DNA of 64,000 nt, taken from Nocardiopsis sp. FIRDI 009. GTDB lineage: Bacteria > Actinomycetota > Actinomycetes > Streptosporangiales > Streptosporangiaceae. Of the stretch, positions 1 to 64,000 are shown in pieces. Made by a program: the position numbers and the translations under genes. Position 1 is the stretch's first letter; the number at the start of each line of letters is the position of its first letter. The notes below the pieces were generated by a model. The model was given only the letters and a program-made list of their open reading frames with translations, had not been told where the DNA came from and made no database searches. Where the stretch lies: positions 124,001-188,000 of the forward strand of contig NZ_QPNC01000018.1 in the NCBI RefSeq assembly GCF_003386285.1, in the 5' to 3' direction.

Positions 1-276
1 ACCGCCGACGACGTGGTGCACGGCAAGCCCAGCCCGGAGGGATACTTGTCGGCGGCCGAGGCGCTGGGGGTCCCGGCTGGCAGGTGCGTGGTCGTCGAGG
101 ACGCGCCCAGCGGCGTACGCGCGGGATTGGCCGCCGGTATGCGGGTGATCGGGGTCGAGGGGGGTGGTGTCGGCGACGGGGTCGAGTTCGTCGTCGCCGA
201 CCTCACCTCCCTGAGCGTCACGGTGGTCTCGGGCGGGGGAGGCGGTCTGCGGATCAGTCGGACAGCAACGCGGTGA
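1..276 (+). CDS. HAD-superfamily phosphatase, C-terminal part
   Basis: This is the 3' end of a gene that begins before the window, and it is open from base 1. The visible part starts TADDVVHGKPSPEGYLSAAE, the conserved Lys region of HAD phosphatases of the phosphoglycolate/beta-phosphoglucomutase type (usual form GKPxPDxYL). It continues with VVVEDAPSGVRAGLAAGM, the conserved acidic motif IV with the ED pair that binds Mg2+. A small sugar phosphate or 2-phosphoglycolate-like substrate is likely, but cannot be named without the cap domain. The 3' end overlaps the converging MarR gene by 23 bp. Confidence 0.85.
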   Translation, partial: TADDVVHGKPSPEGYLSAAEALGVPAGRCVVVEDAPSGVRAGLAAGMRVIGVEGGGVGDGVEFVVADLTSLSVTVVSGGGGGLRISRTATR

Positions 277-712
277 CCGCCGCGCGCAGGTCACCCTCCC
301 GTTCCTCGGCCAGGACCCTCTCCAGAGTGGCCACGTAGCTCTTCCTGGCCTCCTCGACCTTGGCGCGCCCCTTGTCGGTGATCTGCGTGTAGACGCCCCG
401 CCGGTCGTCGGCGCAGTGGTAGCGCTCGGTCAGTCCGTTGCGCTCCAGGCGGCCGACCAGCCTGCTGAGCGAGCTCTGGTTGATCGGGATGGAGTCGGCC
501 AGGAACTGCTGGCGAAGGTGCCCGTTGTCGTCGGAGTAGTGGAGGGCGACCAGGGCCGAGTACTCCGAACACGTCAGGCCGTGCGGCTCCAGGGCCACCT
601 CCAACCGCTCGCGTACCCGCGCCTCGAACAGACGCAGCCGGCGCCAGTTGCTCTCCAGTTCGGTGGGCTCCTGGATGCGCGGGACGGGGTGGGTGGAGGA
701 GGCGGAGCTCAT
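254..712 (-). CDS. MarR-family transcriptional regulator
   Basis: A 152-residue winged-helix regulator starting MSSASSTHPV at 712; the frame is open further upstream but that part looks non-coding. Residues about 40-110 hold the winged helix, with SIPINQSSLSRLVGRLERNG as recognition helix and the DDRRG wing near residue 105. It diverges from an MFS efflux gene, and the intergenic region carries a perfect inverted repeat (801-821), so it very probably represses that pump and itself. The ligand is unknown. Its 3' end overlaps the HAD gene tail-to-tail. Confidence 0.9.
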   Translation of the reverse strand: MSSASSTHPVPRIQEPTELESNWRRLRLFEARVRERLEVALEPHGLTCSEYSALVALHYSDDNGHLRQQFLADSIPINQSSLSRLVGRLERNGLTERYHCADDRRGVYTQITDKGRAKVEEARKSYVATLERVLAEEREGDLRAAVTALLSD

Positions 713-800
713 GTACGACTCCCAGTCGTTGTGGACTTTGCACCAGCATACCCCTTCCATGCGTCTAACGTCCGAGCGCACGTTTGAACCAAGGATAGCG

Positions 801-821
801 CCTGTGCAATAGTTGCACAGG
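801..821. promoter_or_regulatory. Palindromic operator between MarR and MFS genes
   Basis: Perfect inverted repeat with 9-bp arms CCTGTGCAA and TTGCACAGG separated by TAG. It lies 89 bp upstream of both the MarR start (712) and the MFS start (910). Size and position fit a MarR dimer site controlling both promoters. That it binds this particular MarR is inference. Confidence 0.75.
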
Positions 822-909
822 CGTGTACTTCTGGAGAGGTTACACGCCCCGACCCGCCCTGCCCCCGCGGGAAGGACCCAACAGAGCCGCTACCAGCGGA
901 GGAACCTCC

Positions 910-2112
910 ATGCCCCTCGCCGTATTCGCCCTGATGATCGCCAGTTTCGGTATCGGTACGACCGAGTTCGTGATCATGGGCCTGCTTCCCGAGGTCGCCG
1001 ACGACATGTCGGTCAGCCTCACCAGAGCCGGACTGCTCATCTCCGGCTACGCGCTCGGAGTCGTCTTCGGCGGCCCGTTGTTCACCGCAGCGGCCACACG
1101 CATGCCCCGCAAGAGGATGCTGCTGATCCTCATGGTCCTGTTCATCCTGGGCAACACGCTCTCTGCGGTCGCGCCCGCCTACTGGATCCTCATGGTGGGC
1201 CGGATCCTGGCCGCGATCTGTCACGGTGCCTTCCTCGGCATCGGCTCCGTCGTCGCCGCGGACATGGTCGCCCAGGACAAGCGCTCCCGGGCGATCTCGC
1301 TCGTCTTCACCGGACTGACCGTCGCCAACGTGTTCGGCGCCCCCATGGGCACCTGGATCGGGCAGTCCTTCGACTGGCGCGCGACGTTCTGGGCCATCGC
1401 CGCGATCGGCGTGATCAGCCTGATCGGCCTCGCGGTCCTGGTGCCCACCAGGCGCGACGACGGTTCCGTGCGCCTGCGGGACGAACTGGCGGTGTTCCGC
1501 CGAGGCCAGGTGTGGATGGCACTCGCGATCGCCGGTCTGAGCATCGGCGCCCTGTTCGCCGCGTTCAGCTACGTCGCCCCGCTCATGACGGAGGTCGCCG
1601 GGTTCAGTTCCGGGATGCTGACGCCGCTGCTCATGCTCTTCGGCGTCGGGTTGGTCATCGGCAACCTGCTGGGCGGCCGGTACGCCGACCGCGCACAGGT
1701 CGCGACACTGCTGACCGCGCAGGCGCTGCTGTTCGCGGTCCTGATCGTCTTCGCCCTGACCGCCCGGTTCGAGGTGGCCGCCGTCGTCCTGCTCATGCTG
1801 CTGGGCGGTGCGGGCTTCGCCACGGTCCCCGGGTTCATGACGAGGGTCATCGACAAGGCGAGGGGGGCCACCACGCTCGCCGCCGCCGTCGCCTCCTCCG
1901 CGGCTAACGCGGGGATCGCGGTCGGTTCCTACCTGGCCGGGACGACGATCGACGCGGGTTACGGATACACCGCGCCCCTGGTGGTCGGCGCGCTCATGGC
2001 CGCCGCCGCGTTCGGCGTCACCTTCGCCTCCCACGCGTCGGACCGTCGTTCCACGCTCGTCCAGGCGGGGTCGCGGCCCACCGTTGCCCCGTCCCCCGAG
2101 GAGACGAGGTGA
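910..2112 (+). CDS. MFS transporter, DHA1 (AraJ/chloramphenicol-resistance-like)
   Basis: A 400-residue protein with about 12 membrane segments. ATG 910 follows GGAGGAACCTCC, a good ribosome-binding site; the frame is open further upstream but would run through the operator. The N-terminus has FGIGTTEFVIMGLLPEVA, the signature of AraJ/CmlR-type drug:proton antiporters, followed by DMSVSLTRAGLLISGYALG and the loop 2-3 region RMPRKRML. It probably exports small toxic molecules or sugars. It diverges from the MarR gene and its stop codon overlaps the start of the luciferase-like gene, so the two are likely co-transcribed. Confidence 0.9.
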   Translation: MPLAVFALMIASFGIGTTEFVIMGLLPEVADDMSVSLTRAGLLISGYALGVVFGGPLFTAAATRMPRKRMLLILMVLFILGNTLSAVAPAYWILMVGRILAAICHGAFLGIGSVVAADMVAQDKRSRAISLVFTGLTVANVFGAPMGTWIGQSFDWRATFWAIAAIGVISLIGLAVLVPTRRDDGSVRLRDELAVFRRGQVWMALAIAGLSIGALFAAFSYVAPLMTEVAGFSSGMLTPLLMLFGVGLVIGNLLGGRYADRAQVATLLTAQALLFAVLIVFALTARFEVAAVVLLMLLGGAGFATVPGFMTRVIDKARGATTLAAAVASSAANAGIAVGSYLAGTTIDAGYGYTAPLVVGALMAAAAFGVTFASHASDRRSTLVQAGSRPTVAPSPEETR

Positions 2113-3191
2113 CCGGTATGCGGCGACCCGACACCACGGAGAACACGCTCGACGCACTGCACCGCGTCGCCCCGGGGCCGGGGCGGATCACCCTGGGGCT
2201 CGAACTCCCGCTGGACAACGACTGGTCCCCCGGGGGCGAGCGCTCCCGGCGGGTGGCCGGTCGGCTTGGCGGGGAACCCGACATGACCTCACACGCCGAG
2301 CGCGCCCGCCTGGCCGATCGGTGGGGGTTCTCGGCCTTGTGGTTGCGCGACGTCCCGGTGTACTCCCCGAACTTCGGTGATGCGGGGCAGGTCTTCGACC
2401 CCTTCCCGTATCTGGGCTACCTGGCCGCGGCCACGGACCGCGTCGTGCTCGGGACGGCGGCGATCGCGCTTCCCCTGCGCGCCCCGGCCCACGTCGCCAA
2501 GATGGCCGCGACCGTCGACCGGCTGTCCGGGGGGCGACTGATCCTGGGCGTGGCCTCCGGAGACCGCCCCGTGGAGTTCCCCCTGTTCGGGGTGGAACAC
2601 GGGGACCGGGCACGGCTCCTTCGCGAGGGCGTGCACACTCTGCGCTCCCTGTGGGCGGGCCACGAACTCGCCGAGGGCTCCGGACTCCGCGTGCTCCCCA
2701 CGCCCGACGGTTCCGGGATCCGCACGGTCCTGGCGGGACGCGGCGGGCAGTCCATGGAATGGATCGCCGAGCACGCGGATGGCCACTTCACCTACCACCG
2801 GCCACCGGACGCCATGCTCCCGGTGGCGTCGTCCTGGCACGGGACGGTCCGCGAGGTCCACGGCGACCCCTCCGCGTTCCGCCCTCTGCTGACCACAATG
2901 CTCGTGGATCTGTTCGACGACCCGCGGGCGCCCGTCGTACCGATCCGCTTCGGGGCCCGCCTCGGCCGCGACGCCCTGATCGCCTACCTGGCGGGGCTGC
3001 GGGAGAGCGGGGTCAACCACGTGGCGATCAACCTTCGGCCGAGCCGACGTCCGGTGGAGGAGGTGATCGAGGAACTCGGCGCCCACGTGCTTCCCGAGTT
3101 CCCTTCGCCGGATTCCGTGGCCTCCCCCTCGTCCCGGGGCCGGGAGCGCGCTGCGAGGGAGGGGGAGGCCGAGGTCGGGTACGCGCGCTGA
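2109..3191 (+). CDS. LLM-class flavin-dependent oxidoreductase
   Basis: A 360-residue bacterial-luciferase-like TIM-barrel flavoprotein. It has ITLGLELPLDND at about residue 30, WGFSALWLRDVPVY, RVVLGTAAIALPLRAPAHVA and DRLSGGRLILGVASGDRP, the last typical of F420- or FMN-dependent LLM enzymes. GTG 2109 overlaps the stop of the MFS gene (GTGA), which implies translational coupling; ATG 2118 is an equally possible start. The pairing with an exporter under MarR control suggests detoxification of one xenobiotic, but the substrate cannot be read from the sequence. Confidence 0.85.
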   Translation: MTGMRRPDTTENTLDALHRVAPGPGRITLGLELPLDNDWSPGGERSRRVAGRLGGEPDMTSHAERARLADRWGFSALWLRDVPVYSPNFGDAGQVFDPFPYLGYLAAATDRVVLGTAAIALPLRAPAHVAKMAATVDRLSGGRLILGVASGDRPVEFPLFGVEHGDRARLLREGVHTLRSLWAGHELAEGSGLRVLPTPDGSGIRTVLAGRGGQSMEWIAEHADGHFTYHRPPDAMLPVASSWHGTVREVHGDPSAFRPLLTTMLVDLFDDPRAPVVPIRFGARLGRDALIAYLAGLRESGVNHVAINLRPSRRPVEEVIEELGAHVLPEFPSPDSVASPSSRGRERAAREGEAEVGYAR

Positions 3192-3376
3192 CGCCGTACC
3201 CGGGGCGGCCCGTGAGCTGGCTCGGCCCGACCTCGGAGGAGGCGGCGGTGGTGGAGTCCGCTCCGGGCCCATCACCGCCGTCGTTCCCGTGGAGTCGAGG
3301 TTTTCCTCGGGCTCTCGGACGACCGCCGGGGTGGAGCGGCGGCTGGCGAGCAGCGTCCCGATCCCCGCGGTCGGGT

Positions 3377-4048
3377 TCAGTCCTCGAAGGTGTGGGTGTT
3401 GTACCCGGCGGCGCGCTCCTGACCGGACAGGTCGTGGATGGCGTCCATGATGCGGTCGGTGATCTCCCGACGCGCCCTGCCCGGGGCCAGGTGATCGTAG
3501 CCGGTGGAGAAGTCCATCGGCCTGCCGAACCGCACGGTGAACGGGTGCGGTCGGGGGACCGGCGCACCGATCGGCTGCACGTGCTGCGTCCCGGACACCG
3601 CCACCGGGACCACCGGAGCCTTGGACTCCAGCGCCAGGTGGGCCACGCCCGTCCGCCCCCGGTACAGTCGCCCGTCGCGCGAGCGGGTGCCCTCGGGGTA
3701 GACCACGCACGCCTCGCCCTCGCGCAGCCGTTCGAGCATCAGCTCCAGCGACAGCATCGCGTCACGGGCGTTGTCCCGGCGGACCGGCATCGCCCCCAGA
3801 GAGCTGAACATGGCCTTGGTGGCCCGCCCCCTGACGCCGCTCCCCTCGAAGTAGTCGCTCTTGGCCAGGAACCGGACCCGACGTGTCCTGACCGCCAACG
3901 GGATCACGACGCTGTCGACGAAGGAGAGGTGGTTGCTGGCGAGCAGGACCGCCCCCCGGGCGGGGACGTTCTCCCGGCCCTCGATGGTCGGTCGGCACAG
4001 GGTCCGGGCGAGGACCGCCGCGGTCTGCCGCAACGCACCGTACAGCAC
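3377..4048 (-). CDS. 1-acyl-sn-glycerol-3-phosphate acyltransferase (PlsC-like)
   Basis: A 223-residue PlsC-domain protein that transfers an acyl group from acyl-CoA/ACP to a lysophosphatidate-like acceptor at the membrane. It shows block I NHLSFVDS (NHxxxxD), the acceptor-binding block VVYPEGTRSRDG and the late block APVVPVAVSG. I chose GTG 4048 because AGGGAG lies 5 bp upstream; a TTG at 4087 extends the frame but has no ribosome-binding site. It lies between unrelated genes and is probably monocistronic. Whether it makes phosphatidate or acylates another lipid is open. Confidence 0.88.
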   Translation of the reverse strand: MLYGALRQTAAVLARTLCRPTIEGRENVPARGAVLLASNHLSFVDSVVIPLAVRTRRVRFLAKSDYFEGSGVRGRATKAMFSSLGAMPVRRDNARDAMLSLELMLERLREGEACVVYPEGTRSRDGRLYRGRTGVAHLALESKAPVVPVAVSGTQHVQPIGAPVPRPHPFTVRFGRPMDFSTGYDHLAPGRARREITDRIMDAIHDLSGQERAAGYNTHTFED

Positions 4049-4222
4049 GTGTTCTCCCTCACGAAGGTGGTCGGATGTGGACCCCAATGTAAGGGCGACC
4101 CGTGGGTAACAATGGCGTGGCGCACATGAGCGCCATCACAGTGCGAACCGGGGCGGTCAGCGCACAACACGTCGGTGACGTGCGAAAACCCCGTGAGGTG
4201 GGCGGATCGGGGCCGCGTTGGC

Positions 4223-5152
4223 TCAGTCCGCGCGCCGCCAGTGCGCGTTGGCCCCGCACACCACCAGACACGGGTTCTCCCCCGGGACCCGACCGGCCAG
4301 CCAGGCGGCGAACGGCACCGCAGCGGCCGGTTCGGTGGCGATCCGGAACTCCGTCCACAGCCGGTCCTGCGCCCGGACGATCTCCTCGTCACTGACCAGC
4401 GCGGGCGTCACCGGGTGGGTGCGCAGCACCTCGAAGGGCACCCGGCCCAGGACCGCCGCGCCCAGCGCCGAGGCCGCGACCGAGTCCACCGGCCCCGACA
4501 CCGGGTGCCCGGCGGCCAGCGCCGCGTGCAGGCTCTGGCAGCCCTCCGGCTCCACCGCGACCACGCGCCGCTCACCGCTGCCCAGGCGCACACCCGCCAC
4601 CAGACCGCCGCCGCCCACCGCCACGGCGACGGTGTCGCACTCGGGGGCGTCGGCGGCGATCTCCAGACCGATCGTGCCCTGACCGGCGACGACCAGCGGG
4701 TCGTCATAGGCGTGCAGGTAACGCACACCCTCGCTCTGCGCGCGCGTGCGGGCGGCCTCGGCGGCCTCGGCGTACTCCCGTCCGACGCGCACGATCTCCG
4801 CGCCCGTGGTGGCCAGGGCCACCGCCTTGGCCTCGGGCACCGTCTCGGGCACGTACACGGTCGCCCGGATCCCCAGCAGCGAGGCCGCGGTGGCCACGCC
4901 CAGCCCGTGGTTGCCGCCCGAGGCGGTGATCACCCGGTCGGTGGGCTCCCCGCCGAGCAGGGCGTTGAGCGCTCCGCGCAGCTTGAACGCCCCCGTGCGC
5001 TGGAGGTACTCCAGCTTCAGGGTGAGCGGACGCCCGTCGACCTCGGCGCGCATGACCGGGGTGCGGCGGGCGTAGGGGGCGATGCGTTCGGCTGCGGCAC
5101 GGACGTCGGTGGCCGTGGGCGTGCGAGAGGCACGTGCGGTACTCGGGCTCAT
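4223..5152 (-). CDS. Threonine/serine dehydratase-like PLP enzyme (fold type II)
   Basis: A 309-residue fold-type-II PLP enzyme. The Schiff-base lysine is in RTGAFKLRGALNALL (usual form TGSFKxRGA) near residue 58. The phosphate-contact loop is ASGGNHGLGVA (usual S/AGNHxQG) and the glycine loop is AVGGGGLVAG. This is the threonine/serine dehydratase or serine racemase group without an ACT domain, releasing ammonia from a hydroxy-amino acid. It diverges from a LysR regulator across a 108-bp region containing a palindrome, so LysR control is likely. Confidence 0.85.
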   Translation of the reverse strand: MSPSTARASRTPTATDVRAAAERIAPYARRTPVMRAEVDGRPLTLKLEYLQRTGAFKLRGALNALLGGEPTDRVITASGGNHGLGVATAASLLGIRATVYVPETVPEAKAVALATTGAEIVRVGREYAEAAEAARTRAQSEGVRYLHAYDDPLVVAGQGTIGLEIAADAPECDTVAVAVGGGGLVAGVRLGSGERRVVAVEPEGCQSLHAALAAGHPVSGPVDSVAASALGAAVLGRVPFEVLRTHPVTPALVSDEEIVRAQDRLWTEFRIATEPAAAVPFAAWLAGRVPGENPCLVVCGANAHWRRAD

Positions 5153-5180
5153 GGCCCCATGCTGCCGCTACTGGGCATTA

Positions 5181-5191
5181 ACTTAAAGTTG
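5181..5191. promoter_or_regulatory. Candidate LysR operator
   Basis: AACTTAAAGTT is a perfect odd palindrome (5-bp arms around A) inside an unusually AT-rich stretch (5178-5222) between the divergent dehydratase and LysR genes. A second AT-rich block, CATTAAGTGAAACTTTG, follows. LysR regulators typically bind such T-N11-A dyads between divergent genes; the assignment is by position only. Confidence 0.5.
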
Positions 5192-5260
5192 GGTCTGCTA
5201 AAGATCATTAAGTGAAACTTTGTGCCTGACTTTGTTGTACAGCGGAAAGGGGGGAGAACC

Positions 5261-6178
5261 GTGCTGGACGCCAACCGGCTCCGCGTCCTCGTCGAGATCG
5301 CGCACGCCGGATCCATCGCCGCGGCCGCCGAACGGCTCTCGTTCACCCCACCGGCCCTGTCCCAACAGCTCACCAAACTCGAACGCGAGGTCGGCTGCCG
5401 CCTGGTCGAGCGCGGCCGGACCGGGGCCACCCTCACCGAGGCCGGACGGGTCCTGCTCGACCACGGTGAACGCGTCATGGGGGAGCTGCGCGACGCCGAG
5501 GCCGCCGTCCGCTCCATCGCGGGCGAACCCCCCGACCGCCTGTCCCTGGGCGCGTTCGCCAGCGCGGGCAAGGTACTGCTGCCCGAGACCCTCGCCGCCT
5601 TCGGCCACGCCCACCCGCACGTGCGCCTGTCACTGTCCGACATCGAGCCGCCCGGAGGGTACGGCCTGGTCACCTCCGGCGACCTGGACCTGCTCGTCAC
5701 CCACCGCTACCCGGGCGCGCCCCTGCCCCACGCCGGCGGCCTGCACCGCGAACGCGTCCTGGTGGATCCGCTCATAGCGGTCGCCCCGGCCGGACACCCC
5801 GTCGTCGCGCGCCGGTCCCCGACCCTGGCCGACCTGGCCGAGGAGGAGTGGATCTGCGGCGCGCCGGGCATCCCCAACCGGGTCAGCCTGGACACCGCCG
5901 CCGCGGCGGCCGGAGTGCGCCTGACCGTGGCCTACGAGACCCGCGACTACGAGGTCGCCCTCGCGCTGATCGAGGCGGGTGTGGGCGTGGCGCTCGTCCC
6001 CAGCAGCATCCTCGGCGCCGCCCGGCGCGGGGACTGGGTCAGCCGTCCGCTGCGCGGGGCCCGGCTCGCCCGGGACATCTTCACCGTGCACCGCCGCCGC
6101 CCCTCCGAACCGGTCTCGGCGATGGTGGCGATCCTGCGGAACACCGCCGCGCGCGCCCTGGACCGGAGCGGAGCGTGA
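5261..6178 (+). CDS. LysR-family transcriptional regulator
   Basis: A 305-residue LysR protein. GTG 5261 follows AAAGGGGGGAGAACC, a strong ribosome-binding site. The N-terminal helix-turn-helix is at residues 1-60 (LDANRLRVLVEIAHAGSIAA, then LSFTPPALSQQLTKLEREVG). A periplasmic-binding-like effector domain follows from about residue 90, with the typical GVGVALVPSSIL near the C-terminus. It probably regulates the divergent dehydratase in response to an amino acid. Confidence 0.92.
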   Translation: MLDANRLRVLVEIAHAGSIAAAAERLSFTPPALSQQLTKLEREVGCRLVERGRTGATLTEAGRVLLDHGERVMGELRDAEAAVRSIAGEPPDRLSLGAFASAGKVLLPETLAAFGHAHPHVRLSLSDIEPPGGYGLVTSGDLDLLVTHRYPGAPLPHAGGLHRERVLVDPLIAVAPAGHPVVARRSPTLADLAEEEWICGAPGIPNRVSLDTAAAAAGVRLTVAYETRDYEVALALIEAGVGVALVPSSILGAARRGDWVSRPLRGARLARDIFTVHRRRPSEPVSAMVAILRNTAARALDRSGA

Positions 6179-6307
6179 GAGCCGGAGAGGACCTCGCCCA
6201 CGCCCGCCCGGCCCGGTAGGGTCGCGGGGGTTCCCCACCGCGGGGGCCGCGAGATCCGCGCGCGGTCACCCCCCGGCAGCACCCACGTTCGAGAGCAGGT
6301 TTTGTCG

Positions 6308-6685
6308 ATGGCATGCCGTATCAGTGACCTCGTGCTCGCCTGCCGCGACCCCGAGGCGCTGGCGCGGTTCTGGTGCGAGGTGCTGGACTTCGTGGTGCTC
6401 GCCCGCGGCGAGGACGGCGTCGAGATCGGACCGCGCGAGGCCTCCGGCGACCCGCAGCCGGTGATCGTCCTCATCCGCGACGACGAGCCGGCGAAGGGCA
6501 GGCTCCGGCTGCACATCGACGTCGCCGCCACCGACCGCGACCAGGACGCCGAGCTCGAACGCCTCCTGGCCGCCGGAGCCGAACCCGTCGACGTCGGGCA
6601 GACCGGAAAGGAGCCCTGGCACGTCCTCGCCGACCCCGAGGGCAACGAGTTCTGCCTGCTCGGGGGGCGTCTCGACCCGCTCTGA
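6308..6685 (+). CDS. VOC-family (glyoxalase-like) protein
   Basis: A 125-residue single-module VOC protein. It has the first strand ISDLVLACRDPEALARFWCE, the standard opening of glyoxalase-like domain proteins, and ends in DPEGNEFCLLGG, with the glutamate that usually serves as metal ligand. GAGAGCAGG lies about 8 bp before ATG 6308. It could be a dioxygenase, a thiol-transfer resistance protein or a binding protein; nothing here decides among these. Confidence 0.8.
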   Translation: MACRISDLVLACRDPEALARFWCEVLDFVVLARGEDGVEIGPREASGDPQPVIVLIRDDEPAKGRLRLHIDVAATDRDQDAELERLLAAGAEPVDVGQTGKEPWHVLADPEGNEFCLLGGRLDPL

Positions 6686-6705
6686 CCGCCCCGGCCACCG
6701 CCGGG

Positions 6706-7338
6706 CTAGAGCGAGGGCGCCCCGGGCGGGCGCGGCGCGTTCCACCGGTAGCGCAGCGACAGGACGCGGACGGTGAAGCACGTCGCCGCGCCGCCGACCG
6801 CGACCCACCCCGCCCCGAACCCGAACACGTCCACGACCACCACGAACCCCGCGCCGAGCATCGCCGGGATCGCGTACAGGCGCGAGTCGGCGCTCAGCAC
6901 GGTCGGCACCCGGTTGATGAGGACGTCGCGGACGGTGCCGCCGCCCACCGCGCTCAGCGCCCCCAGGATCGTCGCCTGGAGCGGACCGACCCCCAACTCC
7001 AGCGCCTTGGTCGCCCCGATCACCGCGAACAGGCTCAGCCCGGCCGCGTCGAAGAGCAGGATCGGCTTGTTCAGATGGTGCAGCCAGCGGCTGAGGAAGA
7101 ACGCCACCGTGGCCCCCGACAGCGCCGTGACCAGGTACCGCCAGTCCTGGAAGGTCGCCGGGGTCACCCCGAGCAGGACGTCGCGGATGATGCCCCCGCC
7201 GATGGCGGTGACCACGCCCAGGGCCATGACGCCGACGATGTCCACCCGCGCCGAGCGGATCGCGGTCAGGGCCCCGTCCAGGGCGAACGCGAACACGCCG
7301 AGCAGGTCGAGGACGAGAAGGATGGTCTGGGTGGACAT
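6706..7338 (-). CDS. TRIC-like cation channel family membrane protein (UPF0126/YicG)
   Basis: A 210-residue membrane protein with about seven helices made of two repeated halves. Each half carries the family glycine signature: AIGGGIIRDVLLG at about residue 45 and AVGGGTVRDVLINRVP at about residue 130. Prokaryotic members of this family form trimeric cation channels. The start MSTQTILLV at 7338 is chosen because the upstream extension is non-coding in character. It is divergent from the flavoprotein reductase, with nested palindromes in the shared upstream region. Confidence 0.85.
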   Translation of the reverse strand: MSTQTILLVLDLLGVFAFALDGALTAIRSARVDIVGVMALGVVTAIGGGIIRDVLLGVTPATFQDWRYLVTALSGATVAFFLSRWLHHLNKPILLFDAAGLSLFAVIGATKALELGVGPLQATILGALSAVGGGTVRDVLINRVPTVLSADSRLYAIPAMLGAGFVVVVDVFGFGAGWVAVGGAATCFTVRVLSLRYRWNAPRPPGAPSL

Positions 7339-7405
7339 ACGGGTACGCCGGAACGGCTTCCTCTCCGGGACGGACGGTGCGACAACCCGCCAGTACACCA
7401 CGGGC

Positions 7406-7477
7406 TGACGGCGTCACCGCACGTCTCGGCTGTGACACGCCGCACGGTCGGGGCGCTGCGGCCGTACGGCGTGTCAC
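7406..7477. promoter_or_regulatory. Nested TGAC palindromes between divergent genes
   Basis: Three symmetric elements lie in 72 bp. TGACGGCGTCA (7406-7416) is a palindrome. GTGACACGCCG (7432-7442) is repeated inverted as CGGCGTGTCAC (7467-7477), a perfect 11-bp pair. GCCGTACGGC (7461-7470) is a perfect 10-bp palindrome overlapping the second arm. The region separates the TRIC-like and flavoprotein genes, so it probably holds operator sites. No regulator gene is adjacent. Confidence 0.55.
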
Positions 7478-7545
7478 CCCTTCCCCCGGCGCCCGTCAAC
7501 CGTCACGATCGAGGGGACCACCAGCACACGGGCGGAGCCGGGCAC

Positions 7546-8904
7546 ATGGAGCACGTCGACGCGATCGTCATCGGGATGGGGCCGGGGGGTGAGACGGTCG
7601 CCTCCCGCCTCCTGGACGCGGGGCGCCGCGTCGCCGTGGCCGAGCGCGCGCTCATCGGAGGGGAGTGCGCCTACTACGCCTGCATCCCCTCCAAGGTGCT
7701 GCTCCGCGCCCCCGAGGCCCGACAGGAGGCGGTCGAGGCCGCCGGGGTGGACACGCCCGGACTCGACTGGCCCGCCCTGCGCGACCACCGCGACCGGATG
7801 ATCCGCCACCTCGACGACTCCGCGCAGGTCCGGGGCTACCGCGACCGGGGCGCGCTCGTGCTCCGGGGCCAGGCGCGCGTCGTCGGACGCGACCCCTGGC
7901 GGGTGTCCGTGGGCGAAAAGCAGGTCAGCGCCGACCACCTCGTCGTGGCCACCGGCTCCGAGGCGGTCCGCCCGCCCGTGGCGGGCCTGGACGAGCTGGG
8001 ACCGGCCCGGATCTGGACCAACCGCGAGGCCACCACGCTCACCGCCCCGCCCGAGAGCGCGCTGGTGATCGGCGGCGGCGCGGTCGGGATCGAACTCGGC
8101 CACTTCCTCAACCGGATGGGCGCCGAGGTCACCCTCGTCCAGCGCGGCCCCCGCCTGCTGGACCGCGAGGAACCGCGCCTGTGCGAGCTGATCGGAGAGC
8201 GGTTCGCCCGCGACGGCGTCGACGTACGCGTGGGCACCACCGTCGCATCGGTCGCCCGCGACGGGTCGGGTGTACTCGCACGCCTCGACGACGGCCGGCG
8301 CGTGCGCGCCGACGTCGTCGTCCTGGCCTCGGGCCGCCGCCCGCGCGCCGACGGGCTCGGTCTGGCCGAGCTGGGCGTGGACCTGGACCGGACCGCGCTG
8401 GGCGTGGACGAGCGCTGCCAGGCGGCGCCGGGGCTGTGGGGGGTCGGCGACGCGACCGGACGCGCCATGTTCACCCACGTGGCCAAGTACCAGGGGCGGG
8501 TCGTCGCCGACAACATCCTGGGCCTGGGCCGGAGCGCCGACTACACGGCCGTGCCCCGCGTGGTCTTCTCCGACCCCGAGATCGCCGCCGTGGGGCTCAC
8601 CGAGGAGCGGGCCCGCGCCCAGGGCGTCGACGCGGTCACCGCCGAGGTGGACGTTCCGGCGAACCTGGCGCGCCCGTGGACCTACTCCATCGACCCCGAG
8701 GGCACGCTCGGCCTGGTCGCCGACCGCGCCAGCGGCGTGCTCGTGGGGGCGTGGGCGTTCGGCCCCCTGGCCTCGGAGTGGATCCACACCGCCGCCCTGG
8801 CGATCCACGCCCGGATCCCGGTCGCGCTCCTGGCCGACTCGATCCCCCAGTTCCCCACGTTCAACGAGGCCTACCTCGTCGCCCTGGAGCGACTGAACCT
8901 GTGA
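7546..8904 (+). CDS. FAD-dependent pyridine nucleotide-disulfide oxidoreductase
   Basis: A 452-residue protein of the dihydrolipoamide dehydrogenase/mercuric reductase class. It has the FAD site IVIGMGPGGETVASRL, redox-active disulfide GGECAYYACIPSK (C-X4-C, near residue 45), NAD(P)H site VIGGGAVGIELGHF, second FAD motif LWGVGDATG and a C-terminal dimerisation domain. The usual interface motif HPTxxE reads FPTFNE, so the catalytic base histidine of lipoamide or glutathione reductases is missing, as in MerA-type enzymes. The true electron acceptor is therefore unclear. ATG 7546 begins MEHVDAIVIG; the open frame upstream of it is non-coding. Confidence 0.87.
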   Translation: MEHVDAIVIGMGPGGETVASRLLDAGRRVAVAERALIGGECAYYACIPSKVLLRAPEARQEAVEAAGVDTPGLDWPALRDHRDRMIRHLDDSAQVRGYRDRGALVLRGQARVVGRDPWRVSVGEKQVSADHLVVATGSEAVRPPVAGLDELGPARIWTNREATTLTAPPESALVIGGGAVGIELGHFLNRMGAEVTLVQRGPRLLDREEPRLCELIGERFARDGVDVRVGTTVASVARDGSGVLARLDDGRRVRADVVVLASGRRPRADGLGLAELGVDLDRTALGVDERCQAAPGLWGVGDATGRAMFTHVAKYQGRVVADNILGLGRSADYTAVPRVVFSDPEIAAVGLTEERARAQGVDAVTAEVDVPANLARPWTYSIDPEGTLGLVADRASGVLVGAWAFGPLASEWIHTAALAIHARIPVALLADSIPQFPTFNEAYLVALERLNL

Positions 8905-8907
8905 CGC

Positions 8908-8956
8908 GGCGGGGCGGGACCGGTCAACCGCCACTCCGGCCCCGCCCCGACCGGTC
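8908..8956. terminator. Possible bidirectional terminator
   Basis: The gap between the converging flavoprotein and amidohydrolase genes contains GGCGGGGC (8908-8915) pairing with GCCCCGCC (8939-8946), and GACCGGTC-type repeats that allow an alternative stem. There is no U tract. The position between convergent stops is the main support. Confidence 0.45.
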
Positions 8957-10564
8957 TCACCCCTGGCGGTACACCACCCGCCCGTCGACCACGGTCATCG
9001 CCACCGGCAGCTCGGGCAGGTCGTCGGGGGCGGTGGTGAGCGGGTCGCCCGCGAACACGGTCAGGTCCGCCCGGGCCCCCTCGCGCACCACCCCGGCGAC
9101 GGACTCCTCCCCGGTGCCGTAGGCCGCCCACGACGTGTAGCCCGCCAGGGCCTGGCCCGCGGTGAGCGCCTGCTCCGGCCCCACCGGCTCCCGGCCGTCC
9201 CGCCCTGCGGGCCGCCGCAGCCGAGCCCCGGCCATGACCGGACGCGGGTCGAAGGCGGCGATCGGCCAGTCCGAACCCAGCGCCACCCGGCCGCCCGCGG
9301 CGACCACGTCCCCGTAACGCCAGGCGCGGGCGCAGCGCGCGTCGCCCACCCGGCCCGACCAGTTGTCGGAGTGGTCGGGCAGCGTCCAGTCCATGTGCGT
9401 GGGCTGCATCGAGGCCACCACGTCCAGCTCGGCGAAGCGCGGGACGTCCTGGTCGAGGATCAGCTCGGCGTGCTCGATCCGGTGCCGCCCCCGGGCGGGC
9501 GCGCCCACCCGCGCGTAGGTGTCGAGGGCGTAGGTGACCGCGCGGTCGCCGATCGCGTGGGTGAAGGAGGGCAGTCCCAGCGCGGCCACGGCGCCCACCG
9601 CCCCGCGGTACCGCTCCGGGTCCCGCCAGATGGGCCGGTTCCCCTCGCCCAGGCAGTCGGGGTGGTGCAGCCAGGCCGCGCCGCCGTCGATCGTGCCGTC
9701 GAGCAGGAACTTCACCGCGCCCGTCCGCAGCAGCCGACCCGACCGCCCGCGCAGGTCGCGCACGATCTCCAAGGTGTCGTCGACCCGCCCGGGCAGCGCC
9801 CATGGGGCGAGCAGGACCCGGCTGGTCAGCTCGTCGCGCTCGGACAGCAGTTCCAGCGTCTCCAGGGTGCCGGGCGCCAGGTCCAGCACGTGCAGCCCGG
9901 TCAGGCCCACGGCGTTCTGCCCACCCAGCACGCGCCGCAGCCCGCGCGCGCACTCCTCGACGTCCATCGGGGGCACGGCCTCCTGGCCGGTGAACACGGC
10001 CAGGGTCTCGCGCAGGTAGCCGGTGGGGAGCCCGTCGTCGTCCACGTCGATCTCGGAGTGGTCGGCGAACTCGATCGGTCCGGTGATCCCCGCGCGCCGC
10101 AGCCCCTCGGAGCTCATCAGCGCGTTGTGGGCGTCGATCATCGAGATCATCGCGGGGCGGCCGCCGACCGCCGCGTCGATGTGGTCGCGGTGGGGGGTGC
10201 CGGGCCGGAACGCGGTGTACTCCGCGCCGAAGCCGATCACCCACGCGTCGGGCGGGAGGTCGGCGCAGTGCGCGCGCAGGGCCCGGCGCAGGTCGTCGAG
10301 GTCCTCGATGTGGGTGAGGTCGACCCCGCGCCCCTGGGACAGGGCCAGCACCGGGTGCTGGTGGGAGTCCACCAGGCCGGGGGTGACCGTCAGGCCGGTC
10401 CCGTCGACCACCTCGGTGCGGCGGCCCGCCAGGGCGCCGACCTCGCGGTCGTCGCCGACGGCCACCACCGTGCCCGCACGGACGGCGACGGCGGTCGCGG
10501 ACGGGCGCGTCGGGTCCATGGTGTGGACGCGGGCGCCGCGGATCAGCAGGTCGGGGGCGGTCAA
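8957..10564 (-). CDS. Amidohydrolase family protein (YtcJ-like)
   Basis: A 535-residue amidohydrolase-3 protein. The N-terminal beta sandwich begins LLIRGARVHTMDP; the metal site VTPGLVDSHQHPVLAL (HxH) is near residue 68; further His ligands lie in FTHAIGDRAV and RIEHAELIL; and the last Asp is in ALGSDWPIAAFDPRP. Members hydrolyse amide or C-N bonds of diverse substrates. The TTG start overlaps the stop of the upstream transporter gene (TTGA) and follows GAGGAGG, so the two are coupled. The pairing with an NCS1 transporter suggests that the transporter imports the substrate, perhaps a nucleobase, hydantoin or related heterocycle. Confidence 0.87.
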   Translation of the reverse strand: MTAPDLLIRGARVHTMDPTRPSATAVAVRAGTVVAVGDDREVGALAGRRTEVVDGTGLTVTPGLVDSHQHPVLALSQGRGVDLTHIEDLDDLRRALRAHCADLPPDAWVIGFGAEYTAFRPGTPHRDHIDAAVGGRPAMISMIDAHNALMSSEGLRRAGITGPIEFADHSEIDVDDDGLPTGYLRETLAVFTGQEAVPPMDVEECARGLRRVLGGQNAVGLTGLHVLDLAPGTLETLELLSERDELTSRVLLAPWALPGRVDDTLEIVRDLRGRSGRLLRTGAVKFLLDGTIDGGAAWLHHPDCLGEGNRPIWRDPERYRGAVGAVAALGLPSFTHAIGDRAVTYALDTYARVGAPARGRHRIEHAELILDQDVPRFAELDVVASMQPTHMDWTLPDHSDNWSGRVGDARCARAWRYGDVVAAGGRVALGSDWPIAAFDPRPVMAGARLRRPAGRDGREPVGPEQALTAGQALAGYTSWAAYGTGEESVAGVVREGARADLTVFAGDPLTTAPDDLPELPVAMTVVDGRVVYRQG

Positions 10565-11973
10565 CGGTAACCTCCTCGGTTCAGCGGGCGGACGATCGCC
10601 TTGGTGAGCACGACGTGCACCGCGGCGGTGACGGCGAAGGCGGGCAGGGACGCGGTCAGGTACGGGAAGAGGGGGGAGCTGGCGTAGGTCACGGGGTTGA
10701 GCAGGAGCAGGTAGGTGACCGCCCCCGCCGCCACGGCGACGAAGGCCACCGGGTTGATCCCCTGCCAGAACCCGTAGCGGGACTCCTCATCGCCGGTGTA
10801 CAGGTCGCGCAGGTGCAGCCTGCGGCGGCGCAGGAGGTAGAAGTCGGCGAAGTACACCGCGCACAGCGGCGCCACGATCAGCGCCACCAGGGCGAGGAAG
10901 CGGAAGAACAGCTCGTAGACGCCGCCGGGGAAGAAGACCATGACGGTGGCGGGCAGCAGGAGCAGCGCGGCGAGCACCGGCCAGGGCAGGTGGGCGATGG
11001 CGCCGTGCAGACGCTGCACGGCCAGCGCCCCGGAGTAGGTCTGCCCCAGGATGCTGGTGACGTTGGCGAAGGCGACGAACAGCAGGGCCAGCGCGCCCAG
11101 GACCACGCCGCCGACCGGGACCATCCACGTCGTGGGGTCGCTGGAGCCGAAGGCGAGCGCGGCCAGCGTGCCGACCAGCCCGGCGACGGTGCTGGCGCCG
11201 AACAGGCCGATGAGGTTGGGCCAGTACGCCACCCGCGCGGTGGTGGTGAGGCGGGCGAGGTTGCCGGTGATCGCCCACCAGGAGAACCCGGCGCCCAGGC
11301 AGACCTCCAGTGCGGCGGTGTAGCTGAGCAGCGGATCGCCCAGGGGGGTGAGCGGGGCGAGGGCCGCGAGCTCGGCGGGGCCGCGTTCGCGCAGGATCAC
11401 GACGAGCATGACCAGGGTGATCACGGCCAGGGCCGGGGCGATGAGGCCGTTGACGCGGCTCAGTGAGAGCGGTCCGCGCAGCAGCAGGAGCCAGCAGGCC
11501 ACCAGCGCCACCAGGCAGAAGCCGATCACCACGGGGGAGTCCGCACGCAGGTCGGTGCCCAGGACCGCGTTGGACACGTTGGCCAGCGCGCGACCGAACA
11601 TGATGGCCAGGATGGCGTTCCAGGTGGCCAGCAGGAACGGCATGAGCAGCAGCAGGAGGATCCGGACGCCGTTGCGCCCGAAGACGCTGCGCAGGGCGCC
11701 GAACTGCTCCACGCCGTACTTGGCGGACGGGACGCACGTGGTCAGCGCGACCAGGACCACGCCGACGAGATTGCCGACCACGGTGACGGCGATGGCCGCC
11801 TTGGCCCCGACGAAGAGCGCGACGCTCCCGCCGGTGAGGAAGGCCCAGGTGGCGATGGCCAGGCCCACGTTGACCGAGGTGAAGCCCCAGAAACCCCACA
11901 CGCGCTCGCCGCGCAGCAGGGGGAGTCCGGCCAGGGAGCCGGCGGAGCCGGAGACGGTGGGGGTGTCGCTCAT
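10561..11973 (-). CDS. NCS1-family nucleobase/hydantoin:cation symporter
   Basis: A 470-residue protein with about 12 membrane helices. It has the NCS1 region GERVWGFWGFTSVNVGLAIA in helix 1, GVEQFGALRSVFGRNG after helix 2, and SWWAITGNLARLTT in mid-protein. Known members take up purines, cytosine, allantoin, hydantoins or thiamine. The start MSDTPTVSG at 11973 overlaps the stop of a 54-codon membrane gene (ATGA), and its 3' end overlaps the amidohydrolase start. The three genes therefore form a tight operon, probably for uptake and hydrolysis of one nitrogen compound. Confidence 0.88.
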   Translation of the reverse strand: MSDTPTVSGSAGSLAGLPLLRGERVWGFWGFTSVNVGLAIATWAFLTGGSVALFVGAKAAIAVTVVGNLVGVVLVALTTCVPSAKYGVEQFGALRSVFGRNGVRILLLLLMPFLLATWNAILAIMFGRALANVSNAVLGTDLRADSPVVIGFCLVALVACWLLLLRGPLSLSRVNGLIAPALAVITLVMLVVILRERGPAELAALAPLTPLGDPLLSYTAALEVCLGAGFSWWAITGNLARLTTTARVAYWPNLIGLFGASTVAGLVGTLAALAFGSSDPTTWMVPVGGVVLGALALLFVAFANVTSILGQTYSGALAVQRLHGAIAHLPWPVLAALLLLPATVMVFFPGGVYELFFRFLALVALIVAPLCAVYFADFYLLRRRRLHLRDLYTGDEESRYGFWQGINPVAFVAVAAGAVTYLLLLNPVTYASSPLFPYLTASLPAFAVTAAVHVVLTKAIVRPLNRGGYR

Positions 11974-12134
11974 GACAGCCCCCACCACAGCAGGAGGACG
12001 CTGACACCGACGACGGCGACCGCGGTCACCACGAGGTCGAGGGCGGGCAGGTCGGCGTGCGCGGGGTCGTGGTAGTCGGGGGATTCGATGGTGCGGATTC
12101 GGGTGTCCAATTCCGCCAGATCGTTCGCGTGCAT
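11970..12134 (-). CDS. Small single-span membrane protein, first gene of transporter operon
   Basis: A 54-residue protein: an acidic N-terminal half (MHANDLAELDTRIRTIES) followed by one hydrophobic helix LVVTAVAVVGVSVLLLWWGL and an immediate end. CAGGAG lies just upstream of ATG 12134, and the stop overlaps the transporter start by ATGA. I do not recognise a family. Position and topology suggest an accessory subunit of the NCS1 transporter, by analogy with small partners of other symporters. This is inference. Confidence 0.75.
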   Translation of the reverse strand: MHANDLAELDTRIRTIESPDYHDPAHADLPALDLVVTAVAVVGVSVLLLWWGLS

Positions 12135-12149
12135 GTGGAACTCCTGACG

Positions 12150-12164
12150 ACTAACGTTGTTAGT
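12150..12164. promoter_or_regulatory. TetR operator candidate
   Basis: ACTAAC-GTT-GTTAGT is a perfect inverted repeat between the divergent small membrane protein (start 12134) and the TetR gene. A TTG at 12157 that would lengthen the TetR frame lies inside it, which argues for a later TetR start. It probably controls both directions. Confidence 0.7.
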
Positions 12165-12228
12165 TGATACGCTAGGGGGAGTTTCCCGATTTGTGAAGTA
12201 CCTCACGGAAACCCTGACGGAGAGCGGT

Positions 12229-12867
12229 GTGGATGCGCGGGCGGCAGCGGTGAACGGCGGACCCCGGACGGCCCTGACGCGTACCCTGATCGCCTCCGCC
12301 GCCCTGGGCGTGCTCGACGAGGAGGGCGTCGACGCCCTCACCCTGCGCGAGGTCGCCCGGCGCCTGGAGGTCAAGGCGTCCTCGCTGTACAACCACGTGC
12401 GGTCCAAGTCCGAGATCCTCGACCTGGTCACCGAGCTGATCAGCGGCAAGGTGGATCTGGCGCTGCTGGACGCGGACGACTGGCGCACGGGGCTGCGCCG
12501 GTTCGCGGTCGCCTACCGGGACGCCTTCCTCGCCCACCCCAACGCCACCGCCGTCATCGCCCGCCGCGCCGTGGAGACCCCCTCGTCCCTGCGCTACTAC
12601 GCCCGATCCGTCTCGTCGCTCACCGACGCCGGATGGTCGCCCGCCAAGGCGTTGGAGATCGTCCTGGCGGTCGACTACATCGTCATGGGCTCGATCATCG
12701 TGCCCTTCTCCACCGGCTTCGTCCGCCCCCCGACCTCCTACGGGCCCGACCACGCCCCCCTGGCCGCGGCCATCGGCGCCGTGGACCCGGACACCGTCGA
12801 CGACACCGCCTTCCGGGCCACCCTGGACGCCTATCTGACCGGCCTCGGCGACCCGCCGACCGGGTAG
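12229..12867 (+). CDS. TetR-family transcriptional regulator
   Basis: About 212 residues. Helix-turn-helix at the N-terminus: LIASAALGVLDEEGVDALTL then REVARRLEVKASSLYNHVRS, the classic TetR recognition helix. The C-terminal half resembles TetR_C (AVDYIVMGSIIVPFSTGF). GTG 12229 follows CGGAGAGCG; GTG 12250 is an alternative. It is divergent from the amidohydrolase/NCS1 operon and a palindrome lies between them, so it probably represses that operon and itself, responding to the transported compound. Confidence 0.88.
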   Translation: MDARAAAVNGGPRTALTRTLIASAALGVLDEEGVDALTLREVARRLEVKASSLYNHVRSKSEILDLVTELISGKVDLALLDADDWRTGLRRFAVAYRDAFLAHPNATAVIARRAVETPSSLRYYARSVSSLTDAGWSPAKALEIVLAVDYIVMGSIIVPFSTGFVRPPTSYGPDHAPLAAAIGAVDPDTVDDTAFRATLDAYLTGLGDPPTG

Positions 12868-13071
12868 CGGCGCGGCGTCTCTCCGAACCCCCGCCCCGGT
12901 CCGCCCGACACCCCGGGCGCCGCTCCGCGACGGACTGGCCGGGCGACCTCCACCGGCGCCCGCGGCGCGCCACCCCTCGTGGGACCGCCGCCCGTTCCTC
13001 GCCGCGCGGCATCCCTCCTGCGCCCGAACGGCGACCGGTGGCCCGTCCCGGGAAACAGGGCCGGGTCCCGG

Positions 13072-14154
13072 TCAGGCGGCGTCACTCCGGCCGCTCCGCC
13101 GACCCGTCCGGGTGAAGACCTCGTGCAGCGCGCGGTCGGTGTCGGACACGCCCGCGCGCAGGGCCGCCAGCCACGCCGCCCCGCCCGCCGTGCACCCGGC
13201 CATGACGATCTCCGTCCCCGACGATCCCAGCTCCAGCTTGCGGGTGAGCGCGGCGCGCACCGGTGCGGAGTGGCTGAGCACGCCGCCGGACAGCACCACC
13301 GGGGTGTGCTCCCCGGGCGTGCGCACCTGGTGCACGGTGTGCGCCAGGTGACCCGCCGCGGCCTCCACGATCACCTCCGCCGCCGGATCACCCGCCGTGT
13401 GCGCCTCACTGACCAGCGGCGCGAGCGTGGCCAGCGCCACCGGAGGCCCCTCGGTCAGCGTCCGGGCGAAGTTGCGGGCGTGCTCCTCGGGCCAGTGGTC
13501 CTGCCCGTCGACCGGGCGCTGACCGGGGATGACGCGCTTGGCCACCGTGCGCGCCAACGGGCTGAGCTCCCCGCCCCGGGACAGCTGCCGCGCGGTCTCC
13601 TTGGCCGCCTGGTGGCCGATCCAGAACGCCGAGCCGTCATCGCCGATCAGCCATCCCATGCCGTCGGCCGACCGGGTGCGACGCCGTCCCTCGAACCTCG
13701 TCGCGATCGCCCCGGTCCCGGCGATGAGGACCGTTCCGTCGGGCAGCGGCGTGCCCGAGGCGAAGGCGACCTCGTCGTCACCGGTGAACTCCGTCTTTCC
13801 CCGGGGCAGGCCAGCCTCGACCAGGGCCTCCTCCATCCGCGCGCGCACGTCCGCGTCCCGCAGCGCCGACACCCCGGCCAGGCCGACCACGATCGCCGCG
13901 ACCTCCTGGCGCGCCCAGCGTTCGGCGCGGTCCAGGGCCCCCTCGACCGCCTCGGTCAGCTGGGCGGCGGCCCGGATGACGCCGTGGGTGTTGGGGTTGG
14001 CGCCGCCCGCCCACGACTCGCCCAACCGCTCACCGGTCAGGGTGGTCACCAGGGCGCGGGTGGTGGTGCCGCCCGCGTCCACCCCCACCACGACGCGCGT
14101 CGCGCCGCGCGCGGACCGGGTTCTGTGCCGTTTCGGTGTCGAAGGAGGAGTCAC
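13072..14154 (-). CDS. BadF/BadG/BcrA/BcrD-type ATPase; N-acetylglucosamine kinase-like
   Basis: A 360-residue ASKHA-fold kinase. Phosphate-1 loop VVVGVDAGGTTTRALV lies at the N-terminus, adenosine/phosphate-2 region VLIAGTGAIATRFEG near residue 140, and VVLSGGVLSHS near residue 300. This pattern matches N-acetylglucosamine/glucosamine kinases of the BadF family, which phosphorylate free amino sugars in the cytoplasm, including recycled peptidoglycan sugars. GTG 14154 is the only sensible start. The long open frame upstream of it is the shadow of the neighbouring acetyltransferase. It runs divergently from that gene. Confidence 0.85.
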   Translation of the reverse strand: MTPPSTPKRHRTRSARGATRVVVGVDAGGTTTRALVTTLTGERLGESWAGGANPNTHGVIRAAAQLTEAVEGALDRAERWARQEVAAIVVGLAGVSALRDADVRARMEEALVEAGLPRGKTEFTGDDEVAFASGTPLPDGTVLIAGTGAIATRFEGRRRTRSADGMGWLIGDDGSAFWIGHQAAKETARQLSRGGELSPLARTVAKRVIPGQRPVDGQDHWPEEHARNFARTLTEGPPVALATLAPLVSEAHTAGDPAAEVIVEAAAGHLAHTVHQVRTPGEHTPVVLSGGVLSHSAPVRAALTRKLELGSSGTEIVMAGCTAGGAAWLAALRAGVSDTDRALHEVFTRTGRRSGRSDAA

Positions 14155-14295
14155 ACCGTAGAGGTGCCCCTCCGTGACGTCCGTTACTCCTCGGTGAGGT
14201 ATCGGCCTCCGAACCGGGCGGACACCGCGCCGTGCTCTCCACACCCCGGGAAAACGGGTGGCCACGTCCGCGGAGCCCCTGATAGGCAGACTGTC

Positions 14296-15576
14296 ATGAC
14301 GAAGACTTCCGAACCTGATCCGACCCCCGCGCCAGCCACGGACTGGACGGTGCGCGGCACCGACCGCGACGAGTACCCCCAGGCCGCCGGAGTGGTGGGG
14401 GAGGCGCTGCTGGCCCCGGGCTCGGTGGAGGAGCGACTGGAGTACATCCGCCCGCTCATCGACGCCCACGGCTACGACCGTGTCCTGGTGGCCGTGGACG
14501 GGGACCAGATCATCGGGTCGGTCAACGCCTTCGGGTTCGAGATGACGATGCCCGGCGGACCGCGTCCGGTCGCGGGCGTCACCGGAGTGGGGGTGTGGCC
14601 CACCCACCGCAGGCGGGGCGTGCTCAGCGCGCTCATCCGCCGTCAACTCCGCGACCTGCGGGAAGGCGGTGAGAGCATCGCGGCGCTGTGGGCGTCCGAG
14701 GGAGGTATCTACGGCCGGTTCGGCTACGGGGCGGCCTCGATGGAGACGGAGCTGACCGTCGCCCGGCCGCACGGCGCCCTCGTCCCCACCGCCCCGCGCG
14801 ATCCCGCGCTCACCCTGCGCCTGCTCGGCGCCGAGCAGGCCCGGGAACAGGTGGCCGAGGTGTTCGACCGGGTGCGTCCCACCCAGATCGGCCGCTTCCG
14901 ACGCGACCGGGCCTGGTGGGACCGCGTCCTGAGGGACACCCCGCAGGTGCGCGGTGACCGCACCGCCCTGAACGCCGCCGTCGTCAGCGACGCCGACGGT
15001 CCGCTGGGGTACGCCCTGTACCGGACCCGCAGGGCCTACGACCAGGCTGGCTGGCACAGCGAGCTGCGCGTCGAGGAGCTGGTCGCGGCCACACCCGCCG
15101 CCCGGGTGGCCCTGTACGACCACGTGTTCCAGCGCGACCTGGTCGCCACGGTCGTGGTGGAGCACGCCGCGGTGGACGACCCGCTGTGGACCCTCATGGC
15201 CGACCGGCAGCGGATCAGCGCCGTGCCGACCACCGCCCTGTGGGTGCGGCTCGTGGACGTGCGCGCCGCCCTGGCCGAGCGCTCCTACGCGGCGCCGGTC
15301 CGGACGGTGGTCGAGGTCGGCGACCGGTTCGCGCCCTGGAACGCGGGTCGGTGGCGGCTCGGGGGCGACGGGGACGGCGCCGCGGTCGAGCCCACCGACG
15401 ACGAACCGGACCTGTCCCTGGACGTGTCCCATCTGGGCGCGGCCTTCCTCGGCCAGCACACGCTCGCCGCCCACGTCGCGGCCGGGGTGGTCACCGAGCA
15501 CACCCCCGGTGCCGCCGACCGGTTGGACGCCGCCCTGCGGGTGCCCCACGCCCCCGTGTGCGGGGTGGTCTTCTAG
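14296..15576 (+). CDS. Eis-like GNAT N-acetyltransferase
   Basis: A 426-residue protein with the architecture of Mycobacterium Eis: two tandem GNAT folds and a C-terminal sterol-carrier-like domain. The acetyl-CoA site is VTGVGVWPTHRRRGVLSALI (RRxGxL) at residues 95-115. The catalytic tyrosine region is IYGRFGYGAAS near 140. The chain ends in Phe; in Eis the C-terminal carboxylate is the general base. Known homologues acetylate aminoglycosides or protein lysines. The start is ATG 14296. No aminoglycoside genes are nearby. Confidence 0.9.
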   Translation: MTKTSEPDPTPAPATDWTVRGTDRDEYPQAAGVVGEALLAPGSVEERLEYIRPLIDAHGYDRVLVAVDGDQIIGSVNAFGFEMTMPGGPRPVAGVTGVGVWPTHRRRGVLSALIRRQLRDLREGGESIAALWASEGGIYGRFGYGAASMETELTVARPHGALVPTAPRDPALTLRLLGAEQAREQVAEVFDRVRPTQIGRFRRDRAWWDRVLRDTPQVRGDRTALNAAVVSDADGPLGYALYRTRRAYDQAGWHSELRVEELVAATPAARVALYDHVFQRDLVATVVVEHAAVDDPLWTLMADRQRISAVPTTALWVRLVDVRAALAERSYAAPVRTVVEVGDRFAPWNAGRWRLGGDGDGAAVEPTDDEPDLSLDVSHLGAAFLGQHTLAAHVAAGVVTEHTPGAADRLDAALRVPHAPVCGVVF

Positions 15577-15714
15577 GAGTCCGCCGCCTTTCCCCGGCCG
15601 TCGCGGTATGCGGCCGGGGTGTTCGGGGTAGGTGCCGACCTGGGCACACGACGATGTGTGTCCGTCGCGTCACGGAAACGGGCGCGCGGAGCAGCGACCG
15701 GGGGAGTCGAAGAC

Positions 15715-15909
15715 ATGCACGCGAGCGTGGGAGACCGGGTCCGGATCAGGGGCAGGGTCGTCGGCATGAGGGAACACACCGGCGAGATCGTCGAGGTCCG
15801 CGGTGCGCAGGGTGAGCCGCCCTACCGGGTGCGGTTCGACGACGGGCACGAGTCCCTGATCGTTCCGGGGCCCGACTGCGTCGTCGAACCGCGTCGCCCG
15901 GCGGACTGA
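15715..15909 (+). CDS. DUF1918 domain protein
   Basis: A 64-residue protein consisting of one DUF1918 domain: MHASVGDRVRIRG, then GEIVEVRGAQGEPPYRVRFD, then the end-motif PGPDCVVEP. This SH3-like actinobacterial domain has no established function. A second copy occurs in this window fused to DUF1876 (48426-48932). GGGGGAGTC lies upstream of ATG 15715. Confidence 0.85.
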   Translation: MHASVGDRVRIRGRVVGMREHTGEIVEVRGAQGEPPYRVRFDDGHESLIVPGPDCVVEPRRPAD

Positions 15910-15972
15910 GCACTCCGTCCACGCGTGGAGGTCCGGGTTGTCCCGGGCCTCTCCCGCGTGGCCGCATCCGGC

Positions 15973-17028
15973 CTACCGCAGCGCCTTGACCAGCCGGTCG
16001 ACGTCCTCCTCGTCGTTGTACAGGTGGAACGAGGCCCGCAACCGCCCGGCGCGGGTGGAGGTGACGATCCCGGCCTCCGCCACCCGTCGGGCGGACTCCT
16101 CGGAGACCTCCAGCGACACGATCGCCGATCCGGTCGGTTCGAGGTCCAGGGCGGCCCGGAGGCCGTCTCCCAGGGCGGTGTCGTGCCGGTGGATCGCCGC
16201 CACACCGACCTCCTCGATGAGTTCCAGCGCCGGGGCCAGCCCGATCCAGGCCGACCACACCGGTGCCAGGTCCAGGCGGCGCGTCCCCTCGGCCAGCCGC
16301 AGCGGGCCGCCGTACAGGGAGTCCCAGGGGGTCTGGCCCGCGAACCAGTTCGGCGCGAGCGGGCGGAGCGCGGCCAACGCCTCGTCCGTGCCGGTCAGCA
16401 GTGCCGCCCCGCGCGTCCCGAGCGCCCACTTGTAGGTGCTGCACACGGTGAAGTCGACGCGGTCCGCGGGCACGGGGAGCCAGCTGAACGACTGGGTCGT
16501 GTCGACCATCAGCCGGGCGCCGTGGTCGGCGCACGCCGCGAGCAGGTCCTCCAGCGGGGCGATCGCGCCGTCGGCCGACTGGACGGCGGCCACGGCCACC
16601 AGGGCCGTGGCCGGGCCGACCTCGTCGGGCAGGCGGTCGAGGGGGACCTCGCGGACGCGGATCCCCTCGTCCCGCCGGGCCATGAAGGGGAAGACCACCG
16701 ACGTGAACTCGTTCTGAGCGACCAGCACCTCCGAGCCCGGGGGCAGGCTCGCCGCGATCGTCCCGACGAACTGGGAGACGTGGGCGCCCACGGCGATCCG
16801 GTCGACGGGGACACCGGTCAGGCGGGCGTAGGCGGCGCGGGCGGAGTCCACCGCGGCGTCGGCGCGGGCCGGCTGGAAACGGCCGGCGGCCACCTCGTGG
16901 GTGTGCCGTTCGAGGGCCCGCAGCGCCCGGTGGGGCGGGAGGCCGTGGGTGGCGGTGTTGAGGTAGGTGACCTCGGGGGAGAACTGCGTTCGTGCGGTCT
17001 CGAGTCGGGATCGGCTGCTGTCGTCCAT
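15973..17028 (-). CDS. Class V aminotransferase family protein
   Basis: A 351-residue fold-type-I PLP enzyme. It opens with VTYLNTATHGLPP (the substrate-anchor region), has DTTQSFSWLPV (the aspartate that contacts the PLP pyridine nitrogen) near residue 185 and the PLP lysine in VCSTYKWALGTRG near 210. It ends SFHLYNDEEDVDRLVKAL, typical of cysteine-desulfurase/isopenicillin-N-epimerase-like members. There is no catalytic desulfurase Cys in the C-terminal loop (TSTRAGRLRAS), so desulfurase activity is unlikely. The start is ATG 17028; the open frame upstream is the shadow of the MarR gene. Substrate unknown. Confidence 0.85.
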   Translation of the reverse strand: MDDSSRSRLETARTQFSPEVTYLNTATHGLPPHRALRALERHTHEVAAGRFQPARADAAVDSARAAYARLTGVPVDRIAVGAHVSQFVGTIAASLPPGSEVLVAQNEFTSVVFPFMARRDEGIRVREVPLDRLPDEVGPATALVAVAAVQSADGAIAPLEDLLAACADHGARLMVDTTQSFSWLPVPADRVDFTVCSTYKWALGTRGAALLTGTDEALAALRPLAPNWFAGQTPWDSLYGGPLRLAEGTRRLDLAPVWSAWIGLAPALELIEEVGVAAIHRHDTALGDGLRAALDLEPTGSAIVSLEVSEESARRVAEAGIVTSTRAGRLRASFHLYNDEEDVDRLVKALR

Positions 17029-17105
17029 GCCCTGATGCTCACAGCGGCGGGTGGTCCGCTCAAGGGCCAATCGGGGCGGAAGTGGTGTTCGATCCGCGGC
17101 GCGCC

Positions 17106-17645
17106 TCAGCTGCGGAACTTGGCCTGTGCGGTGGTCGATCCGGCCATGAGTTTGTTGAGCAGGCGGACCAGCTCGCGGCGCTCCTCGGGTTCGAGCGCCT
17201 CGGCCCAGGCGCTCTCCCGCCGGTTGTGGGCGCGGAAGCCGCCCAGGATCGCGCCGTAGCCCGCCTCGGTCAGGCTGAGCTGGAGGGCGCGGCGGTCGTG
17301 TTCGGCGCGTTCGCGGACGATGAGCCCGTCCCGTTCGAGGGTGTTGAGCAGGGCGGACAGGGCGGCGCGGCTCATGCCGGAGATCTCGGCGGTGGTCTTG
17401 GCCTCCATCGGCCCGGCCAGCCACAGCGCGAAGATCACGCGGAACCCCGGCCAGGTGAGCCCCCTGGGCCGGTGGACGGACGACTCCAGGTCGTAGATGA
17501 CCATGCTCGTCGCCCGGTTGAGGGTCAGGACCATGCGCATGGCCTCCGCGTCGACGGAGGGCAGCTCTCGTTCCGCCTTCTGCACCGCGTAGTCGACGAA
17601 TGACCAGAAGGTGAGGTCGGTTGGGGGAGCGGTGTTATGGGTCAC
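17106..17645 (-). CDS. MarR-family regulator, probable homogentisate-operon repressor
   Basis: A 179-residue winged-helix protein with KTTAEISGMSRAALSALLNT as recognition helix and ERAEHDRRALQLSLTE as wing. The start is GTG 17645. It is divergent from the homogentisate operon across 268 bp that contains an AT-rich 28-bp imperfect palindrome, so it most likely represses that operon until an aromatic acid or homogentisate binds. The pairing is inferred from position. Confidence 0.88.
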   Translation of the reverse strand: MTHNTAPPTDLTFWSFVDYAVQKAERELPSVDAEAMRMVLTLNRATSMVIYDLESSVHRPRGLTWPGFRVIFALWLAGPMEAKTTAEISGMSRAALSALLNTLERDGLIVRERAEHDRRALQLSLTEAGYGAILGGFRAHNRRESAWAEALEPEERRELVRLLNKLMAGSTTAQAKFRS

Positions 17646-17842
17646 CTCACCAGCCTAGTACCTGGGTCCGCCGTGGAACGGGCGGATCCCGTGCGCCTCG
17701 GCCGAACGGGGGCCGGGTACGGCGGCGGTGTGTTCCGCGGCGGGTCGTGCGCGGGCGGGGAGGATACCCTCGGAGAGTGATCTGTATCACCCACGGATCG
17801 GCCGGAGATCTCTTGGCCGTGTGGTGCGGAGCACGTTATGGT

Positions 17843-17870
17843 CCAAATCATCAAAGGTTTGATTAATTGG
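17843..17870. promoter_or_regulatory. Palindromic operator before the homogentisate operon
   Basis: The core ATCAAA-GG-TTTGAT (17850-17863) is a perfect inverted repeat. Extended to CCAA...TTGG the symmetry covers 28 bp with 12 of 14 arm positions matching. It is strikingly AT-rich for this genome. It lies 44 bp upstream of the first operon gene and fits a MarR dimer site. Confidence 0.75.
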
Positions 17871-17913
17871 GCGGCCGACCGCCGTCCATGAGCGAGTGAG
17901 AGGTCCCACGACC

Positions 17914-18873
17914 ATGGCCAAGCCGTTCGCCTCGTCCGCCGACACCGAGGCCAAGGAGCAGACACTGGAGGTCCTGGCCGACGGCGTCTACGCGCTCACC
18001 GCCGAGGGCGACCCCAACGTGGGCGCCATCGAGGGCGAGGACTTCCTCGTCGCCTTCGAGGCCCTGGCCACCCCCGCCGCGGCGCGGGACTGGCTCGCCC
18101 TCCTGCGCGAGCACACCGACAAGCCGGTCCGCTACCTCGTGCTCTCGCACTACCACGCCGTGCGCGTCCTGGGCGCCAGCGCCTTCGACGCCGACATCAT
18201 CCTCACCCACGAGAAGACCCACGAACTCATCCGCGAGCGCGGCAAGGAGGACTGGGCCAGCGAGTTCGGCCGCATGCCCCGCCTGGCCAAGGACCCCGAC
18301 TCCGTCCCCGGCCTGACCTGGCCCACCCAGACCTTCGCCGACCGCACCACCATCGACCTGGGCGGCGACCGCGGCGAACTGGTCCTGGAGTACTTCGGCC
18401 GCGGCCACACCGAGGGCGACATCGTCGCCTGGCTGCCCAAGCACAGGATCCTCTTCGCCGGCGACCTGGTCGAGGCCGAGGCCGCCCTCTACACCGGCGA
18501 CGCCTTCCACCACGACTGGGCCGGACCCACCCTCGACCGCGTCGCCGCCCTGGAGGCCGAGGTGCTCGTCGGCGGTCGCGGCGCCGTCACGCACGGCCGC
18601 GCCGACGTCGACGCCGCCATCGACCAGACCCGCGGCTTCCTCACCACCATGATCCGCGAGGTCGGCGCCGTCCACGAGCGCGGCGGCACCCTCAAGGAGG
18701 CGTTCCAGGCCGCCCACGCCGCCCTGGAGGGGACCTACGGGCACTGGCCGATCTTCGAGCACTGCCTGCCCTTCGACGTCTCCCGCCTGTGGGACGAGTT
18801 CTCCGGCATCGAGCGGCCGGTCATCTGGACCGCCGAACGCGACCGCGAGGTCTGGGACCAGCTCCAGAGCTGA
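17914..18873 (+). CDS. MBL-fold metallohydrolase-like protein of homogentisate operon
   Basis: A 319-residue metallo-beta-lactamase fold protein. Usually the first metal motif is HxHxDH; here it reads LSHYHAVRVLG, so the Asp and third His are replaced (V, R). Later ligands are present: GRGHTEGDIV, LFAGDLVEAE and the C-terminal VTHGRAD. One metal site is therefore probably lost or rebuilt, as in some lactonase- or dioxygenase-like relatives. It is the first gene of the operon, followed 72 bp later by the FAD monooxygenase. The substrate may be a ring-cleavage intermediate or thioester, but this is inference. Start ATG 17914 follows GAGAGG. Confidence 0.8.
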   Translation: MAKPFASSADTEAKEQTLEVLADGVYALTAEGDPNVGAIEGEDFLVAFEALATPAAARDWLALLREHTDKPVRYLVLSHYHAVRVLGASAFDADIILTHEKTHELIRERGKEDWASEFGRMPRLAKDPDSVPGLTWPTQTFADRTTIDLGGDRGELVLEYFGRGHTEGDIVAWLPKHRILFAGDLVEAEAALYTGDAFHHDWAGPTLDRVAALEAEVLVGGRGAVTHGRADVDAAIDQTRGFLTTMIREVGAVHERGGTLKEAFQAAHAALEGTYGHWPIFEHCLPFDVSRLWDEFSGIERPVIWTAERDREVWDQLQS

Positions 18874-18945
18874 CCGAGGCCGACCGCCCCCCATCCCCCG
18901 ACCGCCGCGCCCCGCACGGGCGCCCCACGCCGAACGGAGCCCACG

Positions 18946-20637
18946 ATGCGCCCTCCAGCTCCACGACCCCCCGCCGACACCGTCGCCGACCCCGTCCTGG
19001 TGCTCGGCGCGGGGCCGGTCGGCCAGACCGCGGCCCTGCTCCTGGCCCGGCGCGGGGTGCCCGTCCGGATCGTCGACACCAGACCCGAACGCGACGCCGT
19101 CGGCTCCAAGGCCATCTGCCAACAGCGCGACGTCCTGGACGTGTGGGACTGGCTCGGCGCCGGAACCATCGCCGAGGAGGGCCTGACCTGGGACACGGCC
19201 CGCACCTTCTACCGCGACCGCGAACTGTTCAGCGTCCGCCTGCCCGACCCCGGCGCCTCGCCCCTGCCCCCCTTCGTCAACATCTCCCAGTCCCGCACCG
19301 AGCAGGTCCTCGACCACCTCCTGGACGAGGCCGGCGTGCCGACCCTGTGGAACCACCGCGTCACCGGCCTCACCCAGGACGACGAGGGGGTCGACGTCGA
19401 GTGCGCCACCCCCGGCGGGCCGGTCCGCCTGCGCGGCTCCCACGCCCTGGCCTGCCTCGGCGCGCACGGCGGCGTCGTCCGCGACGCGCTCGGCCTGGGC
19501 TTCGAGGGCACCTCCTTCGACGACCGCTTCCTCATCTGCGACATCCGCGCCGACCTGCCCGGCTGGGAACGCGAACGCCGCTTCTACTTCGACCCCGAGT
19601 GGAACCCCGGCCGCCAGGTGCTCATCCACCCCTGCCCCGACTCGGTGTTCCGCATCGACTGGCAGGTCCCCGCCGACTTCGACCTCGACGCCGAACGCGA
19701 CACCGGCCGCCTGGACGCCCGTATCCGCCAGATCATCGGCGACACCCCCTACGAGATCGTCTGGAACTCGGTCTACCGCTTCCACACCCGCGTGGTGGAC
19801 CGCATGCGCGCGGGCCGCGTCCTCCTGGCCGGGGACTGCGCCCACCTGGTCGCCCCCTTCGGCGCCCGCGGCCTCAACTCCGGCGTCCAGGACGCCGAGA
19901 ACGCCGCCTGGAAGCTCGCCTACGTACGCGCCGGATGGGCGGGGGAGGAGCTCCTGGAGAGCTACCACACCGAACGCCACGCCGCCGCCCTGGAGAACGC
20001 CGAGGTCACCAGCGCCACCATGCGCTTCCTCGTCCCCCACGGTCCCCAGGAGCACGACCGAAGGCTCAGCGTCCTCGACCGCGCCCTGACCGACCCCTCC
20101 GCCCACCCGCACGTCGACTCCGGACGCCTGGCCGAACCCTTCTGGTACACCGACTCCGCCCTGACCACCCCCTGCCCCGAACGCCCCTTCGGCGGGCGCC
20201 CCCCGCGCGGACAGGCCCCCGTCCCCTGTCCCGGGGTGATCCTGCCCGACGCGCCCGCCGTCCTGCCCGGCTCCGCGCGACCCACCCGGCTGCGCCCCCT
20301 CCTGCGCCAGGGCCTCACCCTCCTGCTCGGCCGCGCCCCCGAGGGGCAGGACCCCGCCGCCCTCCTCGACCGCGTCCGCGCCACCGCCGAGCACGCCTGC
20401 CCGGCCCCGACCACCGCCCTGTACCTGGCCGACGTCGACACCACCGGCGCCCTCACCCGCGCCCTGGACCCCGCCCCCGGGCAGGTGTGGGTCGTGCGCC
20501 CCGACGCCCACATCGCCGCCGTCGTGCCCGGAACCGACACCGCCGCCCTCCGCGCGGCCCTGCGCGCCGCCCTCGGCCTGGCGTCCGACCGGGCCGAGCC
20601 CGGCACGCGACACCCGCGGACCACCACGACCCGCTGA
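18946..20637 (+). CDS. FAD-dependent aromatic monooxygenase (MhpA/PheA-like)
   Basis: A 563-residue class A flavin hydroxylase. FAD-binding GxGxxG is in VLVLGAGPVGQTAALLLARR near residue 20; the FAD/NADPH-binding GD motif is VLLAGDCAHLVAPFGARGLN near 290, followed by SGVQDAENAAWKLAYV. A thioredoxin-like C-terminal domain follows, as in 3-(3-hydroxyphenyl)propionate hydroxylases. In this operon the expected role is para-hydroxylation of a hydroxyphenylacetate to homogentisate. The exact substrate is inferred from the neighbours. ATG 18946 follows CGGAG. Confidence 0.87.
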   Translation: MRPPAPRPPADTVADPVLVLGAGPVGQTAALLLARRGVPVRIVDTRPERDAVGSKAICQQRDVLDVWDWLGAGTIAEEGLTWDTARTFYRDRELFSVRLPDPGASPLPPFVNISQSRTEQVLDHLLDEAGVPTLWNHRVTGLTQDDEGVDVECATPGGPVRLRGSHALACLGAHGGVVRDALGLGFEGTSFDDRFLICDIRADLPGWERERRFYFDPEWNPGRQVLIHPCPDSVFRIDWQVPADFDLDAERDTGRLDARIRQIIGDTPYEIVWNSVYRFHTRVVDRMRAGRVLLAGDCAHLVAPFGARGLNSGVQDAENAAWKLAYVRAGWAGEELLESYHTERHAAALENAEVTSATMRFLVPHGPQEHDRRLSVLDRALTDPSAHPHVDSGRLAEPFWYTDSALTTPCPERPFGGRPPRGQAPVPCPGVILPDAPAVLPGSARPTRLRPLLRQGLTLLLGRAPEGQDPAALLDRVRATAEHACPAPTTALYLADVDTTGALTRALDPAPGQVWVVRPDAHIAAVVPGTDTAALRAALRAALGLASDRAEPGTRHPRTTTTR

Positions 20638-20683
20638 TCCCGACCCACCACGGCTCGACGACCACGGTAAGGAGATCACCGCC

Positions 20684-21889
20684 ATGGCCCACTACCGGAA
20701 GGTGGGCGAGGTGCCCCGCACCCGCCACACCCGGCACCGCAACCCCGACGGCGGCCTGTACTACGAGGAGCTGATGGGGGAGGAGGGCTTCTCCAGCGAC
20801 TCCTCGCTCCTGTACCACCGCGCCATCCCGTCGGCGATCGTCGACGCCGCCGAGTGGGAGCTGCCCGACCTGACCCGCACCCGCAACGCGCCCCTGGTGC
20901 CCCGCCACCTGAGGCTGCACTCGCTCTTCACCGACCGGGACTGGAAGGCCGCCGACGTCGTCGGGTCCCGCCGCCTGGTCCTGGGCAACGACGACGTGCG
21001 CATCTCCTACGTCGTCGCCGGGGCGCCCTCGGAGCTGTACCGCAACGGCATCGGCGACGAGTGCGTCTACGTCGAGTCCGGCCAGGCCCGAGTGGAGACC
21101 GTCTTCGGCGCCCTCGACGTCGGCCGCGGCGACTACGTCATCCTGCCGCGCGCCACCACCCACCGCTGGGTGCCCACCGGCGACGGACCCCTGCGCGCCT
21201 ACGTCGTGGAGGCCAACAGCCACATCGCGCCGCCCAAGCGCTACCTGTCGCGCTACGGGCAGTTCCTGGAGCACGCCCCCTACTGCGAACGCGACCTGCG
21301 CGGGCCCTCCGAGCCCCTGCTCGTCGACGGAGAGAACGTGGACGTGCTCATCAAGCACCGCGGCGACGGTCCCGGCGGCATCTCCGGCACCCGCTACACC
21401 TACCCCACCCACCCCTTCGACGTCGTGGGCTGGGACGGCTGCCTGTACCCGTACGTGTTCAACATCGACGACTTCCAGCCGATCACCGGCCGCGTCCACC
21501 AGCCGCCGCCCGTCCACCAGGTCTTCGAGGGGCACAACTTCGTCATCTGCAACTTCGTGCCCCGCAAGGTGGACTACCACCCCGAGTCCATCCCCGTGCC
21601 CTACTACCACTCCAACGTGGACTCCGACGAGGTCATGTTCTACTGCGGGGGCGACTACGAGGCCCGCAAGGGCTCCGGCATCGGTCAGGGGTCGATCTCC
21701 CTGCACCCGGGCGGCCACTCCCACGGCCCCCAGCCCGGCGCCTACGAACGCAGCGTCGGCGTGCACTACTTCGACGAACTCGCCGTCATGGTCGACACCT
21801 TCCGCCCGCTCGACCTGGGCGAGGGCGGCCTGGCCAGCGACGACGGCGGCTACGCCTGGACCTGGGCCGGAGGGAGGAGGAACCGGTGA
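20684..21889 (+). CDS. hmgA: Homogentisate 1,2-dioxygenase
   Basis: A 401-residue cupin dioxygenase that opens the ring of homogentisate to maleylacetoacetate using Fe(II) and O2. The iron ligands are visible in the C-terminal cupin: His in VPYYHSNVDSDEVMFYCGG, the nearby Glu of that motif, and His in LHPGGHSHGPQPGAYE. The substrate region GRVHQPPPVHQVFEG is also typical. Length is somewhat shorter than human HGD (445) but normal for actinobacterial forms. AAGGAG precedes ATG 20684. Its stop overlaps the start of the unknown gene (GTGA). Confidence 0.95.
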   Translation: MAHYRKVGEVPRTRHTRHRNPDGGLYYEELMGEEGFSSDSSLLYHRAIPSAIVDAAEWELPDLTRTRNAPLVPRHLRLHSLFTDRDWKAADVVGSRRLVLGNDDVRISYVVAGAPSELYRNGIGDECVYVESGQARVETVFGALDVGRGDYVILPRATTHRWVPTGDGPLRAYVVEANSHIAPPKRYLSRYGQFLEHAPYCERDLRGPSEPLLVDGENVDVLIKHRGDGPGGISGTRYTYPTHPFDVVGWDGCLYPYVFNIDDFQPITGRVHQPPPVHQVFEGHNFVICNFVPRKVDYHPESIPVPYYHSNVDSDEVMFYCGGDYEARKGSGIGQGSISLHPGGHSHGPQPGAYERSVGVHYFDELAVMVDTFRPLDLGEGGLASDDGGYAWTWAGGRRNR

Positions 21890-22737
21890 CCCACCCCCTC
21901 TACCACCAGCTGTTCGACGACGCCGCGCTCTTCCCGCCCGGCAACGCCCCCATGGGCCAGGCCGTGCCCGCCCACCGCGGGTACCGCTCCGGGTGGCGCG
22001 ACGGCTACGTCGGCCCGTTCCTGGTCGCCGACGGCCGCGTGGCCGAACTCCGCGCCGTCCTGGCCCGGGAGGAACCGGCCCACGAGACCCTCGCCGTCGC
22101 GGTCACCGTCCCCGGCGGCCCCGACGGAATCGGCCCGGCCGTCGAGTCGGTCCTGGCCGATCCCGCCCTGCGGCTGGTCGGGGTCGAGGCCGCGGCCGAA
22201 CCCGGCGCGGCCGCGACCGTCGCCGGGCACCTCACCCGCCACCTGCCGCCGGGCGCGTCCGGGTTCGTGGAGGTCTCCCGCGCGGGGAACGTGCCCGCTG
22301 ACCTGGACGCCCTGGTCGGCACCGGCCACAGCGCCAAGTTCCGCACCGGCGGCCTGACCCCCGAGGCCCACCCCGGCGAGGCCGAACTCGCCGCGTTCGT
22401 GACCGCCGTCCTCGCCCGCGGACTCCCGTTCAAGTGCACCGCCGGGCTGCACCACGCCGTCCGCCACACCACCGCCGAGGGCTTCGAGCAGCACGGGTTC
22501 CTCAACCTGCTCGTCGCCACCGCCGCAGCCGCCGACGGCGCCGGGACCGACGACCTGACCGGGATCCTCGCCGACCGCGACGGCGCCGCCCTGGTCGACG
22601 CCGCCGCCCGGCTGACCCCCGACCAGGCCGAGGCCGTGCGTGCGAGGTTCGTCTCCTTCGGCACGTGCAGCGTCGTCGAACCCCTGGAGGATCTGGTCAC
22701 CCTCGGCGCCCTGGTCCCCGACCCCCGGCCGCACTGA
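21886..22737 (+). CDS. Unrecognised conserved-looking protein between hmgA and fahA
   Basis: A 283-residue soluble protein that I cannot assign to a family. Features: YHQLFDDAALFPPGNAPM at the N-terminus, then alternating strands and helices of alanine/leucine-rich character (VAVTVPGG, VGVEAAAEPG, FVEVSRAGN), AKFRTGGLTPEAHP near residue 145, and FKCTAGLHHAVRHTT and HGFLNLLVATAA near 180-205. The pattern suggests a TIM-barrel-like alpha/beta fold with His/Lys/Cys residues near the ends of strands. GTG 21886 overlaps the hmgA stop and follows GGGAGGAGG, so expression is coupled. The pathway here lacks a maleylacetoacetate isomerase, and this protein is the candidate (inference). Confidence 0.8.
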   Translation: MTHPLYHQLFDDAALFPPGNAPMGQAVPAHRGYRSGWRDGYVGPFLVADGRVAELRAVLAREEPAHETLAVAVTVPGGPDGIGPAVESVLADPALRLVGVEAAAEPGAAATVAGHLTRHLPPGASGFVEVSRAGNVPADLDALVGTGHSAKFRTGGLTPEAHPGEAELAAFVTAVLARGLPFKCTAGLHHAVRHTTAEGFEQHGFLNLLVATAAAADGAGTDDLTGILADRDGAALVDAAARLTPDQAEAVRARFVSFGTCSVVEPLEDLVTLGALVPDPRPH

Positions 22738-22758
22738 CCACCACCACAGAAAGCAGCG

Positions 22759-23976
22759 ATGATGCCCGACACCTGGCTCGACCTGGACCCGGACGCGCCG
22801 TTCGGCCCGGCGACCCTGCCCTACGGGGTGTTCAGCACCGACACCGACCCCGCGCCGCGCACGGGCGTGGCGATCGGTGACCACGTCCTGGACCTCGGCG
22901 CCGCCGCCCGCGCCCTGGACGCGCCGTTCGCCGACACCGTCGCCCGGCCCGACCTCGACGCTCTCCTGGCCGCCGGACGGCCCGTCTGGGACGCCGTACG
23001 CGCCGCCCTGACCACGTGGTTCACCGACCCCGGCCACGCCGACGCGATCCGGCCGCACCTGGTCGAGCGGTCCCGGGCGCGCCTGCACCTGCCGTTCACG
23101 GTCGCCGACTACGTGGACTTCTACGCCTCGGAGCACCACGCGAGCAACGTCGGCCGGATGTTCCGGCCCGACCAGGAGCCGCTCACGCCCAACTGGAAGC
23201 ACCTGCCCATCGGCTACCACGGACGCGCGGGCACCGTCGTGGTCTCGGGGACCGACATCGTGCGCCCCACCGGACAGCGCAAACCCCCGACCGAGCCCGC
23301 GCCCCTGTTCGGGCCCTCCGCGCGCCTGGACATCGAGGCCGAGGTCGGCTTCGTCGTGGGCACGCCCAGCCGCATGGGCGAGCGCGTCGCCGTGGACGAC
23401 TTCGCCGACCACGTCTTCGGGGTGTTCCTGCTCAACGACTGGTCCTCGCGCGACCTCCAGGCGTGGGAGTACGTGCCGCTCGGCCCGTTCCTGGGCAAGT
23501 CCTTCGCCACGTCGGTCTCGCCGTGGATCGTGCCGCTGGCCGCACTGGAGTCGGCCCGCGTCGAGCAGCCCGCCCAGGACCCCGAACCGCTGCCCTACCT
23601 GCGCGGCAGCCAGCCCTGGGGGCTGGAACTGGACCTGGAGGTGCGGATCAACGGTCACGTGGTCTCGCGTCCGCCGTTCGCCACGATGTACTGGACGGCC
23701 GCCCAGCAGCTCGCGCACATGACGGTCAACGGGGCGTCGCTGCGCACCGGCGACGTGTACGCCTCGGGCACGGTCAGCGGGCCCGAGCGCGAGCAGCGCG
23801 GGTGCCTGCTGGAGCTGACCTGGGGCGGCAAGGAACCACTGCGGCTGCCCGACGGCACCGAGCGCACCTTCCTGGAGGACGGCGACGAGGTGGTCATCAC
23901 CGCGACCGCGCCCGGGCCGGACGGGACCAGGGTGCACTTCGGCGAGGTGACGGGACGGATCCTGCCCGCCCGTTAG
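22759..23976 (+). CDS. fahA: Fumarylacetoacetase
   Basis: A 405-residue enzyme that hydrolyses fumarylacetoacetate to fumarate and acetoacetate, the last step of homogentisate breakdown. It has an N-terminal SH3-like domain and then the catalytic FAH domain. Key blocks: YVDFYASEHHASNVGRMFRP (catalytic His and metal Asp), LPIGYHGRAGTVVVSG, EAEVGFVVG (metal Glu), LNDWSSRDLQAWEYVPLGPF (metal Asp, catalytic region) and GDVYASGTVSGPE. It is the last gene of the operon, 21 bp after the unknown gene. Either Met of ATGATG at 22759 could start it. Confidence 0.95.
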   Translation: MMPDTWLDLDPDAPFGPATLPYGVFSTDTDPAPRTGVAIGDHVLDLGAAARALDAPFADTVARPDLDALLAAGRPVWDAVRAALTTWFTDPGHADAIRPHLVERSRARLHLPFTVADYVDFYASEHHASNVGRMFRPDQEPLTPNWKHLPIGYHGRAGTVVVSGTDIVRPTGQRKPPTEPAPLFGPSARLDIEAEVGFVVGTPSRMGERVAVDDFADHVFGVFLLNDWSSRDLQAWEYVPLGPFLGKSFATSVSPWIVPLAALESARVEQPAQDPEPLPYLRGSQPWGLELDLEVRINGHVVSRPPFATMYWTAAQQLAHMTVNGASLRTGDVYASGTVSGPEREQRGCLLELTWGGKEPLRLPDGTERTFLEDGDEVVITATAPGPDGTRVHFGEVTGRILPAR

Positions 23977-23984
23977 GGCGCCGT

Positions 23985-24028
23985 CGTCGGCCCCGCGCAC
24001 CCTCCCGGGGGTGTGCGCGGGGCCGACG
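23985..24028 (+). terminator. Strong hairpin terminator of the homogentisate operon
   Basis: Perfect 16-bp arms: CGTCGGCCCCGCGCAC (23985-24000) pairs with 24013-24028 across a 12-nt loop, only 8 bp after the fahA stop. There is no U tract, as is common in actinomycetes. It separates the catabolic operon from the toxin-antitoxin genes. Confidence 0.85.
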
Positions 24029-24038
24029 TACGAGGAGT

Positions 24039-24056
24039 GTCCAACATTTGTTGGAC
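24039..24056. promoter_or_regulatory. Toxin-antitoxin operator palindrome
   Basis: GTCCAACAT-TTGTTGGAC-type perfect 18-bp palindrome (9-bp arms GTCCAACAT / ATGTTGGAC read with central TT) immediately upstream of the antitoxin gene. Type II antitoxins with ribbon-helix-helix domains bind such sites to autoregulate. Its edge lies 10 bp from ATG 24066. Confidence 0.75.
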
Positions 24057-24065
24057 CTTGGAGGT

Positions 24066-24341
24066 ATGAGCACCGGATTTCGACCCACGGAAGCGGACAC
24101 ACAACTCATCGAACGTCTGAAGAGCCCGGGGGAGTCGACCAGCGAACTGATCCGGCGTGGACTGCGCTCCCTGGCCAGGGAGGAAGAACGGCGCAGAGCC
24201 TACGAGGACATGATCCGTATCGCCGAATCCGGCGAGAATCCTGCCGATGATCCGGACGAATGGGAGTACACGGCCGACGGTCGTATCCGCGTTATCGGCA
24301 CTGACACGACCGTGAGCGCACGTCGGGAGGGGCCCCGTTGA
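24066..24341 (+). CDS. Ribbon-helix-helix (CopG-like) antitoxin
   Basis: A 91-residue protein. The N-terminal 45 residues fit a ribbon-helix-helix DNA-binding domain (FRPTEADTQLIERLK, STSELIRRGLRSLAREEE). The C-terminal acidic tail (ESGENPADDPDEWEY) would wrap the toxin. The start is uncertain: ATG 24066 has GGAGG only 1 bp upstream, while in-frame TTG codons at 24048/24051 lie 10-13 bp after GAGGAG but inside the operator. The gene overlaps the toxin gene by 4 bp (TTGA). Antitoxin function is inferred from size, order and partner. Confidence 0.82.
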   Translation: MSTGFRPTEADTQLIERLKSPGESTSELIRRGLRSLAREEERRRAYEDMIRIAESGENPADDPDEWEYTADGRIRVIGTDTTVSARREGPR

Positions 24342-24715
24342 TCCGAGGCGCTGTCTACCCGATTGAGTCGGGGGACGCCAAGCGCGGCCATGAACAGCGT
24401 GGACGCCGTTTGGGGGTGGTCGTCAGCGATGGCCCACGTGTGTGGTCCACGGTAACCGTCCTCCCCACATCGACCAGTGCCCAGGCGGCGCTGTTCAGGC
24501 CCCGGTTGCACATCACCGGACGCGACACCCCGGCCCTCACCGACCAGATCCGGACCATCGACACCAGCTACGTGGTCGGTCACCCGGTGGGGTACCTGGA
24601 CCACACCGACATGGCGCAGGTGGAGTACGCGCTGGGCCTGTGGCTGGCGTTGAGCATCGACAGCGGTTTCCAGTCCGAAACCGCTGTTCGTCTCATGACT
24701 GAGTCGGTCGTCTGA
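24338..24715 (+). CDS. MazF/PemK-type toxin
   Basis: A 125-residue protein beginning IRGAVYPIESGDAKRGHEQR, followed by RRLGVVVSDGPRVWSTVTVL and PTSTSAQAALFRP, the N-terminal strands and the conserved PTST region of MazF endoribonucleases. It continues LTDQIRTIDTSYV (usual DQIRxxDxxRL). Such toxins cleave mRNA at short motifs to halt growth. TTG 24338 overlaps the antitoxin stop, so synthesis is coupled. Confidence 0.87.
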   Translation: MIRGAVYPIESGDAKRGHEQRGRRLGVVVSDGPRVWSTVTVLPTSTSAQAALFRPRLHITGRDTPALTDQIRTIDTSYVVGHPVGYLDHTDMAQVEYALGLWLALSIDSGFQSETAVRLMTESVV

Positions 24716-24815
24716 GTCGTGCGTCCTGTGAACACGCAACCATCCCGACCCCCGCCGCGTCTCACGTTCCGTCGCGTCCTCCCGACACGTGACAGAACGG
24801 AAGGGTTTCCCCACG

Positions 24816-25885
24816 ATGCGAGACGACCTGACGGATGAAGACGACTGGAGGGAACTCGAGTCGATGGGATTCGGGCAGCACGACGACACACGCTCCGTGT
24901 TCGACCCGACCCTGCCCGAGGAGATGCTCCGAGGGCTGCGCGCGGGCGCCGCCGAGGTCCGGAAGGCCCCGCCAGGGACGCGGCCGCGGCTGCTGCGGAC
25001 CCGGCGGGAGCGTCTGATCACGGGCGGGATCGCCTTTTCACCGCCACTCTGGGCGCGATGGCCGTGTGCGACTTCGTCCTGGACGCGGCGACGCTGTCCA
25101 TCGTGGTGGGCGTCCTCGGGCTGTTCCTCTACATCCCGGTGCGCCTGGGAGAGGACGGGATCAAGGGGGAGCTGTCGACCCTCGGTTTCGGACTCCTGTG
25201 GTCCCTGTGGGGGATCGGGATGAGTGGTTTCGGTGGGGCCTTCTTCTCCTTCCTCCTCGTCCACCTGCTGCGCTTCGTGTCCTTCGTCTTCTTCGTCGGG
25301 AAGGTGGCGGAGTACGTGGTGCCCGCGGACCGGTTCGTCGACCGCGCCAGGCTCGGACACGGGGCGCGCGGGAAACTGCGCCGGGTCCAGGACGCCTGTG
25401 ACCGTGTGGCGCGGGCCCAGCGCCTGATCCCGGCCTTCGACGGCCGGTCGGCACTGGTCGTCCTGCGTGAACAGGAGTGGCTCGTGGCGTGCGACCTGGC
25501 TCGGATCGCGCCGCTGGCCGAGGAGGTCCGGAGGATGGAGGCGGAAGCCGTCTCCGACCGGGTCCGCGCGGCCACGCACTCCAGGGCGCGGGCGGTGGAG
25601 GCCGCGAACCGCCAGGTGGACCGGCGGCTGGACCAGATCGCCGCGTACGTGCGACCGGTGGACGCCGCGCTCACCGCCTACCGGGAGTGGGAGCAGCTCT
25701 CCCGGCTGGCCGAAGACACCGATGACTACACCGACCTGCTGGCGCACAGCGGCTCCGACCCCGCGGGCCCGCTCCCGCACGACCTGCGCAGGGAGGACGC
25801 GCTGCGCGCGGCCCGGAGCGCGTTCGAGGAGCGCGTGCGCGAGGCCCACGAGGCCGCCGACCGACTGGCCTCAGCGGTCCGGTAG
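24816..25885 (+). pseudogene. Membrane/coiled-coil protein interrupted by a frameshift
   Basis: Two adjoining open frames together look like one protein. From ATG 24816 the frame reads MRDDLTDEDDWRELESMGFG and stays coding in character to about 25037. It then loses character while the frame of 25058-25885 takes over (AMAVCDFVLDAATLSIVVGV). One extra T in the run TTTT at 25035-25038 would join them. The second part has about three membrane helices (25085-25320) followed by a charged coiled-coil domain rich in Arg, Ala and Glu. I recognise no family. If the ATG at 25058 is used, an intact 275-residue protein is still possible. Confidence 0.6.
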
Positions 25886-26146
25886 AGAGCGGCGGGGCCC
25901 ACCGGTGGCTCCGGTTCGGTCGAAGCCCCCGCCGTGTCCTTGGGCGTCCGGCGGCCGTGACCGGGTGACCGATGGCATGATCGTGCGCCTCCTCCCGCGT
26001 GGGGAGGGTTGCCTGTCCGACTCACCGGTAATGAATCTACGCCGTAAAGGTGGCCTTTCAGTTCACCGAACCAGAAACAAAGACCAACGAACGAGGGCGC
26101 GTCCGGTGTCCTCACCGAACGCCCCCGACGACATTCGGGCCGCGGA

Positions 26147-26596
26147 TCACTCAGGCCGACGCCCCACCGCCACGTCCACCTGGTTCACCGCGTTGGCCGT
26201 GGCGATCGAGAACACCAGGTGCGCCAGTTCGCCCTCACTGAACCGCGCCCGGGCCTCCTCCCACACCCGGTCGGGCACGGGGCCGCCCCCGGCGACCGTC
26301 ATCGCCTCGGCCAGGTCCAACGCCGCCCGCTCCTTGGGCGTGAACAGGTCGGTCTGCCGCCACACGGCGACCGCGTGCAGGCGCCGGTCGCTCTCGCCCT
26401 TCCCGGCGGCGGTCTGGGTGTGCCGGTCCACGCCGTGGGCGTTGCCGCTCAACTGGGCGGCCCGCACCAGCACGAGTTCGGTCAGCAGGGGGTCCAGGAA
26501 GCCCACCGCCTTGTCGTGCAGGGCGGCCAGGGCCGTGTTCAACTGCGGAGCCACCTGGCGCGGCTCCATCCGGGGCTCGTAAGCAACGTCACTCAT
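26147..26596 (-). CDS. Carboxymuconolactone decarboxylase (AhpD-like) family protein lacking CxxC
   Basis: A 149-residue all-helical CMD-fold protein (LTELVLVRAAQLSGNAHGVD, RHTQTAAGKGESDRRLHAVA, FTPKERAALDLAEAMT). In AhpD and related proteins the second helix carries a redox CxxC (GCxxCVDxH). Here it reads GNAHGVDRH, so both cysteines are absent. Peroxidase activity is therefore not expected; a decarboxylase-like or binding role remains possible. It lies directly downstream of the three-PLP-enzyme operon and could be its last gene (49-bp gap). Confidence 0.82.
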   Translation of the reverse strand: MSDVAYEPRMEPRQVAPQLNTALAALHDKAVGFLDPLLTELVLVRAAQLSGNAHGVDRHTQTAAGKGESDRRLHAVAVWRQTDLFTPKERAALDLAEAMTVAGGGPVPDRVWEEARARFSEGELAHLVFSIATANAVNQVDVAVGRRPE

Positions 26597-26645
26597 GGTG
26601 GAGAGGTTAGCGCGGTGCGTGACCTCATGGGAGTGGTTTCCATGT

Positions 26646-27842
26646 TCACAACTCCCGGAGGACCGCCAACAGCCCGTCGATCTCCGCCACGGTGTTGTAC
26701 ACGTGCAGACTCACCCGCACCGAACCCTCCCCCGGCTGGGCCCCCGCCTGGCAGTGGCTGTCCGACCGCACCATGAACCCGTGGCTGAACAGGATGAACC
26801 CCAGATCCCCCGAGTCGATCCGCTCGTGCCGGAACGCGACGATCGACGTACGCCGCTGCACGGGGGAGTCCTCGGCCAGACTCAGCTGACACCCCAGCAC
26901 CTCGAAGGCGGGCAGTTCGCTCAGCCCCTCGGTCAGCCGGGCCGCCAGCCCCGCGCACCAACGGTCGATCCGCTCCAGTCCGGCTTCGTCCAACCAGTCC
27001 AGCGCAGCCGCCAGACTGGCGATCCCCACCGTGTTCGGCGTGCCGTCCCACCCGCCGGGGGAGAACCGCGGCCCCCGCGCCTGCCGAGCCCACACCGCCC
27101 CCGTCCCGGGCAGCGCCAGCGCCTTGTGCCCGGAGAAGACCACGAAGTCCACGTCCGACGCGGCCACCGACACCGGCAGGTGCCCCACGCTCTGCGCCGC
27201 GTCCAGGCAGATCACCGCGTCCGGTCCGACCGCCGCGCGCACGCGGTGCACGTTCATGTCGCCCCCGTAGACGTGGTGCACGTGGGTGACGGCCACGAAC
27301 CGCGTCCGGGGCCCGGCCAGCGCGGCCAGCGCGTCGGTGTCGTAGTCACCCGACCCCGCCTGCCTCGGCATCTCCACCACCCGCACCCCGATCCCGCGCC
27401 GCGCCAGCACATCGCGCGCCTCCAGCCACGGCGACAGGTTGGCCTGGTGGTCGGCGAACGGCACCACGATCTCGTCCCCGTCCGCCAGGAACCCCGTCAG
27501 CCAGTCCAGGGCGATCCTGCGCAGCCCCTCGGTCGTCCCGCCGACGAAGTGCACCGCCGATCGCGCCGGCTCCGGATCATCGAGGAACGCCTTGACCCGC
27601 TCCCGGGTGTCCTCCACCATCGTCGTCGTCGCGTTGGCCCAGGGGTAGGTGCCGCGCCCCGCGTTGGCGTTGCCGGTGACCAGGTACTCCTGGACCGCCT
27701 CCAGCACCGCGCGCGGCTTCTGCGACGTCGCGGCGCTGTCCAGGTAGGCCAGGTCCGGGTGCCCGGTGATGATCGGGAACTGCTCGCGCAGGGGCCGCTG
27801 CCAGTTCCCGAGCTCCTCCCACGCCCGCCCCACCTCAATCAC
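26646..27842 (-). CDS. Class V aminotransferase, cysteine desulfurase (SufS-like)
   Basis: A 398-residue fold-type-I PLP enzyme. It opens with HPDLAYLDSAATSQKPRAVL, the hallmark of SufS/CsdA desulfurases. His that stacks on PLP is in FADHQANLSPW, Asp is in VICLDAAQSVGHLPV, and the PLP lysine is in VVFSGHKALALPGTG. The C-terminal loop VRSDSHCQAG keeps the catalytic cysteine (compare RxGHHC in SufS), so it can probably form a persulfide. It ends RVSLHVYNTVAEID. GTG 27842 overlaps the preceding gene by 8 bp (GTG 27833 is possible). A role passing sulfur to the upstream rhodanese fusion is inferred. Confidence 0.87.
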   Translation of the reverse strand: MIEVGRAWEELGNWQRPLREQFPIITGHPDLAYLDSAATSQKPRAVLEAVQEYLVTGNANAGRGTYPWANATTTMVEDTRERVKAFLDDPEPARSAVHFVGGTTEGLRRIALDWLTGFLADGDEIVVPFADHQANLSPWLEARDVLARRGIGVRVVEMPRQAGSGDYDTDALAALAGPRTRFVAVTHVHHVYGGDMNVHRVRAAVGPDAVICLDAAQSVGHLPVSVAASDVDFVVFSGHKALALPGTGAVWARQARGPRFSPGGWDGTPNTVGIASLAAALDWLDEAGLERIDRWCAGLAARLTEGLSELPAFEVLGCQLSLAEDSPVQRRTSIVAFRHERIDSGDLGFILFSHGFMVRSDSHCQAGAQPGEGSVRVSLHVYNTVAEIDGLLAVLREL

Positions 27843-29154
27843 GCACCAGCGGGGCACCCGCGTCGCGCCAGGCGATGATCCCGCCCGCCAGGCTGCGCGC
27901 GTCGGTGTGACCCATCCGGGTGAGCAGCGCGGCGTAGCGCGCCGACTGCTCACCGACCGGGCATGCCAACAGGACGGGCTGCCGGGTACTGAACGGCAGC
28001 CCGCCGCGCAGCATCTCGTCGAACAGTTCGTCCACGATGTTCACCGATCCCTCGATGTGCAGCGCCGCGTAGGCGAAGGGGCTGCGCAGATCCACGACGA
28101 GCGGCCGCTCCTTCGCGATCCAGCCACGCGCCTCCGCCACGTCCAGGGCCGGGGCGGCCAGCACCTCCTCCTCGGTCAGGCTCGCCACCGAGTTGGCCTC
28201 GGGCGGCCGGTGGAACAGGTCCGGGCGCAGCCGCCGCACGTAGCTGAGGTAGCTCTCGCACCGGTCGCACACGATGAACACGGCCGTGGCCCGCCCGGTC
28301 AGCGTCGCGTCGACCTCCCGCAGGTGCCGCACCGCCCCGAAGTAGGCCGCACCGCCCGTCGGACCGGCCAGGATCCCGCACCGGCGCACCAGCGTCAGCA
28401 TCCCCTCGACCGCGTCCTCGGCGCTGACGTCCTCGATCGTGTCGTACACGCCCGGGTCGAACAGCCCCACCTCGTGCACCTCGTCGATGGTGCGGATGCC
28501 GGGGATGAAGTCGGACTTGGCACCGACCAGCCCGACCACCCGCGTCCCCGGGTCGTGCTCGCGCAGCACCCGCGCCACCCCCGTGGAGGATCCCGCGGTG
28601 CCCACGCACGCCACGAAGTACTCCGGGGCACGTCCGCCCAGGTCGGCGACGATCTCCGGCCCCGTGCCCGCCGCGTGCGCGTCGGCGTTGCGCGGGTTGA
28701 AGTACTGGTCGGTGTGCAGGTGGGCGCTGTCGGGCGCGGACAGTTCCTGGTGGATGAGGGTGAGCGGGTCGTCGGTCAGGGTCGGGTCCAGGCACTCGGT
28801 CCGCCCGGGCAGCTCCTCGATGTGCGCCCCCAGGAGCAGGAGCAGGTCCTTGATCTCCGGCACCCGCATCCGGTTGGTCACGCTGCGGAACGGCAGACCG
28901 TGCATCCCCGCGATGGCGGCCAGCGCCTTGGCGGTGTTGCCGCTGGACAGTTCCACGACCGTGGCGCCGGACCGCCGGGCCTCGGCCAGCCCCGGCCGTG
29001 CCATGTTCCACGCCGCCCGGTCCTTGACCGAGCCGAACGGGTTGAGCATCTCCAGCTTCGCGTACAGGTCGATGTTGCGCAGGCCGTGCACGGCCGGGTC
29101 TATGCGCACGAGCGGGGTGTCGCCGATGGCGTCGGTGATGCTGTCGTACCTCAC
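27835..29154 (-). CDS. Cysteine synthase-like PLP enzyme fused to rhodanese domain
   Basis: A 439-residue fusion. Residues 1-320 are a fold-type-II PLP enzyme: GDTPLVRIDPAV, PLP lysine in NPFGSVKDRAAWNMA, phosphate loop VELSSGNTAKALAAIA, VGTAGSSTGVARVL and GPTGGAAYFG. Residues about 345-439 are a rhodanese domain: LVVDLRSPFAYAALHIEGSV and active-site loop LLACPVGEQSARYA with the persulfide Cys, ending in LAGGIIAWRDAGAPL. A zinc-ribbon-like pair DRCESY lies near 285. GTG 29154 overlaps the upstream stop (GTGA). The domain pairing suggests making or consuming a sulfur-bearing amino acid. Confidence 0.87.
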   Translation of the reverse strand: MRYDSITDAIGDTPLVRIDPAVHGLRNIDLYAKLEMLNPFGSVKDRAAWNMARPGLAEARRSGATVVELSSGNTAKALAAIAGMHGLPFRSVTNRMRVPEIKDLLLLLGAHIEELPGRTECLDPTLTDDPLTLIHQELSAPDSAHLHTDQYFNPRNADAHAAGTGPEIVADLGGRAPEYFVACVGTAGSSTGVARVLREHDPGTRVVGLVGAKSDFIPGIRTIDEVHEVGLFDPGVYDTIEDVSAEDAVEGMLTLVRRCGILAGPTGGAAYFGAVRHLREVDATLTGRATAVFIVCDRCESYLSYVRRLRPDLFHRPPEANSVASLTEEEVLAAPALDVAEARGWIAKERPLVVDLRSPFAYAALHIEGSVNIVDELFDEMLRGGLPFSTRQPVLLACPVGEQSARYAALLTRMGHTDARSLAGGIIAWRDAGAPLVRD

Positions 29155-30629
29155 GCCGACCTTCCTTCCGGACGCGGAACCGGCCAGTACTCCTCGTCGA
29201 GCGTCCACCGCCAGCGCCCCGGCCCCCCGCCGATCGCGACCTTGCGCGCCGGGGGTTGGCGCTGGGCGTGGGTGGCGGCGAAGTCCATGCAGTAGCCCGC
29301 CGTGTTGGCGAAGGCCAGCAGGTCGCCGGGGCATGGGGTGCGGGGGAGGAAGACCCGGCGGCGGGTGATCAGGTCGCTCTCCAGGCACAGGCTCCCGGTG
29401 AGGAACACACCTGCGGGCTCCTTGGCGTCGGCGGGGTCGGCCGGGCCGCTGCCGCCCCTGTCCAGCAGCAGCGGGTCGACGAGCACGCCGTGGTCCTCCA
29501 GCCCGATGTCGGTGGCCTTGGCGGCGAGTCGCAGCACGGGCTCGCCCGCCCGCGTGGTGCGGGTCTCCAGCACGCGCGCCAGGGTCAGGCCGCACTGGTC
29601 GAGCAGGGCGCGGCCCGGTTCGACGTACAGGTCGTAGAGGTTCTCCAGCAGCAGACCGCCCAGCGGACGGCCCAGGGTCGGCGCGGTCCGCGACAGCAGC
29701 GCGTCCAGGTAGGCGGGGCCCGCGTCGGGGCGGTGGGCGGGGTACAGGCCGAGCGACCCGCGTACGGTGCCGCCCTCGGCGCGCAGGCCGTAGCCGTGCC
29801 CGCCCCACGTCAGCGGCGGTCGCTCGCCCAGGACGGCGCGGGTCAGTTCGGTGGTGTAGCGGTCCCACTCGTCCCGGTGTTCGACGTAGCCGGTCCCGAA
29901 CCCGCCGCCGACGTCGACGATCCTGGGCTGGAAGCCCCGGGCGCGCAGGGTGTTCATCGCGTGCAGGCAGCCTTCGAGGGCGACCGCCTTCTCGTCGAGG
30001 CTGACGGTGTCCAGGTGGTAGGCGGTGCCGACGGGGTCGATCGCGTCGCGGTGCCGTTCCAGGTCGTCCAGGAGGCCGTCCAGGGCCGCGGCGGGCACGC
30101 CGAAGCGGCTCTCGCGCGAGCGGATCGCCACTCCCGGCGAGGTGAACCCGGACAGCCGGACCAGGACGCGCACCGGGGCCAGCCGATGGTCGCGGACGAT
30201 CCCGGCCAGGGTGTCCAGCTCGGTGGGGCCGTCGATGTGGACGGTGGCGCCCACCAGCGCGGCCAGCCACAGGAACTCCGGTCCCTTGGGGCCGGAGGCC
30301 ACGATCCGGTCGCCGGTGAACCCGGCGCCGAGCGCGTGCCGCAGTTCGTCGAGTGAGGCGACGTCGACGCCCGCGCGGGTCGCCGCCAGGTGCCGGACCA
30401 GGGCGCTGGACCGGTTGGCCTTGTGCGCGAAGAACTCGCGCCCGCCCAGCCGGTGGGCGCGACGGACGTCGGCGAAGCGCTCGGCGTTGGCCGCGATCCG
30501 GTCGGGTAACAGCACGTCGAGGGGGGATCCGAGCGCGTCGACCAGGGTGTGGAGGAGGTCGGACGAGTCCAGGAGGGGCGCCAGCGGGGGTTCCAACCGC
30601 GGTCGCAGGTACAGGGGGGCCTCGTCCAC
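29151..30629 (-). CDS. Y4yA-like PLP-dependent enzyme (Orn/DAP decarboxylase fold, type III)
   Basis: A 492-residue alanine-racemase-fold PLP enzyme related to diaminopimelate/ornithine decarboxylases. The PLP lysine is in EFFAHKANRSSALVRHLA near residue 70, the phosphate region is IVDVGGGFGTGY near 240, the PLP-binding Glu is in LYVEPGRALLDQCG near 350, and C-terminal FANTAGYCMDFAATHAQRQP supplies the second-subunit loop. It is longer than typical decarboxylases (about 420). It resembles the rhizobial Y4yA group, whose neighbour Y4xP is also cysteine-synthase-like. It is the first gene of the operon, with start GTG 30629. Confidence 0.85.
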   Translation of the reverse strand: MDEAPLYLRPRLEPPLAPLLDSSDLLHTLVDALGSPLDVLLPDRIAANAERFADVRRAHRLGGREFFAHKANRSSALVRHLAATRAGVDVASLDELRHALGAGFTGDRIVASGPKGPEFLWLAALVGATVHIDGPTELDTLAGIVRDHRLAPVRVLVRLSGFTSPGVAIRSRESRFGVPAAALDGLLDDLERHRDAIDPVGTAYHLDTVSLDEKAVALEGCLHAMNTLRARGFQPRIVDVGGGFGTGYVEHRDEWDRYTTELTRAVLGERPPLTWGGHGYGLRAEGGTVRGSLGLYPAHRPDAGPAYLDALLSRTAPTLGRPLGGLLLENLYDLYVEPGRALLDQCGLTLARVLETRTTRAGEPVLRLAAKATDIGLEDHGVLVDPLLLDRGGSGPADPADAKEPAGVFLTGSLCLESDLITRRRVFLPRTPCPGDLLAFANTAGYCMDFAATHAQRQPPARKVAIGGGPGRWRWTLDEEYWPVPRPEGRSA

Positions 30630-30787
30630 CCGGCTCTTCCTCCCCAGAGCGGAACACTCTCGACGGTCCTCCCGACTCCTTTCCAGTTGCCGCGCCGCTT
30701 ACCCGCGCATGACCGCCACTTCACCGGGCGTGAGGCGGCGGGGGAGAAGTCTTTCGAGGAAGGAGGTACTGCGACCCCCGCAAACTA

Positions 30788-30799
30788 TGACCAGGGTCA
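30788..30799. promoter_or_regulatory. Short palindrome upstream of the PLP operon
   Basis: TGACC-AG-GGTCA is an inverted repeat in the 194-bp gap between the barstar gene and the PLP operon, both transcribed leftward. It lies about 160 bp before the first operon gene. It could be an operator or belong to the barstar 3' end; no regulator is adjacent. Confidence 0.35.
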
Positions 30800-30823
30800 C
30801 ATTGAAGAGTGGGGTGTGCGGAC

Positions 30824-31645
30824 TCAGCACAGCTCGACGATGACGCCGAAACGCCGCAGGGTGCGAAAGACGTCGTCGAAGTAGCCGAGCCGTCCCTCAG
30901 GGGCGAGGCGGACGTCGGCCAGTGCGCGCCGTGACGCTCGGGCGTCGTGCCACACGAGCCGGAAGGGGGGCTCGGCGGCGAACCCGCCGGACAGGCAGTC
31001 GCGCATCGCGTCCATACCCGATCCGTAGTAGCCGCCGGGGCCGTCGAGCGCCTCGCCCAGGGCGCAGTGCAGGCCGGGGACGTCGCTGACGGCCCGGCCG
31101 TCCAGGTGGTATTCGCCACCCGAGCGCGGGAGCGGGGTGTCGGCGCGGGTGAAGTGCAGGTGGAGCGCCAGTCGGAGCCACGCGTTCCTGCCCTCGGCGG
31201 AGAAGGCGGTCCACTGGTTGAGGGAAGTCGGGACGCCCTTTCGCCACAGGTCCCACACCGGCCGCGCGGTCACTGGGAGACGCTTGTCGTCCCCGTCGGC
31301 GATGGGGATGTCGAGGAGCGCGCCGCCCGTCGCCGACGGCTGGGCTCCCGCCGTGTCCAGGGTGACCGAGAACCGTTGCATCTCCCGCCCGCTCGCGTCC
31401 AGTGGGCACAGCTCAACCCTGACCGGGGCGCGATCGTCCGCGCGGCGCAGGGCGTCGACCAGCGCTGTGGCGGGTTCGCAGCCGATGAGCCGGAACGGAC
31501 TTCCCGTCGCGTCCCCGGGGGCGACAAACAGGCCCTCGACGTCCGCGCACCGTCCCCACAGCTGTGTCCCCTTCCAGGAACGGCGCGTCAGCGCGTACCC
31601 CACCGGGAACGGCCGGTCCCACGTGACCCACGCCCGGCCGACCAC
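30824..31645 (-). CDS. Barstar-family protein with N-terminal domain
   Basis: A 273-residue protein. The last 95 residues are barstar-like (ribonuclease inhibitor): HLDGRAVSDVPGLHCALGEA, then GGYYGSGMDAMRDCLSGGF and FRLVWHDARASRRAL, ending in GRLGYFDDVFRTLRRFGVIV. The N-terminal region (residues 1-170) has WGRCADVEGLF and is of unknown function; similar N-terminal regions occur in actinobacterial barstar proteins. No barnase-type RNase gene is adjacent, so it may be an orphan immunity protein. GTG 31645 follows GGAGGGG, 3 bp after the stop of the TetR gene, so they are co-transcribed. Confidence 0.82.
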   Translation of the reverse strand: MVGRAWVTWDRPFPVGYALTRRSWKGTQLWGRCADVEGLFVAPGDATGSPFRLIGCEPATALVDALRRADDRAPVRVELCPLDASGREMQRFSVTLDTAGAQPSATGGALLDIPIADGDDKRLPVTARPVWDLWRKGVPTSLNQWTAFSAEGRNAWLRLALHLHFTRADTPLPRSGGEYHLDGRAVSDVPGLHCALGEALDGPGGYYGSGMDAMRDCLSGGFAAEPPFRLVWHDARASRRALADVRLAPEGRLGYFDDVFRTLRRFGVIVELC

Positions 31646-31648
31646 CGG

Positions 31649-32272
31649 CTACCCCTCCGCGCCCAGGGCGCGCATCAGGTACGGCAGCAGTCGGTCGGCC
31701 ATGTCCGCGCCCGGGTTGGCCCCGGGCACGTGCGGGATGAGGAACGTGTGGGTGACCATCGGTCCGATCACCATCTCGCCGACCACCACCGGGTCCTCGA
31801 CCGGCGAGATCTCCCCGCGCTCGGCCGCCCGCTCCAGCAGCGCCGCCACCCGGTTCTGCAGCGGCATGACGAACGCGTCGAACAGCACGTCCGCCAGCGC
31901 CTGGTTGTGCGCGGCCTCGCCTACGATCGCCCGCAGCAGCCGTCCCGAGGGGCCGTCGAGCGCGCGGGCCTTGTCGTGCAGCACCCGGCTCAGGTCCGAC
32001 TCCAGGCTTCCGGTGTCGAGGTCGGGCCCCAGGTCCTCGGCCCAGGCCTGGGCGGCCCCCACCACCAGGTGCTCCTTCGACCGCCAGCGCCGGTACAGCG
32101 TGGCCGTGGAGACCCCGGCGCGTTTGGCGACCGCGGCCGTGGTCAGGCCGCTGTACCCGTGCAGCTGGAGTTCGGTGAGCGTGGCGTCCATCAGCGCGCG
32201 GTCCCGGGCGGCGTCCCGCGGCCGCCCCCGGGAGGGGGCGCCGGACGCCTCGGGCAGATGGTCCGTGGTCAT
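31649..32272 (-). CDS. TetR-family transcriptional regulator
   Basis: A 207-residue TetR protein. HTH at residues 25-70: DATLTELQLHGYSGLTTAAV then AKRAGVSTATLYRRWRSKEH. The C-terminal domain has the form of TetR_C regulators of detoxification genes. The start MTTDHLPE at 32272 is preferred because the longer frame would begin inside the operator at 32304-32322. It is divergent from an aldehyde dehydrogenase, which it probably represses. Confidence 0.9.
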   Translation of the reverse strand: MTTDHLPEASGAPSRGRPRDAARDRALMDATLTELQLHGYSGLTTAAVAKRAGVSTATLYRRWRSKEHLVVGAAQAWAEDLGPDLDTGSLESDLSRVLHDKARALDGPSGRLLRAIVGEAAHNQALADVLFDAFVMPLQNRVAALLERAAERGEISPVEDPVVVGEMVIGPMVTHTFLIPHVPGANPGADMADRLLPYLMRALGAEG

Positions 32273-32303
32273 GCCAGGAATCCTATGCCAGCCACCCTGT
32301 TGG

Positions 32304-32322
32304 AAACGAAACATTTTCGTTT
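32304..32322. promoter_or_regulatory. TetR operator between regulator and aldehyde dehydrogenase
   Basis: Perfect inverted repeat AAACGAAA-CAT-TTTCGTTT. It ends only 11 bp before the dehydrogenase ATG (32334), where no clear ribosome-binding site is seen, so the mRNA may be leaderless or very short and the repressor would sit on the start site. Confidence 0.8.
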
Positions 32323-32333
32323 AGTATCGGCCC

Positions 32334-33746
32334 ATGACCGACACCCACGCCCCCAGCGAACCGCTGACCGACACCTCCGCGATCCCCGGGATCGTCGACC
32401 GCCTGCGCGCCACGTTCGCCGCCGGTCGCACCAAACCGCTCTCCTGGCGCCGCGACCAACTGCGCGCCCTGCGCCGCCTGCTCACCGAGGAGCGCCCCAC
32501 CCTGGAGAAGGCGCTCAAGGCCGATCTGGGCAAGAGCCCGGTCGAGGCGCACACCACCGAGATCGGGTTCGTGGTCAACGAGATCGACCACACCCTCAAA
32601 CACCTGGCGTCGTGGCTGCGGCCCCAGCGGGTCTTCGTGCCGATGGCGCTCGCCCCGGCCAGGGCGCGCCGGGTTCGTGAACCCCTGGGCACCGTCCTGA
32701 TCATCGCGCCCTGGAACTACCCGGTGAACCTGTCCCTGGCGCCCCTGGTCGGCGCCATCGCGGCCGGCAACACCGCCCTGGTCAAGCCCAGCGAACTCGC
32801 CCCCGCCACCTCCGCCGCCCTGGCCGAACTGCTGCCCCGCCACCTGGACACCGAGGCGATCGCGGTCGTCGAGGGCGGCGTCCCCGAGAGCACCACCCTG
32901 CTCGAACAGCACTTCGACCACATCTTCTACACCGGTAACGGCGCCGTCGCCCGCGTCGTCATGGCCGCCGCCGTCAAGCACCTGACCCCCGTCACCCTGG
33001 AACTGGGCGGCAAGAGCCCCGTCATCGTCGAACCCGGCGTCGACCTGGCCACCACCGCCCGCCGCCTGGCCTGGGGCAAGTACACCAACGCCGGACAGAC
33101 CTGCGTGGCCCCCGACTACGTCCTGGCCGTCGGCGACACCGCCGACGAACTGGAGCGCGAGCTGGCCGCCGCCATCACCGAGATGTTCGGCGACGATCCC
33201 CGCACCAGCCCCGACTACGGCCGGATCGTCAACGAACGCCACTTCGACCGGCTCACCGCCCTGCTCGACTCGGGCACCGTCGTCGTCGGGGGCGACCACG
33301 ACCGCGACGAGCTCTACATCTCCCCGACGGTCCTCAGCGGCGTCACCGCCGACACCCCCGTCATGGCCGAGGAGATCTTCGGCCCCGTCCTGCCGGTCGT
33401 CCGCGTCCCCGACCTGGACGCCGCCATCGCCTTCGTCAACGAACGCGACAAGCCCCTGGCCCTGTACGCGTTCACCGACTCGGAGGAGACCAAGCGCCGG
33501 CTGACCACCCAGACCTCCTCCGGGGCGCTGGCCTTCGGCCTGCCGATCGCCCACCTGGCCGTCCCCGACCTGCCCTTCGGCGGTGTCGGCGAGAGCGGCA
33601 TGGGCGCCTACCACGCGGCGGCCTCCGTCGACACCTTCTCGCACACCAAGTCGGTGCTCGACAAGTCCCTGTTCCTGGACACCATGCGGGTCGCCTACGC
33701 GCCCATCACCGACCTCAAGGAGCGCGTCCTGCGCCGCATGCTCTGA
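32334..33746 (+). CDS. Aldehyde dehydrogenase, class 3-like
   Basis: A 470-residue NAD(P)+-dependent aldehyde dehydrogenase that oxidises aldehydes to acids. It has LIIAPWNYPVNLSLAPLVGA (cofactor site), VTLELGGKSPVIVEPG (catalytic Glu), KYTNAGQTCVAPDYVL (catalytic Cys) and AEEIFGPVLPVVRV. The order and the hydrophobic C-terminus match fatty-aldehyde/coniferyl-type class 3 enzymes. It is controlled by the adjacent TetR through the 19-bp palindrome. Substrate not predictable. Confidence 0.92.
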   Translation: MTDTHAPSEPLTDTSAIPGIVDRLRATFAAGRTKPLSWRRDQLRALRRLLTEERPTLEKALKADLGKSPVEAHTTEIGFVVNEIDHTLKHLASWLRPQRVFVPMALAPARARRVREPLGTVLIIAPWNYPVNLSLAPLVGAIAAGNTALVKPSELAPATSAALAELLPRHLDTEAIAVVEGGVPESTTLLEQHFDHIFYTGNGAVARVVMAAAVKHLTPVTLELGGKSPVIVEPGVDLATTARRLAWGKYTNAGQTCVAPDYVLAVGDTADELERELAAAITEMFGDDPRTSPDYGRIVNERHFDRLTALLDSGTVVVGGDHDRDELYISPTVLSGVTADTPVMAEEIFGPVLPVVRVPDLDAAIAFVNERDKPLALYAFTDSEETKRRLTTQTSSGALAFGLPIAHLAVPDLPFGGVGESGMGAYHAAASVDTFSHTKSVLDKSLFLDTMRVAYAPITDLKERVLRRML

Positions 33747-33772
33747 CCGCCGCGGCCCGCCCGGCCCCGACG

Positions 33773-33817
33773 GCCGCGCGGCCCGCCCGGGGCGTTCGCC
33801 CGGTCGGGCCGCGCGGC
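33773..33817. terminator. Bidirectional terminator
   Basis: Perfect 13-bp arms GCCGCGCGGCCCG (33773-33785) and CGGGCCGCGCGGC (33805-33817), with further GGGC/GCCC pairing inside the loop. It sits between the converging aldehyde dehydrogenase and deacetylase genes and ends at the deacetylase stop codon. Confidence 0.8.
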
Positions 33818-35371
33818 TCACCCGTGCCGGGCGTCGGTGTACACGTCGCCGGGCTCCAACCCCGACTCGAACAGCTCGGTGACCGTCACGAAGTGGAACC
33901 CCCGCCGGTGCAGCTCGTCCAGGACCTCGGGGATCGCCCGCACGGACGACTCGTGGATGTCGTGGAAGAGCACCACGCTGCCGGACGTGCTGTGCTCGAT
34001 GGCGTGCGCGGCGACCTCGTCGGTGTCCCGGCTGCGCCAGTCCATCGTGTCCACGTCCCACAGGATGATCGGCATGCCGACCGTCTCGCGCACGGTCCCG
34101 TTCAACGCGCCGTAGGGCGGCCGCATGGACGGCGGGTCCACCCCGATCACGTCGCGCACCGCCGCGTTGGTGCGCGCCATGTCGGCCTCGATGTCCTCGG
34201 CCGACATGCCGCTCAGGTCGTCGTGCTCCCACGTGTGGTTGCCCAGCTCGTGCCCCTCGGCGGCCATCCGCTCCAGCGCCTCGGGGAACTCCTCGACCAG
34301 GGAGCCCAGAACGTAGAAGGTCGCCTGTGCGTCGTACTCGGCGAGGGTGTCCATGAGCGCGTCGGTGTGCTCGCCGGGGCCGTCGTCGAAGGTCAGCGCC
34401 ACACACCTGAGCCGCTCGCAGTCCAGACTGCCGCCCTCGCCGGAGGGCCCCTCCTCCAGGAAGACGTCCGGGTCGGGGCCGGACAGCGCCGCCTCACGGG
34501 CGTGGAAGCCCAGCTCGGACAGGAGTTCCTCGGCCTCCTCCGGAGCCACGGGAAGCATCACGTCGGAGACCTGGCCGGTTCCGGGCATCCGTGTGGGGTC
34601 CAGCCGCACCGCCAACCCGCCCGCGGTGCTGAACGCGACGTCCTCCAGGGGAGAGCCGGACCAGGCGTCCGCGGCCTCCCGCGCCCACTCGGCGTCGAAG
34701 GCTCCGGTCGGCGCCGCCGCTCCGGCCCCCGCCGCCCCCGCGGTGTCGGGGGACGCCTCGGCGCTCTCCGGTTCGTCGGTGGCCCCGGCCTCCTCCTCGG
34801 CGCGCCGGGCGGCCTCGCCGACCACCCCGGGCAGGTCCGCCAGGGGCAGGTCGTAGTCCTCCCGCAGCACGTCGGCCAACAGGACGTGGGCGCGTTCGAC
34901 GGCCTCCTCGTCGCGGAACAGGGCCGTCCAGGGCAGGACCGCTCCGCTGTCGGCGTCGAACCACAGCGTGGTGGCCTCCCGGCTCTCCCGCATGCCCGCC
35001 GTGGACACCGCGGTCAGCCGTGCCCCGACGACCTGGGGGGACGCCGCGAGCAGGGACACGTCCTGCCGCAGTTCGGGCCGCCCGTTCCCGGACAGGTCCT
35101 CCAGGAAGGCGGTCTGCCGCTCGGCCATGACGGTGCGCACCTCCCGGGTGAGCGGGTGGCCCGCGCCCAGGAGCGGATAACGGTAGCCGACGACGCTGTG
35201 GTCGGTCTCCACCACGTGCTCGCCGACGGTCGCGCCCGGCACCTCGTCGACCGGGAAACCGATCGCCTCGGCGTGGGGCTGTGTGTGCTCGGCGACGTGG
35301 CAGCCGGGGACCAGAAGGAGTCCCAGGGCCGCGCCGACGGAGACCTTGCGTCGCAGTGAGGTGACAGCCAC
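33818..35371 (-). CDS. Lipoprotein polysaccharide deacetylase (PdaC-like)
   Basis: About 517 residues. The N-terminus has a signal with lipobox LLLVPGC, so it is probably a surface lipoprotein. Residues 50-300 resemble the DUF3298/RsiV-type region (LGAGHPLTREVRTVMAERQT), with an Ala/Glu-rich linker. Residues 325-515 are a NodB deacetylase: VALTFDDGPGEHTDALMDTL (catalytic Asp, metal Asp), ELGNHTWEHDDLSG (metal His pair), MRPPYGALN and VVLFHDIHESSV. DUF3298 plus NodB is the layout of Bacillus PdaC, which deacetylates peptidoglycan N-acetylmuramate. The GTG 35371 start is weakly supported. Confidence 0.88.
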   Translation of the reverse strand: MAVTSLRRKVSVGAALGLLLVPGCHVAEHTQPHAEAIGFPVDEVPGATVGEHVVETDHSVVGYRYPLLGAGHPLTREVRTVMAERQTAFLEDLSGNGRPELRQDVSLLAASPQVVGARLTAVSTAGMRESREATTLWFDADSGAVLPWTALFRDEEAVERAHVLLADVLREDYDLPLADLPGVVGEAARRAEEEAGATDEPESAEASPDTAGAAGAGAAAPTGAFDAEWAREAADAWSGSPLEDVAFSTAGGLAVRLDPTRMPGTGQVSDVMLPVAPEEAEELLSELGFHAREAALSGPDPDVFLEEGPSGEGGSLDCERLRCVALTFDDGPGEHTDALMDTLAEYDAQATFYVLGSLVEEFPEALERMAAEGHELGNHTWEHDDLSGMSAEDIEADMARTNAAVRDVIGVDPPSMRPPYGALNGTVRETVGMPIILWDVDTMDWRSRDTDEVAAHAIEHSTSGSVVLFHDIHESSVRAIPEVLDELHRRGFHFVTVTELFESGLEPGDVYTDARHG

Positions 35372-35587
35372 GAAGGGACCATATCGAAAGTCCCGCCCGG
35401 AGTAGCCGTAACACGGCACGCTCGGCACGGAGTGTCACGAAATGGTGGAGGGCGCGGCCATCGGCGCCCCCGTCGTCAGCATCCTCGTGCCCCACGGCGG
35501 CATGGTCCCGTTCATGCCCATGGACACCCACAGCGGCGGCTACCAGGGTCGGTCACCGGGCCGGGCGCCCCGGTTCGGGAGAGGGGG

Positions 35588-36652
35588 TCAGCCGACCACG
35601 GCCGCCACGATCTTTCGGAGCTGTGCCAGCGCCTCGGCGTGCTCGGCCGGTGTCGTCGTCCGGGGCAGGTGCACGTGGCCGGCCGGAACCGACCGACCCG
35701 AGCGGTCGCGCAACAGGGTGTTGCGGTAGGCGATCTCGTTGGACAGGTAGTCCCCGCCGCCGCCCGCGCGGGCGGCCGACCCCTCCGTGGGGCCCTGCGG
35801 ACGGCGGATCTCCTCTGCCGATCCGGCCGGAACCTCGACCACCTCGGTGTTGGCCACCACCGGGTGGCGACCCGCGGCGCGCTCGACGATCCGCTCGAAG
35901 GGCAGGGAGGAGCGCGTCCACTCGGGCGCCTCCGGTCCCGGCACCGGGGCGCGACCCGTACCGGTGCGCCCCTCGTTGTCGGTGCCGCCACCGCGCCACA
36001 CGCCGTTCCACACCTCCAGGTCGAACCGGTCGGGACGCCCCCGGCTCAGGGTGACCACCGCGTCGGCGTCGGCGTGGTGGCGGCCCAGGGCCCGCTCCAC
36101 CACACCGGAGTCGAAGTCCGACCAGCGCACGGGGAAGATCGCGGCGCGCACCACGGCGGTGCGCTCCCCCGCCGGGAAGGTCCACCCGTGCAGGTCGAGC
36201 GCGGCGGCCCCGGAGGGGTTGGAGCACTCCACGTCCTCGTCCAGGCGGAAGGGGTCGAAGCCGGTCACCACGATCCGCGCCCAGCGCTCCCCCGGAGGGA
36301 AGTCGATGTCGGAGAAGCCCCGCGACTCCCACTCCAGCAGACGTAGCAGGTCCGCGCGTTGGCCGTCGGTGAGGGCGAAGTCGGGCCGCCAGGCGCGCAG
36401 CCGCGCGGAGAGCACCAGCCGGGCCCAGTACAGGGGGCGGTCGTCGGTGTCCCCGGCCTCCGCGCGCGTCGCCTCGGTCCACAGGCGGGAGGCGTGCGCG
36501 GCGACCGTCTCCCTGGCCTGGCCGAGGTCGGTGCTGGCCGCCAGGTCGGCGGCGAACAGGGGTCCGGCGGCGGCGAACCCGGACCGCGCCAGGATTCGTT
36601 CGGGTTGGGGGAGTCGGGCGCGAACCTCTTCGGGCGTGGTGTCGTGCTGCAC
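35588..36652 (-). CDS. Pyroglutamyl-peptidase I-like protein with Cys-to-Ser change
   Basis: A 354-residue protein whose C-terminal half matches peptidase C15: IVVTGFDPFRLDEDVECSNP, GRPDRFDLEVWNGVWRG (catalytic Glu), GGTDNEG (usual RIPDNEG), GGDYLSNEIAYR and AGHVHLPRT (catalytic His). In true enzymes the third block is GxYVCNxxxY with nucleophile Cys; here it is YLSN, so Cys is replaced by Ser. The N-terminal 130 residues are extra (the family is usually about 215). It may be inactive, a serine variant, or a binding protein. GTG 36652 follows AGGGAACC. Confidence 0.85.
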   Translation of the reverse strand: MQHDTTPEEVRARLPQPERILARSGFAAAGPLFAADLAASTDLGQARETVAAHASRLWTEATRAEAGDTDDRPLYWARLVLSARLRAWRPDFALTDGQRADLLRLLEWESRGFSDIDFPPGERWARIVVTGFDPFRLDEDVECSNPSGAAALDLHGWTFPAGERTAVVRAAIFPVRWSDFDSGVVERALGRHHADADAVVTLSRGRPDRFDLEVWNGVWRGGGTDNEGRTGTGRAPVPGPEAPEWTRSSLPFERIVERAAGRHPVVANTEVVEVPAGSAEEIRRPQGPTEGSAARAGGGGDYLSNEIAYRNTLLRDRSGRSVPAGHVHLPRTTTPAEHAEALAQLRKIVAAVVG

Positions 36653-36847
36653 GGTTCCCTGTCTGCTGGTCGGGGGATGGGCGCGGTGCGCGCGGGCGGG
36701 CCGGTCGAGTGTAACGCCACCGGTCCGGGCCGCCGGGAGGGGGCCGCCGCCGTTGTCCACAACCTCGACACCGGGGGTGGACCGGCGGGCTCGGAGTTGG
36801 CAGTGTGAGAACTGACATACCGTCCCTCTCAACGGAGAGAGCAACAC

Positions 36848-38395
36848 ATGCACACTGGCGCCCTTCCCGACACCGACGTCCTCGCCGATCGCGCGCGGAC
36901 CGCGTTGGAACGGTGCGGAGTCGACCGCCTGCGCGAACCCATCGGCGCGGCCGGGGTGGCGAGGACACCCATCACCGGTCAGATCCTCTTCCCGGTCGAG
37001 TTCGACACCCCCGCCTCCGTCGGCCGGGCCGTCGGGACCGCCCACGAGTGCTTCACCGCCAGCTGGCGGGACACGCCCGCACCCGAGCGCGGCAGGCTCG
37101 TCCACCGGTTCGGCGAACTGCTGCGGGAGCACAAGGCGGACCTGGCCGAACTCGTGACGATCGAGGCGGGCAAGATCACCTCCGAGGCCCTCGGCGAGGT
37201 CCAGGAGATGATCGACATCTGCGACCTGGCCGTGGGCATGTCCCGACAGTTGTACGGGCGCACCATGCCCTCCGAACGCCCCGGCCACCGCCTCATGGAG
37301 ACCTGGCACCCGCTGGGCGTGGTCGGCGTGATCACGGCGTTCAACTTCCCCGTCGCCGTGTGGTCCTGGAACACGTGTGTGGCTCTGGTCTGCGGCAACA
37401 CGGTGGTGTGGAAGCCCTCCGACCTGACCCCGCTCACGGCGCTGGCCTGCCACGGGCTGCTCATGCGCGCCGCGGCCGACGTCGGCGCGCCCTCGGACGT
37501 CCACACCGTGGTGCTGGGCGGCCGCGAGGTGGGGGAGGCGCTCGTGGACGACGCGCGGGTGGCGCTGCTGTCAGCCACCGGCTCGGTCGCGATGGGCAGG
37601 ACGGTCGGCCCCCGGGTCGCCGCGCGGATGGGCCGGTGCCTGCTGGAGCTGGGCGGCAACAACGCGGCCGTGGTCGCCCCGTCGGCCGACCTGGACCTGG
37701 TGGTGCGCGGCAGCGTCTTCGCCGCCGCCGGGACAGCCGGGCAGCGGTGCACGACGCTGCGCCGTCTGATCGTGCACGAGGACGTGGCCGACGAGGTCAC
37801 CGAGCGCGTCGTGGACGCCTACAAGCAGCTCCGGGACCGGATCGGCGACCCGTTCGAGGAGTCGACCCTGGTCGGTCCGCTGATCGGGGAGCGCGGGTAC
37901 TCCGGCATGGTCAAGGCGCTGGAGCAGGCCAAGGCCGACGGCGGAGACGTGCTGGTCGGCGGTGGGCGCCGCCTGGAGCAGGCCGCGGCGGACGCCTACT
38001 ACGTGGACCCCGCCGTGGTGCGGATGCCCGGGCAGACCGAGATCGTCCAGGAGGAGACCTTCGCGCCGATCCTGTACGTGCTCACCTACCGCACCCTGGA
38101 CGAGGCGGTGGCGCTGCACAACGGCGTGCCGCAGGGGCTGTCGTCGGCGATCTTCACCCAGGACCAGGCCGAGGCCGAGCGGTTCCTGTCCTCGGCGGGT
38201 TCGGACTGCGGGATCGTCAATGTCAACATCGGCACCTCCGGGGCGGAGATCGGCGGCGCCTTCGGCGGTGAGAAGGACACCGGCGGCGGGCGCGAGTCCG
38301 GCTCCGACTCCTGGAAGGCGTACATGCGGCGGGCGACCAACACGGTCAACTACGGCGGGCAGCTGCCGCTGGCCCAGGGGGTCCGTTTCCTCTAG
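36848..38395 (+). CDS. pcd: ALDH7-type L-aminoadipate-semialdehyde/piperideine-6-carboxylate dehydrogenase
   Basis: A 515-residue aldehyde dehydrogenase of the antiquitin/Pcd group, expected to oxidise alpha-aminoadipate semialdehyde to 2-aminoadipate in lysine breakdown. Blocks: VGVITAFNFPVAVWSWNTCV, LLELGGNNAAVVAPSADLDL (catalytic Glu; GGNNA is typical of ALDH7), AAGTAGQRCTTLRRLIVHED (catalytic Cys), QEETFAPILYVL and GAFGGEKDTGGGRESGSDSW. GGAGAGAG precedes ATG 36848. The TAG stop lies in CTAG at the exact edge of an IS element. If CTAG is the target duplication, the original stop is preserved. Confidence 0.88.
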   Translation: MHTGALPDTDVLADRARTALERCGVDRLREPIGAAGVARTPITGQILFPVEFDTPASVGRAVGTAHECFTASWRDTPAPERGRLVHRFGELLREHKADLAELVTIEAGKITSEALGEVQEMIDICDLAVGMSRQLYGRTMPSERPGHRLMETWHPLGVVGVITAFNFPVAVWSWNTCVALVCGNTVVWKPSDLTPLTALACHGLLMRAAADVGAPSDVHTVVLGGREVGEALVDDARVALLSATGSVAMGRTVGPRVAARMGRCLLELGGNNAAVVAPSADLDLVVRGSVFAAAGTAGQRCTTLRRLIVHEDVADEVTERVVDAYKQLRDRIGDPFEESTLVGPLIGERGYSGMVKALEQAKADGGDVLVGGGRRLEQAAADAYYVDPAVVRMPGQTEIVQEETFAPILYVLTYRTLDEAVALHNGVPQGLSSAIFTQDQAEAERFLSSAGSDCGIVNVNIGTSGAEIGGAFGGEKDTGGGRESGSDSWKAYMRRATNTVNYGGQLPLAQGVRFL

Positions 38396-38425
38396 ATCGT
38401 TGATGGGGGTTGTTGTGTGTCCTGG

Positions 38426-39151
38426 TCAGTGGTCGTAGGCGATCAACGACCGCTTGACCGGGGCACCGATCAACCAGTTGTGCCAGATCACGGCGTTGAG
38501 CGCCACGATGCGCTGGCACACCCTGGCCCACAGCCCCTCCGTGGTGCGTGCCGCGTGCCGCTCCAGCCCAAGCTGGTTCTTCAGCGTCCAGATCACCGCC
38601 TCGATCCGCTGACGCAACCAGGACGGGAACACCTCCACCCCGGGTGCGGGCTCGTCCTGGCGCACCGGGCGGATGAGCACATGGCCCAGATCGGCCGCCG
38701 CGTTCTCGATCCCGACCCCGGCGAAGCCCTTGTCGCACACGATCGGGGCCGGACCCGGGGCGCAGTCCTGAACGTGGAGCAGGTGCAGGGCCTGTTGACG
38801 TTCGTCCAGCTCCTTGGGGTGGGCCAACGAGAAGGCGCACACCGCCCCGTCGGTGGTGGTGATGAGCATGAGTTTGGCGCCCCAGTAGAACGCGTGGTGG
38901 GACACGTCCCGCCCGTATCCGGCGATCTCACCCAGCATCGAGCGGTCCACCGTGACCTTGGGGGCTCCGCAGCGTACCGGGGTGCCGTCCATCAATCGCA
39001 GGTTCTCCCACCAGGTGGGCACGGCCCGGGCGAGCCACATCGCCGCCGTGAGCAGGGCCGGGGCCAGATCGCGCAGGTGGCGGTTGTACTCGGACTGGCC
39101 GGGCAGGCGGGGGAACAGGTGGCCGATCCGGGTGGGGGCGGCGCGTATCCA
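38426..39151 (-). pseudogene. IS982 transposase, C-terminal part
   Basis: About 240 codons from the target duplication to the stop at 38426. It has RIGHLFPRLPGQSEYNRHLR, WWENLRLMDGTPVRCG (first catalytic Asp), GRDVSHHAFYWGAKLMLITT, CDKGFAGVGIE (second Asp) and the C-terminal RQRIEAVIWTLKNQLGLERH with the final Glu. The DDE residues appear intact. The continuous open frame upstream (to 39394) belongs to the inserted transposon and is not transposase. Joined to the N-part it makes a 308-residue protein. Confidence 0.9.
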
Positions 39152-39199
39152 GGGGGGTGGACAAGATAAGCCGGAAAGGGGCAACGGGCTGGTCGGCGG
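39152..39199 (+). repeat. Left terminal inverted repeat of the Tn3-like element
   Basis: 48 bp beginning GGGGGGTGGACAAGATAAGC. It matches the right end (42224-42271, reverse complement) at 47 of 48 positions; position 7 is T here and C at the right end. The G-run at the tip is typical of Tn3-family ends. Confidence 0.92.
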
Positions 39200-39458
39200 G
39201 TAGGTAGAGGCCATGGGCAGGCACACCGAGATGGACAAGGACGCTACCGCGCGGATCCAGTCCGCCGCAGCCCGCGACCCCGAGTCGGACACGGCGCAGA
39301 GCGGGTTCGGCTCCCGGGCGCAGTCGGCGGCCGACCGCCACCAGAACGAGGCGGAGCAGGACGACGAAGACGACGACCCCGCCGGGACGGTCATCGGGGT
39401 CCGGGCGAGGATGACCGCGGAGTCGTCCTACCTTTCACCGTGGCCGAACAGCTCGGGT

Positions 39459-39581
39459 CCTTCAAATAACCAACGTTTTCTGAAGCCTGTGGCGAGCGAG
39501 GGCAGAGGCTACCCAGGGCCTTCAAAAACCCCTTCAGAAACCAGAAGGATTCAACAACCCTCCCAGGCCGTTTTCTGAGGG
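39459..39581. promoter_or_regulatory. Candidate res (resolution) site
   Basis: AT-rich stretch upstream of the resolvase with five copies of a 12-13-bp motif in both orientations: CCTTCAAATAACC (39459), CGTTTTCTGAAG (39474), CCTTCAAAAACC (39519), CCTTCAGAAACC (39531) and CGTTTTCTGAGGG (39569). The first two form an inverted pair the size of a resolvase dimer site. Rest of 39200-39591: no gene seen, though it includes the shadow of an extended frame. Confidence 0.65.
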
Positions 39582-39591
39582 AATCGCGGGC

Positions 39592-40257
39592 ATGGAGCAC
39601 TCCGCGCACGAGCCATCGGACCTGCTCGCGGCCGAACCGGTCGTGCTCACCGAGATCCGCATCGGCTACGCCCGCGTCTCCACGCGCGAGCAGAAGCTTG
39701 ACCGCCAACTCGACGCGCTCACTGCGGCCGGGTGCCGTCGGATCTTCGCCGACACCAAGTCCGGCCGCACCGACGAGCGCCCCGAGTTGAAGGCGTGCCA
39801 CGCCTTCCTCAACCCCGGCGATACCCTCGTCGTCCCCTCCCTGGACCGCTACGGCCGCTCCCTCCAGGACCTGGTCACCATGGTCGCCGACCTGCGCACC
39901 CGCGAGATCGGCTTCACCTCCCTGCACGAGAAGCTCGACACCACCACCCCCGGCGGGCGGCTGGTCTTCCACGTGTTCGCCGCCCTGGCCGAGTTCATCC
40001 GCGAGCTCATCGTGGCCGGCACCCACGAGGGCCTGGCCGCCGCCCGCGCCCGCGGCCGCGTCGGCGGCCGACCGAGCGTGGTCAACGCCGACCTGATTCG
40101 CGCGGCCCGCGACATGCTCCCCAACCCGGAGTACTCAGTGACCTCCATCGCCAAGCTGCTCGGTGTCAGCCCCGGGACGCTGTACAACCACATCCCCGAC
40201 CTGAAGGAGCTGCGCGCAAAGCGGTGTAGCGCACCCCCGAGTCAGCCAAAGAGATGA
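39592..40257 (+). CDS. tnpR: Serine recombinase (Tn3 resolvase family)
   Basis: A 221-residue small serine recombinase. The catalytic serine is in IRIGYARVSTREQKLDRQLD near residue 30, further active-site residues are in VPSLDRYGRSLQDLV, the helix E region is HVFAALAEFIRELIVAGTHE, and a C-terminal Hin-like helix-turn-helix is at VTSIAKLLGVSPGTLYNHIP. It would resolve cointegrates at the res site just upstream. Compared with Tn3 TnpR (185) it has a 20-residue N-terminal extension. ATG 39592 follows GAGGGA. Confidence 0.92.
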   Translation: MEHSAHEPSDLLAAEPVVLTEIRIGYARVSTREQKLDRQLDALTAAGCRRIFADTKSGRTDERPELKACHAFLNPGDTLVVPSLDRYGRSLQDLVTMVADLRTREIGFTSLHEKLDTTTPGGRLVFHVFAALAEFIRELIVAGTHEGLAAARARGRVGGRPSVVNADLIRAARDMLPNPEYSVTSIAKLLGVSPGTLYNHIPDLKELRAKRCSAPPSQPKR

Positions 40258-40436
40258 ACGAAGCAGAAGAACCCACAGATTCGGACCTGTGTGCCGACAC
40301 CACTCTCGTGACCGGGTCGAAGCGATGCACTGGATACGTGTGGTGAGCAGTCCTTGCTGAAGGGCGGGCTCCTGATCCGCAACTCCGAATGTTGTACCTG
40401 TTGGAGTGCCAAACCGAAGCAGGGTAAGTTTACTTG

Positions 40437-41006
40437 ATGGGTTTCTTGTCCGTAACCAGTCTGGTAAGTACCGCTATCGTCCTCTCACTCCCACTCGCTC
40501 TTATCGCCGTTGTCCTGTTCCTGGTTCGGTTGCGGCGTGACCGGAAATGGAAAGAGGCCGCCTTGGACAGCGCCTTCGATGCGCTCACCTTGGGTGTGCT
40601 GGCGCTTATGTCCATCATTACCCTGGTGAACCCCGGTAGCAGCGGCGGGGTGGAACTCGTGCCCTTCGCTGACATCGCGGCGGCAGGGTGGGGTTTGACG
40701 GGGCTCTACCAGAACGGCGGAAACATCGCGATGTTCGTGCCGTTGGGTGCGTTGCTGCCCCTGGCGCTGGGAGGGAGGCTGGCCAGCTTTCCCAGAGTGC
40801 TCGCCGTGTCAGGGGCCGTGTCGATCACTGTGGAGATTCTTCAGTACGTTCTCGACGCCGGGCGCATCACCGCTGTGGACGACGTCATCCTCAACTGTGC
40901 TGGAGCCTTGATCGGTGCAGTTTTGACCTGGCCCTGGTGGCGCACACGAAGTCGGCGGCGTGGCCGGGAGGGTGCACAGGTCACCAGGGGCCTCAGTCAT
41001 CGATGA
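40437..41006 (+). CDS. VanZ-like membrane protein
   Basis: A 189-residue protein with about five membrane helices. It has NPGSSGGVELVPFADI, GNIAMFVPLGALLPLALGG and ITVEILQYVLDAGRITAVDD followed by ILNCAGALIGA, the VanZ-family signature (nxxxFxPlG, ExxQ, DxxxNtxGa). VanZ of enterococci gives low-level teicoplanin resistance, but most actinobacterial members are of unknown role. It is cargo of the transposon. ATG 40437; a TTG 3 bp earlier is less likely. Lower GC than the chromosome around it. Confidence 0.87.
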   Translation: MGFLSVTSLVSTAIVLSLPLALIAVVLFLVRLRRDRKWKEAALDSAFDALTLGVLALMSIITLVNPGSSGGVELVPFADIAAAGWGLTGLYQNGGNIAMFVPLGALLPLALGGRLASFPRVLAVSGAVSITVEILQYVLDAGRITAVDDVILNCAGALIGAVLTWPWWRTRSRRRGREGAQVTRGLSHR

Positions 41007-41012
41007 CAAGTC

Positions 41013-41057
41013 GAGGTCGGATCGCCCAAGGGCACGTCTCCTGGGTGATCCGACCTC
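41013..41057. terminator. Bidirectional terminator in transposon cargo
   Basis: Arms GAGGTCGGATCGCCC (41013-41027) and GGGTGATCCGACCTC (41043-41057), paired with one G-T, between the converging VanZ-like and secreted-protein genes. Confidence 0.8.
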
Positions 41058-41076
41058 AGGAGTTGCATGCGGTCGC

Positions 41077-41604
41077 TTAGGGGTAGTACGTGGTTCCGCT
41101 GGTGTAGCGCCCGTAGTCGCTGCCGCTGCTGGTGCCGTCGATGCCCAGGAACCAGCGGTAGGTGTCAGACTCCATGCCGCTCCATCTGAGTGTGCCACCA
41201 CCGCAACTGAACTCTTTGGTTCCCTGATCGCTCCAGCCGTACCAGGTCTTCTGCTCCAGCCGGATGTAGGGGGTGTCGTAGGAGTTGTTGCAGTTGCTGA
41301 TCGAGTTGACCTGGACCGTGTGCGTCCCGCTGTTGGGCGTGCTGTACTCACGCGAGAAGATGCCCATGTCAAACTCGGCCGTCCAGTCGAACTGGCCGGA
41401 CATGAGCATGGTCGAGGAGAAGGTGGAGCCGTCCTCGTAAGTCAATTCGTTGGTACTGCCGACCGTTGTCTCCCGAACGATGCGATCGGTCGGCTTCTGC
41501 GCAACCTCCTCAGCCAGGGCGGTCGTGGTCGGCAGCAGGCTGAAGGCGAAAGCGGTGGCTCCAAGTACGGCAGCCGTCCTGGGGATCAAGCGCATGAAAT
41601 TCAT
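41077..41604 (-). CDS. Small secreted protein of unknown function
   Basis: A 175-residue protein with a clear signal peptide (positive MNFMRLIPR, hydrophobic AAVLGATAFAFSLL, cleavage near TALA-EE). The mature part is polar, rich in Ser, Thr, Tyr and Gly, with two cysteines (ISNCNNS and FSCGGG) that could form one disulfide, and Trp/Tyr repeats such as TWYGWSDQG and TYRWFLGIDG. It is probably a beta-sandwich exoprotein. No family recognised. AAGGA precedes ATG 41604. It is transposon cargo, with an AT-rich 236-bp promoter region (41605-41840). Confidence 0.82.
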   Translation of the reverse strand: MNFMRLIPRTAAVLGATAFAFSLLPTTTALAEEVAQKPTDRIVRETTVGSTNELTYEDGSTFSSTMLMSGQFDWTAEFDMGIFSREYSTPNSGTHTVQVNSISNCNNSYDTPYIRLEQKTWYGWSDQGTKEFSCGGGTLRWSGMESDTYRWFLGIDGTSSGSDYGRYTSGTTYYP

Positions 41605-41840
41605 CCATCCTTCACTTTTGAGGTCATATCGACCAGCGAAGGTCCTTGCCCATGGAGACCTGACAAATCATCTGGGGCCAGATCCGGTCACAAAACAACC
41701 TGGCTCCCAGCTCACGCCTTTGATTGAAAGGCGGGCTGAAACAAAGGGACTTACGCCTCTTCCTGGCCTGGGAGATATCTGTTATATGACTCAGTTCTTC
41801 TGGAGGGGAGACGATAGAAATTTCAGGGGCGGTCGCTGCA

Positions 41841-42092
41841 TCATGCGGCCAGGTCCAGGCAGCGGCGCACGTGGTCGACCACCTCGTCGGGGACCTCATG
41901 GGCCCGGGGGAAACGCGCCATCTTCTGGTGGCACTTCAGCGCGAGCACCACCGCGAACAGCGCCTCGGGGGTGCTGGTCAGCTTGGTCGCCCACGTGATC
42001 TCGTCGGCGTTGGGGGTGAAGGACAGGTGCAGCATCCGCACTGAGGCCAGCTTCCTGAACTGCGGGTGGGCCGTGAGTTCGATCGAGGTCAC
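41841..42092 (-). pseudogene. tnpA: Truncated Tn3-family transposase (TnpA N-terminal domain, DUF4158)
   Basis: 83 codons from GTG 42092. They read TSIELTAHPQFRKL, then LSFTPNADEITWA, VVLALKCHQKMARFPRAHEV and PDEVVDHVRRCLDL, the opening of Tn3-family transposases (DUF4158). Full-length TnpA is about 1,000 residues, so the catalytic DDE region is entirely gone and a stop follows at 41841. It is oriented inward from the right end, as normal for Tn3 elements. Confidence 0.85.
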
Positions 42093-42223
42093 CGACAGCC
42101 CTCTCCGGATGGGGGGGTCAACGAACGCCGAACACGGTACGGCGGTCGGACACGGCGTTCTGGGCACTTCACCGAACCGCAACCGAACAGGCGCACAACG
42201 TCACATCTCAGCGAAGAGTGAGG

Positions 42224-42271
42224 CCGCCGACCAGCCCGTTGCCCCTTTCCGGCTTATCTTGTCCGCCCCCC
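42224..42271 (-). repeat. Right terminal inverted repeat of the Tn3-like element
   Basis: 48 bp ending in CCCCCC at 42271; reverse complement of the left end with a single mismatch. The target duplication TATCCA follows at 42272-42277. Confidence 0.92.
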
Positions 42272-42478
42272 TATCCAGTGGCGTTCGGAGTTATGGCGCA
42301 GCAGGACCTGGGCCACCGCGACGCAGACGAGTTCGGCGTCGGTGAGCAGCCGGTTCGGGCCGCGTTTGAGGGGTTGTTCGCGCGAAGGCAGGACGTGGTC
42401 GTCCAGGTGGACGTAGAGTGCGGTCAGAAGGGCGTCAAGGTCAGTCTTCACACACCGATCCTCGGCGCCCTTCGCCAT
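42272..42478 (-). pseudogene. IS982 transposase, N-terminal part
   Basis: 69 codons: start MAKGAEDRC at 42478 (an in-frame GTG eight codons later is possible), then DLDALLTALYVHLDDHVLPS and LTDAELVCVAVAQVLLRHNS, the N-terminal domain of IS982-family transposases. It runs into the transposon after SERHWI. Continuing at 39145 it would read RAAPTRIGHLFP in the same frame. Confidence 0.9.
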
Positions 42479-42517
42479 GGGCGCAGGAGTTCCAGGAAAC
42501 CCCCATCAACGATCTAG

Positions 42518-43173
42518 GGGTTGACCGCCGGGCCGCCATGTCGGGTGGCGGGCGGCCCGGCGGGTCCGCGCGTGGCGGTGGGCCGCCCTGGCCGGGGTGC
42601 GCCCGCCTGTCCGGGGCCGGGTGCCGGGCGGTGGGTTCCCCGCCCGGTGTCGGGGCGGGTCCGTGCTCGGCGGTGCGCCCTGGGAGGGGCTATCCGGTGT
42701 GTCCGAGGGTCCACCCACCAGCCGTCGCCGTGATCTGCGGTCACGCCTCGGCTTCGCGGACTCCGTCGGCCGGAGTGGCGTGGTCTCGGGGATCGACCCA
42801 CCCGTACAGCAACACCGTCTCCCCGGAACCTCCCTCTTCCCGGGACCTTCCTTTCGACGCGCCCCTGTGCACCGGGCGCGTGCGCACCGCGCCCAGCGGG
42901 TTCGTGTCGCCGGATCACGGTGGTCGGCCCGTCGCGGAAGCCTCCGGGCGGTTGTCCGCGGTGTCCCTCGTCCGGAACCGCTGCCGCTCGCCGTGCGCTT
43001 CGGTGGTAGCACGTTCCGGTCGGCCTCCACCCCCGCCCCCGAAGGGTGACGACCGTGTCCGACCCCGACGTCAGCGGGGCATGGTGCCGGGGCGCGGCGC
43101 CGCCCGGCCTCGGCCTTTTCCCGCTTCCCGGGGCAGGAGGCGACACGCGATCAAAAAAATTGCGCGAAACCAT
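42518..43173. other. 656 bp without a convincing gene
   Basis: Between the IS end and ohrR. Open frames exist on both strands, but their translations are Arg/Pro/Gly-rich and low in hydrophobic residues, as expected for non-coding high-GC DNA. No ribosome-binding site, family motif or repeat was seen. It may be decayed sequence left beside the IS. Confidence 0.6.
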
Positions 43174-43185
43174 GTTGTGCACAAC
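43174..43185. promoter_or_regulatory. Candidate OhrR operator
   Basis: GTTGTGCACAAC is a perfect 12-bp palindrome in an AT-rich patch, 60 bp before the ohrR start. OhrR proteins bind AT-rich palindromes of this kind to autoregulate and to control ohr. Confidence 0.6.
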
Positions 43186-43245
43186 TAATCTCTGTTACGG
43201 TGGTCCCGATCGATGGACGGTGCCGCGCACGCGAGGGGAGGAACC

Positions 43246-43734
43246 ATGTCCGACCCCGACGGGGGAGACGCCCTCGCGCTGGACAACCAGCTGTGCTTCT
43301 CCCTGTACGCGGCCTCCCGAGCCCTGACCGGGCTGTACCGGGAACTCCTGGACGACCTGGGACTCACCTACCCGCAGTACCTGGTCATGCTCGTGCTGTG
43401 GGAACGGGGGACGTTGACCGTCAAGGAGCTGAGCCGGGCACTGCACCTGGACTCGGGGACGCTCTCCCCCCTGCTGCGCCGGCTCCAGGCCGCCGGGCTC
43501 CTCACCAAGGAGCGCCGGGCCGACGACGAACGCGTCGTCGAGGTCACGGTGACCGAGGAGGGAGCACGACTGCGCGCACGGGCCCGGGACATCCCGGACC
43601 GCCTGCTGTGCGCCGTCGACCTACCCGAGGACCGGGTGCGCGAGGTGAAGGGGATCCTCGACCAGATCACCCGGTCGGTGGAGACCGCCACCGGCGGGCG
43701 GGCGTCCACCGGACCCCAAGCCCCGCGTGACTGA
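43246..43734 (+). CDS. ohrR: Organic hydroperoxide sensor OhrR (MarR family)
   Basis: A 162-residue MarR protein with the OhrR sensor region LALDNQLCFSLYAASRALTG; the Cys at about residue 18 is the peroxide-reactive cysteine of the family, with the partner tyrosines in LTYPQYLVML. Recognition helix VKELSRALHLDSGTLSPLLR and wing ERRADDERVVEVTVTE. GGGAGGAACC precedes ATG 43246. It lies 59 bp upstream of ohr in the same direction, and oxidation of the Cys should release repression. Confidence 0.93.
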   Translation: MSDPDGGDALALDNQLCFSLYAASRALTGLYRELLDDLGLTYPQYLVMLVLWERGTLTVKELSRALHLDSGTLSPLLRRLQAAGLLTKERRADDERVVEVTVTEEGARLRARARDIPDRLLCAVDLPEDRVREVKGILDQITRSVETATGGRASTGPQAPRD

Positions 43735-43793
43735 GCACCGCCACCGACATCCCGTCACCTTCCGACCCCGAGTCGGAGCAGAGAAAGGCAGTC

Positions 43794-44222
43794 ATGGCAG
43801 TCGACATCCTGTACACCGCCAACGCCACCGTCACCGGTGAGGGCCGCGCCGGAACCGGCAAGACCGACGACGGCCGCCTCAACGTCGACCTGTCCGTGCC
43901 CAAGGGCATGGGCGGCGACGACGGCCCCGGCACCAACCCCGAGCAGCTCTTCGCCGTCGGCTACGGCGCCTGCTTCCACGGCGCCCTGAAGAAGGTCGCC
44001 CGCGAGGCCAAGGCCAATGTCGACGGCTCCGTCATCGACTCCCAGGTCAGCCTGGGCAAGGCCGAGGACGGCTTCGCCCTCGTCGTCGACCTGACCGTCA
44101 CCATCCCCGGCGCCGACCAGGCCGCCGCCGAGAAGCTCGTCGAGGCCGCCCACCAGGTGTGCCCGTACTCCCGCGCCACGCGCGGCAACATCGACGTCAA
44201 CCTCACCGTCAAGACGGCCTGA
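43794..44222 (+). CDS. ohr: Organic hydroperoxide resistance protein Ohr
   Basis: A 142-residue OsmC/Ohr-fold thiol peroxidase that reduces organic hydroperoxides. The two catalytic cysteines are in FAVGYGACFHGALKKVA (peroxidatic) and AHQVCPYSRATRGNID (resolving); Arg and Glu are in the usual places (PEQLFAVGYGACF). Length is standard. AAAGG precedes ATG 43794. It is regulated by the adjacent OhrR. Confidence 0.96.
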   Translation: MAVDILYTANATVTGEGRAGTGKTDDGRLNVDLSVPKGMGGDDGPGTNPEQLFAVGYGACFHGALKKVAREAKANVDGSVIDSQVSLGKAEDGFALVVDLTVTIPGADQAAAEKLVEAAHQVCPYSRATRGNIDVNLTVKTA

Positions 44223-44264
44223 GACGCGTCCCTCCCGGAGCGCTGACTCCGGGGCGCCCACGGG

Positions 44265-44298
44265 GCGGGGGCGGGGGATGCACGTCCCCCGCCCCCGC
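44265..44298. terminator. Strong bidirectional terminator
   Basis: Perfect 14-bp arms GCGGGGGCGGGGGA (44265-44278) and TCCCCCGCCCCCGC (44285-44298) around a 6-nt loop, between the converging ohr gene and the CNNM gene. Confidence 0.88.
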
Positions 44299-44316
44299 GT
44301 TCGTGTGTTCCCGCGC

Positions 44317-45324
44317 CTAGGCCACGGGCTCCAGCAGCAACAGCCGGTCCAGGATGTCCTGGAGGGTGACCAGGCCGATGACACCCTCCTCCTCGACCAG
44401 CGACAGGTGGCTGCGGCTGTCCCGCATGATGCTCATCGCCGCGTACATCGGCGTGCTCGCGTGCAGCAGGAGCACCGGACGCATCAGGTCGGCCGCGGTC
44501 GTCCCGGGCGGGCAGGTCAGGGCCTCGCGCACGTGCAGCACACCCACCGGCTCACCCCGGTCCATCACCACCAGACGCAGGTGCGTGGAGGAACGGGAGA
44601 CCCGCTTGATCTCCTCCAGGTCCGCCTCCGGAGCCACCCACGCGATCTCCTCGCTCGGGGTGACGATCTCGCTGAGCGGACGGGAGTTGACCTCCAAGGC
44701 GGTGGCCAGCTGGTCACGGCGCTCGGTGTCCAGCGCTCCGGCCTTGGCCGAGTGCTCCACCAACTCCCGCACATCGTCGGGGTTGTGCCCCGACGTCATC
44801 TCGTCCACCGCCTCGACACCGACCCGGTGCAGGCACCAGTTGGCGAGCCCGTTCACCCCGACCAGGAGCGGACGGGTGAACCACATGAACGCCCGCATCG
44901 GCACCGACAACAGCCTCGCCGACTTCTCCGGGTGCGAGATCGCCCAGGACTTGGGCGCCATCTCACCCACCACCAAGTGCAGGAAGGTCACGATGACCAG
45001 GGCCAGCACGAAGGAGAGCGTCGAGGACACCGCGTGCGGCAGGCCGTGGAACAGCGGCTCCAACAGGTGGTGGACGGCGGGCTTGGAGATCGCGCCCAGC
45101 GCCAGTGTGCACAGGGTGATCCCCAACTGGGACCCGGCCAGCAGCAGCGACAGGTCACGCGCGTTGCGCAGCGCCGCGCGCGCGGCCAGACTGTGGTCGG
45201 CGTCGGCCTCCAGGCGGTAGCGGCGCGCCGCCACCAAGGCGAACTCGATCGCCACGAAGAAGGCGCTCAGCGCGATGATGAACACGGTCAGGGTCAACGC
45301 GACCCACGGGTTCATGTCACTCAT
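44317..45324 (-). CDS. CNNM/HlyC-CorC family membrane protein (second of pair)
   Basis: A 335-residue protein with an N-terminal CNNM membrane domain of about four helices (ALTLTVFIIALSAFFVAIEF, LLLAGSQLGITLCTLALGAI, VVGEMAPKSWAISHPEKSA) and a cytoplasmic CBS pair (EIVTPSEEIAWVAPEADLEE, GVIGLVTLQDILDRLL). There is no CorC-HlyC C-terminal domain. Members move or sense Mg2+/Co2+. ATG 45324 overlaps the stop of its longer paralogue (ATGA), so the two are co-translated. Confidence 0.9.
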   Translation of the reverse strand: MSDMNPWVALTLTVFIIALSAFFVAIEFALVAARRYRLEADADHSLAARAALRNARDLSLLLAGSQLGITLCTLALGAISKPAVHHLLEPLFHGLPHAVSSTLSFVLALVIVTFLHLVVGEMAPKSWAISHPEKSARLLSVPMRAFMWFTRPLLVGVNGLANWCLHRVGVEAVDEMTSGHNPDDVRELVEHSAKAGALDTERRDQLATALEVNSRPLSEIVTPSEEIAWVAPEADLEEIKRVSRSSTHLRLVVMDRGEPVGVLHVREALTCPPGTTAADLMRPVLLLHASTPMYAAMSIMRDSRSHLSLVEEEGVIGLVTLQDILDRLLLLEPVA

Positions 45325-46700
45325 GCCCGCACCTCCCGGGACCCCTCACCGGCCAGCTCCCGCAGCCGCAGCTCCACGGTGTGCGGAACGTGCCGCTGCA
45401 CCGAGTTCACGATCATCGTCAGCGCCATGTCCGGGTCGCCCTCGTGGGCGCTCGCCGGACGCGGCAGGACGAGTTCGACCCGGTCGCCGACCTCGGGCAG
45501 CCGGTGCAGCTCGTGGATGACCAGACCGCCCACGGTCTCGTAGTCGCCCCCGGGCAGGTCGTGGCCGAGCAGGCGCTCGGCCTCGTCCACGTGCAGGGCG
45601 CCGGGCACCATGTAGCCGCCCTCGCCCTCCAGGTGCGCCGGAGCCTCCTCGTCGGGGGAGTGCTCGTCGGCGATCTCCCCGACCAGCTCCTCGGCCAGGT
45701 CCTCGGTGGTGATGACCCCGGCCAGGCCGCCGTACTCGTCCACCACGCAGGCGAACTCGTCGTTGGCCTCACGCAGTTGGCGCAGCACCCCGGGCAGCGC
45801 CAGCGACACCGGCACCAGGACCGTGGGCCGGGCCACCTCGGAGACCTTGATGTCGTCCAGGTCGCGTTCGCCCAGGGCCAGCACGTCACGCAGGCAGATC
45901 ACACCCACGATGTCGTCCACGCCGTCACCCAGGACCGGGAAACGCGAGTGGTCGGAGGCCATCAACTCCACGACCCGGCTCACCGGGTCGCCCTCCTCCA
46001 CGGTCGCCACCTCGGGCCGCGGGATCATCGCGTGCCCGGCCGTGCGCTCGTGGAAGTCCAGGGTGCGGTCCAACAGGGTGGACAGCTCCGCGGGAAGGTC
46101 GCCGGACTCACGCGACTCGGCGATGATGCTCTCCAGGTCGCGCGGTGTCGCCGCGTGCTGGACGTCCTCGACCGGGGTGATCCGCACCGTCTTGAGCAAC
46201 AGGATCGCGGCCTGGTCGAACAGCCAGATCACGGGGCCGAACACACGCAGGTAGACGAGGGTGGACAGGGCCAGCCAGCGGGCGACCGGTTCCGGCCTGG
46301 CGATCGCCAGGTTCTTGGGGAACAACTCGCCGAACACCATCTGCACCACCGTGGAGAACAGCAGTGTGAAAACGGTGCCGACGGCCACACCGGTGGCCAG
46401 GGGGACACCGGTCACCCCCAGCAGCTCACCGATTCCCCGCCCGATCATCGGTTCGGCCACGTAGCCGACCAGCAGACCGGTCACGGTGATGCCCAACTGG
46501 GCGCCGGAGAGCATGAACGAGGTGCGGTCGGTGACCTTCTTGACGCGACGGGCGACGGGGTCCCCCGACGCGGCCCGGGACCGCACACGGGAGCGGTCCA
46601 CGGCCATGAAGCCGAATTCCTGGGCGACGAAGTAGCCGTTCGCGGCGATGATCACGAGGATCACCAGGATGCCGGCGGCGATGGTGAGGACGGTGCTCAT
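45321..46700 (-). CDS. CNNM/HlyC-CorC family membrane protein (first of pair)
   Basis: A 459-residue protein with all three parts: CNNM domain (VIIAANGYFVAQEFGFMAVD, FMLSGAQLGITVTGLLVGYV, VFGELFPKNLAIARPEPVAR), a CBS pair (AMIPRPEVATVEEGDPVSRV, VCLRDVLALGERDLD) and the CorC_HlyC domain (VVDEYGGLAGVITTEDLAEE, near residue 340). It is probably a Mg2+ transporter or efflux regulator. It is the first gene of a two-gene operon; its 226-bp leader contains nested hairpins. Confidence 0.92.
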   Translation of the reverse strand: MSTVLTIAAGILVILVIIAANGYFVAQEFGFMAVDRSRVRSRAASGDPVARRVKKVTDRTSFMLSGAQLGITVTGLLVGYVAEPMIGRGIGELLGVTGVPLATGVAVGTVFTLLFSTVVQMVFGELFPKNLAIARPEPVARWLALSTLVYLRVFGPVIWLFDQAAILLLKTVRITPVEDVQHAATPRDLESIIAESRESGDLPAELSTLLDRTLDFHERTAGHAMIPRPEVATVEEGDPVSRVVELMASDHSRFPVLGDGVDDIVGVICLRDVLALGERDLDDIKVSEVARPTVLVPVSLALPGVLRQLREANDEFACVVDEYGGLAGVITTEDLAEELVGEIADEHSPDEEAPAHLEGEGGYMVPGALHVDEAERLLGHDLPGGDYETVGGLVIHELHRLPEVGDRVELVLPRPASAHEGDPDMALTMIVNSVQRHVPHTVELRLRELAGEGSREVRA

Positions 46701-46784
46701 CGGGCACGCACCGCCTGGGTCCGCCGCTCGGCGGAGTTCCTACGAAGGTACGTGCCCCTCGGAGAAGGAGGCTCGTCGGAGTCT

Positions 46785-46881
46785 GAGTCACAGCATCCAC
46801 GGGGGATGCTGCTGGTACTTCGGGACGGGTCCACTGTTCCTCTCTCTGCGCCTCGGCGCTCGGTTGTGATTGAAGTGACTC
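46785..46881 (-). promoter_or_regulatory. Structured leader of the CNNM operon (candidate)
   Basis: In the leader, GAGTCAC (46785-46791) pairs with GTGACTC (46875-46881) at long range. Next to the first arm CAGCATCC (46791-46798) pairs with GGATGCTG (46804-46811). It could be a regulatory RNA or simply the promoter region. I do not recognise a known riboswitch. Confidence 0.35.
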
Positions 46882-46926
46882 TGGTGAAGTAGAAGACGAT
46901 TCGTACCGGTTCGGAAGTTCCCCCGG

Positions 46927-47487
46927 TCAGTTCCCGACCGGAGCGTCGGCCTCGCCGCCGAGGGCCGCCCACTCGCGGCGGCGCGCCTCGGACAGGGCGA
47001 TCGCGGTCGCCACGGCGACGTTGAGCGATCCGACCCGGCCGATCTGCGGGATGTAGGTCACCGCGTCCGCCCCCGACAGCAGCGCCGGGGAGCACCCGTG
47101 GTCCTCGGCGCCCACGGCCAGGCACACGTCCGGCTCCAGCGGGGCGGCGTGCAGGGGAACGGCTCCACCGGCCAGCTCGACGGCGACCACCGGGTAACCG
47201 TCACCGCGGGCCGCGGACAGGGCCTCACCGGTGGTCGCGAACCGGGTGTGCGGCACCTTGGCCGCCGTGCCCAGGGCGGTCTTGCCGACCTTGGGGTCGT
47301 CGGGGTCCGCGCTGTTGCCCGTGAGCCACAGCTGGTCCACACCGAAGGTCGCGCATGTGCGCAGGATCGACCCCAGGTTGAAGGGCTGGGTGACGGATTC
47401 GACGAGGAGGGCGAGCCGCCCCTCGGTGCGCCTGCGCCACTGGCGGTTCAGGCGTTTGACGTCCGTGGGACGCAACTGCGTGCTCAA
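46927..47487 (-). CDS. TrmH/SpoU-family RNA 2'-O-methyltransferase
   Basis: About 186 residues of a SPOUT methyltransferase using S-adenosylmethionine. It shows motif 1 LLVESVTQPFNLGSILRTCA (N and R conserved), motif 2 VCLAVGAEDHGCSPALLSGA (usual GxExxG) and motif 3 YIPQIGRVGSLNVAVATAIA (usual IPMxGxxxSLNVsvA). The target is probably tRNA or rRNA. The start is taken at TTG 47487 (GAGGAA upstream); the frame is open to 47595 with less convincing sequence. Confidence 0.88.
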   Translation of the reverse strand: MSTQLRPTDVKRLNRQWRRRTEGRLALLVESVTQPFNLGSILRTCATFGVDQLWLTGNSADPDDPKVGKTALGTAAKVPHTRFATTGEALSAARGDGYPVVAVELAGGAVPLHAAPLEPDVCLAVGAEDHGCSPALLSGADAVTYIPQIGRVGSLNVAVATAIALSEARRREWAALGGEADAPVGN

Positions 47488-47622
47488 CTGCGGTGTGTTC
47501 CTCAGCGGGTCTGTTCCGGGACGGTCCCGGTGGTCTGGTGCTCGCAACAGGTTACCGGTCAGCCGGGGAGACCGCACTCCCAGCCCGGGACACAACAGGC
47601 AAAAACGGGGTTCGGCTTCCGT

Positions 47623-48285
47623 TCAGGCGGTCCGGGACCTTCGGACGGCCAGGACACGGAACCCGGCGCGCGAGGCCACGCGTTCGGCGGGCAGCCCCTG
47701 GGCGTCCAACCAGCGCTGGAGCGAATCCGCGCCCAGGTGCCTCTGCACGACCAGATGGGCGACGCCCTCGGGTGTCAACCGCCCCAGCCACGTCCGCAGC
47801 ATCGCGTGCAGCACGCCCTTGCCCACTCGGATCGGCGGGTTGGACCACACCGCGTCGAACGGCCCGAGCAGGTCCTCGGCGGTGGCCGCCTCCTCCGGAG
47901 ACTCCCGCCCCTGGTCCGGGGCCAGCCCGGCCTCGGCAGAGACCACCGCGAAGCGCGCGTGGGCCAGGCCGTGCTCGGCGGCGTTGCGCCGCGCCAGACC
48001 CACCGCGCGCGCGTTGACGTCCACCCCCAGGACCCGCGCCCCGGGGGCGCGTGAGGCCATCGTCAGGGCGATCGGCCCGTACCCGCACCCCAGGTCGAGC
48101 AGGCGGCCCTCGGGAGGCGGCGCGGGCACCGTCTCCAACAGCACGCGTGTGCCCAGGTCGACCCTGTCCGGGGAGAACACCCCCCGGTCGGTGCGCAGCC
48201 GCAGGTGCAGGTCGGGCAGGACCAGATCGGCCGTCGAGGGGCGGCTGGCGGCGTCGGGATCGGAGTCGAAGTAGTGCTGGGCCAC
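47623..48285 (-). CDS. Class I SAM methyltransferase, RsmC-like
   Basis: A 220-residue Rossmann methyltransferase. Motif I LLDLGCGYGPIALTMASRAP near residue 62, acidic motif LGVDVNARAV near 88, and catalytic motif IV DAVWSNPPIRVGKG near 145. NPPxxxGK is the signature of guanine-N2 rRNA methyltransferases such as RsmC (16S G1207); this short single-domain form is normal in Gram-positives. The end GFRVLAVRRS also fits. Confidence 0.9.
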   Translation of the reverse strand: MAQHYFDSDPDAASRPSTADLVLPDLHLRLRTDRGVFSPDRVDLGTRVLLETVPAPPPEGRLLDLGCGYGPIALTMASRAPGARVLGVDVNARAVGLARRNAAEHGLAHARFAVVSAEAGLAPDQGRESPEEAATAEDLLGPFDAVWSNPPIRVGKGVLHAMLRTWLGRLTPEGVAHLVVQRHLGADSLQRWLDAQGLPAERVASRAGFRVLAVRRSRTA

Positions 48286-48425
48286 GCCGTGACGCTACCA
48301 GGGCCGGAGCACCCCCGCGCCCCGGGCAAAAACCTCCTTCGCCACCGGAAACGAAATCGTCAAGCCTCCGGACCTGGCGTCGCTCAGTGCAGAAGATGGA
48401 GGTAGCCGAGGTTTGTGGGGGAAGC

Positions 48426-48932
48426 ATGCGAGCACAGGTAGGTGACCGACTCGTGGTCGAGAGCCCGCGCGCCGACACCCATCGCCGGACCGGGGTCGTG
48501 ACCGAGGTGCGGGGAGCCAAGGGCGAACCGCCCTACCAGGTGCACTGGCTCGACACCGAAGAGGGTCACGACACCCTCGTGTATCCGGGACCGGACGCGC
48601 ACATCGAGCACACGCCCGACGTCACGGGCACGCAGGCGGAGGGGGCGAGCACCATGCAGACGACCAAGCGCTGGGACGTCGACGTCGTTGTGTCCGAGGA
48701 AGCCGAGGGTGACACCGCGCGCACGTGGGCCGAGGTCGGCCTGGTGGCCGACGACGGAACGGCGCTGAGGGGACACGGTATGGCCCGCAAGCACCCGGCG
48801 GACATGGACGTACCCGAGATCGGGGAGGAGCTCGCCGTATCGCGCGCGCTGTCCGACCTCTCCCGCCAGCTCCGCCAGGTGGCCGCGGAGGACATCAACG
48901 AGAACACCGGCACACCGTGGCGGCCCAGCTGA
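48426..48932 (+). CDS. DUF1918-DUF1876 fusion protein
   Basis: 168 residues. Residues 1-60 are DUF1918 (MRAQVGDRLVVESPRADTHR, GVVTEVRGAKGEPPYQVHWL, VYPGPDAHIEH). Residues 76-160 are DUF1876, a dsRBD-like actinobacterial domain (KRWDVDVVVSEEAEGDTART, GHGMARKHPADMDVPEIGEE, LAVSRALSDLSRQL). Both are uncharacterised. The chain is continuous in one frame; an internal ATG (MQTTKRW) could also start DUF1876 alone. GGGGGAAGC precedes ATG 48426. Strong terminator follows. Confidence 0.88.
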   Translation: MRAQVGDRLVVESPRADTHRRTGVVTEVRGAKGEPPYQVHWLDTEEGHDTLVYPGPDAHIEHTPDVTGTQAEGASTMQTTKRWDVDVVVSEEAEGDTARTWAEVGLVADDGTALRGHGMARKHPADMDVPEIGEELAVSRALSDLSRQLRQVAAEDINENTGTPWRPS

Positions 48933-48954
48933 GCCGACCGCCAGGACACGGTCG

Positions 48955-48981
48955 AGGCCCCCGGCGGCGCGCCGGGGGCCT
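48955..48981 (+). terminator. Hairpin terminator after DUF1918-DUF1876
   Basis: 11-bp arms AGGCCCCCGGC (48955-48965) and GCCGGGGGCCT (48971-48981), 5-nt loop, then TTCGTCTG. It lies 22 bp beyond the stop. Confidence 0.85.
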
Positions 48982-49153
48982 TCGTCTGCCTCCGGTCTCA
49001 CCCGACCGGACCGAAACACGAGACGTCCATGTCCGGAACCAGTGCACGTCACCGGCCCGACCGGAAGTGGCCACCCTCACCACGGGTGGCCCGCACGGGT
49101 TGGTCACCCGCATCGGGCAGACTCGGAACCGTTCACCGATCCAAGGAGGCCCG

Positions 49154-50413
49154 TTGCCCACCTCTTCCGGAGCCCAGGCCAGACCCGCCCGTGCGCTGGG
49201 CACCGTCGACGCGGTCGCCATCGGCGCGGGCGCGATGCTCGGCGCCGGGGTGTTCTCCGTCTTCGCCCCGGCCGTGGTGGGCGCCGGGGCCTGGCTCCCG
49301 GTCGCCATCCTCGTCGCCGGAGCGGTGGCCTACTGCAACGCGATCTCCTCCGCCCGTCTGGCCGCCCGCCACCCCCAGTCCGGCGGCGCCTACGTCTACG
49401 GCCGCGAGCGCCTGGGCGAACTGTGGGGCTACCTGGCGGGCTGGTCCTTCGTGGTCGGCAAGACCGCCTCCTGCGCCGCGATGGCGATGACCTTCGCCGC
49501 CTACACCCTGCCCGGCTGGGAGAAGCCCGTGGCCGTGGCGGCCGTGGCGGCGCTCACCGCCCTGAACTACCGGGGCGTGCGCCGCTCGACGTTCGTGGTC
49601 AAGATCCTGCTGACCGCCGTGCTGGCGGTCCTGCTCGCCGTCCTGGTGGCCATGGGCGCCAGCGGGCGCCTGGGGGCGGTCCTGGAGGTGGACGGTCTCG
49701 GGCCCTGGCCCGGTTCCTTCGGACTGCTCGGCGCGGCCGGGATGATCTTCTTCGCCTTCGCCGGGTACGCCCGTGTGGCCACCCTGGGCGGTGAGGTCCG
49801 GGACCCGGCCACGACGATCCCCCGCGCGATCACCCTGTCCCTGGGCGGTGTCCTGGTCCTGTACCTGGCCGTGGGCACCGGAGTGCTCATCGTGCTGGGC
49901 CGCGAACGCCTGTCCGAGAGCACCGCGCCGCTGGTCGACGCGGTTCGGGTGGCGGGCTTTCCGGGTCTGGTCCCCCTCGTCGTGGCGGGCGCCGCCCTCG
50001 CCAGCCTGGGTGCGCTGCTCTCCCTCGTCCTGGGGGTGTCGCGGACCACGGCCGCGATGGCCGCGGACGGCCACCTGCCCCGCTGCCTGGGCGCCGTCCA
50101 CACGCGCTACGGGGTGCCGCACCGCGCCGAGGTCGCCGTGGGCGCCGTGGTCGTCGCGCTCGTGCTGCTCACCGACCTGCGCGGGGCGATCGCCTTCTCC
50201 GCCTTCGGCGTGCTGGTCTACTACGCCATCACCAACGCCTCGGCGCTGCGGCTCGGCCCACACGAGAACCGTCCGCCCCTGTTGGTACCGGTCAGCGGCC
50301 TGGTCGGATGCGTGATCCTGGCGTGCAGCCTGCCGCTGCCGGTGGGCGCCACCGGGCTGGCCGTGCTCGCCGCCGGAGCGGGCCTGTGGTGGCTCCGCGA
50401 TCAGCGGCGCTGA
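49154..50413 (+). CDS. APC-family amino acid permease
   Basis: A 419-residue protein with about 12 membrane helices. The first helix has AVAIGAGAMLGAGVFSVFAP, the unwound glycine-rich helix of APC transporters; HPQSGGAYVYGRERLGELWG and GYLAGWSFVVGKTASCA follow; helix 6 has FFAFAGYARVATLGGEVRDP (usual GFExxxxxxEExxxP). The likely substrate is an amino acid or amine. TTG 49154 has AGGAGG 4 bp upstream; the open frame before it is non-coding. Its 3' end overlaps the converging Nudix gene by 13 bp. Confidence 0.9.
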   Translation: MPTSSGAQARPARALGTVDAVAIGAGAMLGAGVFSVFAPAVVGAGAWLPVAILVAGAVAYCNAISSARLAARHPQSGGAYVYGRERLGELWGYLAGWSFVVGKTASCAAMAMTFAAYTLPGWEKPVAVAAVAALTALNYRGVRRSTFVVKILLTAVLAVLLAVLVAMGASGRLGAVLEVDGLGPWPGSFGLLGAAGMIFFAFAGYARVATLGGEVRDPATTIPRAITLSLGGVLVLYLAVGTGVLIVLGRERLSESTAPLVDAVRVAGFPGLVPLVVAGAALASLGALLSLVLGVSRTTAAMAADGHLPRCLGAVHTRYGVPHRAEVAVGAVVVALVLLTDLRGAIAFSAFGVLVYYAITNASALRLGPHENRPPLLVPVSGLVGCVILACSLPLPVGATGLAVLAAGAGLWWLRDQRR

Positions 50414-51189
50414 GACCGGTCCCGGGAGTGCCGGACCAGGAACTCCAACCCGCGCCGCGCCGTCGTCGACAGCCGCAGCTCGGCCAGCTCATCGGGGGTG
50501 AACCAGGCGCAGGCGGCGGTCGACCCCGCCTTCTCGGTCACCTTCGGCTCACCCGGACGGGCTACGTGCACGTGGGAGAACACCCACACGCCGTGGATCT
50601 CCGGTTCGCCCGGGCGCGTGCGGTGGTGGCTGGAGACGGTGATCAGGTCACCGATGACACCGTCCTGGCCGGTCTCCTCGACCACCTCGCGCCGTAGCGC
50701 CGTGCGGACGTCCTCACCGGGGTCCACGCCCCCTCCGGGCAGGTGCCAGGTGCCCGCGCCGGGGAAGCCCTCGGCGATCAGGCACAACAGCACACGGCCG
50801 CGCGGGTCGGTGACCATGCCGTAGGAGGCCAGGCGGCTCATCCTCGGCCCGCGGGCACCGGGCTCCTCGTCGGGCGCCAGCTCACCGACGGCGGGGAGCA
50901 GCCCGGCGGGCGGGAGCACGGTGGGCCAGGCGCCCAGGGCCCGGGGCTCGGCGTACACCACCCGGTCCACGTGCAGCCGCCGTCCCTCCGGGGTGGAGGC
51001 GAGCTCGGTCACCACGTCCACGGCCACGAGCGGGGCGCCCTCCGACAGGCCGCCGAGCTCGCGGGCCACGGACTCGGGGTCCTCGCCGAACAGCAACCGC
51101 CGCCCGCGCACGGCCGGACCGGAGGCACCCGAATACACCAGGTGCACGGTGACGCGGCGCGCCGTCTCCGAGGCGGGGGAGGGCGTCAC
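50401..51189 (-). CDS. Nudix hydrolase
   Basis: 262 residues with two parts. The N-terminal 110 residues lack a recognised motif. The C-terminal Nudix domain has a complete box: GGGVDPGEDVRTALRREVVE followed by ETG (G-x5-E-x7-REVxEET), near residue 155, just after GTWHLP. It cleaves a nucleoside-diphosphate-X substrate. ATG 51189 overlaps the stop of the HAD gene (ATGA), so both are made together and may act on the same phosphorylated metabolite. Confidence 0.9.
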   Translation of the reverse strand: MTPSPASETARRVTVHLVYSGASGPAVRGRRLLFGEDPESVARELGGLSEGAPLVAVDVVTELASTPEGRRLHVDRVVYAEPRALGAWPTVLPPAGLLPAVGELAPDEEPGARGPRMSRLASYGMVTDPRGRVLLCLIAEGFPGAGTWHLPGGGVDPGEDVRTALRREVVEETGQDGVIGDLITVSSHHRTRPGEPEIHGVWVFSHVHVARPGEPKVTEKAGSTAACAWFTPDELAELRLSTTARRGLEFLVRHSRDRSQRR

Positions 51190-51920
51190 AGCGCCCCCGA
51201 GGCGGCCGTGTTGGGCAGGCCCACCAGCTGGAGCAGCTCGTCGAGGCTGGCGATCGTGGTCACGCCCTCCAGCTGCTGGCGGCTCTGGCGGTCGATCATG
51301 ATCGGACGCATCCGCGAGGCCACGGCGCCGACCCCGTCGGACTGGATCTGGTCGCCGACGTGCCAGCAGGCCCGCGGGTCCACACCCAGGCGCTGGGCGG
51401 CCAGCTCGAAGATCCGGGGGTCGGGCTTGCCGGCGCCGGCGCTGTCGGCGCAGACGACAGCGTGGAAGTACGGGGTCAGTTCCAGGGCCTGCATCTTCGC
51501 GTGCTGGAGGGACTCCACCCCGTTGGTCACCACCGCGAGACGGTACCCGGCGGAGGCCAGGGCGTTGAGGGCGGGGAGGGTGTCGGGGAAGACCTGCCAG
51601 CCGGAGCGGTGGGCGTCCAGGTAGAGGTGGTAGAGCTCGTCACAGTGCTGGTCGGCGATGTCGGCGTGACCGGCCTGGACCGCCAGGGCGCGGATGCGCT
51701 CGCGGCGCTGCTGCTCCAGACTGAGCCCGCCGCGCAGGTAGGCGCCGAAGGAGATCTCCGTCTGCACGTCCCACAGGGTGCGTGCGGCGGCGAAGTCGGG
51801 GTGGCCGAGCCGCTCCATGACCGCGCGCAGTCCCGTGGACGACGCGGCGTTGTCGTCGATGAGGGTGTCATCAAGGTCGAAGCAGATCGCGGTCGGGGCC
51901 GCTGCGGGTATGTTCGGCAT
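51186..51920 (-). CDS. HAD-superfamily hydrolase
   Basis: A 244-residue HAD phosphatase with motif I ICFDLDDTLIDDNAASSTG (nucleophile and acid/base Asp), motif II VVTNGVESLQHAKMQALEL, motif III Lys in AGAGKPDPRIFELAAQRLG and motif IV WHVGDQIQSDGVGAVASRM. The cap inserted after motif I is helical (type C1), as in YjjG/phosphoglycolate-type enzymes. Coupled to the Nudix gene. Confidence 0.92.
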   Translation of the reverse strand: MPNIPAAAPTAICFDLDDTLIDDNAASSTGLRAVMERLGHPDFAAARTLWDVQTEISFGAYLRGGLSLEQQRRERIRALAVQAGHADIADQHCDELYHLYLDAHRSGWQVFPDTLPALNALASAGYRLAVVTNGVESLQHAKMQALELTPYFHAVVCADSAGAGKPDPRIFELAAQRLGVDPRACWHVGDQIQSDGVGAVASRMRPIMIDRQSRQQLEGVTTIASLDELLQLVGLPNTAASGAL

Positions 51921-52063
51921 CGTTCCTCAACTGAATGGGCAGAACAAAACATGCCAACGCTAACCCGTGGACAAGACAGAAAAGGTGTAAACCCCGCCTA
52001 AAGGGATGTGGTCAAAGTCACTGTACGCAGGGTGTCGTTCGCTTATCCCCTCAGCTCAGAGCG

Positions 52064-53011
52064 TTAGGGCAGGCGTTGGAACCACAGGAGTGATGTCACA
52101 GCGGTGGCCGCGCCGAGCAGAATCGCAATCAACACGAAACGCGTCACGATCTCCTCGTGGACCCACTCGGTGCCCAACGACGAACCGATGTCCTCGTACA
52201 CGTCGTTGAGTTCGGTCTCGCTCTCGGCCTCGTAGTAGTGGCCCTCGGTGTCCTGCGCCAGTTCCATCAGGGCCTCGCGGTCGATGTCGGCGGGCACCTG
52301 GTAGCCGTCGATCTCGATCATCGCCGCGCCGCTGCCGAACGCGATCGTCGACACCGGCACCTCCGCCTCGGCCGCCGCCGCGGCGGCCTCCTCGATCGAC
52401 CGACCGCTGGTGTTCTCCCCGTCCGACAACAGGACGATCGCCGACGGCGGCGGGTCCTCCCGCGAGTCCTCGTCGAAGCCGCGGATCGCCTCCAGCGAGG
52501 CGAACACCCCCTCGCCGATCGCCGTTCCCGGCCCCAGCCGCAGGTTCTCGATCGATCCGATCACCGCCCGGTGGTCCTGGGTGGGGGAGGCGACCACCGT
52601 CGCCGCCGACGAGAAGGACACCAGCCCCACGTTGAACCGGTCGGGAAGGGTCTCCACGAACCCCTGCGCCGACTCCTTGGCCGCGTTGAGCCGGTCGGGC
52701 TCGATGTCGGTGGCGGCCATCGACAGCGACACGTCCACCGCCACGATGATGGTCGCCCGCTCCCGGGGCGCCTGCACCGGCATCGCGGGCAACGCCAACG
52801 AGGAGACCAGTACCGCCAGGGTCGCCATGAACAGCGCGGCGGGCACGTGACGGCGCACGTCCGGGCGCCGCGGCACCACCTGGTCCAGCAGCGCGAGGTT
52901 GGTGAACCGGGCCGCGTACCTGCGCCGCCGGGTCTGCGCGAACACGTAGGCGGCCACGAGCACCAACAGGGTCAGCAGCCACCACAGTCGCTGGGGTTCC
53001 AGGAAGGTCAT
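52064..53011 (-). CDS. VWA-domain membrane protein (BatA-like)
   Basis: 315 residues. Two N-terminal helices (PQRLWWLLTLLVLVAAYVFA, VPAALFMATLAVLVSSLALP), a von Willebrand factor A domain (MIDAS motif VAVDVSLSMAATDIEPDRLN, then LGPGTAIGEGVFAS and AIVLLSDGENTSGRS), and a C-terminal helix (FVLIAILLGAATAVTSLLWF). With MoxR ATPase and DUF58 it forms the well-known MoxR/BatA-type module, thought to assist folding or maturation at the membrane. Last gene of the three. Confidence 0.9.
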   Translation of the reverse strand: MTFLEPQRLWWLLTLLVLVAAYVFAQTRRRRYAARFTNLALLDQVVPRRPDVRRHVPAALFMATLAVLVSSLALPAMPVQAPRERATIIVAVDVSLSMAATDIEPDRLNAAKESAQGFVETLPDRFNVGLVSFSSAATVVASPTQDHRAVIGSIENLRLGPGTAIGEGVFASLEAIRGFDEDSREDPPPSAIVLLSDGENTSGRSIEEAAAAAAEAEVPVSTIAFGSGAAMIEIDGYQVPADIDREALMELAQDTEGHYYEAESETELNDVYEDIGSSLGTEWVHEEIVTRFVLIAILLGAATAVTSLLWFQRLP

Positions 53012-53089
53012 CTCACACCCTCCGCGCGTCGGCTCGGTCCCGCGGGGCGCCCCCGCGCCGTCGCTGTCGCATCTTCAGCCCTTCCGTGG

Positions 53090-54067
53090 TCATCTGGGGG
53101 TTCCCGGAGTGTGGCGCGCCAGGTGATGGGCGGTCCGCCGCTGGTGGATGACGAACCGCGCGGTGTCCAAGACCCAGTCGCGGTCGGTGCGCAGCACCAG
53201 GTGGTGGACCCCGCAACGGCGCAGGGCCGCCCGGATCGCGGTCCGCTGGGCGTGGGCCGCCCGTCGGTAGCGTTCGCTGACCGACCGGGTCAGCCGCACC
53301 TCGCGCACCCGTCCGGTGCGCGGGTCGCGCAGGGTCACGTTCCCGATCGGGGGCACCTCCAGCTCCCGGGGGTCGATCACCTCCACCACCAGGACCTGGT
53401 GGCGGGAGGCCATCAGGCGCAGCGGCCGCTCCCAGGGGACCGGGCCGTCCCCGACGGGGGTGTCGAGGAAGTCGGAGATGACCACGCGCAGGCCGCGGCG
53501 GCGACGGGTGCGGACCAGGTCGGTGCAGGCGTCGGCCAGGGTGGCGCGGTCGGGGTCGGGACGGTCCTCGTCACCGGTGGGGGCCGCGGCCACCGTCGCC
53601 AGGAGCGACAGCAGGGCCTCCTTGCCCGACCTGGCGGGCCAGCGGCGCACCGTGCCCCGGTGCAGGAAGTGCGCGCCGAACCGGTCGCCGACCCGCTGCG
53701 TGAGCAGGTTGGCGGCGACCAGCGCGCCGACGGCCACCTCCCGTTTGGAGCGCAGGCCCGTCCCGAAGTCCATGCTCGGCGACAGGTCCAGCAGGGTCCA
53801 GCTCTCCAGCTCCCGGTCGGCGACCAGGTCACGCACGTGCGGGGTGTCGGTCCGCGCGGTCACGGCCCAGTCCATGCGCCGTACGTCGTCCTCGCCCGGC
53901 CGGTACAGCCGCGCCTCGGCCGCCTCGGAGCCGGGACCCAGCCGGAGCCCGAGGTGCTCGCCGTGCAGCAGACCCTCCAGACGGTGCACGATCCGCAGGT
54001 CCAGGCGGCGCAGCGCGGCCCGCAGCCGCGGGTCGGCGCCGATCATGGGCGCGGACACTCCCGTCAC
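53090..54067 (-). CDS. DUF58-domain protein
   Basis: 325 residues. DUF58 signature ARLYRPGEDDVRRMDWAVTA near residue 60 (usual YxxGDdxRxIdW), followed by LLDLSPSMDFGTGLRSKREV, a VWA-like DxSxS-type motif, and VVISDFLDTPV. GTG 54067 overlaps the stop of the MoxR gene (GTGA); GTG 54058 and ATG 54046 are later possibilities. It is the middle gene of the MoxR-DUF58-VWA operon. Confidence 0.9.
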   Translation of the reverse strand: MTGVSAPMIGADPRLRAALRRLDLRIVHRLEGLLHGEHLGLRLGPGSEAAEARLYRPGEDDVRRMDWAVTARTDTPHVRDLVADRELESWTLLDLSPSMDFGTGLRSKREVAVGALVAANLLTQRVGDRFGAHFLHRGTVRRWPARSGKEALLSLLATVAAAPTGDEDRPDPDRATLADACTDLVRTRRRRGLRVVISDFLDTPVGDGPVPWERPLRLMASRHQVLVVEVIDPRELEVPPIGNVTLRDPRTGRVREVRLTRSVSERYRRAAHAQRTAIRAALRRCGVHHLVLRTDRDWVLDTARFVIHQRRTAHHLARHTPGTPR

Positions 54068-55131
54068 CTCGGCGCGGCCAGGGAGGCGGACTCGCCGCTG
54101 GGCGGTTCGTCCCAGATCACCCTCGGCGCCAGCACCGTGGCCAGGATCCGGTCGACCACCTGCTCGGGGGTGATCCCGTCGGCGAGGGCGTCGAAGGTCA
54201 GCACGAGCCGGTGGGCGATGACGTCGCGGGCCAGCACCCGCACGTCGTCGGGGAGCACGTAGTCGCGGCCGCGCAGGACGGCCAGGGCCCGTGCGGCGGC
54301 GACCAGGCCGAGGGTCGCGCGGGGGCTGGCGCCGACCTCCAGGACGTTGCGCAGGTCCGGCATCCCGTGGTTCTCCGGTTCTCGGGTGGCCATGACCAGG
54401 CGGACGACGTAGTCGGCGATGAGCTGGTGCACGTGGACGCGTTCGGCGTCGGCCTGGAGCTCGCCGAGTGTGACGGGGTCCAGGACCTGGTGGGCGGTGG
54501 GCGGGGTGGTGCTCATCCGCCGCAGGATCTCCATCTCCTCGTGCGCGCGCGGGTGTCCGACGTTGACCTTCATCAGGAACCGGTCGCGCTGCGCCTCGGG
54601 GAGGGGGTAGACGCCCTCGGACTCCACCGGGTTCTGTGTCGCGATGACGATGAACGGGGAGGGGAGGGGGTAGGTGGTGCCGCCGAGGGAGACCTGGCGT
54701 TCGGCCATGACCTCCAGCAGGGCGGACTGCACCTTGGCGGGGGCCCGGTTGATCTCGTCGGCGAGGACGAAGTTGGCGAAGACCGGACCCAGCTCGACGT
54801 CGAACTGCTCGGTGGAGGGGTGGTAGATCCGGGTTCCCACGATGTCGGAGGGGACCAGGTCCGGGGTGAACTGCACCCGGGCGAACGAGCCGCCGGTGAC
54901 CTTGGCCAGGGTGGACACGGCCAGGGTCTTGGCGATGCCGGGGACGCCCTCGATGAGGCAGTGCCCCCTGGCGACCAGGGCGATCAGGGAGCGTTCCACC
55001 ATGCGCTCCTGGCCGACGATGACCGTGGACACCTCGTGCAGCGCCGCCCGCAGCAGTCTGGTGGGCTCGCCCGGGGCACTGTCCGGGCCCGGGGAGGGCG
55101 CAGCGCCGCTTCCGGGTGCGTTCTCTGACAT
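54064..55131 (-). CDS. MoxR-type AAA+ ATPase
   Basis: 355 residues. Walker A LIEGVPGIAKTLAVSTLAKV, Walker B NFVLADEINRAPAKVQSALL, sensor 1 PFIVIATQNPVESEGVYPLP, arginine finger region EAQRDRFLMKVNVGHP, and C-terminal lid ASPRATLGLVAAARALA. MoxR ATPases work as chaperone-like remodellers with DUF58/VWA partners. ATG 55131 (MSENAPGSG) follows GGCGGAAG; the longer frame to 55188 has no support. Confidence 0.93.
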   Translation of the reverse strand: MSENAPGSGAAPSPGPDSAPGEPTRLLRAALHEVSTVIVGQERMVERSLIALVARGHCLIEGVPGIAKTLAVSTLAKVTGGSFARVQFTPDLVPSDIVGTRIYHPSTEQFDVELGPVFANFVLADEINRAPAKVQSALLEVMAERQVSLGGTTYPLPSPFIVIATQNPVESEGVYPLPEAQRDRFLMKVNVGHPRAHEEMEILRRMSTTPPTAHQVLDPVTLGELQADAERVHVHQLIADYVVRLVMATREPENHGMPDLRNVLEVGASPRATLGLVAAARALAVLRGRDYVLPDDVRVLARDVIAHRLVLTFDALADGITPEQVVDRILATVLAPRVIWDEPPSGESASLAAPR

Positions 55132-55281
55132 CTTCCGCCTTCCCGACAGCGCGCCCCGGCGGACGGGGCCGATTAGGGTGTGCATCATCCGCCTGTGGCG
55201 ACCCTACCCGTTTCGGTCGGCACGGTCTGGGACACAGCGCGCGCGAGGTGTGCGACCGCATTCGGTGGAGAGGGGCGTGAC

Positions 55282-56007
55282 ATGGAGGTTCCCACCCCGG
55301 GCCTGCACGAGGGCGATCCTCGTCAGTTGGGCGGCTTCCGCCTGGTCGGCCGGGCGCGCACGTCCTCTCTCGGCGTGGTCTACCTGGGGCGGGACGCGTC
55401 GGGGGACCAGGTGAGCGTGGCGGTGCTCAACGCCGGCGCGTCCGGTGATCCCCAGGCGCGGCGGCGGTTCGCACGGGCGGTCCGTGAACGGGGGGACGTG
55501 CTGGCGGCCCGTACCCGGGGGCGGTCGGTGCTCTGGGTGGCGGTGCCCGCGGAGACGGACGGCCCCGGTGCCGAGGCGGTCCTGGAGGAGACCGCGCGGG
55601 GCGGGCCGGCGGGTGACGGCGGTCCCGTGGTCCAGCCCTACTGGGCGGGGGAGCGCCGCGGTTCGGTGGTGCCGTGGACTCCGTGGCGGGCCCGCCGGGA
55701 CAGTGCGGTCGGCGCGGGCGCGGCGAGCCTGTGGCTGGCGGCCGCGCTGGGGGTGCTCCTGCTGGTGCTCATGCTCGGGGGCACGTCCCTGATCGGGTGG
55801 ATCTCGACGTTCCCGCGCCCGGAGATTCCGCGGCCCGGGCAGCAGGTGGAGATCGATCCGGAGGGGTCCGAGCCGGCGGGGGAGCCGACCCCGGCGGAGG
55901 AGGGGGAGGAGGAGGCCCCGGACCCGCGGACCGACGGTGGGGAGACGGAGGTTCCCGAGCCGAGGGTTCCGGAGGAGCTGGAGGGGGATCCCGAGGACCA
56001 CCTCTAG
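55282..56007 (+). CDS. Membrane protein with pseudokinase N-lobe fragment
   Basis: 241 residues. Residues 10-100 resemble the N-lobe of a Hanks-type Ser/Thr kinase: LGGFRLVGRARTSSLGVVYL (glycine-loop position), GRDASGDQVSVAVL (the conserved Lys of VAVKVL is absent) and ARRRFARAVRERGDVLAART (helix C). There is no C-lobe or catalytic loop. Then VVPWTPWRARRD, one membrane helix (LWLAAALGVLLLVLMLGGTS), and a Pro/Glu-rich acidic tail of about 65 residues that would lie outside. It is a non-catalytic membrane protein. ATG 55282 follows GGAGAGGGG. It diverges from the MoxR operon. Confidence 0.75.
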   Translation: MEVPTPGLHEGDPRQLGGFRLVGRARTSSLGVVYLGRDASGDQVSVAVLNAGASGDPQARRRFARAVRERGDVLAARTRGRSVLWVAVPAETDGPGAEAVLEETARGGPAGDGGPVVQPYWAGERRGSVVPWTPWRARRDSAVGAGAASLWLAAALGVLLLVLMLGGTSLIGWISTFPRPEIPRPGQQVEIDPEGSEPAGEPTPAEEGEEEAPDPRTDGGETEVPEPRVPEELEGDPEDHL

Positions 56008-56331
56008 CGGTTCGGCGAGAAGAAGAAGGGGGCGCCGTGGGGACGGCCCCCTCTCTGTTCGCGATGATAGAAATCTACATCGTAAAGGTGGCGGAGCTGA
56101 TTTCCTCAGCCCCAGAAAGAGAGATATCGCGCGGCTACGCCGCACGCCCTCCAAAGAACCCCGCACTCGGGCGTGGCGGCCCTCTCAGGGGTATGTCCTA
56201 GAACGTGTTCAGCGTTGCGTAAGAGGACTTGTGAGGCAAGAGGTGAAGGTGGGGTCGGGGATGACGGATCACGCGCGCCAGCGGACGTGTCAGGGGTCCG
56301 CGCTCCGGTCGTCCGGGTCGGTGCGGTCCCT
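56008..56331. other. Intergenic region, 324 bp
   Basis: A GC-rich imperfect hairpin (about 56028-56055, GGGGGC...GCCGT against ACGGCCCCC, then TCTCTGTT) probably terminates the pseudokinase gene. The remainder is AT-richer than average (ATAGAAATCTACATCG near 56066) and ends in the leader of the HipA-like gene. No gene or ribosome-binding site seen in it. Confidence 0.55.
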
Positions 56332-57099
56332 ATGCTGGTCCGCGTGCTGAAAAAGGTGATCGCGACGCGGTACGTCCTGCCGCTGCGCGAAGGAGGTTCG
56401 CTCCCCGGGTTGGTCGAGGCCGACGACCTGGGGATGTACGTGGTGAAGTTCGTCGGTGCGGGGCAGGGCCGCAAGACGCTGGTGGCCGAGGTCGTCACCG
56501 GTGAACTCGGACGGGCCCTGGGACTGCCCGTTCCGGAGTTGGCGCTGGTCGAGATCGACCCGGTGATCGGCCGGGGAGAGCCCGACCCGGAGGTGCAGGA
56601 GCTGATCAAGGCCAGCGGCGGGCTCAACCTGGGAATGGACTTCCTGCCGGGGTCGCTCGGTTTCGACCCGCTCTCGGTCGAGGTGGAGGCGGACTTCGCC
56701 GGGCGGGTGCTGTGGTTCGACGCGTTGACCGGAAACGTCGACCGTTCGTGGCGCAACCCCAACATGCTCCTGTGGCACGGGAGCCCGTACCTGATCGACC
56801 ACGGGGCGACACTGATCTTCCACCACAACTGGGCCGGGGCCGAGCGCTACGTCACCCGCCCCTACGACGCGCACGACCACGTTCTGGCGGGGTCGGCGCC
56901 CGACCTGGCCGCCGCTGACGCGGAGCTGGCCCCGCGGGTGGACGAGGAGCTGCTGCGAGGGGTGGTGGACCTGGTGCCGGACGAGTGGCTGTCGCAGGAG
57001 CCCGGCTTCGGGTCGCCCCAGGAGGTCCGGGACGCCTACGTGCGGCATCTGCTGGCTCGGGCCACGGACCGCTCCTGGCTTCCGGAGGTGGCCCGATGA
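56332..57099 (+). CDS. HipA-like kinase
   Basis: 255 residues. HipA/PI3K-4K-like kinase features: ATP-binding Lys in DLGMYVVKFVGAGQGRKTLV, VTGELGRALGLPVPE, catalytic segment FDALTGNVDRSWRNPNMLLW (Asp...Asn) and metal segment LIDHGATLIF (D-x-G). All expected catalytic residues are present. It is shorter than E. coli HipA (440) and lacks its N-terminal domain; no HipB-type antitoxin is nearby. The gene overlaps the DUF3037 gene by 4 bp (ATGA), suggesting they act together. Confidence 0.85.
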   Translation: MLVRVLKKVIATRYVLPLREGGSLPGLVEADDLGMYVVKFVGAGQGRKTLVAEVVTGELGRALGLPVPELALVEIDPVIGRGEPDPEVQELIKASGGLNLGMDFLPGSLGFDPLSVEVEADFAGRVLWFDALTGNVDRSWRNPNMLLWHGSPYLIDHGATLIFHHNWAGAERYVTRPYDAHDHVLAGSAPDLAAADAELAPRVDEELLRGVVDLVPDEWLSQEPGFGSPQEVRDAYVRHLLARATDRSWLPEVAR

Positions 57100-57533
57100 G
57101 CGAGGCCAGGCGGTACAGCGAGGCGGTGACGACCGGCCGCGTGGGTGAGGAACGCGACCGGGCGGTGTTCGAGTACGCCCTGGTGAGGGTGGTACCCCGG
57201 CTGGAACGGGGGGAGTGTGTCAACGCCGGGGTGGTCGTGTACTGCCAGGAGCGGGCGTTCCTGGCGGCACGCACGGCGTTGGACGAACGGCGGTTGCTGG
57301 CCGTGGACCCCGGGGTGGACGTGGCCGGTGTACGTCGTGCGCTGGAGTCGTTCGAGGTGATGTGCGCGGGGGGAGCCCGGGCCGGTGCGGTCGGGCGTGA
57401 GCGTCCGGGGCAGCGGTTCCGGTGGCTGACCGCTCCGCGGAGCACGATCGTGCAGACGGGGCCGATCCACGGTGGTCTGACCGAGGACCCGGCGGCCGAG
57501 GTGGAGCGGTTGTTGGACCGGCTGGTGCGGTGA
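57096..57533 (+). CDS. DUF3037 domain protein
   Basis: 145 residues: FEYALVRVVPRLERGECVNA, GVVVYCQERAFLAARTALDE, ALESFEVMCAGG, ERPGQRFRWLTAPRSTIVQT and GGLTEDPAAEVERLLDRLV, the DUF3037 pattern. Function unknown. ATG 57096 overlaps the HipA-like stop, so translation is coupled. A long hairpin follows at 57611. Confidence 0.88.
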   Translation: MSEARRYSEAVTTGRVGEERDRAVFEYALVRVVPRLERGECVNAGVVVYCQERAFLAARTALDERRLLAVDPGVDVAGVRRALESFEVMCAGGARAGAVGRERPGQRFRWLTAPRSTIVQTGPIHGGLTEDPAAEVERLLDRLVR

Positions 57534-57610
57534 GGCCGTCGGGGTAACCGACATCACAGGCGGTCGGAGGGTTGTGGGGGACAGTTCCTCCGGTGTGTGG
57601 TGTTGGTAGT

Positions 57611-57652
57611 GGGTGGTCCGTGTTCGGGAGCGTTCCCGGGTGCGGACCACCC
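57611..57652 (+). terminator. Long hairpin after DUF3037, before the MFS gene
   Basis: GGGTGGTCCG (57611-57620) pairs with CGGACCACCC (57643-57652), and CGGGA with TCCCG inside, then CTGTTCCCC. It lies 36 bp before the MFS start, so it could end the upstream operon or attenuate the pump. Confidence 0.65.
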
Positions 57653-57687
57653 CTGTTCCCCTCTCCTCGCCGTGCATTGGAGTGCCC

Positions 57688-58950
57688 GTGCCGTCTTTGA
57701 ACGCCTCGTCAACGCCCGCCGATGCCAGTGGGTCGGTTCCCTCCGGTGGGTCCCGCTCCCGGGGGTGGGTCGCCGGGTTGGTCCTGGTGCTGGGTGTGCT
57801 GACGGCGGTCGGACCGTTGGCCACCGACATGTATCTGCCGGCGTTTCCGGAGATCACGCGTGATCTGGGGGCGACGGAGGGGCAGATCCAGTTGACGCTG
57901 ACGGCGATCATGCTGGGGATCGCGGTCGGTCAGTTGGTGATCGGCCCGATGAGTGACGCCTGGGGCCGGCGTAGGCCGTTGCTGGTGGGTGTGGCTCTGT
58001 TCACGGTGACGTCGGTGCTGTGCGTGTTCGTGCCGGACGCGACGGTGTTCGCGGTGGTGCGGTTCGTGCAGGGGGTGGCGGGTGCCGCCGGTGCGGTGAT
58101 CGCGCGTGCGGTGGTGCGTGATCTGTTCTCCGGTGACGGTGCGGTGCGGTTCTTCTCGCGGTTGGCGCTGGTGATGATGTTGGCGCCGCTGTTGGCTCCG
58201 TTGGTGGGGGCGCAGTTGCTGCTGGTGGGTCCGTGGCAGTTGAGTTTCTGGGTGCTGGCTGGGGTGTCGGCGGTCAGTTTCGTGTTGGTGCTGGTGTGGT
58301 TGCCGGAGAGTCTGCCGGTGGAGGAGCGGCGTGCGCGGGGGCCGCGGGAGTTGGCGGTGACGGTGGGGCGGCTGCTGGGTGATCCGCGGTTCGTGGGTCC
58401 GGTGCTGACCGTGGGGTTGAGCTTCGGGATGCTGTTCACGTACGTGTCGTCGTTTTCGTTCGTGTCGCAGGAGGAGTTCGGGGCCTCGCCGCAGACGTAC
58501 GCGTGGCTGTTCGCGGTGAACTCGTTGGCGATGATGGCGGGTACGCAGCTCAACGGTGTGTTGGTGGGGCGTGTGGAGACGCCGCGTCGGTTGGCTGTGG
58601 GGTTGGTGGTGGCGCTGGCGGCGGTGGTGTCCCTGTTGGTGGTCGCGCTGGCGGGTGTGGCGTCGTTGGGGCTGGTCGCGGGGTTGCTCGGGCTGATGAT
58701 GTTCAGCGTCGGGTTCATCATGCCGAACGCGACGGTGCGGGCTCTGGACGGTCAGCCGGTGGCGGTGGCCGGTACGGCGTCGGCGTTGATGGGGGCGTTG
58801 CAGTTCGCGTTGGGCGGCGGTGTGGCGGCGTTGGCGGGGTTGACGCCGTCGGGTGAGGCTTCGGTGCGGAGTATGGCCGTGGTGATGGTGGCGGCGGCGG
58901 GGTTGTCGTTGGCGGCGTTCGTGTGGTCGGTGCGGTCAAAGGTCCGATGA
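57688..58950 (+). CDS. MFS drug exporter, Bcr/CflA type
   Basis: About 420 residues and 12 membrane helices. Characteristic Bcr/CflA sequence: GPLATDMYLPAFPEITRDLG at the first loop, LTLTAIMLGIAVGQLVIGPM and SDAWGRRRPLLVGVALF (motif A), RFVQGVAGAAGAVIARAVVR (motif C region) and VLVWLPESLPVEERR between halves. It probably exports drugs or amino acid-like compounds by proton antiport. GTG 57688 (TTGGAG 6 bp upstream) is preferred over GTG 57682. Codon use shifts here to G/T-ending codons with many TTG leucines, unlike genes before 57.5 kb. Confidence 0.88.
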   Translation: MPSLNASSTPADASGSVPSGGSRSRGWVAGLVLVLGVLTAVGPLATDMYLPAFPEITRDLGATEGQIQLTLTAIMLGIAVGQLVIGPMSDAWGRRRPLLVGVALFTVTSVLCVFVPDATVFAVVRFVQGVAGAAGAVIARAVVRDLFSGDGAVRFFSRLALVMMLAPLLAPLVGAQLLLVGPWQLSFWVLAGVSAVSFVLVLVWLPESLPVEERRARGPRELAVTVGRLLGDPRFVGPVLTVGLSFGMLFTYVSSFSFVSQEEFGASPQTYAWLFAVNSLAMMAGTQLNGVLVGRVETPRRLAVGLVVALAAVVSLLVVALAGVASLGLVAGLLGLMMFSVGFIMPNATVRALDGQPVAVAGTASALMGALQFALGGGVAALAGLTPSGEASVRSMAVVMVAAAGLSLAAFVWSVRSKVR

Positions 58951-59107
58951 CCCTGGGTATGGGCGGTCTGCGCTGGGTTTTTGGCGGATCGCTCCGGGTT
59001 GCCGTCGGGTGGGAACTCCGGGCACAGTAGGCGTTCTGTTCCCCTTTTGTGTGGCGGCCCCGCTCTGTGGTGGGTCCGTCCTCCGACGTGGCAGGTGATG
59101 TGTGGGT

Positions 59108-61078
59108 ATGGGCGAGGCGAGTGTCAGCCCGGGTGTGCGGGTTCGGGAGCTGTCGGGGCTGGGTGACCTGGTGTATGAGGCGGCCCATGCTGACGCCCAC
59201 GCCGAGGTGTTCTCGGTGCCGTTGGACGAGGGTTGGGAGCGGCGGACGGCGGGTGCCTTCGCCACGGATGTGACGGGGATCGCCAAGGGTCTGGTCGCGG
59301 CGGGTGTGTCCGAGGGTGATCGGGTGCTGGTGGTGTCGGGTACGCACCACGACTGGGCGAGGTTGGCGTTCGCGGTGTGGTCGGTGCGGGCGGTGCTGGT
59401 GCCGTTGTCGTCGTCGGCGTCGGTGGAGCGGGTGACGCACGTGGTGCGGCAGACGCGGCCGGCGGCGGCGGTGGTCGAGGGTGAGCGGTCGCTGCGTGCG
59501 GTGGCGGCGTTGCAGCGGGAGTTGCCTGATCTGGGTCGTGTGTGGCGGTTGGAGGAGGGGCTGCCGGAGGTCGTGCGGTTGGGGGCGTACATGGACGCCT
59601 CGGCGGTGCGGTTCCGTCGTGACGCGACGATGCCCGAGGACGCGGCGGTGGTGCTGTATCCGATGAGTACGGTGTCGCGGCGGATGCGGGGTGTGGTGCT
59701 GTCGCACGGTGCGTTGTTGTCGGCGGCAGCCGGTGTGGTGGATCGGATGTGGCCTCGGTTGTCGGAGTTGGAGCCGGGGCGGGCGAGTGCGCTGTTGGAT
59801 CTGCCGTTGTCGGAGATCTCGGGGTTGGCGTCGTTGTTGGCCTGTGTGGTGGGCCGGGTGCGGGTGGGGTTGTCCGCGCCGGGGTCGTTGACGCGGTTGG
59901 TGAAGTCGTTCCGGCCGACGGTGCTGGTGTGTACGCCGGGGTTGCTGGAGCGGGCCTATGAGGTGGAGCGCAGGCGGGCGCACTCGACGGGGTGGGATTC
60001 GTTGGGGACGTTCAACGCCGCGGCTGAGGCGGCGGTGCAGTTCGACCGGGCGCCGAAGAAGGGCGCGTGGCGGCGGTTGTCGCGGTCGATGTATGACTGG
60101 TCGTTCGCCAAGATGCGGGAGATGTTCGGTAACCGGGTGCATCTGGCGGTGTGCTGGGGTGGGGGTCTGTCGCAGCGGTTGGATGAGTTCTTCGGCGGTG
60201 TGGGTGTGCCGGTGATGCAGGTGTTCGGTGTGCCGGAGACGGCTGGTGTGTTCACGGCGAACGCGGTGGGGGACCGTTCGGCGGGGTCGGTGGGGCGTGC
60301 TCTGCCCGATCGTGAGGTGTGGGTGTCGCGTGAGGGCGAGGTCCACGTGCGCGGTGGTGGTCTGTTCTCGGGGTATTGGGCTGATGGTGAGGCTTCGGGG
60401 ACGGCGTTTCGTGAGGGGTGGTTGGCGACGGGGGTGGTCGCTGAGGTCGATGAGGCGGGGTTTGTTCGGGTGAGTGGCCGGTTGCGGCCGCAGGCGGCGA
60501 CGGCGGAGGTGCCGGGGCGGTTCGTGCCGGTGGCGGGTGCGGTGGAGCCGTCGGTGCCTGCTGTTGCGGCTGAGGGTGGTGGGGTGCCGGAGGAGGGGGG
60601 TTCTGGGGCTCCTGTGGTGTCGGTGGTCGGGGAGCCGGAGGGCGGGTCGGCCGTTGCTGCGGTGGAGGGCTCGGATGCGGCGCTGGTGGCGGAGTTCGAG
60701 GCGCGGTTGCGGGCGCATCCGTTGATCAGTCAGGTGTTGGTGATCGTGGAGGGGCGGCCGTTCGCGAGTGCGTTGGTGACGTTGGTGCGTGACCAGTTGG
60801 AGTACTGGCGGTTGGTGAACGGGCGTCCGTTGTCGATGGCGCCGGAGGAGATCGCGGGGGATCGGGATCTGCTGCGGGAGGTGCAGGGGTTGGTGTATGA
60901 GGCCAATCGGAGTGTGCCGCGGCATTTGGCGGTGCGGTCGTTCCATGTGTTGGCGGAGGAGTTCACGGTGCAGTCGGGGTTGGTGGCGCCGTCGGGTGAG
61001 TTGCGGCGTGATGCGGTGTTGCGTGCGTTCGCTGAGGAGATCGACGGGTTGTATCGGGTGCGTCGTGATCAGCGGTAG
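59108..61078 (+). CDS. Acyl-CoA synthetase (AMP-binding)-like protein with degraded motifs
   Basis: About 656 residues with the fold order of FAA1/FadD15-type acyl-CoA synthetases, but the nucleotide-binding motifs are altered. The P-loop (usual YTSGTTGxPKG) reads LYPMSTVSRRMRGVVLSHG; A5 is FGVPETAGVFTANAVG (Glu kept); TGD reads TGVVAEVDE; the hinge is SGRLRPQ; the catalytic Lys region (usual GKLKRR) is PSGELRRDAV. A 90-residue Pro/Val/Glu-rich insertion (60490-60690) separates the domains. Probably catalytically dead or altered. ATG 59108; GTG 59102 also possible. TTG-rich codon use. Confidence 0.8.
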   Translation: MGEASVSPGVRVRELSGLGDLVYEAAHADAHAEVFSVPLDEGWERRTAGAFATDVTGIAKGLVAAGVSEGDRVLVVSGTHHDWARLAFAVWSVRAVLVPLSSSASVERVTHVVRQTRPAAAVVEGERSLRAVAALQRELPDLGRVWRLEEGLPEVVRLGAYMDASAVRFRRDATMPEDAAVVLYPMSTVSRRMRGVVLSHGALLSAAAGVVDRMWPRLSELEPGRASALLDLPLSEISGLASLLACVVGRVRVGLSAPGSLTRLVKSFRPTVLVCTPGLLERAYEVERRRAHSTGWDSLGTFNAAAEAAVQFDRAPKKGAWRRLSRSMYDWSFAKMREMFGNRVHLAVCWGGGLSQRLDEFFGGVGVPVMQVFGVPETAGVFTANAVGDRSAGSVGRALPDREVWVSREGEVHVRGGGLFSGYWADGEASGTAFREGWLATGVVAEVDEAGFVRVSGRLRPQAATAEVPGRFVPVAGAVEPSVPAVAAEGGGVPEEGGSGAPVVSVVGEPEGGSAVAAVEGSDAALVAEFEARLRAHPLISQVLVIVEGRPFASALVTLVRDQLEYWRLVNGRPLSMAPEEIAGDRDLLREVQGLVYEANRSVPRHLAVRSFHVLAEEFTVQSGLVAPSGELRRDAVLRAFAEEIDGLYRVRRDQR

Positions 61079-61101
61079 GGCGTTGGGGTAGGTTCTGTCG
61101 T

Positions 61102-61140
61102 CGGCGAGGCCGCGACCCTGGGTGGGTCGCGGCCTCGCCG
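61102..61140. terminator. Perfect bidirectional terminator
   Basis: 16-bp arms CGGCGAGGCCGCGACC (61102-61117) and GGTCGCGGCCTCGCCG (61125-61140), 7-nt loop, then TTGTCGTGTG. It lies between the converging synthetase-like and SRPBCC-like genes. Confidence 0.88.
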
Positions 61141-61156
61141 TTGTCGTGTGTGGGGG

Positions 61157-61498
61157 TCAGGGGTGTTGTCGCCAGCCTTGCTGTTGGGCTTGGAGCAGGT
61201 TGGTGAGGTGGAGGTGCAGTTCGTTGGCGATGTCGCGGCCTTCGCCCCAGTCGATGAGGCCGAAGTTCATGCTGGTCGAGACGCGCATGTGGGTGCCCTG
61301 GGGGAGGGGGTGGAGGTCGACGAAGACGGTGAATCCGAAGGTGCGCAGGCTGATGCGGGTGGAGAAGGTGTAGCGGCGGCCGTCGGGTGTGGGGTTTCCC
61401 GGGCCTGTGGCCTTCTTGGTGTGCTGTACGGCTGAGGGCAGCGTGTTCCACACCTGGTTCGGTGGGAACGGGAGTCGGTAGTCGTGGGTCGCGGTCAT
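61157..61498 (-). CDS. SRPBCC-like small protein
   Basis: About 113 residues. It opens TATHDYRLPFPPNQVWNTLP, an element typical of START/SRPBCC helix-grip proteins in which a strand leads into xPxxxVWxxL. It continues with YTFSTRISLRTFGFTVFVDL and GTHMRVSTSMNFGLIDWGEG strands and ends in a long helix (IANELHLHLTNLLQAQQQ). It probably binds a hydrophobic ligand; no catalytic residues evident. MTATHDY at 61498 has AGGA 9 bp upstream; ATG 61507 is possible. Confidence 0.65.
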   Translation of the reverse strand: MTATHDYRLPFPPNQVWNTLPSAVQHTKKATGPGNPTPDGRRYTFSTRISLRTFGFTVFVDLHPLPQGTHMRVSTSMNFGLIDWGEGRDIANELHLHLTNLLQAQQQGWRQHP

Positions 61499-61585
61499 GG
61501 TTGTCATTCCTGGGGTGGGGGAGCGTCCGTGGTGGGTGCTTTGGGGTGGTTGGTCTTTGGGGTGGTTGGTCGCGTGGTGGGGTTC

Positions 61586-62248
61586 TCAGGCTGGGGGCAT
61601 TTTCGTGGAGGACAGGTAGGCCAGGACGGCGAGGACGCGGCGGCTGTCGTCGGCGGAGGGTGGGAGGTCGAGTTTGGTGAAGATGTTGTTGATGTGCTTG
61701 CTGACGGCTTTTTCGGTGATGTAGAGGCGGGCGGCGATGGCGGAGTTGGAGCGGCCTTCGGCCATTTCGGAGAGGACTTCGCGTTCGCGGGGGGTGAGTT
61801 GGGCCAGGGGGCCGCTCTGGTCCTGGCGGGCGAGGAGTTGGGAGATGACGGCGGGGTCCATGGCGGTGCCGCCGGCGGCGACGCGGCGGACGGCTTCGAT
61901 GAACTGGCCGATGTCGAGGACGCGGTCCTTGAGGAGGTAGCCGACGGCGCCGGTGTCGTCGGAGAGGAGTTCGCGGGCGTAGAGCTGTTCGACGTGCTGG
62001 GAGAGCACGAGGATGGGCAGGCCGGGGATCTGGGCGCGGGCGCTGAGGGCGGCTTGGAGGCCCTCGTCGGTGAAGGTGGGTGGGAGGCGGACGTCGACGA
62101 CGGCGACGTCGGGTTTGTGTTCGGTGAGGGCGTTGTGGAGATCGGGGCCGTTGTCGACGGCGGCGACGACGGTGCAGTCGTGGGCTTGGAGGAGGCGGAT
62201 CAGTCCGTCTCGGAGGAGGGCAAGGTCTTCGGCGATGACAACGCGCAC
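61586..62248 (-). CDS. NarL/LuxR-type response regulator
   Basis: 220 residues. Receiver domain: VRVVIAEDLALLRDGLIRLL (acidic pair ED), phosphoacceptor Asp in VAVVDVRLPPTFTDEGL near residue 54, LVLSQHVEQ, and Lys in GYLLKDRVLD. C-terminal LuxR HTH: LTPREREVLSEMAEGRSNSA and ARLYITEKAVSKHINNIFTK. It pairs with the overlapping histidine kinase. GTG 62248 follows GGAG. The open frame upstream is the kinase shadow. Confidence 0.93.
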   Translation of the reverse strand: MRVVIAEDLALLRDGLIRLLQAHDCTVVAAVDNGPDLHNALTEHKPDVAVVDVRLPPTFTDEGLQAALSARAQIPGLPILVLSQHVEQLYARELLSDDTGAVGYLLKDRVLDIGQFIEAVRRVAAGGTAMDPAVISQLLARQDQSGPLAQLTPREREVLSEMAEGRSNSAIAARLYITEKAVSKHINNIFTKLDLPPSADDSRRVLAVLAYLSSTKMPPA

Positions 62249-63468
62249 GGGATCTCCAGGGTCACGATGGTGGGTCCGCCTGGTGGGCTGGTGATGTTCA
62301 TCGTGCCATCGAATGCGTCGAGGCGGCGTTGGATTCCGGTGAGGCCGCTGCCGGGGGTGGGGGTGGCGCCGCCGGTGCCGTTGTCGGTGAGGGTGATGAC
62401 GAGGCGGTTTTGGCCGTGGTTGATGCGGATCCAGGCGTGGGTGGCGTGGGCGTGTTTGGCGGTGTTGGTGAGGAGTTCGGCGATGGCGAAGTAGGCGGCT
62501 GATTCGACGGGGTCGGCGGGGCGGCCGTGGAGGTCGACGTTGACGGTGGTGGTGAGGGGGTGGGTGAGGGCGAGGGCGTGGACGGCGCCGTCGAGTCCGC
62601 GTTCGGCGAGCAGGGGTGGGTGGATGCCGCGGACGAGGTCGCGGAGTTCGGTGAGGGCTTGGCGGGTGGTTTCGCGGGCTTCGGTGAGCATGTCGCGGGC
62701 GGTGGCGGGGTCGTGGTCGATGATTTGTTCGGCCATGCCGAGGTTCATGCCGAGGGCGACGAGGCGGGCTTGGGCGCCGTCGTGGAGGTCGCGTTCGATG
62801 CGGCGGATTTCGGCGGCTTGGGTGTCGATGGTGTTGGCGCGGCTGGTGGCGAGGTGGGCGACGCGGGCGGTGAGGCGGGCTTTTTCGTTGGGGGCGAGGA
62901 GGAGTCGGTTGAAGGCGAGGTAGAGGTGGAGGGCTTTGGGGGCGGTGTAGTAGGCGAGGTAGGTCAGGAGGGCTCCGGTGAGGAGGGGGATGAGGGTTTG
63001 GGTGGTGGTGTGGGGGGTGTAGAGGCCGTAGAGGGGTGCTGTGGGGTTGAGGGTGTGGAGGATTTGGTAGAGGCCGTGGGTGAGGAGGGCGGTGGGGATG
63101 GCGATGAGGAGGAGGTTGGCGGGCGCGGCGGTGAGCCAGAGGATGTCTTTCCAGGTGGCGGGGTCGGTGAGGAGGGTGGTGGCGCGGCGTAGGACGCTGC
63201 CTTGGGGGATGGGGCGGTAGGCGGAGGGGACGGGGCGGTGGGGGAGGAGGTGGCGGAGGGTTCGGCGTTGGGCGTTGGCGAGGGTGCGGAGGAGGGTGGT
63301 GGTGAGGATGACGAAGGGGAGGCCGATCCAGACGAGGGTGAGGATGGCTGAGGCGAGGATGAGGGGGGTGAGGAGGAGGGCGGCGGTGTTTTGGGACAGG
63401 AGGAGGAAGAGGTAGGCGAGGGTGGTGAGGGGGCCGGGGCGGTGGGTGCGGTGGTGTGTGGTGGTCAT
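62200..63468 (-). CDS. Sensor histidine kinase (HisKA_3, NarX/DesK type)
   Basis: 422 residues. The N-terminal half has about four membrane helices (TLAYLFLLLSQNTAALLLTP, ILTLVWIGLPFVILTTTLLR, and more to residue 190). Then the dimerisation/phosphoacceptor region AEIRRIERDLHDGAQARLVA (His near 245), LRDLVRGIHPPLLAERGLDG, and HATPase elements ELLTNTAKHAHATHAWIRIN (N-box) and LTDNGTGGATPTPGSGLTGI (G-boxes). It overlaps the response regulator by 49 bp. Thr/His/Leu/Pro-rich coding reflects the strand skew of this region. Confidence 0.92.
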   Translation of the reverse strand: MTTTHHRTHRPGPLTTLAYLFLLLSQNTAALLLTPLILASAILTLVWIGLPFVILTTTLLRTLANAQRRTLRHLLPHRPVPSAYRPIPQGSVLRRATTLLTDPATWKDILWLTAAPANLLLIAIPTALLTHGLYQILHTLNPTAPLYGLYTPHTTTQTLIPLLTGALLTYLAYYTAPKALHLYLAFNRLLLAPNEKARLTARVAHLATSRANTIDTQAAEIRRIERDLHDGAQARLVALGMNLGMAEQIIDHDPATARDMLTEARETTRQALTELRDLVRGIHPPLLAERGLDGAVHALALTHPLTTTVNVDLHGRPADPVESAAYFAIAELLTNTAKHAHATHAWIRINHGQNRLVITLTDNGTGGATPTPGSGLTGIQRRLDAFDGTMNITSPPGGPTIVTLEIPCALSSPKTLPSSETD

Positions 63469-63723
63469 GGTTGGTGTGGTGGTGGGTGTCCTTGTGGGTG
63501 GGTGGTGGGTCTATTGAATCGTGGTGGGGTGGGGGTGTGCATGTGGGTGGGTGGGGTGGCGGTTGGTTTTTGGGGTGGGGTGGTGGGGGTGTGGGGGACA
63601 GTTGGTGGTGGATCGGTTGGTTGTGGGGTGAACGGGGCGTGGCCTGGGGGTATGCGCGGTGGGTGGGTGGGTTTTCGGGTCGACTCGCCGTCGGCGATTT
63701 CCCGTGGGTTGCCACGACCTGTG

Positions 63724-64000
63724 ATGATCGGGGGTGTGTGGCGTGAACTGATCCTGGAGATGTATCCCGAGGCCGATCTGCGTGATGCGGCTGATGAGGT
63801 GGCCCTGGCGGAGGTGGAGCGGCGGTTGATGCTGCCGTTGCCGTTTGAGTTGGCGTCGTTGTTGCGTGAGACGGATGGGGTGGTCAATGAGTATGGGGAC
63901 GCTGTGGTGTGGGATGCGCGGCGTCTGGTGGAGGACAATCTGGCGATGCGTGCGGAGCCGGACTATCTGGAGTTGTACGCGCCGTTCGACGAGATGATCT
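63724..64000 (+). CDS. SMI1/KNR4 (SUKH)-like protein, 5' part
   Basis: Truncated by the window end. ATG 63724 reads MIGGVWRELILEMYPEADLR; GTG 63721 and GTG 63736 are alternatives. It continues AEVERRLMLPLPFELASLLR, ETDGVVNEYGDAVVWDARRL, VEDNLAMR and LELYAPFDEMI. The order of a helix, LPxxxxxLLxxxDG and a later strand-Asp region fits SUKH immunity-type domains. No polymorphic toxin is visible inside the window. Upstream 63469-63720 is an extremely G/T-rich non-coding stretch. Confidence 0.68.
   Translation, partial: MIGGVWRELILEMYPEADLRDAADEVALAEVERRLMLPLPFELASLLRETDGVVNEYGDAVVWDARRLVEDNLAMRAEPDYLELYAPFDEMI

Follow-up and report, generated by a model that had tools for sequence, protein, structure and literature searches.

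What is made by an operon that joins three PLP enzymes of three different fold types? The question is raised by a locus in the 5.8-Mb genome of Nocardiopsis sp. FIRDI 009, in a stretch of 64,000 nucleotides that is called the window here. Translations and junction sequences place three open reading frames, all on the minus strand, at positions 26646-30629; they are termed the trio below.

Gene layout and protein features

The trio and the gene that follows it comprise these features:

29151..30629, minus strand: Y4yA-like fold-type III PLP enzyme of the decarboxylase family, operon gene 1 (492 aa; Pfam Orn_Arg_deC_N, 5.6e-22)
27835..29154, minus strand: fold-type II cysteine-synthase-like PALP enzyme with a C-terminal rhodanese, the fusion (439 aa; Pfam PALP, 2.2e-54, and Rhodanese, 5e-14)
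27862..28137, minus strand: rhodanese domain of the fusion (Pfam residues 340-431; Cys398 of the CPVGEQS loop at 27961-27963)
26646..27842, minus strand: SufS-like fold-type I enzyme (398 aa; Pfam Aminotran_5, 7.1e-70; Cys364 codon at 26751-26753, Lys240 codon at 27123-27125)
26147..26596, minus strand: AhpD/carboxymuconolactone-decarboxylase-like gene (Pfam CMD, 1.4e-12), 49 bp 3' of the trio

The Y4yA and fusion frames overlap by 4 bp, the GTG start of the fusion lying inside GTGA, and the fusion and SufS-like frames overlap by 8 bp (GTGATTGA), with GTG again as the start codon of the SufS-like gene. An earlier note on this DNA had described an overlapping operon of three PLP folds; Pfam and NCBIfam concur with its fold types, and the CPVGEQS loop of the rhodanese and the SDSHC motif of the SufS-like enzyme are both present as claimed.

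Can the three proteins be assigned to characterised families? None of them reached a curated NCBIfam equivalog cut-off. The Y4yA-like enzyme scored 93 bits as a diaminopimelate decarboxylase (lysA; cut-off 297.9), and the fusion scored 144.6 bits as SbnA (TIGR03945; cut-off 349.95) and 162.7-166.1 bits as a cysteine synthase (cysK/cysM; cut-offs 344-413). The SufS-like enzyme, at 243 bits, fell short of the TIGR01979 SufS-family cut-off of 475.1. Filing the proteins as LysA, SbnA, CysK/CysM or SufS was dropped because of these shortfalls. The SufS-like enzyme shares its fold and all key catalytic residues with the SufS/CsdA desulfurases, but it differs from them in this score and in its operon, which has no SufU/SufE gene; no suf gene of any kind lies beside the trio. 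E-values and folds do not fix the specificity of the trio enzymes.

Residue invariance was scored over 81 sequences. Cys398, Gly401 and Ser404 of the rhodanese, Lys44 of the PALP domain and Cys415 of the Y4yA enzyme are invariant (81/81), as are H132, Q217, H239, K240, R359, C364 and R376 of the SufS-like enzyme, which make up the full desulfurase catalytic set. Both cysteines to which sulfur handling had been ascribed, Cys398 of the fusion and Cys364 of the SufS-like enzyme, are thus kept in every sequence, and their equivalents are also retained in a sister subfamily that is about 48% identical.

The fusion has the PALP-then-rhodanese architecture of the aspergillomarasmine A synthetase type, both by Pfam (PALP at residues 6-297, Rhodanese at 340-431) and by full-length structure match. 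The first structural matches of its AlphaFold model (pLDDT 82.5) are two entries for aspergillomarasmine A synthetase, 8h4h and 8h4q, the latter with O-phosphoserine (E 4e-24, TM 0.60/0.56, about 24% identity); as the rmsd is about 19 Å and the placement of the domains is unmatched, the 8h4h match backs the architecture and not the arrangement. The AlphaFold model of the SufS-like enzyme (pLDDT 81.4) matches E. coli SufS.

The surroundings of the operon are mixed. The AhpD-like gene has a 90-91% identical copy at the same position in two other Nocardiopsis loci and at no other trio locus; it is possibly co-transcribed with the trio, in Nocardiopsis only, and the usual CxxC motif of its product is apparently replaced (SGNAHGVDRH). 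Directly 5' of the operon lies a gene for a protein with a C-terminal Barstar domain (30824-31645, minus strand; Pfam PF01337), which is not conserved with the trio. Elsewhere in the window are a PemK/MazF-type toxin gene (24338-24715, plus strand; Pfam PF02452), with a frame just 5' of it whose end encodes a short antitoxin candidate resembling ribbon-helix-helix proteins, and what appears to be an aromatic-degradation cluster (18946-23976, plus strand) of FAD monooxygenase, homogentisate-dioxygenase-like and fumarylacetoacetase-like genes. Scans of the window returned no sigma-70-type promoter and no intrinsic terminator.

Conservation and distribution of the trio

Do the three genes travel together? 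The fusion alignment was used in a profile scan over 84,980 species genomes, and the best 80 loci were analysed, the true total being at least 80. These 80 loci come from Streptomyces, Kitasatospora, Actinoplanes, Micromonospora, Nocardia, Streptoalloteichus, Nocardiopsis and Streptomonospora; the closest relatives of the window operon among the matches listed are from Nocardiopsis, at 95% identity. All of the best 80 or so loci whose contig extends far enough have the genes in the order Y4yA, fusion, SufS-like.

In an even sample of 395 genomes of the class, the fusion and the SufS-like gene each occur in 18 genomes and the Y4yA gene occurs in 19. The same 19 of 395 genomes carry the trio once two cases are accounted for: in G265 only the fusion is missing, its neighbours being split over two contigs by an assembly break, and in G251 the SufS-like gene is present below threshold (L119). 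Two fragments, G428 and G421, had been candidates for rhodanese-less forms; in both the rhodanese is still encoded, beyond a small insertion or a shift of frame. The collinear order of about 80 loci and co-occurrence in the 395-genome sample establish the trio as a conserved unit, as the earlier note had suggested that a genome-context search might. Its further point, that relatives might carry the genes separately, has a divided answer: close homologues are never apart among the 395 genomes, whereas distant Y4yA relatives have other partners.

The trio is a patchy accessory trait, because the fusion occurs in 67 of 296 Streptomyces species, about a quarter, and in 4 of 151 species of the family to which the window belongs. 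In most Streptomyces a SAM methyltransferase is the fourth gene after the trio; in Nocardiopsis it is absent from this position, where the AhpD-like gene is found instead. Across loci the trio has no conserved partner gene for a dedicated exporter, an SbnB-like enzyme or a serine kinase.

Zinc-related neighbourhoods

What lies around the trio in relatives? Many loci have zinc genes nearby, which encode Zur, ZnuABC, proteins of COG0523 and additional copies of the ribosomal proteins S14, L28, L33 and L32. The same set is listed as the Zur regulon of S. coelicolor (PMC6103462).

The neighbourhood was taken as 10 kb around the trio, and the controls were 60 fragments of 20 kb taken at random from Streptomyces that carry the trio. 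By one criterion for both, such zinc genes lie near 21 of 82 trio loci against 1 of 60 controls (Fisher p = 3e-5), an ArsR regulator ending in DDHVAHIVLDAIHHAQE and a His-rich protein, both absent from the controls, bring in seven more trio loci, and the pooled zinc-homeostasis context amounts to 28/82 against 1/60 (p = 3e-7); these p-values are descriptive, because the categories were picked after the neighbourhoods had been seen and the loci are related. The C-terminus of this ArsR agrees with the alpha-5 pattern of zinc sensors. In three Streptomyces loci (L030:13487-14205, L040:13393-14207 and L049:14972-15647) a His-rich protein with repeated HxDH, followed by an ArsR of the zinc-sensor type, stands beside the trio.

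Thirteen changes of the zinc context map onto the fusion tree, and the arrangement of the zinc genes is variable. ZnuABC is divergent to the trio in L031 and L039, L078 and L081 have ZnuA directly 3' of the trio and in its orientation, and the alternative ribosomal protein genes are 5' or 3' of the trio depending on the locus. In about two thirds of the 82 loci, the window locus included, the 10-kb neighbourhood is free of zinc genes.

Is the trio itself under zinc control? With an AT-core Zur consensus that was fixed before the scan, and up to two mismatches allowed, Zur-like sites were found upstream of the Y4yA gene in 7 of 80 regions against 0.10 expected from controls. The published Zur motif, tGaNNatSatNNtCa (PMC5472717), matched 14 of 80 upstream regions, where 5.9 would be expected from control density and 0.96 from shuffled upstream regions; over control density the enrichment is modest. 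The window operon has no nearby site with two or fewer mismatches to the published motif, and short inverted repeats revealed no motif besides the Zur-like site in the trio upstream regions. With sites in a minority of upstream regions and none near the window operon, the pattern suggests that zinc control is likely in a subset of relatives.

One way to read these neighbourhoods is zinc-sparing sulfur mobilisation. SufU is a zinc-requiring protein, and the operon could supply a backup desulfurase with the rhodanese as a zinc-free acceptor in its place, while the two remaining enzymes would recycle amino acids. The zinc context, which consists mostly of zinc-sparing replacements such as the alternative ribosomal proteins, would suit this, and so would a SufS-like enzyme with all desulfurase residues; it accounts, however, for neither the obligate Y4yA partner nor the methyltransferase, and no suf gene adjoins the trio, so that we consider this quite improbable. 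Misannotated cysteine synthesis was rejected because it agrees with neither the obligate decarboxylase-family partner nor the zinc context.

Sister operon and distant Y4yA clusters

A sister operon (L014 and L118-L120) has the order SufS-like, a protein of about 425 aa, Y4yA, fusion. The N-terminal fold of the additional protein is unrecognised; its C-terminal domain, with CKHC (CxxC), is of the heavy-metal-associated type, by a match of 23.9-25.8 bits, close to or under the Pfam cut-off of 24.8. This protein is a second tie to metals. It is encoded at three loci:

L118:11771-13048, minus strand: CxxC protein of about 425 aa, sister operon
L014:9995-11257, minus strand: CxxC protein of about 425 aa, sister operon
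L120:5022-6311, minus strand: CxxC protein of about 425 aa, sister operon

More distant Y4yA genes adjoin genes for SbnA-like, SbnB-like, ParB/SbnI-like, opine-dehydrogenase and IucA/C proteins; an SbnB-like gene of the ornithine-cyclodeaminase family is seen only in these distant clusters and in no trio operon. On a plasmid of Rhizobium sp. Pop5 (L011:7486-17224), Y4yA, SbnA-like, octopine-dehydrogenase-family, IucA/C and iron-transport genes stand in a row, which suggests a candidate rhizobactin-type siderophore cluster. On the Agrobacterium tumefaciens pTi from walnut (L007:3182-12315), Y4yA, SbnA-like, SbnB-like and ParB-like genes directly follow phosphonate genes that include phosphoenolpyruvate mutase.

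Could the trio make an unusual amino acid or an amine by a pathway with no link to metals, its zinc neighbours being hitch-hikers on shared chromosomal regions? Most loci are without zinc genes, and Y4yA/SbnA-like pairs also occur in clusters unrelated to zinc, such as the one by the phosphonate genes on the Ti plasmid. Nevertheless, the enrichment of 28/82 against 1/60 extends across many clades and arrangements, and the sister operon encodes the protein with the heavy-metal-associated domain; a pathway apart from metals is in our judgement unlikely.

Comparison with known systems

Which characterised systems come closest? Aspergillomarasmine A synthetase and Fda4, of the fusadapamide cluster, are fungal enzymes in which, as in the fusion, a PALP domain is joined to a rhodanese-like domain; they use O-phosphoserine and provide the best full-length structure match of the fusion. 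They are accompanied by an oxidoreductase and an NRPS (Fda), whereas the partners of the fusion are a Y4yA decarboxylase and a desulfurase, and the aspergillomarasmine precedent leaves the requirement for a desulfurase unaccounted for. Fda4 joins O-phosphoserine with alanine, aspergillomarasmine A synthase joins it with aspartate, and SbnA joins it with glutamate (PMC12751119). Aspergillomarasmine A (AMA) is a metallophore for Zn, Ni and Co (PMC11091072).

In staphyloferrin B-type gene sets (SbnA, SbnB, SbnH and SbnI), too, an SbnA-like enzyme is combined with a PLP enzyme of type III from the decarboxylase family. The window trio differs in having neither an SbnB-like dehydrogenase nor an NIS synthetase, and in the fusion of its PALP enzyme to rhodanese. 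The Rhizobium candidate L011 has a Y4yA gene next to an SbnA-like gene; its octopine/nopaline dehydrogenase, IucA/C and iron transporters are all absent from the window. Rhizobactin is a chelator in which ethylenediamine is linked to alanine, lysine and malate (PMC7676072).

Actinobacteria offer a further parallel in EDDS (aes), a zinc-repressed aminopolycarboxylate with an ethylenediamine core, which is likened to the trio by these traits and not by gene content. Its [S,S]-EDDS genes in Amycolatopsis japonicum reportedly are Zur-regulated, as Spohn described in 2016. From the comparison with the fungal, staphyloferrin B-type and rhizobactin-type systems, the unit is best filed as a variant of the Dap/aminopolycarboxylate metallophore pathways. 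The earlier note had known of no described product, which still holds: a literature search on Y4yA, the gene trio and aesA-C found no paper that describes the set.

A possible route to a zinc metallophore

The unit repeatedly adjoins zinc-starvation genes, and for this reason the trio probably makes a small metal-binding molecule. The metallophore was absent from the earlier note and is proposed because the zinc context indicates it. We give about an even chance to the proposal that the three genes act as a single unit in the biosynthesis of a small metal chelator derived from amino acids, most likely a zincophore or its precursor.

How might such a chelator be assembled? The chemistry of Fda4, aspergillomarasmine synthesis and SbnA, together with the neighbourhoods of distant Y4yA genes, points to amine beta-replacement followed by decarboxylation. 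The PALP domain would remove the leaving group of O-phosphoserine, or of an acylated serine, to give an enzyme-bound aminoacrylate. The amine of a second amino acid would then add at the beta carbon, as in aspergillomarasmine A synthetase, Fda4 and SbnA, and yield a conjugate of the 2,3-diaminopropionate type. Decarboxylation of this conjugate by the Y4yA enzyme would produce an ethylenediamine-type ligand, a step that rhizobactin and EDDS both require. In most Streptomyces the SAM methyltransferase may then methylate the product.

The SufS-like enzyme and the rhodanese most likely form a persulfide relay, in which sulfane sulfur from cysteine would pass to Cys364 and on to Cys398 of the fused rhodanese. 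Simple return of the sulfur to the aminoacrylate would be a futile cycle; therefore it should either end in the product, as a sulfur ligand, or pass through the relay to another acceptor. The sulfur-transfer pathway of the earlier note survives in part, as the cysteines are invariant and sulfur in the product is possible; as the main point it gives way, since the products of aspergillomarasmine A synthetase and Fda4 are without sulfur.

Sulfur could also be central to the product, a sulfur-containing metallophore or antimetabolite with a thiol, thioether or persulfide. The SufS-charged persulfide of the rhodanese would then act as the nucleophile, or its sulfur would join the conjugate, and Y4yA would decarboxylate, for example, a lanthionine- or cysteine-type intermediate. 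Zinc accepts sulfur ligands readily, which would suit such a product, and both sulfur cysteines and the desulfurase set are invariant (81/81) and retained in the sister subfamily. The desulfurase partner is obligate here, and the fungal PALP-rhodanese enzymes are not reported with one (PMC12751119). Against this, cysteine sulfur added to aminoacrylate just remakes cysteine, so that a further acceptor has to be assumed, and the characterised enzymes of this architecture take amine nucleophiles; we regard the sulfur product as possible but doubtful. It is similarly tentative to propose a new class of zincophore, in which a desulfurase-charged rhodanese on a diaminopropionate-type synthase would provide a sulfur-bearing ligand that is decarboxylated by Y4yA.

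Should the product of the trio be a zinc chelator, a widespread and so far unattributed share of zinc acquisition in actinobacteria would be explained. The pathway would also be a bacterial counterpart to the chemistry of aspergillomarasmine, which is a scaffold for metallo-beta-lactamase inhibitors, and it would become possible to test what rhodanese domains do in PLP enzymes that catalyse beta-replacement.
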